From Dermatophagoides farinae (Eukaryota; Arthropoda; Arachnida; Sarcoptiformes; Pyroglyphidae): DNA of 64,000 bases. Made by a program: the position numbers and the translations under genes. The notes under the pieces are model-generated. The model had not been told where the DNA came from. It made no database searches and saw only the letters and a program-made list of their open reading frames with translations. Positions 1 to 64,000 of this stretch are shown one piece after another; position 1 is the first letter of the stretch; every line of letters begins with the position of its first letter. The DNA lies in contig NC_134681.1 in NCBI RefSeq assembly GCF_024713945.1, positions 2,294,001 to 2,358,000 on the forward strand, in the 5' to 3' direction.

Positions 1-2673
1 TGGACCAGAGAAGGTTTAACCACACAGATGCCTGAAGGACATTATCTTGCAAGTTTTAATCGTGTATTAATAATACCACAAGCAAAAGTTGAAGATAGTG
101 GTGAATATGTTTGTACAGCGACATCTGGTAAAGATTCTTTGCCGAAAAGTGTACAATTATCAATACAATCATTACCGGTAATATTACAACATATTGGTAA
201 TAAAGTTGTTGAACGTGATCTTTCAGTATTGACATGGGAATGTCAAGCATTCGGCATACCATCTGTTAGTTATACATGGTATAAAAATGGTGTTGAAATA
301 TCCGATCGAAATAAAATGACCTATTTCTCTGAAGAAGATCGAAATCGTTATGAAGTACGTGGAAATATGCTCCTGATACATGGTTTGATTCCCGAACGTG
401 ATGAAGGAATGTATCAATGTCAAGCAACCAATGAACTTGGAACAGCATTCTCAAGTGGTCAGCTACGCATCGTACAGATGGCACCATCATTCCGTAAACA
501 TCCTATGCCCACTGAAATGTATGCCGCCGAAGGTGGAAATATAACAATACCTTGTGTACCCGAAGCATTACCAATACCGGCATTTGAATGGCAAAAAGAT
601 TGTATGATTAGAATTGATTTTTTTCCACATTTTATTCATTTTTTCTTTTCGTTACCACAGTCAATCGAATATTGATGGATGATAGAAAACGTGTATTGCC
701 GAATGGATTCCTCACTATTTCGCCGGTACATCGTACCGATATGGGTGAATATACATGCATTGCACGGAATTCACTAGGAACTGATCGAACACGTGGTATT
801 CTACGTGTATTTAATCGGCCAAAATTATACATTCGGCCAAATCCTGTTTATGATCTTAAAATTGGCCAATCTATTGAGCTACCATGTATGGCTATTACTG
901 ATCCACAATTGGATTTAGCATATAAATGGCAACATAATGGACTTAGAATCATTTTCGATAAAATGCCACAATATTCAATGGGTAAATTTCGGATGATTAT
1001 TTCTTCATTGATACTCAATTTTTGTTATCATTTTCCATTTATTAGCTGGTATCGATGGAAATCTACGTATTAATAATCTTACATTGGCTGAAACAGGTGA
1101 ATATGAATGTATAGTACAAACGACAGTTGGATCAACATCAGCTACTGCGAAAATACAATTATATGCTCATCCTGGAGCTCCGGGCGCCGTATTAGCCGAT
1201 GATATAACCGCCACATCGGTTCGTCTTCATTGGAGTGATGGATCCGATAATGGTCGACAGATTGTTGGCTATCAAGTTGAAGGCATCACTAATCATGATA
1301 GCGGTTGGCAATGGTTAGCCAATTCAACAGAATTACTTAATCTATACACTAAAAGTCATGATAGTGGCCGTACAATGGTTTATCTACGTGATGTACTTTC
1401 GCCATGGTCAACGTATCGATTTCGTGTTTCCGCCATGAACATTATCGGTATGGGTCCACCATCAGAACCAAGTCCATCATATAATACAGAAAAAGCAGTA
1501 CCATTTAAAGCACCAAGTAATGTTGGTGGTGGTGGTGGTAAAGCTGGTACATTGACCATTACATGGGATCCATTGCCACCGAAAGATTGGAACGCTCCTG
1601 ACATCTGGTATCGAATTTTCTACAAGTAAGTCAATTGATTTTTTGCATTTTTATTATTTTTTAAAATGTCATTTCATTTCATTTTATAGGCCAAATTCTT
1701 CGTATTATGAACAACAGCCTTTTATTGATAAGAATCTAACACATTTAGGCAATATTAATATGTATACAGTGAATGTTGGTGAAGAAAATTATTATCAAGC
1801 ATATTTTGTACGAGTTCAAGCAATGAATTCTGTAGGTGCCGGTTCGATAATTAGTGAACCAACATTAGTTTATTCGGCAGAAAGTATGCCACAGATTGCA
1901 CCGGCCGGTGTAAATGCATTGGCATACAATTCAACAGCATTGAATGTAACATGGTCAAAATTGGATACAAGCCGTGAAAAGATGCGTGGCCGTTTGATTG
2001 GACATCGTATAAAATATTGGAAAATGAATCAAGATCCACAATATGATGCATTAACATTATTGAAACGTGGTCCAAATCCATGGGGATTGATTGTTGGTTT
2101 AATGCCCGATACGGAATATTATATTGCCGTTATGGCATATAATGAAGCCGGATCCGGACCAGAAAGTGAACCATTCTTGGCACGTACATTTAAGGCTGCA
2201 CCACAACAACCACCAACATCGGTAAATGTTACCGCTATTGATTCTCGTTCCGTATTGGTCACTTGGCGTGGTATTAGTTCATTAACAAATGCTGAAGAAC
2301 CAATCAGTGGCTATAAAGTACGTTATTGGGATAGTGATCGACCAATATCACGTGCACGTGAAATAATCAAACCATTAGATGGTAGTGATTTACGTGCCAT
2401 TATCAGTGATCTAATACCGGGAAAAGTATATAAACTTCGTGTACTTGCATTTAGTAATGGTGGTGATGGTAAAATGTCACAACAGGTGAGTAAACAAAAA
2501 ATTTTTTTTCATTTATTTCATTTCAATTCAATGCATAGATTGAATTCAAATTAAGCGATGGTATTGCGTCACCATATCAGATGAATAATGTTGATGGAAG
2601 CGAAAAATTGTCACAAATATTGTTGACATTATGTTCATCATGGATACTATACATTTTTCATATTTATTCATGA
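1..2673 (+). CDS. Cont: Contactin-like GPI-anchored Ig/FN3 cell-adhesion protein, 3' part (5' end outside window)
   Basis: The exons read from the sequence are <1-601, 661-981, 1046-1625, 1690-2485 and 2539-2673. The four introns (53-64 bp) all have GT-AG ends and keep frame, giving 810 residues that are open at the left edge. In order there is a partial Ig domain, three complete Ig domains (each with the W...Y.C pattern, for example DSGEYVC, DEGMYQC, DMGEYTC and ETGEYEC), then four fibronectin type III domains. The last exon encodes a hydrophobic tail (KLSQILLTLCSSWILYIF) with a short polar end, preceded by small polar residues (NNVDGS). That is the shape of a GPI-attachment signal. Contactins have 6 Ig + 4 FN3 + GPI, so the visible part fits their C-terminal two thirds. 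In arthropods contactin works at the cell surface in septate junctions and glia-neuron contact. A poly-Gly run (about 1524-1540) lies in the second FN3. Assignment to the contactin family is firm; the exact orthologue is inferred. Confidence 0.88.
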
Positions 2674-3082
2674 GCTTTTTATTCTGTCCAATTTCCAGCC
2701 ATTCAGCTATTCAATCGATCTAGAAAAATCATTTTTTTTTATTTTGTATATGTATTTATTCTCCAATTTGAATGTCACAGTTTTTTTTTCTACTATCAAA
2801 TCAAAGGACAAATGGAATGAATGATGACACACCAACCACATTGATTGATCCTAGTCGCAGCATAATTTCATGTAATTTTTTTCATTTTTTTTTTCTTGAT
2901 GACACATCAGTTCACACACACACACACACACACTAAATGATTTGTCAGATTTTTTTTTCAAAATTGATTTAATTGATTCATTAACACATTAACTACTACC
3001 ACTACTACTACATATTACTGACAAAAGAAATGAAAATAAAAATGCTCAATATTTTTTTTTTCTTTGAAAATAATTATATCGA
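2674..3082. other. Intergenic region between convergent genes (contactin 3' UTR and orphan 3' UTR)
   Basis: The stretch contains T-runs, a (CA)n tract near 2913-2932, and on the + strand an AATAAA at 3035-3040 that could be the contactin poly(A) signal. That signal lies only 43 bp from the stop of the minus-strand gene, so the two transcripts probably end close together or overlap. Confidence 0.5.
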
Positions 3083-3667
3083 TCAACGATTCAATTGATT
3101 TGTTGGTATCATACGAATGATATCGTTTAGATTTAATTGAATTTTTGGTCGATTTCCAATCGATTCACGATAACGATCTATTGATTGTCGTTGTCGTCCA
3201 TTTGAATCTAATACTTTATATTCGATTGTATCATCCGTTGATGGTGGTGATATTGGTTCAACCGGTGCTATAACCGGTGGTCCACGACGATTCATCAATA
3301 TGTCCAATAATTTTGCCAACGTACTGGTAATGTATTCAATCAGATTCGATGGACCACCATTAAGCCAATTGCCTTGGGTGAAAAATTCGTTTATCACTTT
3401 CATCCATTGATTAAAACGATCATAACGGCGGCGTGTACCGTCCGGTAATTGTGGCCGCACTGGTTCCGAATCTGGTTCAAATGATTCTTGAGCTATTGAA
3501 ATTTCAAAAAAAAAATGGTCATTGATGACAATCAAAAATTTTACAATTAAAATCTAATGAATGACTGAACCTATACCTTGAACTTGTGTCGACAACATCA
3601 ACATTGAAATCAGCATCGTCATCAATATTGATCCAATGAAAAAATGGTGAATAAATTTCGATGACAT
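3083..3667 (-). CDS. Small secreted protein of unknown family (166 aa, two exons)
   Basis: Exon 1 is 3577-3667 and exon 2 is 3083-3492, with an 84-bp GT-AG intron; the codon for Ala31 is split. The start at 3667 was chosen because it gives a classic signal peptide: MSSKF, then a hydrophobic run rich in Met/Leu/Ile, ending near residue 30 before AQESFEPDSE. The mature part has no cysteine, is rich in Arg, Pro and Asn, contains a basic patch (GTRRRYD) and a short amphipathic stretch (LIEYITSTLAKLLDILMNRR), and ends NQLNR. I do not recognise the family. It could be a lineage-specific secreted protein. A TATA-like TATAAATA on the minus strand lies about 140 bp upstream of the ATG. The gene is convergent with contactin. 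Confidence 0.72.
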
Positions 3668-5470
3668 TTTTTTCAAAGTGTAAAAAAAACAATAATACAA
3701 TAAAGATATCGAAATATTCAGATGATTACGATAAGAATTTTGATTATCAAATGATTATCAATCAGTCGTTTTAAATCACAGTAGTTTTTTTTTCAATCAA
3801 GGACACATATTTATACATATCGATCGATTATGATTGGTTGAATGATGATGACAAAACCACCATTCATTAATTGTCATCATTCTGATTTCACAACATTTAA
3901 CCGAAATATATAATTTTTGTATTTACAGAATGAATGAATTGAATGTTGAAAGATGGAAGTAATAATCATATTCATCATTTAGCACGTGTGCAACAATTTT
4001 TTCTTTTTCTGTTTGTTTGCACACTTGATTTGATCTACACACACACACACACACGGACAATACATTAAATCACATTAGTTAATTTAAAAACTGCTTTTTT
4101 TTCTGTTTTTGATTCGAATTGATGACTAAATGCGAATTCGATAATTATTATTCCCTGTGTGTAATATTCATAATCACCATTGTTTTATGAATACGTTTCT
4201 CATGCTTATTAATCATCAAATGCGGGATAACAAAAAAAAAAAAAATTTTTTTTTCAAGGATAAATTTGGTTTCACGCAATCATTTATTTATTGACAATTT
4301 GATGATAATTTTTTTTTATTATTAAAATTTCAGCTGATGTATTTGCCGAACACTAGATGGCAATAGATCACAAGTGAGATTTTTGTTTTTTGTTTTTGTT
4401 CGGTGGATGGTTGTGATGACAATAACATGGCATTATTGATTGATTGATTGATTGTGATTGATTATGATCGAATTGTGTGTGTGTGTGTGTGTAAATCAAT
4501 TGCAGATGAATTCGTGAAAAAAAACATCATCATCATCAACAACAACAACCAAAAATGAAACTAAACTGACCAGAAAAGAAAAAATGGAAAAATTAAATTA
4601 AATTAAATTGATTGATTGATTGATTGTCCTGTACAGATAGATTATTTGTATGACAAAAAAAAACAAGAAGAAGAAGCAAAAATGTTCAAAGAAAAAACTA
4701 GCCTTCAATCAATTAAGTGTGTGTGTGTGTGGTGTACAAATTGAATTTACTTTTTTTTTGTTTGTTATATGATCCATTATTGTCCACATCCGTTCCATCA
4801 TTATCATCATCATCATCATGGTATGTAGTTCATATTTTTCTTGTCTTACATTTCAGCTTAATAATTCTATTCATCATCAGTGATGGATCATTTCCTATAT
4901 CCTGTTTTGCAGAGTTTATCATTGTTGTTGTAGGAGTAGTAGTTAGTTTGAGTAACATTTTTCCGTTTCTGTTTGAAAATGACCATCATAATAATGATGA
5001 TGATGATGATGATGGTAATCAAGATGGCTCGGATGGACACAACATTATTTCTTTCTTTATATGGCCTTTATATCTTTATATTATATCAGGCCAATTTAAT
5101 TCAATTTCTAAGAATTTTTTTTTCAATTTTCTTTTTTTTCGCTGGATCCAATTTCATCATTTATATATTGATTTTTGGTGATATTTTAGAATTGTGTAAA
5201 AAAAATCGTAGGTGGAGGAAACTTTTTCCCGGGAAATTTTGCAGACAATTCATTCGTGACATATAACGACAATCGATGATGATGATGATTCAAAGTGATA
5301 ACATCGATGATGATGATGATGATGACCGTATAGTAAAATGTATAGCAGATGTCCATATCGACCGTCCGTCAGTCGGTCGGTCGGTTGGTCAATCGACCGA
5401 TCCTCCTACGCTTTTTTTTTATTCCACCATCTAATTTCATTTTCTTTTTTTTCAGTCCACGAGTTTCTAA
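3668..5470. other. Intergenic, simple-repeat rich
   Basis: No supported gene was found. There are (CA)n tracts (about 4034-4054), (TG)n near 4475-4492, (ATTG)n near 4437-4455 and 4609-4627, (ATG)n/(CAT)n runs around 4800, 4997-5013 and 5274-5322, and a short GGTC/GGTT run at 5377-5400. Reading frames here are translations of these repeats. Confidence 0.6.
3808..3815 (-). promoter_or_regulatory. Candidate TATA box for the small secreted protein gene
   Basis: The minus strand reads TATAAATA here, about 141 bp upstream of the ATG at 3667. Transcription would start near 3780 and leave a 5' UTR of about 110 nt. AT-rich DNA makes chance matches common. Confidence 0.35.
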
Positions 5471-5601
5471 CTACCGTATATTCGCGTCGATACGCCACGG
5501 GTTATGAACATTTCTAACAAACAAATGCACCTAAATGTGACCATTGTAACCAATGTCACTAAATGCTTTCGGTGCGGGGCATTGGCGTAAAAATACGGTA
5601 G
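5471..5601. mobile_element. Candidate MITE (131 bp, degenerate terminal inverted repeats)
   Basis: The stretch starts CTACCGTAT and ends ATACGGTAG, a perfect 9-bp inverted terminal repeat. The next roughly 20 bp of the two arms still match at many positions. The middle holds a second imperfect palindrome (AAATGTGACCATTG against CAATGTCACTAAATG). Both flanks are TAA, which could be a 3-bp target duplication as used by PIF/Harbinger elements. It is one of the few non-simple-repeat islands in this desert. Only one copy is visible in the window, so mobility is an inference. Confidence 0.4.
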
Positions 5602-8600
5602 TAAATTGAAAATTGTAAATGATATCAATCATTTTTCGTTCATTTTAGATTTTTCGATCACACACAGAAAAAGAAAAAAAAATTTCTTTTTTTTCAAATT
5701 TCATTTCTCATTTCTTTTTGATAATGGAAAATTTTCAAGTTCCACTTTCTCTTTCTCGGTGTGTGTGTGTGTGTGTCTCTGTTAGTGGAACCGAAACGAC
5801 AATAAAATCATCGCATCATGACTGTTATGGCGTGATGGTCCATTATATATTGATCTTTCATTCGATCGATCGATTGATGGCAAAACAACTTTTTAAAGTT
5901 TCGTGGAAAAAAAAAGACTTTTAATCGAATCAAACGAAAACAAACGAAAAAACTTTTTTTTTCTTGGAAACTGGACTCGACCAAAAGCAGAAAAAAAATG
6001 AAAAATTAATGTAAATTTTTTTTCTCTTTCTATGTAATACAAAACTAAAAAAAAAATCGAGGTGAGTCAGAGCAGCTGACTGGATGGCTGCAGTTTACAT
6101 TAGTGTTTTTACAACAACACAACCGTCGATTGATACCCTTCATTATTGATGGTGTTGACCATCATCATCATCGTTATTGTTATCGTTATCGATGACCGTT
6201 AAAATCTATATGTCTGTTAGCGTAGGTGTTTGTGTGTGTGTGGGTGTTATGTAACAACAGCAGCAGCAGCAGCAATGACATTTGGTCATAATAATGATGA
6301 CCGTTATTTTTTTTTTTTTTTTTTTGGTGCAACCGAAGAACACACATATTTTCTCTGAAACGAAAATGGATCGATTTTTATTTTATGTTATTGGCCATGT
6401 GTATGTACCATTTATGACTACGACGACTACGACGACAACAATGCGTAGGCGGCAAAGGTGGCCGGTTTTCCAGCGTTTTTTTTTATTGTTTTGGTTTTTT
6501 TTTCCATTCAAACACAACAGTGGTATAAATGGACTTTTACATTTCATTCACCACATTGTTTGCTTCCTTGTAGACTAAATATTAAGCTCGTGTTTGATAT
6601 GATTTTTGTTGTCGTCGTCCTTGACATTATCTGACTATTTTTTTTTTATTATGTTCATTGATGATTATGGCCGAATAACACATCTGGATTTTTGATGTTC
6701 ACAATCGCCACCACTACCACCACCCCCGCTTGCTTTATAAAACGGAAAAATTTTTCACAGCATAAAAAAAACTTTAAACTTTTGTTCATGGTCATCATCA
6801 TCATCATTATCGTTCATTCATGGCCATGATTATTCAGGGTTTTAGTTTGGGAGAAAAAAAATTTTTTTTCTCTCAAACTTTTTTTCTTTCTTTTTTTTGT
6901 TGGCACTGAAATATATATATTGATTTTCCATTGCACATTCAATAATGATGATAAATTTGTTGTCTGTTTGAATGCTTTTCGGATTGTTGAAAAAAATTTT
7001 CTTGGTTGCCAATATATTCTTATATACTTTTAATGAGTGAATGAGTGTGTGTGTGTGTGTGTGGGTGGATGTTTCCATGGATCGATCCACCATTACCATA
7101 GCTGAAAGTGAAATATAAAACTTGACTAGAAATAAATAAATAAAAAAAAAACTAAACAAAAATAAAGCTTTTTTAATAAATAATAATGATAATCAAAATA
7201 AATGACCATTAACACCCGAAAAAAAAGCCAGAAAAAAAATAGAGAATAATGGATGAATGAACCCAGAAAGAATAAAACATTTTATGGAACACACACACAC
7301 ACACACACACAACCGAAAAAAAACTGAAAATAAATAAAAGTTTCAGTTTGTGTTATTTTTGGCCAACTAATATGTAATATCCATTCGTTTTGGGTTTGGT
7401 AAAAAGGTTTTCAAATTTCAAATTCAAATACTTTGCAGCCAAATGGCGTCGGTGGTATTTGTAAGCAGAAATTCTTTGCTCATGATTATAGAATAATGAT
7501 GATGATGATTCCTTTTTTTATTGGCAATAATAATGACCATAATGATAATAAAGTGAAAGAATTTATAGAAGTAGAAGCATTAGAAAAAAAAGTTTTAATA
7601 CTTTATTTTTCAATGAATAAACAAATGCTTAGAAAGTGTGTGTGTGTGTGTGTGTGTGTATGTTTCAAAATGATAAACAACAACAACAACAACAACAAAA
7701 ACAAAAAACAAGGGTAATAAATAATTCTGAATTCCGTCTTTCAGTTTTCTTCCTATCTCATTTGTTGTTGTTTTTTTTTTGCTATTTATATATAACCATG
7801 ACAAGCCTCACGGGCAATGAATCCAATGAATTTTTGTTTTGTTTATTTTTTTATTCGGAATTTCGATAAAACTTTCAAACTTTGTTAAGTATGTGTATAC
7901 ACTGGTTCACAGTGTAGAATAGATCTATTTTTTTTTTGTTGTTGTTTGGTTTGTTCCTTAAACATCAAATTTATTTTCATTCATTCATAAATCTAACACT
8001 ATTTCTATAGTTTTCATATATTTGTATGTATTGTGTTTATGTGTGGATGGATGTGATCTAGGGAGACAAACAACAGCAGCAGAAAACTGTCTATAATAGT
8101 CTGACTGACTTACTGGCATTCTGATTGTTGTTGTTGTTGTTGTTATTTTTCACCCAAAAAAAAAATCATTCGCCAGTCAGTCATCTTTTCAAGTTCCATT
8201 AATTTCGATTTTTTTTTTATTTAATGTTTTGACGACGACGACGACTACGACGACGAAGAAATGATTCTGATTTTCTTTTTTATATTTTAGTTTTTTTTTC
8301 GTTGATATTTCATCCTTCATACATCTTTTCTTTTTCTTTTTTTTTTGGTAAACTTGAATCAAAAGAAAAAAAAGAATGGAAAAAAAGTGGAGAAAATCTT
8401 TCGACCAGAAGAATACGATATAATGTGTTTATGATGATGATGGCTATGGATGCAGACCAAATTCTGAATGGAAACTTGTCATTTGAACACAGAAAAAAAA
8501 ATTTCACAACAACAACAACAACAAAACGGAAAGAGAGAAAAAATCTTTACTTCTTGCTATTCTTGTTGTTGTTGTTTTTGAAAAACGACAACAAATTCTG

Positions 8601-9736
8601 TAATCGATAGTTGAATTGAAAGTTTTTGGAAACATTTTTTTTTCATTTTATAAAATGAAATAAAAAAAAATAAACTAGACAAACAAAACCATCATCACAT
8701 TGCATAGCCACACCACACCATACCACACCCAAAGAGGGAGGAGAATGATGTAGTGAAATAAAAAAAATTTTTTTTTTTCATTTTTCGTTCGTTTCATTGT
8801 TATTGTTGCCCGATAAAAAAAAATATGATGATGCTTTTGCCCGTTGTTTTGTGCGTGTGTCCGTGTGATTATTTGCGTTTTTTTTATAGTTTACAATAGC
8901 AGCTTTTCCCTTGATGTGTGTGTGTGTGATTTAGTGAAAATTGAAAATTTTTTTTGCAAAACAAAAAAAACTACAAACTCAATGTGCGATGCTATTCCAA
9001 ACTGGCAATCCTATATAAATCCTTTTTTTCCCAGTGGCCAAAAAATTTACCATGCATACACAAAAAGATCACGTTTGTTTTGTTCATTTTGAAGTGAACA
9101 CCATTTTTTTTGATGATGATGATGATGATGATGGTTATGGCTTTTATAGCCGTGAGGCGAAAAAAAAATTGATGCAAAAAAAATTACATGATGATGAAGA
9201 TGACCATGTTGGAATCGAAATGAAATTGAATTGTAATTTGACAACAACCGACAACAACAACAACAATACGAACAAAGACAATCATGATTCGAATCCAAAA
9301 TTTTTTTCTTTTATTTTTTTTGTTTTGTTTTTGTTTCGTATTTTGTTTCAGAATTATTAATCCAGAATTTGGAATTGTCAATAAAAATTATTATTAATTT
9401 GGATCCAACAACAACAACAACAAGAACGGAAACGAAATGAAAATGAAAATGAAAATAATAATCATCATTATTATTTCGACAATTTTGTATGAAATGAAAA
9501 TGAAAATATCTAATACAATGATGATGATGAAAAAATGAATTAATAAAACAACAACAACAACAACAACAATGACGACGACATTTAGACAGATATCTGAAAA
9601 TACAACTTGAATGACAACAACAAAAGAGAAACATGAATCCATGGAACGAAAAAACAAAACAAAACAAAACTAGACAAGACAAAACATGGATAAAATTGGC
9701 GAAAAAAAAACTAAATCAAATTAATTTCGATTTTTT

Positions 9737-9774
<38 letters not shown>

Positions 9775-12081
9775 TCTTTCTATTTTGGTTTTGAGCCATT
9801 TCAATTTCGATTTCGATTTCGTTTCTTTTTCTTCTTCTTCTTCATCGTCGTCGTCGTCGTGGATTCAAAAGAATGAAATTGGAATTTTCCAAATTGCGGG
9901 CGCCATCATCATGTTTTGTTTTTTTTTTTTTGATTTTTTTTCTGTTTTGTTTAATTCTTTCATTGGATTCTGTTGTTTTTATATTGGACCAAAAAAAAAA
10001 AGTTTTTCCATTGGAATTTGATGATTGAATATTTCTGGCCTAAATGGTGGCATATGCGGGCCATTTTTTTTCCATTTATTTTCATTATTATTATTATTAT
10101 AGAATTTTCATTAAAGTTTACACATTTTCATTTCCATTGATGAGCTTATGATTGGTTTTGTTTTTTGTTTTTTTTTTTTATTTTTTTTCAAGTTTCAAAT
10201 ATATGTGATCCAATTACTAATTTAGACTACTACTACTAGGTATATCGTTACAAACGTTGGCTGAAAGTCAACTTTAATCAAATGAAATATTTATATTTAT
10301 TTTTTTTTTCGAACTTGAGCTTGATAATACCTTATTACATAACATTTCCACTATATTTTGATTCGAAAAGTGAAGTAAAGTAAAAAAAAACAAAAAAAAA
10401 CGAAAAAAAAATCTAAATGGAATCATGAATTCATGTGGAGCGAAAGAATAAACACACACAGCACACTGCAGCAGCACAACAACAACAATAACAGAAATCA
10501 AACAAATGGAATGAAGTAAAAAAAAAAAACTTTTTTTTTCATCATTTGACGTGATATAAAATTGGATTCCACCGCACTCACACACACACACACCCTCCAG
10601 GGTTCTTGCCGTATGAATTCTCTAGTCTCTGGTACCAGGACCATTTCCATAGAAAAACCCCTACACCCACACACACACACACACAATATATAAAAAAACT
10701 CACTATATTGATTTTGTTTAGTTCAATTTTTTTTTCTCTTATATATCGTGAATAATCGATGAAATTTTCATTTGAAAAATTGAGATGCACTCTCTCTCTC
10801 TCTCTCTCTCTCTCTATGTCTGTGTGTGTGTCATGGGACCTAAACAAAACAGAAAAAATGATGATGATGAAAATAAAAAGTATAAAGAACCGAAAAATTT
10901 TAATATTATTTTGAGTTGTTTGATTTTGATGGTTGTTGTTGTTGTTGTTGCTGCTGCTGCTATTATTGTATGTTTGGAACTTTGAAGACGAACCAAAAAA
11001 AAAAAAAAAATAAATAGATAGATAGATGTTTGTTTTAGGTTAAAAACAAGCAAGAAAAAAAAGAAACTTTCTGTGCAAATATTTGTACTTGAATTCTTGA
11101 TGATAATGGTGGTGATGATGATGATGATGATTCACATTTTTTTTCACCAGTAATGGTTGTAGCGGCTGTGAAATTGATACAAAATTCTCTCTCTCTCTCT
11201 CTCTCTATCTGTGTATTCAAAAAAAAAAAAAAAATTCAACACATGAATACTATAGTGTGTGGCTTGTTTGAAAATTTTTCATTTCATTTCTTTGATTGCA
11301 TTTCAATTGATTTTTTGTGTGGATATCACAATCTCCAACAAAAATCAATTATAAAAATGAATTCATATTGATTCATTCATGACAAATCATCGATGACGAG
11401 CCAATATCGAGGATTTTTAGTTGTTGTCGTTGTTGATGGAATAGAAATCTTTAAAAAATATTGATATTTTTCATTCACAGAAAAACTTTTTCAATTTTTT
11501 TTATTTGTCATTGTCACCATAATCAATAATCATTGTTCATTGATCATTGATTTTTTTTTTGAATGATGAAAATCAATGAACATACACACCGCACTGCACA
11601 CTTGTCAAGCACCTATTGTTATACAATTGACGACATAAACATGAATGATGATGATGATGATGACGATTGATTGATATAAGATCCATATACGACACATATA
11701 CAGATGTGTATGTACTAGAGTAGTTAGTCCAAGTGTCCATGGACCATGGACAAGGTCCAATTGGTCATAGCAATGGTCAAATGTTATGTTTTTTATTTTT
11801 GTTTGATAGATAATCCTGTGTGTGTGTGTGTTTGATTCTCGTAGAATTTTTATTGAAAACGAGAAATTTGATTTTTCTAAAAAAAACTCAATATAAAAGA
11901 CAATAATTCATCCATCAAAAGTATAAAACAATTTGTTCCAATCATTCAAGATGATGTTGATGATGATGATTTTGCCCCCTCCACTGTAGTAGTTGTTATG
12001 TTGTAAACAATAAACAACAGCAACAACAACAACAAAAACGGTAAATTATTATGGTCCAAACATTCTCGACCTAGTTTTTTT

Positions 12082-12113
<32 letters not shown>

Positions 12114-12999
12114 GCTTGAAAATAACGGTCATTTTTCATTCGGTCATATTTTTTTTATTCATTCATTCATTCACTATCTGATGCCTTGAAGATATTATGA
12201 AAATAAATAAATAAATAAACCAGATTTTTGATCAATCAATCGATCTATATAACACATACACACGCACACACACATGTAGATTTGACGATCAATTTTGATG
12301 GCTATCGATTGATTTTATTTCTGTCGTCATCGTTGTTGTTGTTTGGCTGTCTACACTTTTTTTTGGATTGGTCCTTATTTTCTAGGCCAACAACAACAAC
12401 AACAAAACAACAAATCACATTTAATGCAAGACATGGAAAAAAAAGAAATCCAGGGACTTGGGATTTTTTTTTTTTTGTTTACAACACACACACACACACG
12501 CGAACGCGTACGAAAAAAAAAATTCACAATTGTAATCTTTTTGTCAATGTCCAGCCAGATGGACAACGTGCGCAACATGACCATCTTCTGTCTGGCTCGA
12601 TTATTATTATAATATAATTTTCCTGGTTCCTGGTCATTTGAAACTTTGTTTACAGTGAAAAAAAAATTAGATTGCCATTGGATTATTTTGAATTTTAGTG
12701 TTCGAGAACAAAACAAAACAAAAAAAACGTATTTTGAAGTATTTCCATACAGTATGAGTGTGATAATCTCCAATTGAGATCTCTATTCATTTTTCATTCT
12801 CCTAAATGGCAACCTTTTTTTTCATTTGTTTTGTTTTGCTAATTGAAAAATTGAAATTTTAACAAATTTCAAATTATTCACTCCACAGTGTATCGAAACA
12901 ATTTCCAATAATCGATCATCACGAACAATCGATTATATTATTATAAACGTAAAGATCAAAATCAAAATCAAAATCGAAATCGAAAAAAAAATTTCATGC
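5602..12999. other. Gene desert, microsatellite rich (part 1)
   Basis: No supported coding exon was seen on either strand. The region contains long runs of (TG)n/(CA)n (for example 5759-5775, 7045-7062, 7288-7311, 7637-7659), (TC)n (9741-9770, 10791-10815, 11187-11206), (CAA)n/(GTT)n, (GAT)n and poly-A/T. A 17-bp palindrome centred on CCATGGACCATGG lies at 11735-11751. Predicted frames are almost entirely Cys-Val, His-Thr, Asp, Asn or Phe runs, as expected from repeats. Long introns or untranslated exons of the gene at 21642 cannot be excluded. Confidence 0.6.
9741..9770. repeat. (TC)15 microsatellite
   Basis: Thirty uninterrupted bases of TC dinucleotide. It is representative of several pyrimidine/purine tracts in the desert, including 10791-10815 and (GA)n at 20855-20880. 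Confidence 0.95.
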
Positions 13000-15900
13000 G
13001 TGTGCGATTCCCGCTCATTCAATGATCTGGATTGAATAATAATGATGATGATGATTCTGTCCATTTTTATTTCATATCTATGGCTATATAATGGAAATTT
13101 ATTTTTTTTTTTGCCCACCAGAACCAATCATAATGATGATGGCCCGAAATTTTTTTTTTCATTTCAAATCATTCGGGTATTATAAAATTGATAAAAAGAA
13201 TCGAATCAAATGAAATGAAAACAAAAAAATTCTGTAAAATTCTGAACCTATAATCATCCCATACATACACACACGCAGACAGACACGCTGGGCACATCTA
13301 TAGAATTCGAAAAACACAAAAAAAAACACACGCACAGCAAATTCTGGAAAGTAAAAATAAAAAAAAAGTTCAACGTTTCAAACTTGAAATAATGAAAAAA
13401 AAAAATTGAAGCAGCAGCCACTGCTGCTGCTGCTGCTGAATTTGTGTCCATTGCACAGTCGCTTTTCTATTCATGAATGAATTTTCCGATTCCAAATCTA
13501 AAGCCTGACATTCAATTCAAATTCAAATGATGATGATGATGCTACTAGGTTTTTTTTTTGTTATATTTTTTTGAGTTTTTTTTTGAAACTTTTTTATCAT
13601 CATCATCATCATCAACATTCAAACGACGACAACGACAATTGAAACTATATAATGGTGAAAAAAAAAGTTTTTTGTTGTTGTTGTTGTACCAAACTACTTT
13701 TTTCAAACATATAGAAGAAGAATAAATCAATAAATCCTGGATTCTTGTGTTTTTTTTTCTTTTTGATTTTGACAAGAATTTGTGGAACAAACAAACAAAC
13801 CAAAAATGAAATTGAAAAGAATTGACGATGTCGCGTGTGTCTGTGTGTGTGTGTGTGTGTTGAATTGAATGGAAAAGCTTTTTCTTTTTTTTTTTTTTTA
13901 CTCTCGATTCTGGTTTTCGTTTGTCAATGTGTCGATGTTGGTTGAATGTTTATTTTTTTTCTATAAAATTTTTGACATTTCATAATAATAACGATGATGA
14001 TGATGATGGTGAATTTTTGGCTCGTTGAACCGAGAGAACGAGAAATAACATATCCGGTCATTTTCAGCCAAATAAAATTGGCCTACAAATGAAATGAATT
14101 TCCGTAATCTTGTGGAAACAAAATATTATACATTTCAAAATTGGTTGTAATTAATTTTTATTTTTTGTTCAATGAAAAAAAAGAAGTGGTGGTGGTGGTG
14201 GCAATTTCATTTTCTTTACCACTTTATTATTGGTTCACTTTGTTGTATTGGATGAAACAAGAAAAAAAAATTACGGTTTCATTTTTTTTTTTACTCCCCT
14301 TTTCGTTGACCATCTGGTGCAATGGAATCAAAAAAAAATTCTGTAGATTTTTTTTTCGTTTTGTTTTGTTACTACAGAATTCTCGGCAAACGAAGCGTAA
14401 AAGTATTTCAACCAGAATTAAAGAAAATTGGTTAGATTGTTCGTGTTTTTTTTGTTTTTTTTTTATTTCATTCGATCAACGAACACGGAAACAATGAAAT
14501 GGTCAAGTCATTTTGAAAATTAAAAATTAAAATTTTCCTTTTTCGTTTGTTTCGGTCAACGATCGGTCAACCGAATATAACAAGAATAAGTGACCTCGCT
14601 CAGTGGATTCTCTTGGAAATATCAAGGGACAAATTTTTTTTCCCATTTCTCGTAGACTTTAAAATAGTAGAATGAACAAATGAATGAATGTAGGACAAAC
14701 CAGAAATCAGAGAAATTTTTTTTTGTTTTGTTTTTTATTTCACAAAAAAAAATTATCATATGAATATAAACCAGAAAAAAAACAAATGGACAAATGGACA
14801 AATGTTTCACGCCTCAATTTTTTTTTGTGTTTGCCACCAATTTCAATTTCGAAACAAAAAGAGCCACCAGTCTAATAAATCACCATAATTATGGTGAATC
14901 AGACAAAAAAATGAAAATAATTTTCAAACAAAAAATCCTGTTAATAATAATAATTCAAATTTGTTTCAAATCAATCAATTTTCAATTCAATTCAATCAAT
15001 CGATGATTGCGCTGTTGAAAATTGATTTTGAATAAACAAAAACAACAACAACAACAACAACAACAAATTCGGATCAGTAGTAAAAAAATAAAAATAATGC
15101 AAAACACCAGCCATGCCAGTAGTAGTGAATAGCAGCAGCTGCATTTTTTTTCCCCAATCCACAAATGTCCAGTTGAAACGACAACACATTTGAATACTGG
15201 ACCCTAAGGTCCAGCAGTGTGCTTGTATGTGAATATAATAATAATAGTTATTTATATAAAACGCGTGCCAGACCAGAGACTGACTGGCCGTCTGACTGTG
15301 TGTGTGTGTGTGTGTGTGTATTTGAATGTTCCAGATTTTTTTTCAAATTTTCTCTTTTCATTTTTTTTTATATTTTCATTATTATTTCACGCATCGTTAT
15401 AATAATAATATGCTCGCCTGTCCATGTGTCTGGCTTGACCATTGGCCATTGGCTATTTGAATCTTACTTTTGGTCTTAGAGATTAGATTGAGAGAAAGAG
15501 AGAGTGAAAAAAAAATTTTTTCAACTTTGGTTTCCATACTGATATTTTGGTCATTATTTTATCACTGGTGTATGGGTGTTTACTATGATGAAAATTGGTT
15601 AAATCATCGATGATCTAAATGACTTTTTTTTATTTGATTCTTTTCTGAGTTTCTCATATATGTTATATATAGATGTGAAAAATGTATGAATTCTGGCCAG
15701 ATTGAAATAAGAAATAGAAAGAAAAAAAACCTATCATTATCGGTAATGGCCTACTGTCCACAATCACCATCATCACATTTGCTGCTATTGCATTTGGAAT
15801 TGCAATTGATGATGATAATAATAATAATCATCATCATCGTGATGATGATTGGTGATGAAACCAAATATTTTTTTTTTTTCATTAGATTCTCTTTTCGCAT

Positions 15901-18202
15901 ACAATTCCGTTACAATTATCCAGGAAAAAATATTACTTCAAATTGTAATTCTACATATCTGTCTGTGTGTATGTGTGTGTGTGTGTATGTAATAACCATA
16001 TATATGTTTAGAATGAAAGAAAATAAGATGAAGATGAAGTAAATTCAATTTTTTGTTGTTGTTGTTGTTGTTAGATATTGAATCTATACTACCATTATAT
16101 CGATTATTTCATTCTCTCTCTCTGTGTATGGGTTTGGATGTGACATTTTTACCATCATCATCTCACTTTGTGTGTGTGTGTATGCAATATATGTTTCCAA
16201 ATATCAAATAACATTCCTTTCTTTATGTTTTTATTTTTTGCTTTTCACATTTTGCAAATTGTCATCATCATCATCATCATGGTAATAATGATTATGATGA
16301 TGATGATGATGATTGTGTTTATTATTATTATCATCATCATCGTCTAGCAAAAAAAAATCGTTCATTTTCATTGTTTGCATCAAAAAAAAAAAAAAAAAAA
16401 ATGAAATAAGAGAGAGCGAGAGAAATCCAATTCATATTTTCAATGTTTTTTTGTTGTTGTTGTTGTACTAGCCGTTGGTTGTCGTTATTTGTTTGTTTGT
16501 TTCAATATCAGATTTATATATTTTTTTTTTTTTTTGTCGATCGATAAAACAAATCATCAACAGTATTTAGCAATTAGCAACAATCGTATTGATTTTGAAA
16601 TGAAAAACAATCATTTTCAATACCAAATGTCATCATCATCATCATCATCTATAGACTATAGTTATAATCAAAACGTATCAATCAAAAAATTTGATCATCA
16701 TCATCATCATCATCATCAACGATTCATTTCTTGATTCCAATCGATTCCATTTCGAATGAAATAAAAAAAACGATGTGAATAGAATTTTGAATTGCCATCC
16801 ACCATCTTATCCATCTATCTAATTCTAATATTTATGTATATATGTGATTATTACGAAAAATGCTAACGATCGATACTATCGATACTTGCTGATGTGAATA
16901 CTTAATAAACACAGTTATATATTATATTATTCATCACAATATGTATTGCAACAAGAGGGAGAGAGAGAATAATGACTACAGGTCTAGTGATACTGGACAG
17001 GAATTTGAAAATCGAAATGAGAAAAAAAAATTGTTTCAAAAAAAACAGCAAACGAAACGAAATTAAACGAAAAGAAAGAAACGGAAACTCATTGAACTCA
17101 TCATCAAATGATGACTTTAATATATTAACAATTCTCTCTGTGTATGTGTGTGTGTGTGTCTTTTTAAATAGAAAAGCAAAGATGGATAACGATAGATAGA
17201 TAGATTGAGAAATCAAATCAAATCGTTGAAAATTGAACAGAAATTTTTTTTTTTTGGTACCAACAATAACAACAACAACAGCAACAGCAACAACAACAAT
17301 CATCTTGATTCAGACGATTTGATCGAATCGAATCAAATTAAATTGGAAATTGCCTTGCTTTGATCGATATATATGTGATTATTGAATGTGAAAAAACAGA
17401 CACACACACACACACAAGGGAAATAACAAAAATAGAAAAAAAAATAAATTTAATTCAACTTTCCAATGAAAATGTAAAAATGAAGAGCAAAGCGACTAAA
17501 AAAAAAAGAAGAAAAATTCTGGACAGTTCCAAAAAAAAAAAAAAACATTCAGAGAGATAGAAAGTGAGGGGTCGAATACAAACAAACAAACAAAAAAATT
17601 TGGAAAAATTTTGTTTTTGAAGAATGTGCACAGAAAAACTCTCAATTAAGATTAGTGGATTCAATTTTTTTTATATATATATAGGATTTAAAAATGAAAA
17701 TGAAAATTTTCGTTTCAATTTTTTTCTTTTTTTTTTTGATTCTCAATGTGCATCGTTATTATAATCTTGCTACTATCATACCAACAACGATGATGATGAT
17801 GTGATCCATTGTGATTTTAGCACAAGCGAAAGCATACACACATACACACACACACCACGTCCTGCTGCGTTTGTTATGTTTCGTTCCAATTGGAACGTAC
17901 CAAATCAAAACTATAGCTTATTTTGTATCAAATGTTATTGTATTGGCCATACAATGTGATGGAGGATGCGGCCCGGCTATTACTGGAAAATATAGCCAAT
18001 GATGTTGATTATGATGATTGTGAATGTTTTAAAGTTTTTTCAACAAAATGAAAATTCAATTTTAAAAAATTGAATTGCTCCGCCTTTATTTTTGTTGAAA
18101 TAAATTTTTTTTTTCAGATGATTCTATTCCGGTGACACGCCCGATAAATAATGGGTGAATTGTATCGTTATTTCAATTTTTTTTGTTTGTTTGTTTGTTT
18201 TT

Positions 18203-18207
<5 letters not shown>

Positions 18208-18235
<28 letters not shown>
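18208..18235. repeat. (CA)14 microsatellite
   Basis: About 28 bases of near-perfect CA dinucleotide, one of dozens of CA/TG tracts in the window. Confidence 0.9.
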
Positions 18236-18238
<3 letters not shown>

Positions 18239-20848
18239 TACCCTCCTTTTTGGACTATCGTTTTTTGACAAATTTTTTTCCTCTTCTCATTTCTGGAAAT
18301 TGCAATTTTTCTTCATTCTACTGTTTTCTTTCCATGTTTCCAAATAATAAAACACACACACAAACGCACACACTAATAGTGAGAAGAATGTAGCAGCAAA
18401 TGAATGGATGAAAATGAAAAAAAAAATTGAAACTCAAAACCAACGATGATCGGTTTGGCTATGGTGAACTGGAATCGCATGTGCCGCATTGCAACAAACA
18501 AACAAAATCAGCAGCAAAAAAAAAGTTGATTTTTTTTCATTCGAAAACTCAAACTCGAAAAAAAAATTTTTTTTTGGCAATGCGCATCACATTGCACACA
18601 AAAACAAGAATCGACAAAAAAAATGAAATCCAGAAATGTAAAAAAAAATTCATTTTTTTTTCGCAAATTCTGCGGCTGCCTGAAATTTTTTTCATCATCA
18701 TCATCATTCAATGTGTGTTTAACAATGAAAAAAAAAAATTTTATTTTTCACTGCTGTTGATGGAACAGTTGAAACAGCTTTACAACAACAACAACAACCA
18801 GCCAGAGAGACCAGAAAGAGAGTGAGATTGAAGCCAGGCCCCTTTTTTTCATCTATTATTGAATGTGGATCTGGACCATTGTGTGTGTGTATTTTAGAAA
18901 ATGCGTGGTTTAGTCTTACACAATTCAAAATGTCTGTGTGTGTGTGTGTGTGATGGGTTCTATGATTGCTGGTTTTTTTTTTGAATGTTTCGATTCTCTT
19001 GCCAACACTAACATAGAAGAACTATCATTTTTTTCGGTTATTTGAAATTTTTTTTTTCAGTTTTCATTTCATTATAAAATCAACATTTTCATTTGGAAAA
19101 AATTTCATTATTTGATCGGTCGTTCATCGGTGATTCGATTCAACATCATTTTCGATTCATCGATTCGGATTCTTTTTGGCGACTGAACTTGTGTCTGTGT
19201 GTGTGTGTGTGTGTGCGTTTTGTTTTTGGCGCCAAACGTTTTTCCAATCACCGATTCATGCAAGCAGCAAATGTGGATTTTTTTCCATTGTCGATTATGA
19301 TGATTTTAAAATTTTTAAACTGTCTGATTTATCTGTAAAATAAAAATGAAAAAAAAGAAGGAAAGAAATCCTTGTGGTGGTGGTGGTGGTAAGTAGTTTG
19401 ATTTCCTCACATCAGTGCTTAATTCATTGATTTTTTTTCTGTTTTGCCAAAACATCCAGAAAATGATGAATAATGACCATCATCATCATCATCATCATCG
19501 GTTATGATTGATTCTGGACTGGATACTTGATTGAATCGACAATGACTTGACTCGAACTCGATATGTACAGCAACTGTAAAAATTCTTTTTTCTTCTTGTA
19601 AATAAATTGTACAAAAAAAAACAGATGTAAATATTTTATTTCATTGAAAAAATCCATGAAAAAAAAATTACAAAAATCTGGAAAACAAGCCTAATGAGCG
19701 CGATATCAAAAAAAAAAAACCAACGACAACAACCAACAACCAATAATTTGTAATTGAATAAAATTCTGTAAACAAATATGAAAAATTTATAGTTGATTCG
19801 AAATAAAACTAAAAAAAAAAAAAAATTCTGTAGACATTAGTTTCATACACTCACAAACACAGACAAACACAAAATTTCTGTTTTATCCATTTTACTATGC
19901 AACTGATATTATATCAATCTGATATTATGATTATTCCGAAATAAATAAAACAAAACATTTCAATCCATGTAAATGTTTATCTCATTTCATAAGTCGAACT
20001 GAAGATTGAAATTTTTTTTTTTTTTTTGATTAAAAAAAATCAAGCTTTTATCGCCATCTATCGATCGAATAAGAAATTATTTCACCAAATTCAATGAAAG
20101 AGAATGCAAAAAAAAAAAAATATGTAAGAAAAACCTGTTGGTCATTTAAAAAATCATCAACAACAACAACAATAACAACTACGATTAGTAGTATATCATA
20201 TTATATAAAAGTTTCTGAACAATCATTATAACAACAACAACAACAACGCCAACAACAACAATAAAGAAAGAAATGAATGAATATCATTTCTAAACGAAAT
20301 TGTACTATGCGTGTCTGTTGTATTTATATACAATGAATGATTGTTCAAACCTAATGGACAATGACGATCATCATCATCATCGTCTTTGTCAGCATCACGA
20401 AAATGAATAATAATAATGATGATGATGACGATGACGATGATGATAGTAATGTTTTTGATGTCGAATATCGTCGTACCATTGTATTTTTTTATGATCCAAA
20501 AAAATGCTGTTCCATCATCATCATCATCATCGAGGTAATCTCATTGACAACCATCACCACCACCACCACCACCACCATCACTGCAAGCAGCAGCAGCAGC
20601 AATGGAAAACAAGTGTTTTTTTTCAATGAATTTCAATATTAAAAAAAAATGCAATTCCTAGTGGCATTAGCTGAGCTTTTTTTTGCTGTTTTAAATTTCT
20701 TTTTTTTTCTCTCTCGTTCTCAATCTCATTCTCTATAACACATTATTATCCATAATGTTTTTTTTGTGTGTGTGGATCCATTTTGGAACTAAAGTGCAAC
20801 ATAATTTTGAGGAAAAATCAAAGAAAGAAAGAAAAATGATAATGATCC

Positions 20849-20854
<6 letters not shown>

Positions 20855-20879
<25 letters not shown>

Positions 20880-20880
20880 A
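20855..20880. repeat. (GA)13 microsatellite
   Basis: Twenty-six bases of uninterrupted GA dinucleotide. Confidence 0.95.
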
Positions 20881-21505
20881 CAAACATTTTATATGATGAC
20901 AACAATAATTCGAACGTTGATTTTTCAGATTTCTGAATTGCTCATTGTTCAAAAATTCATATTTTCTCTCTCTATCTCTCTCTGTGTGTGTGTGTGTGAC
21001 TCAACAATCATCAATGATGTCTGATCATATGATTTTTTTTTGTTTTGTTTTCAAAACAATCAATGATCGATGATGATTGACATGAAGAAAATGGCAACAA
21101 ACACCTGATTTTTGTTTCTGATTTCTTTCGTTTTTTTTCTTCTTCTGAAATTGATTGACATATATTTCGTTTTTTTTTCATCTTTTGATGAATTTGCACC
21201 TGTGCCTGTGTTTGTGTGTGTGTGTGTGTGTGTGCGTTTGTTTGTTTGTGTATCAAAAGTAGAGCTAACCTGAACAAATCATTCAACCATAACCAACCAG
21301 TGAAACAACGACAAAAAAAAACAAAAACAAAGATTACCTAGTTGAAATTGTCAATTGTACCTGTGTGTGTGTGTGTGTGTGTTTGTATTATTTTTTTTTA
21401 TTGTCATTTGCAACTAATTGTCCAGAAAAAAATATTGTTACTCTAAAATACAATCGTTTGGTTTCTTTGGGTGTTAGCCAGCCATTCAGCAAGTCAGCCA
21501 GTCAT

Positions 21506-21536
<31 letters not shown>

Positions 21537-21641
21537 TTACCTGTGTGTTCCAAATTTATTTTTCAGCTGTTGTTTTTATTCGATTGATTTATTGTTGAAA
21601 CAACGATCCTAAACAACGTGGACAACGACCATCATACGACG

Positions 21642-22727
21642 ATGGAAGATCAAACATTTTTATTCAAAGTTATATTGATTGGTAATTCTGGTGTCGGTAA
21701 AACGTGTTTAGCAAGACGTTTTATTCAAGGCGAATTTCCCGTAAATAAAGGTGCAACAATTGGTGTGGATTTTATGATTAAACCAATGATTGTAAATGGT
21801 ATGTAGTGTTTTGTTTTGTTTTGTTTTTTTTCGAAAGTGAAAAAAACTACTACATTTTTTTAGATGAACAAAAAAAAAAAAAAAAATACACCCACACTAT
21901 ATACATTAATTAACATTTTTTTTAACGAAAATAAAAAATTTATTCATATTCATTTCATTTCATTTACCTTGATTTTGTTGATAATTTTTTTTCCGATTAA
22001 AATCTTTCACTTTTATTACACCCACTCATACACATACACAGGTATACGTGTTAATCTACAGCTCTGGGATACAGCAGGTCAAGAACGTTTTCGTGCCATA
22101 ACGCAATCATATTATCGTAGTGCACATTGTTTAGTACTAGTATATGATATATCATCACAGCCATCATTTGATTCCTTATCACAATGGTGTCGTGATATTG
22201 AAAATTATACCACCTGTATGTATTGTATTCATTGATCGATTGGTTTGTTTACACAATCAATCAAACAAATCTAAAAAAAAAAATGTTTTTTTTTTTACTA
22301 ATCATTTTCTGCATATTTCATTTCAGCATCACTAGATGGCGGTACACACGTACTACAAGTTTTAGTTGGTAATAAATGCGATAAAGAATCCGAAGTACCG
22401 ACCAAAGTTGGTGAACAATTTGCTAATAATCATAATTTCGATATGTTTATGGAAACTTCTGCATTACAATTGGATAATGTTAATCAATTATTTCAAGATA
22501 TTGCACAACGTTTAGTGGAACGTAAATTATCAACAATGCCACCAACGATTGATTCAAAACAAACCAATAATCATCATCAAAATGGTAATAATCATACCTC
22601 ATCATCATCATCATCAACAACAACAAATAATATATTAATGAATGGATCAATTACCGGTGCATTTCGTTTACAGAATCTATCACCAACCATACAAAGAATA
22701 CGAACAAATTGTTGTTCATCAAATTGA
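21642..22727 (+). CDS. Rab30: Rab30-type small GTPase (243 aa, three exons)
   Basis: The exons are 21642-21798, 22042-22215 and 22327-22727. Both introns (243 and 111 bp) are GT-AG and frame-preserving. The ATG at 21642 gives the usual short Rab N-terminus; a GTG 24 bp upstream is in frame but not needed. Motifs: P-loop GNSGVGKT (residues 14-21), switch I with T39 in [14 protein letters not shown] (62-67), NKCD (126-129), ETSA near 160, and a C-terminal Cys pair (239-240, ending CCSSN) for double prenylation. [11 protein letters not shown] and [10 protein letters not shown] are typical of Rab30, a Golgi-associated Rab. Oddities: a short insertion with Asp-Gly-Gly just before beta-strand 5 (about 111-117); SAL in place of the usual SAK in the G5 box; and a C-terminal hypervariable region lengthened by His/Asn/Ser/Thr runs. 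The family is certain and the Rab30 subtype is likely. Confidence 0.9.
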
Positions 22728-22838
22728 AATTTTTTATTCTTTTGTTGTTGTTGTTGTTATTTTTTCTTTATTAAAAGGTGGCAGCACTTTCTTCAATTTA
22801 AATTATTATAACCAACGAATCAGATCAGTACCATTGTA

Positions 22839-22844
22839 AATAAA
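22839..22844 (+). promoter_or_regulatory. Candidate poly(A) signal of the Rab30-like gene
   Basis: AATAAA lies about 112 bp after the stop codon. Confidence 0.45.
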
Positions 22845-24515
22845 TGTATTGTGTATTGTATAACAAAGGGAATGAATTTTACACATCTCAAATTGCAATT
22901 TATTATTTTGTTGTTGTTGTTGTTGTTCACTGTAAATTTGAACAAACAAAAAAAAAACTTTGTTCGTTTACTGATAAACAAAGAAAAGCAAAAAAAAAAA
23001 AAAAAAAATAAAACTTTCATGGCCATTTCGAGTGGATAAAGTTTTTTGTGTTTATTTTACTTCTGCTGCTGCTGCTACTGCTATTTATATACTGTTTAAA
23101 ATGAATGAATGAAAATAAATCTTTTTTTTTCTCTCTGGTCGCCAAATGATTTATAAAACACGCAATCATCAGTTTTTTTTTTGGTGAAATTAAATTCAAT
23201 TAACCATTTAAAGTAATATCAGAGTAGTCTCGTTTCATTCTGGTGATTATTTTCATTTTTTTTTTTTTTTTGATTTCAAACTGATCATCTGAAAACAAGA
23301 TTCATTTGAAATTGTTGAAAATAATTTATTATCATCATCATCATCGATTGTCACCCGTACAAGAAAAAATTTTTATTTTTTCCATGATTCTAATGGCTTT
23401 AATAATGATATTCACTGTTTCCGGTGGATAGAATGTGTATGTGTGTGTGTGGTGTGGGTGTGTGTGGAATCCAGTTGAACGGAAATAGCATTGAAGCAAA
23501 AAAAAAAAAATACAATGAAAAATGAAATCAAGACCCACACAACAACAACAATAATGACAATGACAATGACAAAATTGGCCACGCACACACACACACATAC
23601 ACACACAGACACATTCTATTCACAAACTTTATCTGTTTCTTTATCACTGATATATTCTAAAAGTTAAAATGATGGATAATGATGTTGGAATGTTGATAAT
23701 CAACAAGCAAAAACAAGAATCAGAAAGAAAATAAAAATGGGAAAAACTTTTTATTTCAAGAAAATGAAAGTTTTTTTTTCCCGTTGTTGAAAAAAAGCTT
23801 TCTCTCATCAACTCCACTTTTGCTCTTTTCATAAACAATCCATAATTAGTCAGCAACAACAACAACAACAACAAAAGCATAAACATCTGATTTTCAAAAA
23901 AAAAAAAAAAAAATGATGAGACAAACTGATGGTTGACACTCTTTAGTATAGTAGATTATAGTTGAAAAGAGAACAAAAAAAACACTAATAAAAACACACA
24001 CGCTCACACTATAATCATCATCATTATCCTAATCATCATCAATGTGTTTACATCCGGAATGAAAAAAAAAACAACAACAACAACATTTTGTGGTAATTTA
24101 ACAAGGATATTTAACTAAAAAGAAAGAGCAAAAATTAACAATATATAGCCACGATAACAACAACAACAACAACAACAATAATGATAAAATGTTTTGATGG
24201 CCAAAAATAAACAAACTGAAAAAAAATTTGCTGTGTTGTGTTCCATGTTTCAATGGATATTGGAAATTTACCACTAAAAACTACCATTGCTTAAAACTAG
24301 TGAAAAAAAAATGCAATTGGCCAATGGAACAAATGAATGAATAAAATTCGTTTTTTTTTCTTTGCTAATGAATCAATTCTCAATTGGTCGTCTTTTAATC
24401 ATCATCATCATCGGCGTCGTCGTTTGGTTTTAAATTGATTTTTCTTGAATGCATAAAACAAGAAAATAAACGATCATTTCGATTCAACTCAGCCATACTG
24501 ATGAACTAAACAAGC

Positions 24516-24550
24516 AAAACAAAACAAAACAAAACAAAACAAAACAAAAC
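24516..24550. repeat. (AAAAC)n pentanucleotide repeat
   Basis: About seven head-to-tail copies of a five-base unit. Confidence 0.9.
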
Positions 24551-26180
24551 ACATTAGAAATGTCTGAAATAAATTCAAATTCCCAAATGTCCCAAATGAA
24601 ATCGTTGTTGTTGTTGTTGTTGTAGATATTATCGTTGATTGAAATAAACAAAAAGAATGAATCAATCGAACCAAACAAGAAAAAATCCAAATGAAATTCC
24701 ATTTTGTTTTCAGAATATTTTAACACTTAAAGAATCAAGAACAACAGAGAAAAAAAATTAGACCAATGAAAAGAAATTCTTAATGATTTTAGCACAAATC
24801 TATGGTCGATGTTTTTGTTGTCGTTTTCAATTTCTCACTTGAATTGATAATTCTTCATCCGGACCCGTACAATCTAATATTTTCGATTCAATATTTGAAA
24901 CACTGACGGTTGTCGTCATAGTCATTATTTTCGAAAACAAAAAAACAAAAAACAAAACAAAACAAACACACATCCGATCACGAATGATGAACAGAAAATT
25001 GAAATGGAAAAAAATCCCAGAAACAGAATCGAAGAAAGAACAAAAAAAAAAATTAAAGATTACTTCCTACAACAACAACAACATCGAAAACAGAAGAGCA
25101 GATAATTTTTACGATCTGTTTGACATCTTAATCATCATTAACATTATCATCATCATTGAATCATAAAAAATAAATGGCATAATAATAATCATCATTAACA
25201 ATGGAAATAGTAACAACAACAACAACAACAACAGCAACGAATGTTTTCACATGTTATGGATACGTAGAAAGAAAGAAAGTAATCATGATGATAATGTGTT
25301 TGTGTGTTTATATTATTATCGTTATATTGCAGTTATTCCATTGTTTTTTTTTGTTTTATTACATTTCTTATTCTGTAGGTTTTTTTTCCTCTGTTCGTTG
25401 AAAAAAAACCTACAGAATCTCATTATCCTTTTATACGCTATTTCTTTGTTTCATCATTTGACGTATGTGTAAAGAATGAGGTGTGAGTGAGTGAGTGAGT
25501 GAATGAGTGAATTTTTTTTTTTTTTGAATTCAAATATCTTGATCTTATATTATACAGTTGAATGATTCAATTAATTTTCAATCAGAGAGCTTTTTTTAGA
25601 CTTGAAATGGTTCACGATTAGGGTTGATCATCATGTGATGTTTTTTTTTGTTTTTTTTGTATACGACAGGCTGCCACGAGAGCCAACACTTTTTTATGCA
25701 TGCTCAGTCTGTCAGTCTGATGTATTAAAATTTTTCAATACATCAACATCAAAAACATTTGAGAATTCAGTCTTAATTATGGCCAATATTAATTCTATCG
25801 ATCCAAAGACTGTTTGTCATTTTTCATCCAACTGTTGAACACATGGAGCTGATAATTTCTAGTTTAGCCAATACTTTTACAACATGGAATATATAACATG
25901 GAACAATTTTATTCATTGAAATTAATGACAAAATTATCATTTTTTTTGTTTTTATAAATCATATAATTCAATTCAATTTATATATAATTGTTGGCAATTA
26001 TAACAAAAAAAAAAAAACATAAGGGACAATGCCGCGCGTGAATGTGGACCATCATTTCGAACATCTATTGGCTCAGAAATGGAACCAGGATGATAATGTT
26101 TCAGCCGTTTTATGTGATTGATAAAATTTTTTTTTTTTTGAAATCTTTTCAATCTCGATAGATTCGTTGTATTTTCAATT

Positions 26181-26186
26181 TTTATT
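26181..26186 (-). promoter_or_regulatory. Candidate poly(A) signal of the four-pass membrane protein gene
   Basis: AATAAA on the minus strand, about 150 bp downstream of the stop at 26336. Confidence 0.35.
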
Positions 26187-26335
26187 TGCTTCCAATAAAA
26201 ATATGGTATATAGGCTTTTCTTTCTTTTTTTTTTGCACGATAAAAATTCAATTCACAATAGACTTGAAATACAATATATATAGCTGGTAATCTTGATCAC
26301 TTTCATTTTCATTTTTTTTTCTTTGGGCAATAATT

Positions 26336-28296
26336 TCAATTACGCCATTCAATCATATGTTGCCGTGAATCGAAAAAGAATAAAAAATCCGAACATAATA
26401 ATATGAAACCAATGGCTGAATTGATCAACGTTACACGTATCATTGTTTCATCTTCATCTTCAAACACATTCACTGGTCTTTTATCTTTGATTGAACGAAA
26501 TTCTAACATATAAATCAATTCATTCGGTAATGGTAGCTGAATATTCTGTAAATTATTCTGAAATAATGGTATTGTAAATTTTGTTATTGATAATAATTTA
26601 TTTTGATCATTATCATTCACATTATTATTGTTATTGTTTAATATCGTCGTTGATTTAAGGCCTTTTTGTTGATTAACATTGCTACTACTAATATTGCTGC
26701 TGCTATTTTGTTGTTGTTGTTGCTGTAATTGGCTATAATAATAACGTAATTGTCGTAAATTTGCACGAGTCATTATAAATGTTTGTTTTGTTTGTTGCTG
26801 ATGGTGGTGGTTGTTCTGTTGCTTTTTTTGCTGTTGTTGTTGTGTTGAAAATGCACGACATGGTTTATGGAATGCTAAAAATGCTGTATAAAAGGCAAAA
26901 AGGGCTGCAAATCCCATGATTAATACCATCTAAAATCAAGATGAGAAGAATTAACCAAAAAAAAAAAAAACATGGAAAAATTTTTTTTTTCTTACTTACA
27001 AGTAAAATAGTCATCACTTTAAAATCTTCATGTTTTGGCACAATATTTATACAGCCAAACAACATGATAATGATTGACCAACAACCGATTGCCGTATGAA
27101 ATATTTGTAATGAATCATAATAATTTTCAATGAATGATTCCATTTCTTTTGCAATGGTGGTCTGATTTTTATTGCGCAATGATTTTGTCGATATTTCTGT
27201 TCCAGTTATCGGTTTAGTAGTCCAACGAGATAATTCTTCACGAGGCAACAACGGTATCTGACAGGGTTTATGATCCAACATTAGAAAACAGGCAACCATC
27301 GATAACTTTATTTTACATAAAGAGGAAAAAACGAAATGAAAAAAAAATTTGTTTTGCAAAAAGAAAAAAGAAAAAGAAATATCAGATATGAACAGCAGCA
27401 CAAGCACAAGCAGCACAACCAGCAGCAGCAATGCAAACGAAATTGAAATTTTTTTATTTTTATTTTTATTATTCAACAATAAAAAAAAATCAAATCAAAA
27501 AAAAAGAAAGTGAGAAAATGAAAAACGAAATTGAAATTGAAATTCACACGCACGCACTCACTCACTTACTCACTCACACGCATAAATCGATGTGAATGTG
27601 AATGAATGTGAATGTAGCAGCAGCAGCAGCAGCAAAACGAAGAAGAAAAAACATTTGTAAAGCGATGAATTTCGAGCAAAATAGAAAGAAAAAAAAATTT
27701 AATTCAATGAATTTTGCAACGAACCAAAAAAAAAAATGAAAATGAAAATGAAAATGTAAAGAATTTGCAAAAGAAAAAAGCTCATTTGTGATAATATGAT
27801 CATTATCATCATTACAATGTATAATAATTTTTTTTTCTTTTCCTGTTCATCTTGTTCGGGTTATATTATTCCGGCCATTCCATTCCGTAAACACAGAATG
27901 ATGAAATGATGTTGGAATCTCTCACTATGTGCACTATTTCGTTATTATTGTTCATATTATTTTTTCAAAAGAAACAAAAAAAATAGCTTTTCTATATGCT
28001 TTGACATTGATACATTAACTCTAACGAATAAATTTTTTTTTTATTATTATTATTAAGTTTAGCATCCCTAAAGCTAATAATAATAACGATATATAATATT
28101 GTATATGGTGTAGTTAGTGATATTGAATAGACCAAGAGATAATCCTGGAACATTTTTGTTTGTTTGTTTTTTTTTTTTTTTTTTTTTTTGGTTGAGAAAA
28201 AAAATTTTTTTTTTTCATTTCAAATAAACGACATACCAATGAAATGATGCCAACTAATTCATGGAACCAAGTTCGTTTTCCATAGCTTGAAGCCAT
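26336..28296 (-). CDS. Four-pass membrane protein of unknown family (319 aa, three exons)
   Basis: The exons are 28237-28296, 27000-27305 and 26336-26929. The introns are 931 and 70 bp, both phase 0 with GT-AG ends, and all joins keep frame. The start MASSYGKRTWFHE was chosen because the first helix then begins right after it and spans the exon 1/2 junction. Predicted membrane segments lie at about residues 13-33, 88-109, 116-141 and 286-309. The first loop (about 34-87) has an N-glycosylation site (NQT, 67-69). The third loop or tail (about 145-285) is a low-complexity region rich in Gln, Asn and His, with Q5 and longer tracts made by CAA repeats. The last helix is followed by a short charged tail ending MIEWRN. 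The topology resembles tetraspan families in general, but none of the tetraspanin, claudin or LHFPL signatures is obvious. I do not assign a function. Confidence 0.75.
27306..28236 (-). other. First intron (931 bp) of the four-pass membrane protein gene
   Basis: It begins GTATGT after codon 20 and ends AAATAAAG on the minus strand. It contains CACTCACTCACT-like repeats (27551-27580), (GCA)n at 27617-27634 and poly-A/T, and no coding signal. Confidence 0.6.
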
Positions 28297-31200
28297 TTTG
28301 AAACTGATGATAAAGTTGGTCTTTTTTTTTCTTTGTCTGTCTGTTTGTTTGTTTGTTCCGTAAAATAATGACGACAATGATGATGATAGGAATTTTTTTT
28401 TTGTTTTTTAATCTTCAAAACAATAATAATGGTATGTGCGCTGTTGCATTGTTTTGTTGACCGATGACAGTTTTTTTCTTTTTTCTTTTTTTTTTATTCT
28501 ATGTGAAAATTTTTATGTTGCACAGAAATTTCGTTAATTGTATGGCTGTGTGTATGCAAGTGTGAATGAATTTGAAAACTTTTTTTTGTTTTGTTTTGCC
28601 ACCATCATCTCATTTTGATGATGAATCAGTTGAAATTTAGAAAAAAAAAATTTTAAATTTGAATGTAAATCACTGTGAACTTGTTAAATTGATTCAAAAT
28701 ATTTTTTTTTGTTTCAATCACGTGAACACAACGACAAACAACATCAGCAAACGCACACACACACACACACACATCACTTCAGCATTCAATGAACGTTTTG
28801 TTTTTTGTTTTTTGTTTTGCACCATCAAACATAATGCATTGATTTTTTTTCTGCTTGTTAGATTAATGAAATAAATGATGATGATGATGATAATGATGGC
28901 CACTGATCATTGACCAGGAAAAAAAGAAAGCAAAAAAAAAATCTAAGCTACAATCATAATGATAAAGTGAATTGGAAACGAAAAAAGAGAATAAGATTTG
29001 AATCAAAGTTAATGCCAAAAACAAAAGAAAAAAGAAAAAATGCATACGTGCATGAGAAGAAAAAGAATGAAGAACCAAATGAAATCCGTCCGTTGAATTA
29101 CCATTGAGTTAGTGATTTTTTTTCCTTTTCGTTTAAAGATCACGATCGAATCATGATTCTTGTTGAATGAAATGAACTAAACCCAAAACTGACAAAATTG
29201 ACTTGGATACTTGAAATGTGTTTTACATCATGTGAAGAACGAACACCGACGTTGAAGAGGAATAAAAACGTATTGTTGAATTTGACAATTCATTCACACA
29301 AATATAACCAAATATATACGAAAAAATAGCTGTGTTTGGACTTGCGTTGTTGTACGGTATTCTGTTATATATGTATGGCGCCAATATAAAACATTGAAAA
29401 TACGGCGCGCCGTCTCCATTATTTCATAGATATATCAAAAAAAAAAAAAAAAAAAAACAAAGTTAGTTAGTCAAGTTGACGATGATGATCACTCAAATAT
29501 CATATCATCAGCTGTAAATCATGTATCTGTCTGGTGTATATGTTTGTTGATGAACCGCCAAATCAATTAAAACCAAAAATGAAAAAAATTTTTCAAATTT
29601 TAAGTTTACAGCACAAAATCATTATTTTGTTGTTTTCAATTTTCATTTTTTCGTTCATTTAAAAATTTCTTTGGTCTCGACGACCAAAAAAAAAAATGCC
29701 TTAAATGATGCCATTTAAATGTGGGCGAGTGGGTTGATCGTAATCGATAATCAATAAAAGCCCGAAAAAAATGAAATGAAATTTCTCTCTTGGTTTTTGG
29801 TTGTTTTTCCGTTGCAAAAAAGAAAAAAACATTTCCCGAACAAAAAAAAATCATAATCATTATCAATGAGAGAAAAAAAATGTGATCATTTTATTTTCTT
29901 TGTTTTTCCTTACAAGATACAAAACAAAAAAATCTTGGCTGATTTATTAAACTTTTTATTGCCATTGTAATTGTTGTTGTTGTTGTTATTGTTATTACTA
30001 TTGGTGTTCCAAATGGTTTCGTTTTTTATTCGGGTAAATGGCTAATCGATAAGCTAACATATAAGGATTAGTCTCTCTCTCTGTGTATGGGTGTGTGTGT
30101 GTGTTTAGTTTAGTGGCGCCGTACAGGAAACCAAAAGACCAATTTGAAACATTCGATGGGAAAAAAAATTCAATCAATCGAATCCAATTGCTAAATATAG
30201 ACATTTTGTGTGTGTGTACGTTTTCTTCGGTAATAAATTTTATTAGCTAGTCGACCAATTTTTTTTAGCATTATATCTGACTTTGATGTTAACTTTTTTT
30301 TTATCAATGGATAAAAAAAACAATGAAATGCAGACCAGATTCATATGTGTATCATTCGAATGTCTCGAAAAAAAACCAATTGTGTACGTTGATTGAATAT
30401 GAAGGTGAAAAGCAAAAAAAAAAAAAAAAAATTTTCGATTCAAAAATGGAATTTCATCATCCTAGAGATGGCCAAGTATTTTGGTCACAACAACAACAAC
30501 AACAACAACGGCAGAAAAATGCCATTGCAATGATTTGAAAAGAATTTCGATCCATTTGGAACACACACACACACACAGAGGAAAAGTTTTCAATCTTCAT
30601 AATCATCATCAACATAGTTATTTGTAACCATGGATATTCTAGCGAAAAAAAAGAAGAAAAAGAATAAAAAATCAATGAATTTGATGATGCTTATTGGAGC
30701 AATAAATCTTTTTTTTATTCTGTGGAGATTCTTCTTCTTTTTTTCGATTAGTTGTAATTTCATTTATTTATTTATTTATTTTTTTTTTTTTTTGAATCCC
30801 TAATAATAATAATGTATATTGATTGAAAATCGAAATGGAACGGAATTTTTTTTCGTTTTTTTTTGTTTTCGTTCATTACAAATCAAATGTCCAACAACAA
30901 CACATCGTTATCAACAAACAAACAATTTTTTTGTTGTACCACTGTCATCGATGGACATCAATTTAATCGATAATGATTTATTTATCGATGAGAGGGTGAA
31001 AAAAAATCAATAATTTTTTTTTTTGCTTTTTCGATCAAAATCATCACAGATTCATCACTACATCCGATTACATATATATATGAACACGTGATGATGGAAT
31101 TTTCTATCGTGTGAAATCATTTAAAGGCGCAGAGTTTTTGTTATGGAAACAAAATATTCTGGGAAAAAAAATCAGTGATAAAAGAAGCAACTTGAAAATG

Positions 31201-32956
31201 GCAAAATAAAATGAAATTACGCCAACAACAACAACAACCCAATGAAATTGATGACTTTTTTTTCTCGCTCCCTCTCTCTCTCTCTTTTCAATTATTATTT
31301 GGGTATTTATTTTTTTTCTTTCACCAAACAACGTCGACGACGACGACGAAAAATAAATTAAAATTTTCTCTAGAACGAATCATTTAAGGAAAAAAAATTC
31401 GTTGTATTTAAATTCAAATCAAAAGAGAAAAAAAAGCCACCTAATATAGATGTTTACATTAGAAATGTAATGCAAATAAAAAAAATGATGATGATGATGA
31501 TGATGAAAAAAAACAGAATATATAGCCCTTCGACAAACCAACCAATGTCCACTGTTAATTTTCACATCATCAAATACACACACACACACACACATTGCTG
31601 GCCATTTGAAACCAAAAAAAGAAAAAACGGTCAACTTTGATCATGAAATGTGGTGATGATATGATGGAAAATTTAAAAAAAAAAGAAAAAAAAATCTTAA
31701 TAAAATACAAATCAAATGTATTCAATATATGAAGTAGTAGCAGTATAAATATATAAAGAGAAAATTAAAACTTGATGATTGATTTACTTGGCTATTTGGC
31801 TATGAACTGTGAATGATGATGATAAGACAGACATTGAAAATGGAAATCTAATCGATTTGGTGTTGTTTACGTTTCTAGATGCTACTACTGTCATGCTGTC
31901 ATTGTTGACTATTTTTTTTTTTTTTCGTTACGGTTTTTTTTCAGCTTTGACATTGGATTAAACAACAACAACAACAAAATGGATGAAGAATATAATATTC
32001 TGCATCAACGCATTTGAATTGAATTCGTTAATGTCGAATTTTTTTTTCTTTCTCTCTCTACTGGATTGTCTTGTTGTTGGTATGGATCTGACACTGATGA
32101 CATCAACACACACACACACACACCCAAACATACACATACATGGTTTATTTAAATGACAATTTGATGGACGAAAAAAAAATTATACCAGATTTTTAACACA
32201 TTTGGTCAATAAATAGACAAACAAACAAACAAACAAACCAATGAAAAGTGAAAATAAAAAGTTTATATTAGGACATCATTCATCAAATGGTAAAAAAAGA
32301 GAGAGATAGAGATAGAATCCAATTTCCATATATTTATTTCACTCTCGAATTCTTGACAATTTTCATGTGACAGAATAAAATTATCATTGACCAAAATAAT
32401 CACTTGATAATCTGTAGTTGATATAAGAAATATTAACAAAAAAAAAATTGAAAACCAAATGATCCAGGAACTGAGAATCGTGAAAAAAATCACCATTTCT
32501 ATCACATTTTTTTTGGTCTGATTCATTTGTTTAAAAGTTGAAACAAACAAAACAAAAAATTTCTCTCAGATGACAAAATTTTTAAACACACAAATGTTTT
32601 ATTTTGCATCAAAAATGAAAATTCATGATCACATGAAAACATTTGTCACACATTTAGCGTTATTTTTCACTGCTCATTTGCTCATTACTTAATTTGATTT
32701 TGAAAAAAAATTCTTTTCTCTGTATCTCTCTCACTGTGTGTGTGTGCGTCTTAGCCATATCAATTCAGAAAATTAATTTTTTTCACTTATTCACTTTTCC
32801 ATTGCGAACTGTTTTTTTTTTCAAAATCATCATCATTATAACCAGCCACGGCGAATAAAAAGAATGATGATGATCCAAACAACGAGAAAAAAAAGAAAAT
32901 TCTTATCATTCATAGTTTGAGGCAACCAAAAACGACAAAAATTCTTGTTTTAGAAA
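28297..32956. other. Intergenic, simple-repeat rich
   Basis: No gene is supported. The region contains microsatellites (for example (CA)n at 28754-28772, 31577-31594 and 32107-32123), (CAA)n, (ATG)n and A/T runs. One small GC-rich, CpG-containing spot (29377-29417, with GGCGCC and GGCGCGCC) stands out and might be a promoter. No TATA-ORF pair could be built from it. Confidence 0.55.
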
Positions 32957-33647
32957 TCTACTATTCTATGACGCTTGTTTGTCGGTAACTGCAACTTTTA
33001 CACTCGCCAAGTGCTTGCACTGTGTACTGGCACTGTGTATTAACTTGGCATTTGATGCGGGGAAGCCGAGCTGGACATTCCTACTTATTTTCAGTACAAA
33101 CATAACTATTTAGTATAAGCTACTCAGTGTGTGTTGTGTGTGTGTGTCTGAGCATGCGGGAAAACTTTTGAATGCCGCTGAACAGTTCGTCCAGCTCAGA
33201 AGTAGAAGTCGCTTCCAAAGAAACGCATTCTGTGGTATGTAGCTTTGACAAAGCTTTTTTTCATTGTTCTAGCTCAGCACACTTTGCTGCAGATTTTGCA
33301 TCCAATAGATGGTGCAGTCATTCAATAGTACATAGAAAGAGTTCGAATTCGAATTTTTCGAATTGATTATTGTGATAATACATGTGGCACGTGATTTTCA
33401 TTTTGTGTGCCTGTTGTGAGTGTGTGACTCTTGCCTGAAGACTGCATTCATTGGAATGATTTTTTTCTGTGTTTTTGTTCCCGTGATCTATGATCTACTC
33501 ATCGTTTGGTAAGTTATTTCGGTTATTTAACCTGATTATACCTAAAATACCTGATAACTTTTTTCATAACTTTTTTCATTTAAAATAAAGAAAATGGAGC
33601 ATTTACGATATTACAGAAAGCCACAGCGGTTGACGATTCAATGTTGA

Positions 33648-33932
33648 GTGTCTTCATGCGATGAACCCACAAGGTTATCCTATAGGATCTATAGACACAA
33701 ACTTGGATTAAACATTGGATCGATTATCATGTTCAGTCGCAATATTGAACCACAAAGTGGTTTGCTCAATGGCACGCGTTTATTTGTAAATAGACGCAGC
33801 ATTGAAGCTCGAATATTGACAAGGAGGCTATGATTCATTTTGCAGCAAAACGATCGAGATCTTAAGCTACCATTTAAATTGGTTCGTGGACGATTTCCTG
33901 TCGTATTGGCTTTTGCTCTGACAATTAATTAA
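33648..33932 (+). pseudogene. Helitron Pif1-like helicase fragment (copy A)
   Basis: One frame shows LGLNIGSIIMFSRN, LLNGTRLFV and, after an in-frame TGA (33831-33833), LPFKLVRGRFPVVLAFALTIN, which then meets TAA at 33930. These segments correspond to the C-terminal third of Helitron helicases (family pattern: H.L.L..G..IM..RN, G..NGTRL, LPF...R.QFPV..AFA.TINKSQGQ). There is no rolling-circle endonuclease domain and no Walker motif, so it cannot be autonomous. Confidence 0.82.
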
Positions 33933-34070
33933 TGTTTTAAGGAAAATCTTTCGATAAAATAATAATTAATGCAATGCACAAGTGATGGCTGACCCTGCGG
34001 TACCAAACCGAAGGCCGGAAGCAACACGCCGTGCATAGAAACCCACCGTCAGGCACGAAGCGTTAAAATT

Positions 34071-34236
34071 GACACCTTTGGCTGGGTACCAAGCAGGGGG
34101 GCGGCGCAGCCGCCACACCTGCGGGTATCCAGCTATATTGACCGTCAAGGATTGATACCTTTGACTGGATACCAAGCAGGGGGGCGGCGCAGCCGCCACC
34201 CCTGCGGGTATCCAGTTATATTGACCGTCAAGGAGT
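34071..34236 (+). repeat. Two GC-rich 83-bp cruciform-prone units (Helitron A)
   Basis: The units start at 34071 and 34154. Each can fold with three nested stems: CTGGATACC/GGTATCCAG outside (first unit with G substitutions), CAGG/CCTG in the middle and GGCGGC-GCA-GCCGCC inside. GC content is strikingly above the surrounding DNA. Confidence 0.85.
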
Positions 34237-34260
34237 CAGCCCCGCAGGGCCAGACCAGGA

Positions 34261-34277
34261 CAGGCGCGAAGCGCCTG
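34261..34277 (+). other. Helitron 3'-terminal hairpin (copy A)
   Basis: A perfect 7-bp stem with a GAA loop, 12 nt before the terminal CTGG at 34286-34289. It is the expected replication-termination signal of Helitrons. Confidence 0.85.
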
Positions 34278-34289
34278 TTCTCGGGCTGG

Positions 34290-35870
34290 TGAAAAAATAA
34301 AAATATAATTACATGATGCATGCATATAACGTAAGTGTGTGTGTGTGTGTGTGTAATATTTTTACATAACCAATCGCCAAAGGCTCAAAATGTGTATGTA
34401 CGCGCAAAAAAAAATAAATTCAATTAATAAAAATTCGAGATAATTCTGAATTTTTTTTTTTTGGTTTCGCCCGTGTATGAAATTCATGAACTTTGTATCC
34501 AACCGTGGAAATAGATGAGAAATGGGAAAAAAAATTTTTTTCACGTTTTTTGAACTCATATTATTCACACACACACACACACACGGATGATGATGATGAT
34601 TTATTTGACTTTAGATTCAAAATGATCAATACCAGCATAAACAAAACAAACGGGCACGGGTTTCAAAATGTTTTCTTGTTTCTCATGGATAAGAAAATTT
34701 TCATATTTTTTTTCTCTGTCGTTGTGTTGTTGTTGTTTTTTTCATAATGGATTCTTTATTTTGTTTGTTTGCCATACTTTCAGGACATTTCATGTGACAT
34801 ACTACACGCACATAACAAAACAAAATAAAAAAATGAAAAGAAAACAAACCGGATCAAATTATTGAATGGACGGAAATCTGGAAATTTTTTTTTTCACTTT
34901 AATGAATGTAAAAAAAACATCAACATCAACATCATCATCACCATCATCATTATCTTTGTATGCAATAAGAAACTTTTTTTTCCGTCGCTATTGGTGCAGA
35001 AAATATTGATTGATTCTCACAAAACGTCCATATTATATAATGTAACTGTGTAAAAATAAAATGATGTAATTTGGTACAAAACACGCACATGAAGTGAACG
35101 AAAAACAAAACAAAACAAACAATACCCAAAAAAATGGCAAAAAACAAGCTCGACCAAAAAAAAAAAAAAAAAATTAGTCTTAAACCGGGAAAAAAATAAA
35201 GTTTATATACACATATATAAAAACAATGTGAAAAAAAACAAACATTCTGTTTGTTTGTTGTTTATTGGTTGGTTTTTTTTCAATTTTTGCATTCGATACA
35301 TACGATCATCTGTTATCATCATAGTCAGCATCTTTTTTGACTTTTTTTTCTTCTTCTTCGATACGATGATTATGATGATGATGGGGATGATGAAAACATT
35401 GGTAAAAAAATGGCCAAAAAGAATGCAAAAGAGAGAGAGAGAACGGAAAAACATTAATCACTTCAAAAAATGTGTACATATCTCTTTATTGTTTTTTTTA
35501 AATTTCTTATTTTTTTCCATTTTTCTACTATTTTTCAGACTTTCGTAAGAATGTTACAATGTAATTTTTTCCATTTCGTTTCATTTCATTTTATTCCATT
35601 GCATTCTCTCGCTCTCTCTCTCTCTCTTGGTCTATCATTCTGATCCTTTCTTTTTTTGGGGGGAGGAAAAAACCAATTTTCCAAAAAGATTCCCAACCAG
35701 TTATTCTTTTTTTTCAGTTCATTCTTGTTTGTTTGGACAATTTTTCTTTTTTTTCATTTTGAAAAATATGTGGGCGTCAACAGCAATTTCTCTCTCTCTC
35801 CGCATACTTTATTTTTTCTGTTGAGAATTTAGCAAGAGGCTTGGAAGTATAAGATTCAATAGTTAGCAGT
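34290..35870. other. Intergenic between Helitron A and the copia-type element
   Basis: (TG)n at 34334-34353, (CA)n at 34566-34583, (GAT)n near 34585-34600, (TC)n at 35604-35626, and A/T runs. No gene is supported. Confidence 0.6.
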
Positions 35871-36015
35871 TGATGAATATGTGTTTTAATCATAATAAAT
35901 AACTGGTTAACAAACTCATATATATACAATATTTACACTATTGAACATACTAATTAAATATACTCAACAGTTATATTAAACAACTAATTCAATATTTCTT
36001 TTAACAATTCCAACA
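35871..36015 (-). repeat. 3' LTR of the copia-type element
   Basis: 145 bp, nearly identical to 36962-37107. On the minus strand it begins TGTTGGAATT, immediately after the purine tract. Confidence 0.9.
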
Positions 36016-36023
36016 CTCCCCCT
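36016..36023 (-). other. Polypurine tract of the copia-type element
   Basis: The minus strand reads AGGGGGAG directly against the 3' LTR, the usual plus-strand primer position. Confidence 0.8.
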
Positions 36024-36591
36024 GTTGAAATAAATATTGAAACGTCACAAAAACATCATAACAAAACGACGGCCATAACTTGCTCATGTCGTATTGCCAA
36101 ACTTGCCAAAACATATTCAAAGACATTGATTCAACCAATGAATCCTCTACCATTACAGTAATTCTCTCGTCTTTTTCATGAATATTCGAACTTCCTTTTT
36201 CTTCATATCTCTTGTTCTTTGCACAAACTAAATAACTTTTGGTACGATTTTCTAAACTTTCTTCTTCTTCTGTTTTCACATCTGATTTACCAATTCCATT
36301 TGGTTTTAATCTGTGAACGTCTGCACAAATACCTGATCGATCGGCAACCCTGGAGATTCTACCATTCAAATAACTAATGGTTCTTTCGTAATCACCATCA
36401 AAAACAACCGTTTTGATCACATGCCAAAATCATCAGATGATATCATTTCCATTGACGAAGATTCAACCAATGAATCTGCTAACACAACTGTGTTACCAAC
36501 GTCGTCTTCCTAAATGATTATCCACTTTTCCTGTGCCAGAAGAAACGCCAGATGAAACAATTCCATCATTTTCGTATGTATCGTCACCAAA

Positions 36592-36867
36592 TTAGTTTCT
36601 TAAACCAACGTCTGCAAAGACATACTCTGAAATGCTCTTTAGCACTTCTCTTGATTCCAGTTTACCATCCAATCTACGAATCATGCTAAGCATCGATTCC
36701 ACGTCTCCAGAACATTTCTGTGAAAGACTTCCTGTAGATTTGCTTGAGCTTTCGCTATGGAACTGAATCAATCTTTCCATCAACTGCTTGACATTCTCAC
36801 AGCCGGATAAACGATAAGAATTGGCCTCATCGACTGCTTGAACAACGAATGCCACTGCCAAGAACAA
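36592..36867 (-). pseudogene. gag-like remnant of the copia-type element
   Basis: An open frame of 91 codons on the sense strand of the element, containing CENVKQLMERLIQF and SMIRRLDGKLESREVL. This has the general look of a copia gag capsid segment (amphipathic, Leu/Glu/Lys rich). It is out of frame with the ATG-containing stretch next to the primer site, so the gag is broken. Identification rests on position inside the element and composition, not on a clear motif. Confidence 0.45.
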
Positions 36868-36934
36868 TCGAAACGAACAAAAACAACCAACAATTTGTAT
36901 CGACCAAAATACAAATGTTGGACTCTTGCGTGGA

Positions 36935-36947
36935 TGGACCCATAACC
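36935..36947 (-). other. Primer-binding site, half-tRNA initiator-Met type
   Basis: The minus strand reads GGTTATGGGTCCA about 14 nt inside the 5' LTR. It is complementary, with one mismatch, to the anticodon-arm region of initiator tRNA-Met, the site copia uses. Confidence 0.65.
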
Positions 36948-36961
36948 TGTTGGATGAGAAT

Positions 36962-37107
36962 TGATGAAATATGTGTTTTAATCATAATAAATAACTGGTT
37001 AACAAACTCATATATATACAATATTTACACTATTGAACATACTAATTAAATATACTCAACAGTTATATTAAACAACTAATTCAATATTTCTTTTAACAAT
37101 TCCAACA
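36962..37107 (-). repeat. 5' LTR of the copia-type element
   Basis: 146 bp, with one extra A compared with the other LTR. The near identity indicates a recent insertion or recent gene conversion. Confidence 0.9.
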
Positions 37108-40100
37108 TTTTCATCCATAATCTCATAGCCATACAGACCAGGCAGACAATCGTTTATTATAAAAAGAAGATGAAAAAAAATGATCAACAAAATAAAACCC
37201 AAACAAAACAACAACAACAACAACAACAACAATTCTTTGGATGAGAATTATATTTGCTCAAACATAGATAACCGACCAACCAACCGATCAACAAAGTAAA
37301 AAAAAACATGAAAAAAGTGAAAAATAAAACGTCATTCACAATACATACAATCTGAATGAAGAAGAGAAAAAAAATTCTTATTCACCACACACACACACAC
37401 ACACACACACAGAGAGATGCAATGTAAATCATTATCATCACAATTTAAATGAAAAAAAAAATCTTTATTATACACTGTGACAAACACGCCATTATTATTT
37501 AAATTAGAAAATAATTTAACCCGAAAAAAAATTTCGATGTTGATATGTGGAAACACACAATAGAATCATAATCAAATCATGGATTCTGTCATCATCATCA
37601 TCATTATCATCAAGTTAATGAAATAAAAAATAATTTTCGGGTTATTTCATCATCATTGTAATAATTGTTTATTATGACGGTGATTGACAAAAGAAAACCA
37701 CAGAATTCGGATCGATAATCGTTTTTTTTGGACCTATCTGAAAGTTTGTCTTTTTGCAACTAAATGATATTGATGTTGACATTTTTGTCAATCAATCGAT
37801 CGTTTGAATTTTCGGGCCATTTAATTGATCATGACGATGCGGGCCTACGGTGGATTGTATTTTCAATCAATAATGATAATAGTGCAGAACATTCAAGCCA
37901 AAATCGATTGATTATTTTGATGACATAAAAAAAAATTCTGATATATCAGATATTTATTTTTCATTATTTTGTTTGAAACTTTTTCATAATTAAGCTGAAA
38001 CGACAACAACAACAACAACTAATGGAAAAATCACACTTTTCCATTTTTGGTTGAAATCTGGTGAAAAAAAAAATTCAAATGTGGATAACAACTAAAATCT
38101 AATTAGATAAAAATTGGCTTTGAGACTGAAAATTCATTAGAATTCATTGGCAAAAAAAAATATCACCACCACAAAAGTTTTATTTTTGCTCCATCATCAT
38201 CAATATTTCAAAAATAGAGAATAAATTTTTCTAGTATCAAATTTCCTTCAACATTCATTCACTGATCATCATCATCATAATTTATAATTTATCGATACCA
38301 ATGCAATGTAATTTGTTTTTTTTTCTTCATTCTTATGATGATTCTCTAAATATAATATTTATGAAAACAAAAACAAACAAAAAAAAATTCTCCATAAAAT
38401 TGTTTCTTAAAATGTTTGCTTTTTTTTATCTCTCGGCATCATTTTTTTTTTTTTTGAATCGATAAATATAATTGAAACAGAACGCCAACAACAACAAAAA
38501 TGTATGAAAAGAAAAATGAACATCATCATCATCATCATCATCATCATTATTAAATGAATGAATGTTTCTATTTCCGGATATGAATCGATCAAAACAGTGA
38601 AAAAAACAACAAATTCCAAATCTTATCTTCATCATCTTCGTTTCGTTCACATACAGACAAAGTTCTCTTTCTCATTGTTAAATGGCAAAAAAAAGAAGAA
38701 GATTTTTTCCATCACTCTGTCATAATTGTCAGATTAAAAATTGAAGAGATCAAGATGGAAAGCATCCTCTGAATGCGGATGAAGATGATGATAACATTGC
38801 CAGAATAAGTGTATAGTAATAGTTTTTTATTGATGTTATTCGATACACAATCGATCAATCAATTTTTTTCTGTTCTGTTTCTTTTCATCTACCAATACAT
38901 ATATATATATATATAATGATTGATTAATTTCGATTTAATTCCATATGATTGATTGGATCGTGTTGTTGTTGTTGTTGTTGTTGTCGTCGTAGCACATGAA
39001 AAATTGATTCAGATCAAAGAGAATCTTCACTAGATAATTTTAATTAATTTCCAATCATTTCATCATCATTATCATCGGATTTGTTCTTGTTTTTTTTTTT
39101 CTTCCAAACATTTCTCGTCAATGTCATTGAATCAGAAATCGTAAAAAACCTAGAAATCCAAAAATAAAACTCAAATTTTAAAGTTGATTAATTTTACATT
39201 CTTGTTTGTTTAGCCTGTTTGTTGTTTGTTGATGTTCGCTCAACAAATTTATCCAAGCGAGCGAGAATAAAAAAAAACTTGCAAACATTTTTTTTTTAGA
39301 ACAAATGAACAATTTCTAGGTCCGCTGGCCATCACAAACTTGTGATGTTTTTTTTCCTGTTTTGTCTGGCCTTTTTTTCTTTCCACTTTTCGTTCACACT
39401 TTTTCATCATTTTATTCGGAAACTTTTTTGCGGTTTCTCTTGATATACACAAATCCATTATCATTTTGAATATGGAAAAAAAAATACCAAAAATATCCAG
39501 ACGAATGAATCTCAGACTAGTGAAAAAAAAATGCATTCAAGCAACGTGTAACAACTTTTCGAATGGAAAAAAATGGTTTTCATTTTGTCTTCATTTTGTC
39601 AAATTTAAAAATGTGACAACATTATACATTTCAAAATTTTTTCTTTTCTCCATAATATTCATTGAGTCATTTGACAATTCTTTTATTGGTTCATAGTTTG
39701 CTGCTGTTTGTGGTTGTTATTGATGAATTTCGATCACGTCTCTTGGCTGTTTTTGTTGTTGTTGTTGTACGAAAAAATGTGTGTTAAACACACGTACAAT
39801 CTATTCATTTATTCAAATATTTTTATTGCTACTTTATTTTCAAAGAATTTCGAAATTTTCTTTTCTCTCTTCTTGCATCTTATGGATTTTTTTTTATTTT
39901 CAGATTTTTTTTTTGGAATTGAAAATATTTTTTTTTTCTTTTTCATTCATCGATTAATCGATGAATCTAATACATGATGAGGATTTGTTGTTGTTCGGAA
40001 AATTCCAGTTCTGCTGAAAAATGGGGATTCATATGGAATTCAAATGAGAATTTCTTTTTTTTTTCTCACATCATCATCAATATATTTGATTGATTAATCC

Positions 40101-43100
40101 AATTGGAAATAAATTATTGAAATGATATGAAATGAAATTTCGATTCAAAAAAAAAGAAAGATAAAAGGATCATCATATCATATCATATGTATATATTGCT
40201 TGCTCAAAAAAAATTTGCAAAATAAATTTCAAACTTTTTTTTTTGCTTGCATTCATCATCATTATCATCATCTACGATAATGGTTGAATGATGCAAATTT
40301 CAATCTTTGAATTTTCAGTCATTTCAGTATTTTCAAACGCACACACACACACACAGAGGAAAAAATCTGGCTGCAATTTTTTTTCCGCTGTGCATGCATA
40401 AATTGCTCTACTTTTTTCGATTATAACACAATGTGTGATGGTCAGAACTTCTGTCCAGAACCAAACTAAATGTGGTTATTAATAATAACATTAATTTCAT
40501 TTTTTTTTTGGGCTGCTGCTGCTTTCTTGCTTGATTTTTTTTTTGTTTGTATTCACAGTGGACATAAATTTCAGAAATTACTATCATCATCATCATCATC
40601 ATCATCATTATGATTATTATTTTGTGTTTTTATATAGCCATAATGTATCATCTATTCATCATCATTCATTCATTTTGTTTTTCTCTCTCTCTCTCTCTCT
40701 CTCTATCTTTACATGTTTAACTTTCAACGTATACACGCCATACACGCATATGAATTTTCATTTTTCGCCTTTGTGGACAGATTATAAACCACATGATCTT
40801 AATGAATCCTTTCATTTACTCGCACAACTTTTCCATTGATTTAAGTGTGTTCTTTTTTTTCTTTAATGTCAATGTTGTAAGTGTTGTCCAGTTGGTTTGT
40901 TGCTTGCTATATTACATATATATATATATATACCAATAAATCTTTGTGATTTTGTTGTCGTTGAAAACATTTTATGTATGAATAAAAGACATTCAGAATT
41001 CAGAGAAAGCAAGAAAAAAAATAAATATGAATGATTGAATGAATCTGATGATGGTTACCATAAAAACAAAAACAAAAACGAAAAAAAAAATCAAACAACA
41101 CAGCAGCAACAGAAGCAGCATACCATATATATGAAATGACCAATAGATTCCATTTGCTTGGATTGTTTTTTTTTTCTTGTTTATTTCTTTTTCTATTCAC
41201 CATGATTTATTCTGTCATTGCCTCGAATCTACTTTAGCATTTCACTTTTTTTTTCTATCCACCAAAAACACATTTTCACCAGAATTTCGATGGTCATCAT
41301 TCATTTTTCTTTCATCTCTCTTCCTATATAAGCCTAGATTTTTATCCAAAAGAATTTCAAGAATCAAAAAAAAAATTCTTGGACAATACATTTCATCATC
41401 ATATTATAATGTTATTAATATTCACTTTTAAAGAATAAGACGTGAATAAATTTTCATTTTTTTTTTGTTCACTCGTTTGAAGATTGTCATCATCATCATG
41501 TCTTGTCTTGTCATGACGTCATTTCATGTCATTCAGAATATTTTTCAGTGAAAAATGATGATGGTGATTATCACAAAGAATAGACCACTATTAGAATTCA
41601 AAAGATGGATGCAAAATACAATGATGATGCTGCGTTGTTGTTTTTTTTTTGTTGTTGTTCAAATTCTCTGTTGATGATCCTTGAATTGTTACTACTAGAT
41701 GTTTAATATATTTGTCGTCTGTTTCAATTGAATCATGGATTCAATTTGACATTTGAATGAAATAAGAATACAATTCCAAAAAAAAAAAACATTTGCCTCT
41801 GTTATCATTTTTTTTTCTTGCAAAAAATAAAATGAAAATTGTCAAAACTTCAAGACGATTTTTTTTCTCTCTCTCTTCTCCTATTTTTTTTTTGTTTCTC
41901 ATTTCGTTACTCATAAATAGAATTAAGAATGAGAATCAAAGTTAAAATCTTGCATATCTAGAATAGAGAATGAAGAGAAAAAAAATGCACCAGAATCCAT
42001 AACATTCAGCTTTTCAATATGTGTGTGCGTGTGTGTGTGTGTGTGTATGTATGTAATGCATACGAAATCAATGCCATTAAATTTTTTTTTTAGTTTTACA
42101 ATCTTTTCTTTTTCAGATTTCCGGAATCATCATCATCATTATTATTATAATTCATGGTGAAGAATTTTTTTTTTTTTGGGTTTTCACTTTCACCAATATC
42201 AATGATGCAAACAAACAAATAAGATGAAAAAACAAACAAACAAACAAGCAAGAATGTTACTATTTTTTGTTTCAACAAATCATCGAATGCAATATTTATT
42301 TTTCCTTCAAATTCCGATTCTATGTCTTATTGTTTTTTTTTTATTATTACAATGAATTCTGTATGCCATTCATTCATTCAGTTCAGTTCAGTTCAGTTCA
42401 CTTATTCTATTTATTCATTGAGAATAATAATCTTATTACATTTGATCATCATCATTATTAATATTGTTGTCGTTGTCGTTATTGCCGCTGTAAACATTGA
42501 TGGTTCATGGTTTTGTTTTGTTTTTGTTTTTGTTTTTTCGTTTCGTACATATCGTATTCGACCAGAAAAATATTAAAAAAAATCAGAATACAAAACAATA
42601 GAATGGCCAGATGTAAATTTTTTTTTCGTCTGTGTTTGTTTTTTTTTTTTTTTTTTTTGCTAGTGATATATTCATATATTAAGAGAACGAAGAAATTTTT
42701 GTCAGAGAAAAAAAAATTGATTAATTTTCTTGTTGAGATTTTTTTTTGGTAATAAAATTCTTTAAAATTATTCCAAAGCGAATGGTAAGTGAAATGAGAA
42801 ATAAAGAAATTTTTTTCTCCCGAGATTCGACAATCATCCAAATGAAATTCAGTTTGATTTCTTGGAAATTTTTCTTTTTCATTTATTTATTTGATAAATT
42901 GTTTGGAAATGAGAAATTTGAAACCTTTCCTGTTGTGTTTGAATAGTGAACTTTTTTTTCTATTCTTTCCATTTGGTTTGAAATAAATTCTCTGTTTCTG
43001 TTTCTTTTCTTTTTTTTGCATCATCGATTACGAATTTTGAAAATTGAAAAAAAAAATAAATTTATTTGCATCAAAACACACGCACACACACACACACACA

Positions 43101-43563
43101 CACAAATCCTTTGGTAGGAAGGAAAAAAAGAAAAGTTTCTGACATTTAGCGAATGCTAGAAAAAAAAAGTAAATCCTTTTCGGAAATCAATCAAACACAG
43201 AGAAAAAAAATTTTGTTTTTTTTTTGTTGTTTACAAAAAAAAATCTGATCGATAAAAAAGTGTAGAAATAGTTGATCATGCAAATTAACATTGGACGTCT
43301 AGGATTAATGATTGAAAGGAACCATATAAATTTTCTTATTCTGTATGTAAAAAAAAAAAATAAAAAACAGAATTCCCAAATGTTAATCATCATCTATGAA
43401 GAAATTCATATCATTATTGAATATATTGGATTGGTAATATAAGTCAATCATCGATTCACAGTTTATTCATTTTTTTTTCGATGGACATACCATAGGAGGT
43501 CTTATTTTATTTGGAAATCAAAAAAATGAAATGAAATGATTTTCTCAATATTCATTGCAGCTG

Positions 43564-43600
<37 letters not shown>

Positions 43601-46600
43601 GAATATTAAAAGAATAAATATGAATTCTGTGGATGAATGAATGAATGAATGAAAAAAAAACGATTTACGTGACCATTCAATTTATTTATTTTTTGTTTTG
43701 TTTTGTTATCTTATTTTCATTTTTTTTTTCTTTACCACACGCAACAATGATAACATTGAATTGCAGAGAGAAAAAATCTGCATAAAATTTCAACTTACTA
43801 ATAATACGCTATATTCAGAAAACGGTAAACTAAAAAACAAAAAATTATGTCATTAAAAACAGCAACAAGAATACGTCAATCATTTGGATTGATAAAAAGT
43901 GGCTGACTGGCTGGCTGGAAAGTGGGAAAAAACAGTATTCAACATCAAATCAATCCTATTTATTCATTGATTCATCAATCAATTAGATTGTTTCAAAAAG
44001 AAAACAAACAGAGAAAAAATCAACACATTTTTTTTACTCTAAACCACACGACCCTGCGATATGAATATATAGATTGATGATGATCATCATTATCATAAAA
44101 AATTATGCCGTTGTCGTTGCTGTTTGTTTGTTTCATTTGAATACAATTCATATTGATTGTTTTATTATTGATTTCAATAATTTTGTTTTCCATTAATGAT
44201 GATTTGAACCTCAAAGAAAAAAAAATGAGAAAATAAATAAAAAAGACATATTGTTACATCAATGTGGCCATAAATTGATCAAAAGTTGATTGTTCGATTG
44301 ATTGATTGATTGATTGATTGAGAGTAAAAAAAAATAGTGTAGAGTACAAGAAAAAAAATGGCCAAATAGGAAAAATTCTTATTTTATGCCCATATGAAAT
44401 GAAAATCAACGAACGAAAAAAAAATGATGTAATCAATCAATCAATCATTCAATCTCAAAATCAAAGCATAAAAAGAATGAAAAAAAAACTTGCCATAAAC
44501 ATCGAGAGAAACAAAAATGTATAAACTATATATATTTACATGACGACGACTATGGTGATGATGATGAAACATATCATCCTGTTGGTTCTCTTGAGTTGAT
44601 TTTCTTGTGTTTTAGTAGTTTGGTAGTTGATATTATTTTTTTTCTCATTTCTCATTTCTTCACAATATATATGTGTGTGTGTATTTCATCTCATCAAAAT
44701 CATGTGACGTAAATTGGGTTTTTACTGATGATGATGATGATGGTGATGATGAAAAAAAAAAGGAAAAATTTGTCAAAAACATTATCACCACACACACACA
44801 CACACAAACATATATCACATACACAGACACAGACACAATCATCATCATTGTGAAATTCAGAGAAAAAAAAAACATACACTACATTTTTATAGATAAAATG
44901 ATAAGATTTTTCCGTTTCTTTTTTTTTCGTAAATTTTTCCATTTTGACAACATTTCAGTTTTGTTACAGATTCTTTTGGCAATAATTATCGTTGTTGATT
45001 TCTTTGTTTTTGATGATTCTATTAGATGTTTGAATGATGAATGAATGAATGAAGAAATTTTATTTCGATAAAATGAAAATTATTCGATTCAATTTCAATC
45101 GATAATAATCGATTGTAACGCGAACAACAACAACAAAAAAAAGTTTATTGATAAATAAACGCAAAAACATACACATACACACACACACACAAGCAAAAGC
45201 CAAAAAAATTGATCGATTAATCGATACGATGACTCAAAATGATTTCAACTTTAATTTAGCAATAACCAAATATAATAATTATATAGTCTAAATGAATCAA
45301 ATGAATTTGATCAATCAACAAATCAAATTAATTTTTTTTTATCGATAGAATAAATGGAAAAAAAGGAATGAAAAAGAGAGAAAAAAAATTGTTCATTATA
45401 ATCATACCAACTATATATCGTTGACAATGACGATAATATTTTCTTGTTTTTGTTTTTTGGTGAAGAAATAAATATCATCATCATTAAAATTAGACTAGAA
45501 ATTAATCATCAATCAAATTAATTATAATGAGCTTGATTGATCGTGTTGATGACGACGATCTATTATCAACATGAGAACGTTACAATTGAATGGCTATGTG
45601 TGATGGTGATGGAAATTTGAAAATTTTTTTTCAAAGAGAAAAAAAATTCCAATCAAAATTCTGTTCATCAACTAGTTTTTTTTCAGCTGTTATTCCAAAA
45701 AAATATAATTATCCAATTTTAATTAGCGACAATTTTTTTTTCTTTTCTTTTTTTTTTGGTTTTTTTTCTTGCGTTGTGATGATGAACTTTTGAACATTAC
45801 AAGAAAAAAAATTAATTTGAACCAGTTCTAACCGCCTGGTTAGTTTGAAAAACAGAGAAAAAAAATGATTCGATTTTTTTTCTCTATGTGTAAATCCATA
45901 TACACGTAGACATCAATGTTAATGATGATAATGATGATAATGGTGATAATGATGATGACATTAGATTTGTTTTTTTTGTGTGTGTGATGTGATGTGCGTG
46001 CACATAGTTGTCATGTTGTACATACCCTACCACACATTTTTATCGTTTTTTTTTTCTCGTTGAGTTTTTTCCATTTATCAACATCCACTTTACATATTTA
46101 GTGAATGTACAATTGATTGATTTTTTTTTGTTTTTTCTTCTTCTTCTCGTGAAAATGGGAAAAAAATACAAACAAAGACATTTTTTTGTTTTGTTTGTTG
46201 TTGTTGTTGTTGTTGTCGTTGTTTTGTTTAATATCTTGTGATGATTTAAAAACGATAACAACAACAACAGCAACAACAACAACAACAAAATTGCCAAATA
46301 CAGAAGAAAGCTCTGATTTTTCAAATTTTACTTTGTTTCAGTGCATTTTTTTTTGTTTTGGTTTTCCAAAAAAATGCAAAATTCCATTGAGCAAGTTGAT
46401 GAAAACCAGATCAATAGAAAGATTTTCTGCTTCTTCTTCAAACAAATGAAAAAGATAAATTATTTCATTTCAATTGCACATAATAATGAAGATATGAAAT
46501 CATCACTATCATTTTTTTTTTTTTTGATGATAACAATTATTTGATTATTTGATTATTTGATTGATATAATCATCGATGACGCCAACACCATCAACATATA

Positions 46601-47115
46601 ATGAATGTCTTGATTGATTCATCAAAATTGACACATTCTCTGATTATCTTCATGAAGATTATTATTCACAATTGGTATTTAATTGAAACAGGCAGAAAAA
46701 AAGGCGTGTAATGAATGAATGAGATTTTATTTTTCGACGATGATGAATATATATCTTGTACTATTTTTTTTTATTGTTAATAAATGACATTCATTTTGTC
46801 TGATGTTTGATGTTTGTGAAATAATTGTCATTCAGATCATCACTATTGATCACGACACAACACTTTTGAATCATCACCAAGAACTTGATTTTGACTTTGA
46901 TTTTTTTTCTGTTTCTATAGCCATCGAAGTTCATGAAATTTGTGCTTGTTTTTTTTCGATTAAATGTGAGTTGGAGTGAATTTTTCTTTTTTTGTTCTCA
47001 TATATAAAAATTCAGTTTTTCCAGAAAAATTTCCATCTTTTTAATCCGTTTTTATATATTTCCAAGAACTTTTTTTTCTTGATTTTCTTGATCGAGAAAA
47101 AAAAATGTTTTCAAA
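37108..47115. other. 10-kb intergenic stretch, simple-repeat rich, no gene recognised
   Basis: Both strands were read without finding a conserved coding segment. The region contains (CA)n (37387-37410, 40340-40354, 43077-43103, 44790-44806, 45173-45191), (TG)n (42019-42046), (TC)n (40681-40704), (GAT)n (43565-43599), (CAA)n, and many A/T runs. A perfect CRE-like TGACGTCA lies at 41514-41521. The 3' UTR or regulatory DNA of unseen genes cannot be excluded. Confidence 0.55.
43565..43599. repeat. (GAT)n trinucleotide repeat
   Basis: About 11-12 uninterrupted copies of GAT, the longest of many such tracts noticed in the window. Confidence 0.9.
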
Positions 47116-48032
47116 TCTACTATACTATGACGCTAAGGATGTGTGTAAACTGCGGCGAAGCTGAGCCGGCCATTCTTGCTTATTTTCAGTACAAACATAA
47201 CTATTTAGTATGAGCTACTCAGTGTGTGTTGTGTGTGTGTGTGTCTGAGCATGCGGGAAAACTTTTGAATGCCGCTGAAACAGTTCGTCCAGCTCAGAAG
47301 TAGAAGTCGCTTCCAAAGAAACGCATTCTGTGGTATGTAGCTTTGACAAAGCTTTTTTTCATTGTTCTAGCTCAGCACACGTTGCTGCAGCTTTTGCATC
47401 CAATAGATGGTGCAGTCATTCAATAGAACATAGAAAGAGTTCGAATTCGAATTGATTATTGTGATAATACATGTGACAAACGTGATTTTCATTTTGTGTG
47501 CCTGTGTGAGTAAAACTGAAGCTGAGCTGTATGGCTTCTTTTCTTATCGATATCGATGAACAATAATAAGTATGCTGTTTGATCAATAAGTTGATGTTGG
47601 ATTTACGTAACATTTTCAAAGGTGTCAGGTACAATACAAAAGTCATGGCTGACCCTGCGGTACCAAACCGAAAGCCGGAAGCAAAACGCCGTGCATAGAA
47701 ATCCACCGTCTGGCACGAAGCGTTAAAATTGACACCTTTGGCTGGATGCCAAGCAGGGGGGGCGGCGCAGCCGACCCCACCTGCGGGTATCCAGTTATAT
47801 TGACCGTCAAGGATTTATATCTTTGACTGGATACCAAGCAGGGGGGCGGCGCAGCCGCCACCCCTGCGGGTATCCAGCTCTATTGACCTCAAGAAATCAT
47901 ACCTTTGGCTGGGTACCAAGCAGGGGGGGCGGCGCAGCCGCCACACCTGCGGGTATCCAGCTATATTGATTGTCAGGAGTCAGCCCCGCAGGGCCAGTCT
48001 GGGGCAGGCGCGAAGCGCCTGTACCGGGCTGG
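47116..48032 (+). mobile_element. Non-autonomous Helitron, copy B (917 bp)
   Basis: It starts TCTACTATACTATGACGCT after a host A and ends with CAGGCGCGAAGCGCCTG (48005-48021), 11 nt, then CTGG (48029-48032) before T. It shares 47190-47500 with copies A and C but lacks the helicase fragment altogether. The piece from about 47561 on matches the segment of copy C downstream of the helicase relic. It has three GC-rich units near the 3' end. It sits directly against copy C. Confidence 0.88.
47731..47980 (+). repeat. Three GC-rich 83-bp cruciform-prone units (Helitron B)
   Basis: The units start near 47731, 47815 and 47898. The first inner stem is damaged (CGCAGCCGACCCC), and the third has a seven-G run. 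Same nested-stem plan as in copy A. Confidence 0.82.
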
Positions 48033-48703
48033 TAATAATTATATGTCGCTTAAATTTCCACTGTAAACTGCAATTTTTACACTCTGCAAGTATAAAAAAC
48101 TGTATTAACTTGGCATTTGATGCGGGGAAGCCGAGCTGGACATTCCTAATTATTTTCAGTACAAACATAACTATTTAGTATGAGCTACTCAGTGTGTGTT
48201 GTGTGTGTGTGTCTGAGCATGCGGAAAAACTTTTGAATGCCGCTGAACAGTTCGCCCAGCTCAGAAGTAGAAGTCGCTTCCAAAGAAACGCATTCTGTGG
48301 TATGTAGCTTCGACAAAGCTTTTTTTCATTGTTCTAGCTCAGCACACGTTGCTGCAGCTTTTGCATCCAATAGATGGTGCAGTCATTCAATAGAACATAG
48401 AAAGAGTTCGAATTTTTCGAATTGATTATTGTGATAATACATGTGTCACACGTGATTTTCATTTTGTGTGCCTGTGTGAGTGTGTATTTGATGAAATCTT
48501 GCCTGAAGACTGCATTTATTGGAATGATTTGTTCTGTGTTTTTGTTTTCATGATTTATTATCTACTCATCGCTTGGTAAGTTATTCCGGTTATTTAACCT
48601 GATTATACATAAAATACCTGATAGCTTTTTTTCATTTAAAATAAAGAAAATGGAGCATTTACGATATTGCAGAAAGCCACAGCGGTCGACGATTCAATGT
48701 TGA

Positions 48704-49188
48704 GTGTCTTCATGCGATGAACCCACAAGGTTATCCTATAGGATCTATAGACACAAACTTGGATTAAACATTGGATCGATTATCATGTTCAGTCGCAATA
48801 TTGAACCACAAAGTGGTTTGCTCAATGGCACGCGTTTATTTGTAAATAGACGCAGCATTGAAGCTCGAATATTGACAAGGAGGCTATGATTCATTTTGCA
48901 GCAAAACGATCGAGATCTTAAGCTACCATTTAAATTGGTTCGTGGACGATTTCCTGTCGTATTGGCTTTTGCTCTGACAATTAATTAATGTTTTAAGGGA
49001 AATCTTTCGATAAAATAAGTGTGTACCTTCCTACACCAGTATTGCAACATGGAATGATTTATGTGGCTTTTTGCCGCTGCAAAAATCCTAATAATCTGAA
49101 GATTTTTGTTCATGAAATTGAGGAAAATATCAACAATGACCACAGTATCTATACCAAAAATATCGTATTTCTTCAACTTTTTGATTAG
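48704..49188 (+). pseudogene. Helitron Pif1-like helicase fragment (copy C, longest)
   Basis: It has the same segments as in copy A up to ALTIN and TAA. After a frameshift near 48990-49010 a second frame continues with SFDKISVYLPTPVLQHGMIY, then VAFCRCKNPNNLKIF and a stop at 49186-49188. The family pattern here is SFDKVG.YLP.PVF.HGQLYVA.SR....LKI, the extreme C-terminus of Helitron helicases (motif VI region). Stops and frameshift make it a pseudogene. Confidence 0.82.
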
Positions 49189-49339
49189 CAATAATAATTA
49201 TGCTGTTCGGTGTACGCAACTTTTTCAACGGTATCAGGTGCAATGCACAAGTGATGGCTGACCCTGCGGTACCAAACCGAAGGCCGGAAGCAACACGCCG
49301 TGCATAGAAACCCACCGTCAGGCACGAAGCGTTAAAATT

Positions 49340-49589
49340 GACACCTTTGGCTGGGTACCAAGCAGGGGGGCGGCGCAGCCGCCACACCTGCGGGTATCCA
49401 GCTATATTGACCGTCAAGGATTGATACCTTTGACTGGATACCAAGCAGGGGGGGCGGCGCAGCCGCCACACCTGCGGGTATCCAGCTATATTGACCGTCA
49501 AGGATTGATACCTTTGACTGGATACCAAGCAGGGGGGCGGCGCAGCCGCCACACCTGCGGGTATCCAGCTATATTAACTGTCAGGAGTC
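49340..49589 (+). repeat. Three GC-rich 83/84-bp cruciform-prone units (Helitron C)
   Basis: The units start at 49340, 49423 and 49507. They are almost identical to each other, which indicates recent amplification or homogenisation. The second has one more G in its G-run. Confidence 0.87.
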
Positions 49590-49639
49590 AGCCCCGCGGG
49601 CCAGCCTGGGGCAGGCGCGAAGCGCCTGTACCGGGCTGG

Positions 49640-49826
49640 TAATAATTATTATGGCAAAAATATTGCCAAATCTGGCCAATCTGATGATTTGAATTTTTGG
49701 ACGTTTTCAGTAGAACAACTATTTAGAAAATCATCATCATCATCATCATTATTATTGTCATCAAAATCATCAATAACTTCGATGTCATCATCATTTTCTT
49801 CACTATCACCATCATCATTATTCAAA
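49640..49826 (+). promoter_or_regulatory. 5' flank / 5' UTR of the exchanger gene, between Helitron C and the ATG
   Basis: Only 187 bp separate the Helitron end from the start codon. The stretch contains TCA/ATC repeats and no TATA box. The promoter or part of the 5' UTR must therefore lie within or beyond the tandem Helitrons, or be TATA-less in this short piece. Confidence 0.4.
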
Positions 49827-52142
49827 ATGGCCACAATCAATATAATATTGGCGATTTTATTCATCAATTTAATGGTAATACAAATAACAATTGCACAATC
49901 AACAGCCGTAAATAGTGCTACTACTGCTACTAGTACTACTGGTATCAGTAGTACAGATTTATTGATACGTGATATTCTATTAAATCAATCATCAACATAT
50001 TATAATGATGAATTAATATTGGAACAAATGTTAGCCGCAGCCAATATGTCACAGCCACCGCCGGAAACATGGCGTGCAATTGTTAACCTGTTGACAAGAG
50101 GAGTGAATGTAACACATTTACAATACCATCTATTGAATAATAATCGAAATAATCAAAATGATTCACATGATGATCAATCAATAAAATCGAATGAAAAGAA
50201 AACTATTTCATTATTGACATTAAAACATGATGATGCCGGTGGCATGAATAATGGCCATCATTCAATTCAACAACAACAACAACAACAACAAGATGGTGAT
50301 GATGATCAAAATTTAACCATAAAAAAATCAACAAAATCACATATTGAATCAGCTATCGATGAATTTCCATCAGATTTCATGTCTGATGAATTTCGAAATA
50401 AAGGTGGATTTATTGTTCATATCGCTATTTTTGTTTATCTATCATTAGCATTGGCTGTTATTTGTGATGATTATTTTCTTAAATCATTGGAATATATTAG
50501 TGAAGGTGAGTTTGGTGTTTGTTTTTTGTTGTTGTTGCCAATTTTTTTTTCATTTTTTTTTCATTCATTTACATTACATAGCACTTCATTTGCCATCAGA
50601 TATTGCTGGTGCAACATTTATGGCAATTGGAACATCAGCGCCGGAATTATTTACATCCGTAATTGGTGTGTTTATTTCTGAAAATGATATCGGTACCGGT
50701 ACAATTGTCGGTTCAGCTGTTTTCAATTTGATCGCTATACCTGGTGCTTGTGGATTTGCTGCATATTATAATCTGAAAAATATGCCAAAAATCAATCCAT
50801 TTCCGATCATACGTGATACAATATTCTATGTGTTGACAATAATTACATTGATACTTTGCATAAAAGATAATCGCGTTGATTGGATTGAATCGATAACATT
50901 GATTGCATTATATATTGTTTACATTATTATCATGTATTTTAATGCACAAATATCACATGTTGTTGGTAAATCCGAAAAATTTCGTCGTCATTCATCATCA
51001 TCATCGTCATCAGATCCATATTTGAATGGTGATGTTGATGAAAAATCGTCTAGACAACAAAGACGCAAAACAATTGATTTGGGTGTCAATGCCACAAACG
51101 AATCACAACCATTATTGTTGACCGATGATAGTGTTAAACGTTTATCACCACCGCCAGCATATCAATCAGGTGGTTCAACATATGTTTCACAACAACAGCA
51201 AATAAATCCATCAACAGCAACTAATGAACAATTGGATTTATCGAAAATTCATCTAACACTGTCTGAGAATGGAAAATTTAAAGAAGTTAAATCAGGTTTG
51301 TTGTATTTTTTCTAAAAAAAATTTCTTTTGATTGAGTGAATTTTTTTTTGTTTTGACAAGGTGGAAATCGACGAATGTCACAATCGATCACAACTAATCG
51401 TAAACAATCATCAGAAATTATCGATCTGGAACAACAATCAATTGATGGCAGTGGTGATGATGATGAAACAGATGCCGATTGGTCTGGACATCCATTTATT
51501 CAATTTTTATTGTTTCCATTTAAAATTATATTTTTCATCACATTACCGAAGCCAACTCGTTTCTGTTTTGTTATCACGTTTGTTTCATCAATCATGTGGA
51601 TTGCATGTCTTACCTATTTTATCGTATGGATGGTTACATTAGTTGGTTCGTTTGTGTTAAAATTCATTTTACTGAATCATATATCATATATATCATCATT
51701 CTTTTTATCAATAGGCTATACATTGGGAATACCGGATACTGTGTCTGGTATAACCGTATTGGCAGCTGGTACAAGTATACCGGAATTAATTTCTAGCTAT
51801 TTGATTGTCAAAAAATCTGGATTAGCTGATATGGCCATTTGTAATTCGATTGGATCGAATATTTTTGACATATTATTCTGTTTAGGATTACCATGGCTAT
51901 TGAAATCATCTATTGTTATCGTTACTAATGGTTTTGGTCTTGCCACATTGGCCAGTAGTTATATACCAATACAATCGACAGCATTACCGATAACATCACT
52001 GACATTATTATTGACAATCGGTGCAATGATAATGATATTTCGTCTATCTAGATGGCGATTAAATCTAAAGCTTGGAATACTTTGTACATTGGTTTATATT
52101 GTTTTTGTTGTTACATCAACATCGTTGGAATTCAATGTTTAA
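49827..52142 (+). CDS. K+-dependent Na+/Ca2+ exchanger, SLC24/NCKX family (701 aa, four exons)
   Basis: The exons are 49827-50505, 50582-51295, 51361-51645 and 51715-52142. The introns are 76, 65 and 69 bp, GT-AG and frame-preserving. The ATG at 49827 starts a signal-like segment ([20 protein letters not shown]). An upstream in-frame stretch back to 49689 is mostly Ser from TCA repeats and was left out. After a long low-complexity extracellular loop (including Q8) comes the first helix cluster with alpha-1 repeat [17 protein letters not shown] (236-252), then [10 protein letters not shown]. Next is the large cytoplasmic loop with Ser- and Gln-rich parts, and finally alpha-2 [17 protein letters not shown] (571-587) and SIGSNIFDI. 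Asp611 in NIFDI is the residue linked to K+ dependence in NCKX. The alpha-2 acidic residue is Glu583 where NCKX usually has Asp. It should extrude Ca2+ plus K+ in exchange for Na+ at the plasma membrane. Confidence 0.92.
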
Positions 52143-52666
52143 TATAATGGCAAAAACCAATGAAATAATCCAAGAATGGAACATACATATAATTTTTTTA
52201 TGATTCATATTGATACACAAAACACGATATTCTGGATATTTTTTTATTCTAGTAGGATTTATTATAATTGTCATTGTTCTTTTTTTTCACGAAAAATTCA
52301 AATTTATTTCATTAATAATAATTTTCTTTTTTTCGAAATTGTCAAATTTTTTTTTTCACCTCAAATTATCATCATTTCCAAATCTGATTTTGAATAATTC
52401 TGATTGGTAATTTTCAAATTGGTGTGTGTGTGTGTGTGTGTATGGGTGTGTCGATGTGAAAGTCTAAATGCCACTAGTTTTTTTTCGACTGAAATATTTT
52501 GGGTGTGTAGGTGTATGTTTGCTTGTTTCATGATCCAGATTTATGTATGTATGCATGTGTAATGTTTAAGTAATCGCAGTAGGTGTTTTCAATAATTTTT
52601 TTTAATTTTCGTCAAAATAAATCAATCATAAATGGATAAGAATGTGAAGATTCGACTGCTTTGATT
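52143..52666. other. Convergent 3' ends of the exchanger (+) and MDM1-like (-) genes
   Basis: The stretch contains T-runs, (TG)n at 52421-52441 and an AATAAA on the + strand at 52616-52621, about 475 bp past the exchanger stop. If used, the exchanger 3' UTR ends within 50 bp of the stop codon of the opposing gene. Confidence 0.5.
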
Positions 52667-55600
52667 TTAGACACCTGATATTCCATTAATTGGCACTGGT
52701 CGTACCATTTGATCATTTTGTTGCTGTTGTTGTTGCAATAATGATTGTGTGTCCGGAAAATTTGCTGGTGTTGTTGTTTGTCCACCGTTAACCCAATTTA
52801 GACCGCCTTTTTCAATGGTTACTTTCCATGATTCCGGTGATGGTGATTTAATACCACTTATCTGTTCAGGTGATTTTATCTGTGTTGTATGTAATGGTAC
52901 TTGCTTCGGTTGTGGATCAAATTCACGTTGCTGCTGTTGTTGTTGTTGTTGTGGTTCAGTTGCTGTGGTTGCGACCGCTGAACCAGTATTAGCTGGTTTT
53001 GTTTTAATCGATGTTAATTCAGCAGCTGATTCATTTGTTTGCTGTTGCGGTTTTTTTACCGGTTTTATCCAGATTTTTTTCGATCCATCCACTGCTGTCG
53101 ATGATGATGTTTGTTGATTAGTTGCTGTCGTTGTTGATGATGATGGTGGTGGTGGTGGTTTTTTCACTGAAATAATTTTACTTGAAACAACCTTTGAATT
53201 GTTGTTATTGTTAATTCGATCAACATTTGTTTGTTTGGTAGTTGAACTCGCTGCTGTTGTATTGGGTTTTGTCACTAATTTTCGTGTTACTGGTCTTGGT
53301 TCTAATTATTGAACGAGAAAAAGAAAATTAGATCAAAAATAGTCAAATTTTTTTTGTTGGATGAAAAAAAAAATCATACTTGAACTGGAAATAGAACGAT
53401 CATCCTGTAGACTAGGTGGTGCTGAATTCATCATCATCATCGTCGATTGACGTAAATGTGGTTTAGCTGATGCACTACGTGATGTATTCTGTGATGAATT
53501 ACGTTCGGAACGTTTCTGTTCAATTACAAGTCTTGTAGCTAATGCTAATGCTGCAAGATCATTACGATCTTTAACCTGTACACCATTCCATGAATATTCT
53601 GGATTAACTGGTTGGGCACCTGATTATTGAATGGAAAAAAATTGATTAAATGATTTTTTCGTATAATTAATTGACAATATTTACCATTTCGTGATCGAGC
53701 ACGATATTTGCATGCTTGACGTGAACGTTCAGTTACCTCACTAAACCATGATTGTGCCATTTGTTGAGCTTTCAAGCTAAGACGATCACCTTTTTTAAAA
53801 CCATCACCTTCAACATAAACATATTCATTAAAATCCTTGAATTTTGCATGATATTCCGATTTCGTTGGATCATCGCATGTTGGTGATTGTGGTTGAGATC
53901 TAGTACTAATAATTGCCGATTGTTGTTGTTGGTGTTGTTGACTATTTTGACTGCTTATTGTTGCTGTTGTCGTTGTAGATGATGATTTCTTCAATATTTC
54001 TGGTTCAACAATTGCCATATTAAGTACTGCATTACCTGGAACAGCAGCATCTCGAAACGATAATGCGAATGATGTTTGTGGTCTGATATGATCACCACTA
54101 GCTGAATAAATAACATCATCATGTTTATTATTATTATTATAGCTATTTGTTAGACTATTTGGCTGTGAATATGATGTTGGATGCTGTTGGCCAAACGATA
54201 ATTGATATTGACTCATCATTGGTTCTTGTTGCAATGGTTTTGTTTCAATCATTGGTAATTTCCATCGAAATTGATGACTATATTCAGTTTGACGATTTAC
54301 ATAGGAATTATTATTTTCCATGTTATTAAGATTTTTATCCGGTTGATTCACAATGATCGGATCCAAGTCTTTTAGAAGAATGAGAGCAAGAAACGTTTAG
54401 AAGTTGAATTCAAATTTTATTCAATAGTATTCAAATAATAATAAAGCTTTTTAAAAATGATCATAACTAGTAAACACACACTCAATATTTATACAATATT
54501 TTCACTATTGATCATACTAATTAAATATGGTCAATAGTAACATTTAATTGATTAATTAATCTATCTAATATCTAATAATTAATCAATTAAATCAATCATT
54601 TCAACAATTCAACAAAATCTTTACTCGTATTATTATTAGTGTTATTGTTGTCAAATTCTTTGTCGATAATGTTAACGTTTTTTGGAACGAAAATTGAAAA
54701 ATATCAGCAATGAGTCATCTAAAATGGAAAAAAAGGGATGGACACACAATATACAGCATCAAACAACGCAAATTTATTGTCATCATCATCATCATCATCA
54801 TCATCATGATCATCAGAGAAACAAAATCTAACCAGAATATTCTAAAAAACCAATATAAAAAAAGTTCTAGCAGCTACAGCAATAGCAGTAGTGGTACATG
54901 GAAAACAGAAAAAGTATTGTTCCATGACATAACTAATCAATCCATTGTAGGCGATATAGAACACCAACACCAACACACACACACACACACACATGCACAC
55001 GATTCTAGGAATCTAGATCTAAAAACTGCACTTGCATCACAATTGGAACCTATTCTGGTATACTAAAAGTGGTTCCAAAATGTACAGCACATAATGTACA
55101 ATTTTAGCCATTTAAAAAAAAAATTTCGAGTTTGCGCGTTGTTGGTTAGTTATTTTTTTTTTCATTTTGCACAAAATATCAATGTCATCATCGTTGTTAT
55201 AACTTTATGTGCGTGTGTGTGTGTTATTATTAGTTACACCTAAAAAAAATTTTAAATTTTTTTTTTTATAAATTTATTACCATGGAACTGCCATATGCAC
55301 TTGAAGAAAAAAATTGATCTTTTTCATTTTGATTCTTTGAAATTTTCCAAAGAAAAAAATCTCTTTTGTATTGTCAACAAAAAATAATAATTAGACCATG
55401 ACGAATGTTTTTGCCTTTTGATTCGAATCAATGAGATCATTTTTAAAGCTTTTTTCGAGTTCTAAAAAAAACAAACACACACACACCCACACACAAAAAA
55501 AAATCTTACTTGTATTTGGTTGTTCATCAATAATTTGTATTGATTTTGTATTATTATCGTTCCACGATTCGTTTACAATCGATAACGGTGTATGATTGAT

Positions 55601-57085
55601 AGTAGAATTATCATCAAATCTTGAATAACGATGATTATTACTTGAAATTGTTTTCAATTGATCATCGATTGGTGTTGATGAAACTAGATTCAATGTATGA
55701 AAACTATCGGCCAGATGGCGTGATATTGAAAATTTTTTTGACCACAATGATGATTCGTTATTGTTTGTTGATTGTTGCTGCTGCTGTCGATTTGTATCGC
55801 TGGTGGTGGTCGTTGTTGTTTTATTATTCTCATCAACAGTCGAAATACCAAATATTGACTAAAACAAAAAAAAAAAAAAAAAATTATAAAGCAAAACAAA
55901 TGAAAAACACACAAACAAAATAAAAAATGAAGATGTGATTTTGTTTTGTTTTTTTTTTGAAAATAAAGAAAATTTTCTGCTTTTGTTTTTTATCGTTCAG
56001 CTCAAAAAAAAAAAATAATGATGATGATGATGATGACTTTGCTCAAAATAATAATTCAGAGAGCAAGAAAGAGAGAGAGAGTCGGTAATGGTAAAGATGA
56101 AAATGGACGGATATATTTCAAAAAAAAAACAAAAGAAAAAATCCCGATTGTCATCACAAAAAAAAAATAGTAAACTATGTACGTTTATTATCATCATCAT
56201 GTTTATAAATCATCAACAATGACTGTATGAGATTGGTTTTGGCTCTTTTTTTTTCTCCATCATCATCATCATCATCATTATTTGGTGTATTTCTTTTTTT
56301 TCACAATAATAAAAAATCAATGTGGATAGATAGCTTGTCTAGCCTCTCTCTGTGTATGTGTGTGTGTGTGTGTGTGTGTAGATTTTACCTGTGTTGTGTG
56401 TTGTCATTTTCATTGTTATCCATTCATTATCCATTGTCAGTAATATGTTTTTTTTTTGATTTTATAATAATAAAAAAAATCGTCCTTCATAAACAACTGA
56501 ATGTAGTGTGTATTTGTCGACTGTTTTTTTTTTCATCAGCAAGTCTCTCTCTCTCTCTCTCTCTTTATCTACTTTGCTACTATTTTGTTTGTATCATTTT
56601 CCATCATTTTAATCTTTAAACTTGATTTTTGTTTGTTTCACATCGTTGTTTCTGCTGAAATACACTCTTTTAACACACACACACACACACACACGCACTA
56701 AGTAGAAATTGAAAATTAGATATTTATATTTGTATCAAGGAACGAGAGGAAAAATTCTTTCCATTTTTGTTTATCAAAGAATTTTGTTTTGTAAATAAAT
56801 AATTTTTTGTTGCTGTTAATCTGCAAATCTAATCTAATGACATATTTAATGACAAAAGTTGACTGTTTTCATTTTCACATCTACCTGTCAGTTTTTTTTT
56901 CATTTTGACACTTTTGACACTTTTGTCACAAAGGGATTTATGTTGATAATGACATTTACAGCGAGAAAAATGGATTCATTCCATTGTCAACACTGTAGAT
57001 GATTATTATTATTTTTTTTTTAAATACATACCGATGATTGTTGTACAATCGAAGCCGGACATTGTGCACGACATATATTCCACAT
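52667..57085 (-). CDS. MDM1-like microtubule/centriole-associated protein (653 aa, five exons)
   Basis: The exons are 57032-57085, 55510-55858, 53685-54368, 53380-53619 and 52667-53301. All joins are GT-AG and keep frame; intron lengths are 1173, 1141, 65 and 78 bp. Two segments recall vertebrate MDM1: TEYSHQFRWK (162-171), like its SEYQRxFxWK repeats, and KSEYHAKFKDFNEYVYVEG (304-322), followed by WFSEVTERSRQACKYRARSR (342-361), like SEYRAKF...YLY...WYAEV.ELR..A..YR.R. Then comes SWNGVQVKDRNDLAALALAT and a long Ser/Thr/Gln/Pro-rich basic C-terminal tail with Q8 and PPPPP. MDM1 binds microtubules and limits centriole duplication. The assignment rests on these short motifs recalled from memory, so it is moderate. 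The first exon is short (MWNICRAQCPASIVQQSS) and the least certain; a TATA-like site lies upstream. Confidence 0.62.
54405..54614 (-). mobile_element. Candidate solo LTR related to the copia-type element, in intron 2 of the MDM1-like gene
   Basis: It starts TGAATTC and ends TTCAACA on the + strand (TGTTGAATTG on the minus strand). The core, ACAATATTTTCACTATTGAT and onward through ACTAATTAAATAT, matches the LTRs at 35871 and 36962 with few differences. It is longer (210 bp) and diverged. No matching LTR or target duplication is visible nearby. Confidence 0.5.
54615..55509 (-). other. Remainder of intron 2 of the MDM1-like gene
   Basis: (CAT)n at 54780-54807, (CA)n at 54974-54994, (TG)n at 55210-55223, and A/T runs. 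No coding signal on either strand beyond repeat translations. Confidence 0.5.
55859..57031 (-). other. Intron 1 of the MDM1-like gene (1,173 bp)
   Basis: It begins GTATGT and ends TTTGTTTTAG on the minus strand. It is filled with (GAT)n (56018-56036), (TG)n (56356-56380), (TC)n (56545-56564), (CA)n (56674-56695) and A/T runs. Confidence 0.5.
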
Positions 57086-57217
57086 GATGATGATGATGAG
57101 AATTATTTTTGAAACTTATTGAAAATTAAAAAACAAACACAAACCAAGAACATGGGATTGGTTCTTTCGAACACAACAACAAACGAATGAATGTATCACA
57201 AAGATTGATCCAAAATA

Positions 57218-57225
57218 TTTTTATA
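57218..57225 (-). promoter_or_regulatory. Candidate TATA box upstream of the MDM1-like gene
   Basis: The minus strand reads TATAAAAA about 135 bp before the proposed ATG at 57085. This supports, but does not prove, the short first exon. Confidence 0.3.
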
Positions 57226-58416
57226 CTGAAATTTTTTAGAAAAAAAAACAAGGTTATCACAACAACAACTGACTACTGAATCCAATAATGATAGATAGAT
57301 AGTGACTACTGATGTCCACTAATGTCATTCATTTGTGAATTGTTCATCATCATCATCAATGTTGACCTTGTTTTGCTTTGTTGTATTGTGGTGATTGACG
57401 TCCAACACACGCACACACACACACACACACACAATGAATGTAAGATCGGAATAAAGTAATATATAGCCCAGTGAATAGAAAAAAAAGTGCACCTGAATCA
57501 AAACGAAACAAATTCCAACAACTATGACAACGGCGATAATGATGATCGTGTAATCATTTTTCTTTGGTTCCAGCACAGAGGAATCAATCAATTAAATTTT
57601 TTTTTCACATTACCAAATTCGGAACATTTTAATAATGTGTCAGGTGAATCAATTTGAAACAAAACACACACACACACCCAAAAGATTTTTGTTTATTTGT
57701 TTTTAAAACACCTGGACAACAAAATAATAATAATGGTGGTTTTTGGTAGCCATTGCTGTTGTTATTGTTGGGTGTTTTGACTTTTTTTTTTTTGGTTCAA
57801 ATCCAGCAAAATGTTTCAGCAAAAAGTTTATTATTTCTTCTATGCCGGAACAACCAATAAAATTCGGCCTTAATCAGGTTTTAAGTAGAAGCAGCAGCAG
57901 CAGCAGCAGTGGATACAGCATAACGCATGACCCCCTTTTTCACTGAATTATTCTGAAAATCTTCTGGATTGGATATATCTCTTTCTTTCTCTATATACAT
58001 GTAAATTTCCGATATTACGGTAATGATGGTGTGTGTGTGTGTGTTTGTGTGTATAGTGAACAACGAGAACGAAACAAAACGAAAAGACCGCACTGCGACA
58101 ATAACAATCTAAATTTATTTATTCACACATGTACATTTGCAATGTGATAATAATAACGTTTCTAATATTATAACTCATTCGAAATAATAATAATCCTGAT
58201 GATGATGATGATGATGATCAGGAAGAATCAGCAAAAGTTATCACTATTGGATATTGTCTATCATTGTCAATTCTTGAATACGTCAATTTGACTTTTGATG
58301 ATTCACGTTTTACATTTTTTTTCCATCAAATTATTGCCGTTAGATGGCGATATCAGTCTCGTTGTTGTTGAGCAAAAAAAAAAAATCAAAACGATCGACG
58401 AGAATTAAATTAAATC

Positions 58417-58422
58417 TTTATT
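58417..58422 (-). promoter_or_regulatory. Candidate poly(A) signal of the GPR158-like gene
   Basis: AATAAA on the minus strand, 276 bp after the stop codon. Confidence 0.35.
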
Positions 58423-58697
58423 AGCAAGAAAAAAAAATGGACATAGATATATAGAAATTGATTAAAGTTAATTGATTTCATCATCTGTACACGAACGAGA
58501 GGGGAACAAAAAAAAAAGAAAATTCAATTCACTGAAATTTGTCTGAAAATGAAATGGTAAAATAAATTATTGAGCTTTTTTCGGCTTGGTAGTATTGTGT
58601 TGTAAATTATTATTTGATTTACCAAAAAAATGACGAGAATGAATGATTGTACGAAATTCGATAAAAGAAATGAAGAAAAAAAAATGAAAATTCAATT

Positions 58698-61574
58698 TCA
58701 GCTATTTTGAAAATAATGATCAGTGAATAGAATTTTGATGAAAATATTTGAAATGGATGCCATCAATATAATCAACAAAATCGATGACAATGAACCGGAT
58801 ATAAATAATGGACGAGCACCAGCAACACGACAAGCCAATGTATCAAAACGTGATGGTTGATTTTGTAACATATTTATATATTCAGCTTCCATAACTTGTC
58901 CATCAAAATAAGTGATATGATCATTGAATGGATATTCAAAACCTTGTTCACATTGACATTTATAACCACCAGGTTCAAAACGTCGGCCCAATATCGGCAC
59001 ACAATATGATGAAAGACGATCACATTTATGTGTATTACGAAATGCGTTTGGCATCTGATAATAATGATGATGTAAAAATTCCGATGTTGATTGTACTGGT
59101 GGATAATAAAATGGACGATGATGATGACGATTCAATCCAGCTGCTGATGATGAATGATGAGAATTTTTTGCCCAATTCAATGGATCACCAGTACCACATT
59201 GATTAATGTCCAAATCTTTTAATGGCATATCCACAATAACAAAACCTTGTAACTGTAAACGATCGCTAACTTTATCTTTATTAAAAAATGGTGCACCATA
59301 ACTAATCAACCAACGATTATGGTAACCACCACAATCATAATATGGTGCTGCCCATTGTCCATTCATTAATGTGGCTGCTTTATATTGTAATGGATACTGG
59401 TCATAACGTATTGTCGAATGACCATTAGAATTATAGCGAATTTCAATTTTTGCTGTAAATTCTTCTAATGAATTTTCATCCAATGATTTATAACGATCAC
59501 GTAACAAACGATATAGTTCACGTTGTCGATAATGATATGGGCTTGTTGGTTCAAATCTTTCAAGATCATCGACAAAAAATTTTCTATCATTCCGTTGTAA
59601 ACGATAAGCGTACGGAGCGAATCTTGTTAGATTTGTAGAGAATTTTTCATTTTCAAATATAACACTAACTCCATACAGTTGCCGATCACCAATTAATGTG
59701 GCCAGTGTTTCAGCGATAACCTGATCTTTATTCAATGGACGATCCGGTACACGAAATTCAGCAAATGTTTGATTTGGATCAACAGTCTGTATGAATGCGG
59801 AAAGAAAATGTGCTAAACGTAGCGCCATACGTGCTTCATTCTCGAATTGAATCTCTTTACCAAAACCAACATCACCACGTAATGTAAGATCTTCACGTGA
59901 ATACCGGTGACAATTATCTGGACGTATTTGTTTCATAAATTGTTGTAATGTCCATGGATCAATACGTGCTGATTTTGTTGAATTTGTTTTTACACCGGTT
60001 AATGTTTCTGTTTTATGTATCAATTGTCGTCGTTCAATAGGATCAATTGGTAATACATTCTGTGTTCTGACGGCAATATAACCAATTTTTGAACAATGAA
60101 ATGATTTATCATATTCAGCTTTTGTTGCACGTTCAATACGTTCACCATTGAATGGTGTACGTATTGTTTTTGGCAAACGAAAACCAGGACGACAACGACA
60201 TTGATAACCACCACGACGAAAACCATAACCATGTAATGGTTCACATTCTGTAGTACGATTCTGACAACGTGATGTATCGGCAAAATAATTCGGTGATGGA
60301 TTTCCTTCACCAATTGGACATTGATTAATATCGATACGTTCAAAATCTATTTCCATAACCGATGTTGCTACATACCTACATCATATGATTATCAATTAAT
60401 AAATGATTGATTTTGATAGAAAAAAAACTTACATTGGAATTTCAATATGACGCCAACCAGTATGACGTGGATAAATATCTGGTACTGGAACCGATGCACC
60501 ATAAATCCATTTATTTGATCTTTTACAATCATAATATGGCCGAAACCATTTGACTGGACCAGGTGGATCCGATGGTGCTGGTGGTCCATGCCATACGAAT
60601 GTTTCATTTGTATGATTATTATGTGTGATTTGTACTGTATACGTTGTTTTTGAATCATGTCTTCGTGTTGGATCTGGTAGCCATAGATTATACCATTCAT
60701 TTATACGATATTGTTCATTTGTATAATTATTCGATATGGAATTATTTGGTATAGCGCCCAAATCAGTAGCATATATCGTATTCAATGTTGATGTACGTTG
60801 TACATGAAATGGATCATTAAAATCATCAACACGGAATGCACGTGGTGCAAATAATGGTAATGTTTTATTGAAAAAACCACGATATGATGGAGTGAATGCA
60901 TGATTTGGTGCAAAATAAAATCCGGAAGCATTGATAAAACGATTCGAGGCAACATCTGATATTGTTGATAGATAATAATACATTAATCCAGGTTCATCAT
61001 TGTCATTGGCTTTTTGTAGAATGAAACTAATTCATAAAAAACGAAATTAAATGTTTAGATACAAATTTATATTACACACAAACATACACACTACTTACCT
61101 GAGAAAAAAAGCACGTGAAAGGGCCATATTATGTATTTGTAATAAATTTGTACGATTTGGAAATATTGGATCAATACCTAGCCATTGTAGATTTGGTACA
61201 TGTGTTACTGTTGAATGTGGTAAAAATAATTTATTTACATCCACTACTTTACAGCTATCTGATGATAATGAATCAATTTTTTGTCTAATTTCATCAAATG
61301 AATCTGGTTTTTGCCAATCATATTGACCAGAAACTATTGGCATATTATTTATAAATAATAATGATATTGACCATAACCATAATAAAATGGTTATGGTGAT
61401 TGATGGTGATGAATTTTTGATGAATTTCGCCAATGAAAATGATGATGATGAAAGTAATTTGAAACTCTCCATCACTAATGATGGATTGATGGACATTGGT
61501 GATGATGATGATGATTTTGTTTCAAGTCTTAAAATTTCTTTTGATCGATGATATTCCCATTCATTATCCATCAT
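58698..61574 (-). CDS. GPR158/GPR179-like ectodomain protein with two Cache-EGF modules and no 7TM domain (915 aa, three exons)
   Basis: The exons are 61099-61574, 60433-61026 and 58698-60375. The introns are 72 and 57 bp, GT-AG and frame-preserving. The ATG at 61574 is followed by a Ser-rich stretch and a signal/anchor helix (TITILLWLWSISLLFI, about 60-75). Module 1 has NMALSRAFFLSFILQ, the Cache-type PYYDCKRSNKWIYGASV (322-338), DINQC (372-376) and an EGF-like part with Cys 376, 394, 401, 416, 418 and GGYQCRCRPGF. Module 2 repeats this order: RMALRLAHFLSAFIQ, PYYDCGGYHNRWLISYGAPF (701-720), DINQC (746-750), Cys 750, 808, 815, 830, 832 and GGYKCQCEQGF. The C-terminus is a hydrophobic segment (about 879-903) with a short tail, so it is membrane- or GPI-anchored. 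GPR158/179 carry one such Cache-EGF unit before seven helices; none follow here. The ligand is unknown. In the GPR158 family the Cache domain senses small ligands such as glycine. Confidence 0.78.
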
Positions 61575-64000
61575 TTAAAACGATTTCAGACGATGTTATC
61601 AAACAATTCTGTTGACGTGAATGAGAGAAAGAGAGATAACAGAGAAAAAAAACCAAATGAACAAATACAAATTTAGTGAGAAAACAAAAAAAATGTCGTT
61701 GACATTCACATCAACGAAATGTAAACAAAACAAGGAAATGAAATTGAATTCAGAAAAATTATTATTACCCAGCAACTCTATTATTGATTTCTGTCGATTC
61801 ATCATCAATTAACATTTGTAACGGGTAATGGTGATGATATATAAAAATAATATAATATAAAAAAGTCAATGGATCGGTGCAAAAATCAAAACAAAAAAAA
61901 AATATGTGCAACAGTTCGAATATACGATAAATGAAAATGTGATGGATTTCACAAATCGACGATGACGATGATGATTACTACCACCACCTCATAACCACAA
62001 CGATTGAATTATCAACTATTAGATTCAGGTTCAGGTAAAACATTTATCTTTCTTTTTGCAATACTCCTCCTACATTCATTTCATGTTTTTTTTAGCTAGC
62101 CGGTCGGTCGTTTGGTTGGTTTGATTGAAACAACAACAACAGCAACAATAATAATTTTCAAAAGATTGCTTTTACTTGATTTTCATAGTTCATTGTCGTC
62201 GTCGTCATCGTTTTCATGGTTCAGGTTTTTTTTCCTGATCACACATATTCACATTTGACAAAATAATGACGATGACGACGACGACGACAATAACGACAAA
62301 ATGTTGCTAGGTAAGTTTCCTTCAGTTTGGTTGATTTATCCATTCATTCACCTACCTACCTACCTATGCTATACTATGATATACCACGCCAATCACCAAA
62401 CCTGAATTTTCTGTTCTTGTTGTTGTTGTTGTTGTTTGTGCAGAAAACTTTCATTTCAATTCATTTTCAAACAAACAACGGTTGTGAATAGCAACAACAA
62501 CAACAACAGCAGCAAATGATGTATTGGCGGTTTAGTTTTTTTTTCTTGGTTCAAGAATGGCTAAGTTTTTTTTTCTTTTTATTATTAAAAATAAAATCTA
62601 TGTATTTGCCAAGCCTTATTTGAATGAATGAATAAAATGAAAATGAATGGTTGAATGGATAAAATCGAATCGAATAGAAGAAGTAAAAAAAAATGCAATG
62701 TTGATGTTAGGAATGCTTTTCAAAAACATGTTTGTTTTCTCATCAACTTTCTCCGAAAAAAATAGAAAATTTCTCTCTTTATTGATGATGATGAAAAAAC
62801 GAAACTTTTTCTTTCGTATTAACCATCAATTGTAGATGAAAAGCCAACACCTAGAATCCACACACACACACACACACACACATGACGAAGGTTTCATTCA
62901 GTTCTATTCGTCATCAATTTTTATTTTTGACATTGTGTTAATGTTTTTTTTTTCATTCTTTTCTTCTTTCTGATTGATGACATTTTTTTTTGTTTGCATC
63001 TTTCGTTCTTCATTGATGATGTCTGATTCCATTGACGCCATCTATCATCGGTTTTTTTGGATAAACCACCATTGACTTGTTGATGTAAATTTTTTTTCAC
63101 AGAAATTTTTTTTTTGATCATTATTTACCAATCATAATCAAACCAGAAATGGAAGTGGAAGACAATCGTTGATCAAATTGACCATGTTTCTTTTTCTAGT
63201 AGCTCTTTTAAAATTAAAAAATTGAAATTGAGTAGAAAAATTCATTTAGAAATCCATATAAATTGAATGGAAAAGTGAATAAATAAACACAATGTGGCAA
63301 TTTATCAGGCTTTAGAAGTCATTCAGTTGGAAGAGAGAAAAACATAGAATAGAATATCTATATGCGTGTCTGTGCATAAGTTTTTCGGCACAGAATATAA
63401 CAATGTAAGTGAATACAAGAGTGAAATTCTGTGATGATGATGATGATGATGTTGGTTCGGCTTCATTTAGTCACACAAAAGATAATGACAATAATATAAT
63501 GGTGAAATGATGGTGATGTTCATTCATTCAATGAGTGAGTGTGTGAGTGTCGTTTGAACTTGAATGAAATCACTAGAGAGATTTCACACACACACACAAA
63601 CACAATGACCATATAGTTTTACACACATGCACATGTGGTTTGTGTTAGTCACATTAGATTTTTTTTTCACTTTTCTCATTATAATTATTTTTTTTTCTTT
63701 GGTTACCTTACTTTTTTAATATGTTTTTTTTCTTGTGTCTATGTATCAAGGGAATTTTTTTTCCATCTTTTTTTCCTCTTTCTTATTATGCACATAAAAG
63801 TAGAATTTTAATTTTTTTTTTTCGTTGGTTGTTGAGTAATTTATTCGGTATTTTTTTTTTGTCCTGTCGTTTTTTCTTTGCTGAAGAAAAAAAAAAAGAT
63901 TCGATGATGGGTAGAAAGAAATTGATGGATTCATTTAAATTGATTGAACCGGAACACAAAAAAAACTGCAGAAATTTTTTCCCGATAATGTTCTCATGAA
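61575..64000. other. Upstream region of the GPR158-like gene and intergenic DNA to the window edge
   Basis: The region contains (GTT)n at 62418-62434, (CGA)n near 62270-62288, (CA)n at 62861-62881, (GAT)n near 63433-63450 and A/T runs. No supported gene was found. Frames at the right edge are translations of A/T runs. Confidence 0.5.

Follow-up and report, generated by a model that had tools for sequence, protein, structure and literature searches.

Tandem GC-rich predicted hairpin units in the right terminus of a Helitron family from Dermatophagoides farinae

Helitrons and related rolling-circle elements

As described in the available excerpts of PMC4778049 and PMC5876387, Helraiser and Helibat insert between A and T, start with 5′ TC, end with 3′ CTRR, have a palindrome about 11 nt before that end, and encode a RepHel transposase. 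The right-end hairpin of Helraiser is presented there as a terminator (PMC4778049, PMC5876387); when it is deleted, transposition drops and read-through becomes more frequent (PMC4778049), and more flanking DNA is captured (PMC4778049, PMC5876387). The D. farinae family resembles these elements in its insertion site, its termini, the position of its palindrome, and its type of transposase. The right end is built differently: the excerpts give Helraiser a right end of 150 bp with a single 19-bp palindrome, whereas the D. farinae family mostly has one to four extra GC-rich hairpins of 54 nt before the terminal one.

Tandem repeats inside Helitrons and HINEs are already known, as excerpts of PMC7492417, PMC4067079, and PMC4344730 illustrate. 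HINE/DINE-1 elements, including those of Metaseiulus occidentalis, share the rolling-circle type, a tandem array, and a 3′ palindrome with the D. farinae family (PMC4067079, PMC7492417, in part). They are reported there to prefer TT or T-rich targets and to have subterminal inverted repeats, whereas the D. farinae family inserts between A and T. In HINEs, the array separates two modules of the non-autonomous element; the D. farinae array abuts the right-end hairpin and, unlike that of the HINEs in these excerpts (PMC4067079, PMC7492417), occurs in the autonomous parent and is composed of units that are each predicted to form a hairpin. The Hel-2 Helitrons of insects and their viruses are similar in their canonical ends, their 3′ stem-loop, and, in some cases, internal tandem repeats; no hairpin-forming unit beside the terminus was found in the excerpted description (PMC4344730). 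Likewise, an array of hairpin units in the right end of a Helitron that inserts between A and T was not found in the open-access literature as far as its excerpts go.

Helitron copies in the window

The window is the whole 64-kb stretch of D. farinae DNA that was analyzed. It holds three copies of the family, termed A, B, and C, with the following features (a slash marks the junction of host and element throughout).

32957..34289, + strand: copy A, non-autonomous Helitron, 1333 bp, flanked A/.../T
32957..33056, + strand: left terminal sequence of copy A, starting TCTACTATTCTATGACGC, with genome matches to 32957-33060
33598..33961, + strand: degraded remainder of the C-terminal (PIF1) part of RepHel in copy A, 76% to positions 4656-5039 of the autonomous element
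33984..34067, + strand: GC-rich block 5′ of the array in copy A, common to the other copies seen
34068..34150, + strand: hairpin unit 1 of copy A, 83 bp, stem-loop at 34080-34133
34151..34233, + strand: hairpin unit 2 of copy A, 83 bp, stem-loop at 34163-34216
34234..34289, + strand: terminal module of copy A, with the hairpin CAGGCGC-GAA-GCGCCTG (34261-34277) and the CTGG terminus
47116..48032, + strand: copy B, Helitron, 917 bp, flanked A/.../T, three units
47740-47795, 47825-47878, and 47907-47961, + strand: unit stem-loops of copy B
48033..48042, + strand: TAATAATTAT, separating copies B and C, recurring at 49640 after copy C
~48043..49639, + strand: copy C, 5′-truncated Helitron directly behind copy B, three units; start uncertain by about 3 bp
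49349-49402, 49432-49486, and 49516-49569, + strand: unit stem-loops of copy C

Copy A reads A/TCTACTATTCTATGACGC at its start and CAGGCGCGAAGCGCCTGTTCTCGGGCTGG/T at its end. The sequence-only reading had described a Helitron with A/TC at the 5′ end of two of the three copies, and A/TCTAC is indeed read in copies A and B; copy C has lost its first bases, and a 10-bp repeat of its own 3′ flank precedes its start. This repeat, TAATAATTAT, occurs a third time at 49192. The 3′ hairpin of 7 + 3 + 7 nt is present in all three copies as claimed and is followed by 11 to 12 nt that include CTGG, and then by T. The translation of the PIF1 remnant contains stops, and copy A is, by its alignment, an internally deleted derivative that retains part of the helicase region.

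Two or three units per copy had been proposed, and two, three, and three are counted in copies A, B, and C. Units 1 and 2 of copy A are 94% identical to each other, and the unit stem-loops of the three copies span 54 to 56 nt. The contrast of GC-rich arrays with AT-rich DNA is confirmed by a GC content of 0.614 at 33984-34289 vs 0.307 in the whole window. In 80-bp windows moved in 10-bp steps, a GC content of at least 0.6 is reached within the 64 kb at the three Helitron right ends and nowhere else. The block at 33984-34067 has no significant fold of its own (z −0.4). Its + strand contains a short frame from ATG, which runs into a TAG in copies that were compared and is open in the C7 element introduced below.

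The composition brings up the reading that the right end is foreign GC-rich DNA that was captured by an ancestral Helitron and has merely been inherited since. Its GC content of 0.61 exceeds that of the RepHel frame (0.41) as well as that of the window (0.31), which favors such an origin. Against it, the terminal hairpin, a hallmark of Helitrons, shares the composition of the right end, and no source was found in Rfam, the one database that was searched with this stretch. This reading is considered very unlikely.

Family ends, copy number, and target sites

At least 59 right ends are present in the 62.4-Mb assembly (22 contigs), 52 from an initial collection and seven added from an exact pattern search. 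A protein resembling the group-2 mite allergens (E 3.2e-30 to Der p 2) is in keeping with a mite origin of the DNA. The exact right-end pattern has 57 matches in the genome, vs 0 for a reversed-pattern control, and exact ATCTACTATNYTATGACGCT has 31, again vs 0 for the reversed control. The left-end sequence 32957-33060 has at least 41 matches. All 59 right ends terminate in CTGG, a count to which the searches contributed by favoring CTGG, and 58 of them continue with T; the exception, C6:11012, continues with A. The terminal hairpin lies within the 10 to 12 nt from the 3′ end that are typical of canonical Helitrons, and the fold prediction lets three of the four bases of CTGG pair with an upstream CAG. 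A further right end with an altered hairpin flank stands beside a unit core at C1:3708522 and is kept outside the 59.

Complete elements were defined by TCTAC together with a right end. Among the 52 loci, 36 rows had a 5′ end, one of which repeated the 5′ end of its neighbor and was dropped; the other 16 loci had no pattern match at the 5′ end, and in eight of these the sequence piece was too short to reach it. The resulting 35 complete elements measure 370 to 7204 bp and are preceded by a host A in every case, a base that the pattern did not demand. The textbook ends that had been claimed from three copies are hence borne out across the family.

The element at C3:4319993 is located within a host tandem repeat and has the junction GAATAA/TCTATT. 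Neighboring copies of the host repeat read GAATAATCTATT uninterrupted, which represents an empty site with neither duplication nor loss at the A/T join. This paralogous empty site was detected via repeats of the 3′ flank and lacks the target duplication or loss that would have contradicted the sequence-only reading. The absence of a target-site duplication is clear at this site, and a second case is read from a mixed consensus (see below). When the joined flanks of the 35 elements were compared with the other retrieved loci, a spanning match was not found.

Traits of Helentrons and HINEs were looked for as well. Insertion at TT and T-rich ends were absent from the right ends and the 35 complete elements, and no endonuclease family is among the eight Pfam matches of the parent protein at E 0.001. 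In two other Helitron-like loci, C1:1742065 and C8:2964540, examined over 7.0 and 8.0 kb, respectively, no 80-bp window reached a GC content of 0.55, and three motifs of the unit or the hairpin were absent. Three pattern matches in viral contigs were obtained, none of which was confirmed as a relative.

Autonomous parent and derivatives

A genome search with the Pfam profile Helitron_like_N gave five matches, two of them near full length in the profile. The autonomous Rep/Hel parent that the sequence-only reading had called for is located at C8:771969-777681. It is 5713 bp long, has the family ends and three units, and contains a single open frame of 1474 aa with the Pfam domains Helitron_like_N (3e-55), PIF1 (5.2e-48), and Pif1_2B (2.3e-15). 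Rep and a PIF1-type helicase are thereby combined in one protein, as is canonical for Helitrons. The frame also includes GLPHAHIIVWL and YLFKYIFKG, which we take to be the HUH and the tyrosine (two tyrosines) motifs of Rep. A second element, C7:4583385-4590588, has the protein region of the parent at 99% DNA identity in two overlapping frames and carries two units.

The 35 complete elements, the parent among them, align to the parent over 61 to 100% of their length, and the last bases are kept in each. The smaller ones are mostly internal-deletion derivatives that retain about 80 to 450 bp of the left end, a helicase piece or none, and the right end; some also contain sequence without an alignable counterpart in the parent.

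By every feature tested, the sequences place the family among the canonical Helitrons; besides the termini, this identity is supported by the duplication-free empty site and by a Rep/Hel parent that shares both the ends and the array. The reading as a recently active canonical Helitron family whose right terminus contains hairpin units is given a probability of roughly 85%.

Number and position of the hairpin units

A profile search of 52 right ends, fragments counted, gave no unit match in one, one in seven, two in 28, three in 12, four in three, and five in a single right end, where two of the five are fragments. The seven added right ends have 0, 1, 1, 1, 2, 3, and 0 unit cores. Consequently, 56 of 59 right ends, among them those of the two autonomous-type copies, retain a unit or a part of one, and three have none. 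The unit-less elements C3:3427976-3428131 (156 bp) and C10:2733865-2734087 (223 bp) have good ends of the form A/TCTATC...CTGG/T.

Within an array, all units point in a single orientation. In 50 of 51 arrays, the last unit stops 54 to 57 bp short of the terminus; in the remaining one, C6:11012, the distance is 65 bp. The unit length of 83 bp that had been proposed holds for copy A and fails as a fixed length, with 79 to 89 nt over 109 near-full matches, a variation that comes partly from the length of G-runs. Exact unit cores occur 120 times in the genome, and 92 of the 100 listed fall within the 600 bp that precede one of the 59 right ends. The remaining eight of those listed are in six other places, which comprise one altered right end and four that have lost their right end within the short piece read; for the unit core at C3:4584918, the piece examined stops short of any right end. 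Taken together, the alignments describe a right terminus of about 300 bp in which a variable number of GC-rich hairpin units, mostly one to four, directly precedes the terminal hairpin.

One element of 1506 bp is present in four copies that each have two units, and 16 copies linked by at least 97% identity over up to 500 bp upstream (single linkage) have one to four. Unit number is therefore both inherited and changing, and the claim that it differs between copies applies even to close ones.

A coding function of the array was considered and rejected: a frame crosses the array of the C7 element, yet just 28 of 58 spacings between neighboring full units are multiples of three. At C6:3117545-3117675, units are followed by a short tract and CTGG/T without the normal terminal module, which is possibly a new 3′ end or a chance result after a deletion.

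These distributions bear on the reading that the array is a passive minisatellite, in which a stretch able to form hairpins, situated next to the right end, undergoes replication slippage and persists because internal-deletion derivatives retain sequence near the terminus. The variable unit number and G-run length agree with it, as do the good ends of the two unit-less elements and the frequent tandem repeats of HINEs, elements that are presumed to spread such repeats according to the excerpted text of PMC7492417. The retention of at least one unit or unit part in 56 of 59 right ends, including both autonomous-type copies, speaks against it.

Predicted folding and tests for selection

Nested stems had been predicted for the units, and every unit of copy A indeed folds into one long nested hairpin with 0 of 200 shuffles as good. 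With RNA parameters, units 1 and 2 reach −46.2 and −50.3 kcal/mol (z −6.2 and −7.2), and with DNA parameters −24.0 and −28.4 (z −4.7 and −6.8). The 306-bp right end of copy A reaches z −8.9 with DNA parameters, and 0 of 100 shuffles are as good.

Selection on the pairing was assessed with 58 distinct full units from 107 of 116 matches; the three of C6:11012 and matches shorter than 79 nt were excluded. Counted as distinct column alleles, the 46 paired columns have 11 transitions and two transversions, and the 44 unpaired columns have 12 and 14. Transversions are thus rarer in stems than in unpaired columns (P=0.0007) and transitions are not (P=0.81). Additionally, for nine of the 13 changes in stems, the pair stays intact in every sequence with the change, vs 17 to 35% expected (P 0.00005 to 0.012, depending on the weighting). 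This depletion of pair-breaking changes favors selection on pairing, a result that is graded as suggestive since the alleles are non-independent, units may exchange sequence, and some unpaired columns near the unit end are possibly misaligned. The scarcity of stem transversions, with transitions as frequent in stems as elsewhere, speaks against a passive minisatellite.

Compensatory covariation was set aside as a proof of structure. In ten diverse units, there is no excess, with 195 of 500 shuffles as high, which is in line with the minisatellite. Among the 58 units, one pair, columns 13 and 72, assorts almost freely, with 13 A-C mismatches where 14.5 are predicted from the column totals. These two results, together with a + strand excess of G.T over A.C that falls short of significance (7 to 2, P=0.09), weigh against selection on pairing. 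On balance, the passive minisatellite is given a little under even odds.

The folds raise the further reading that the units act as RNA, either as a 3′-UTR structure or as a small-RNA precursor that controls the transposase message. The array of the parent is placed accordingly, between the RepHel stop codon and the end of the element. The RNA fold of unit 1 is stronger on the + strand than on the − strand (−46.2 vs −39.3 kcal/mol), and G.U (G.T in the DNA) exceeds A.C among the + strand changes by 7 to 2, which is not significant (P=0.09). Short elements without an intact RepHel frame keep units all the same, which argues against a role in the message. A known RNA family or ribozyme was rejected, as no Rfam family reached its gathering score in four loci and the weak matches of the window element lay far below the cut-offs. 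An RNA function is regarded as quite unlikely.

Rearranged copies and hints of recent movement

At C4:3751605 (− strand), the assembled sequence switches repeatedly between short blocks of the host flank and of the Helitron, each series in its proper order, and next to them stands a repeat of the 3′ flank that measures 84 bp. The host blocks run across the target join intact, which suggests that an empty allele has been mixed into the consensus. The locus is probably a mixed consensus of a heterozygous insertion and hints at recent movement. A new transposition mechanism as the source of the flank repeat was set aside in favor of the mixed consensus because of the alternating blocks with both orders kept.

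Repeats of the 3′ flank are also found at three 5′-damaged copies, C2:2614475, C4:2230757, and copy C of the window (48033-48042/49640-49649), with 24, 22, and 10 bp, respectively; they are positioned upstream of the copy or inside it. They may have the same mixed-consensus cause as at C4:3751605 or represent filler DNA from template switching, and the flank repeats (three of 10 to 24 bp, one of 84 bp) are taken as artefact or filler.

Repeats of the TTAGG type, an arthropod telomere repeat, are found inside a hairpin unit at C3:4584820-4584935 and near the unit-less element in the C10:2733865 region, where telomere repeats were perhaps added at breaks. At C4:1246265, the insertion point of one Helitron is immediately in front of the TCTAC end of a second one, and the two are arranged head to tail. 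Tandem 5′ ends occur three times at C7:4590485-4591186 and twice at C2:7130657-7130851, and the outer ones are cut short at the 3′ side. Tandem Helitrons with 3′-truncated inner copies are mentioned in an excerpt of PMC7492417.

Proposed role of the hairpin units

A role of the arrays in replication, termination choice, or chromatin had been suggested by the sequence-only reading; the depletion of pair-breaking changes is no more than suggestive of one. By analogy with described Helitrons, the reaction would start with a nick at the 5′ TC end by RepHel. Subsequently, its helicase would peel the + strand away until the right end halts the process, with the terminal hairpin as the presumed main terminator. 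The unit hairpins may fold on the peeled + strand and either slow the helicase or offer the transposase additional structure, which would render termination at CTGG more reliable. Unit number would shift through slippage or unequal exchange between units, with a range of numbers being tolerated. The unit-less elements with good ends imply that the units are perhaps dispensable and at best helpful. Added pausing or recognition ahead of the true end would be the simplest functional reading of the units; this auxiliary-terminator role is put forward tentatively, at clearly less than even odds, and the passive minisatellite is about as likely. A stricter version, a tunable multi-hairpin terminator in which unit number sets how reliably RepHel stops at CTGG, is judged unlikely.

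Implications for Helitron termination

If the tunable version were true, copies with few units would read through and capture flanking DNA, copies with many units would transpose cleanly, and the family would provide a naturally occurring range of unit numbers with which to test how Helitrons terminate and capture genes. Our impression from excerpts of the literature is that knowledge of how Helitrons recognize their 3′ end, and of why they occasionally overrun it and take up host sequence, comes largely from a single reconstructed bat element, although studies in maize and wheat also exist. The D. farinae family is young, has an open transposase frame, and has natural right ends with 0, 1, 2, 3, and 4 hairpins, which would make the dependence of termination on hairpin dose accessible to study. 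The family further suggests that a tandem array in an element of the rolling-circle type can have structure and belong to the end itself, and is not always a passenger between two modules.
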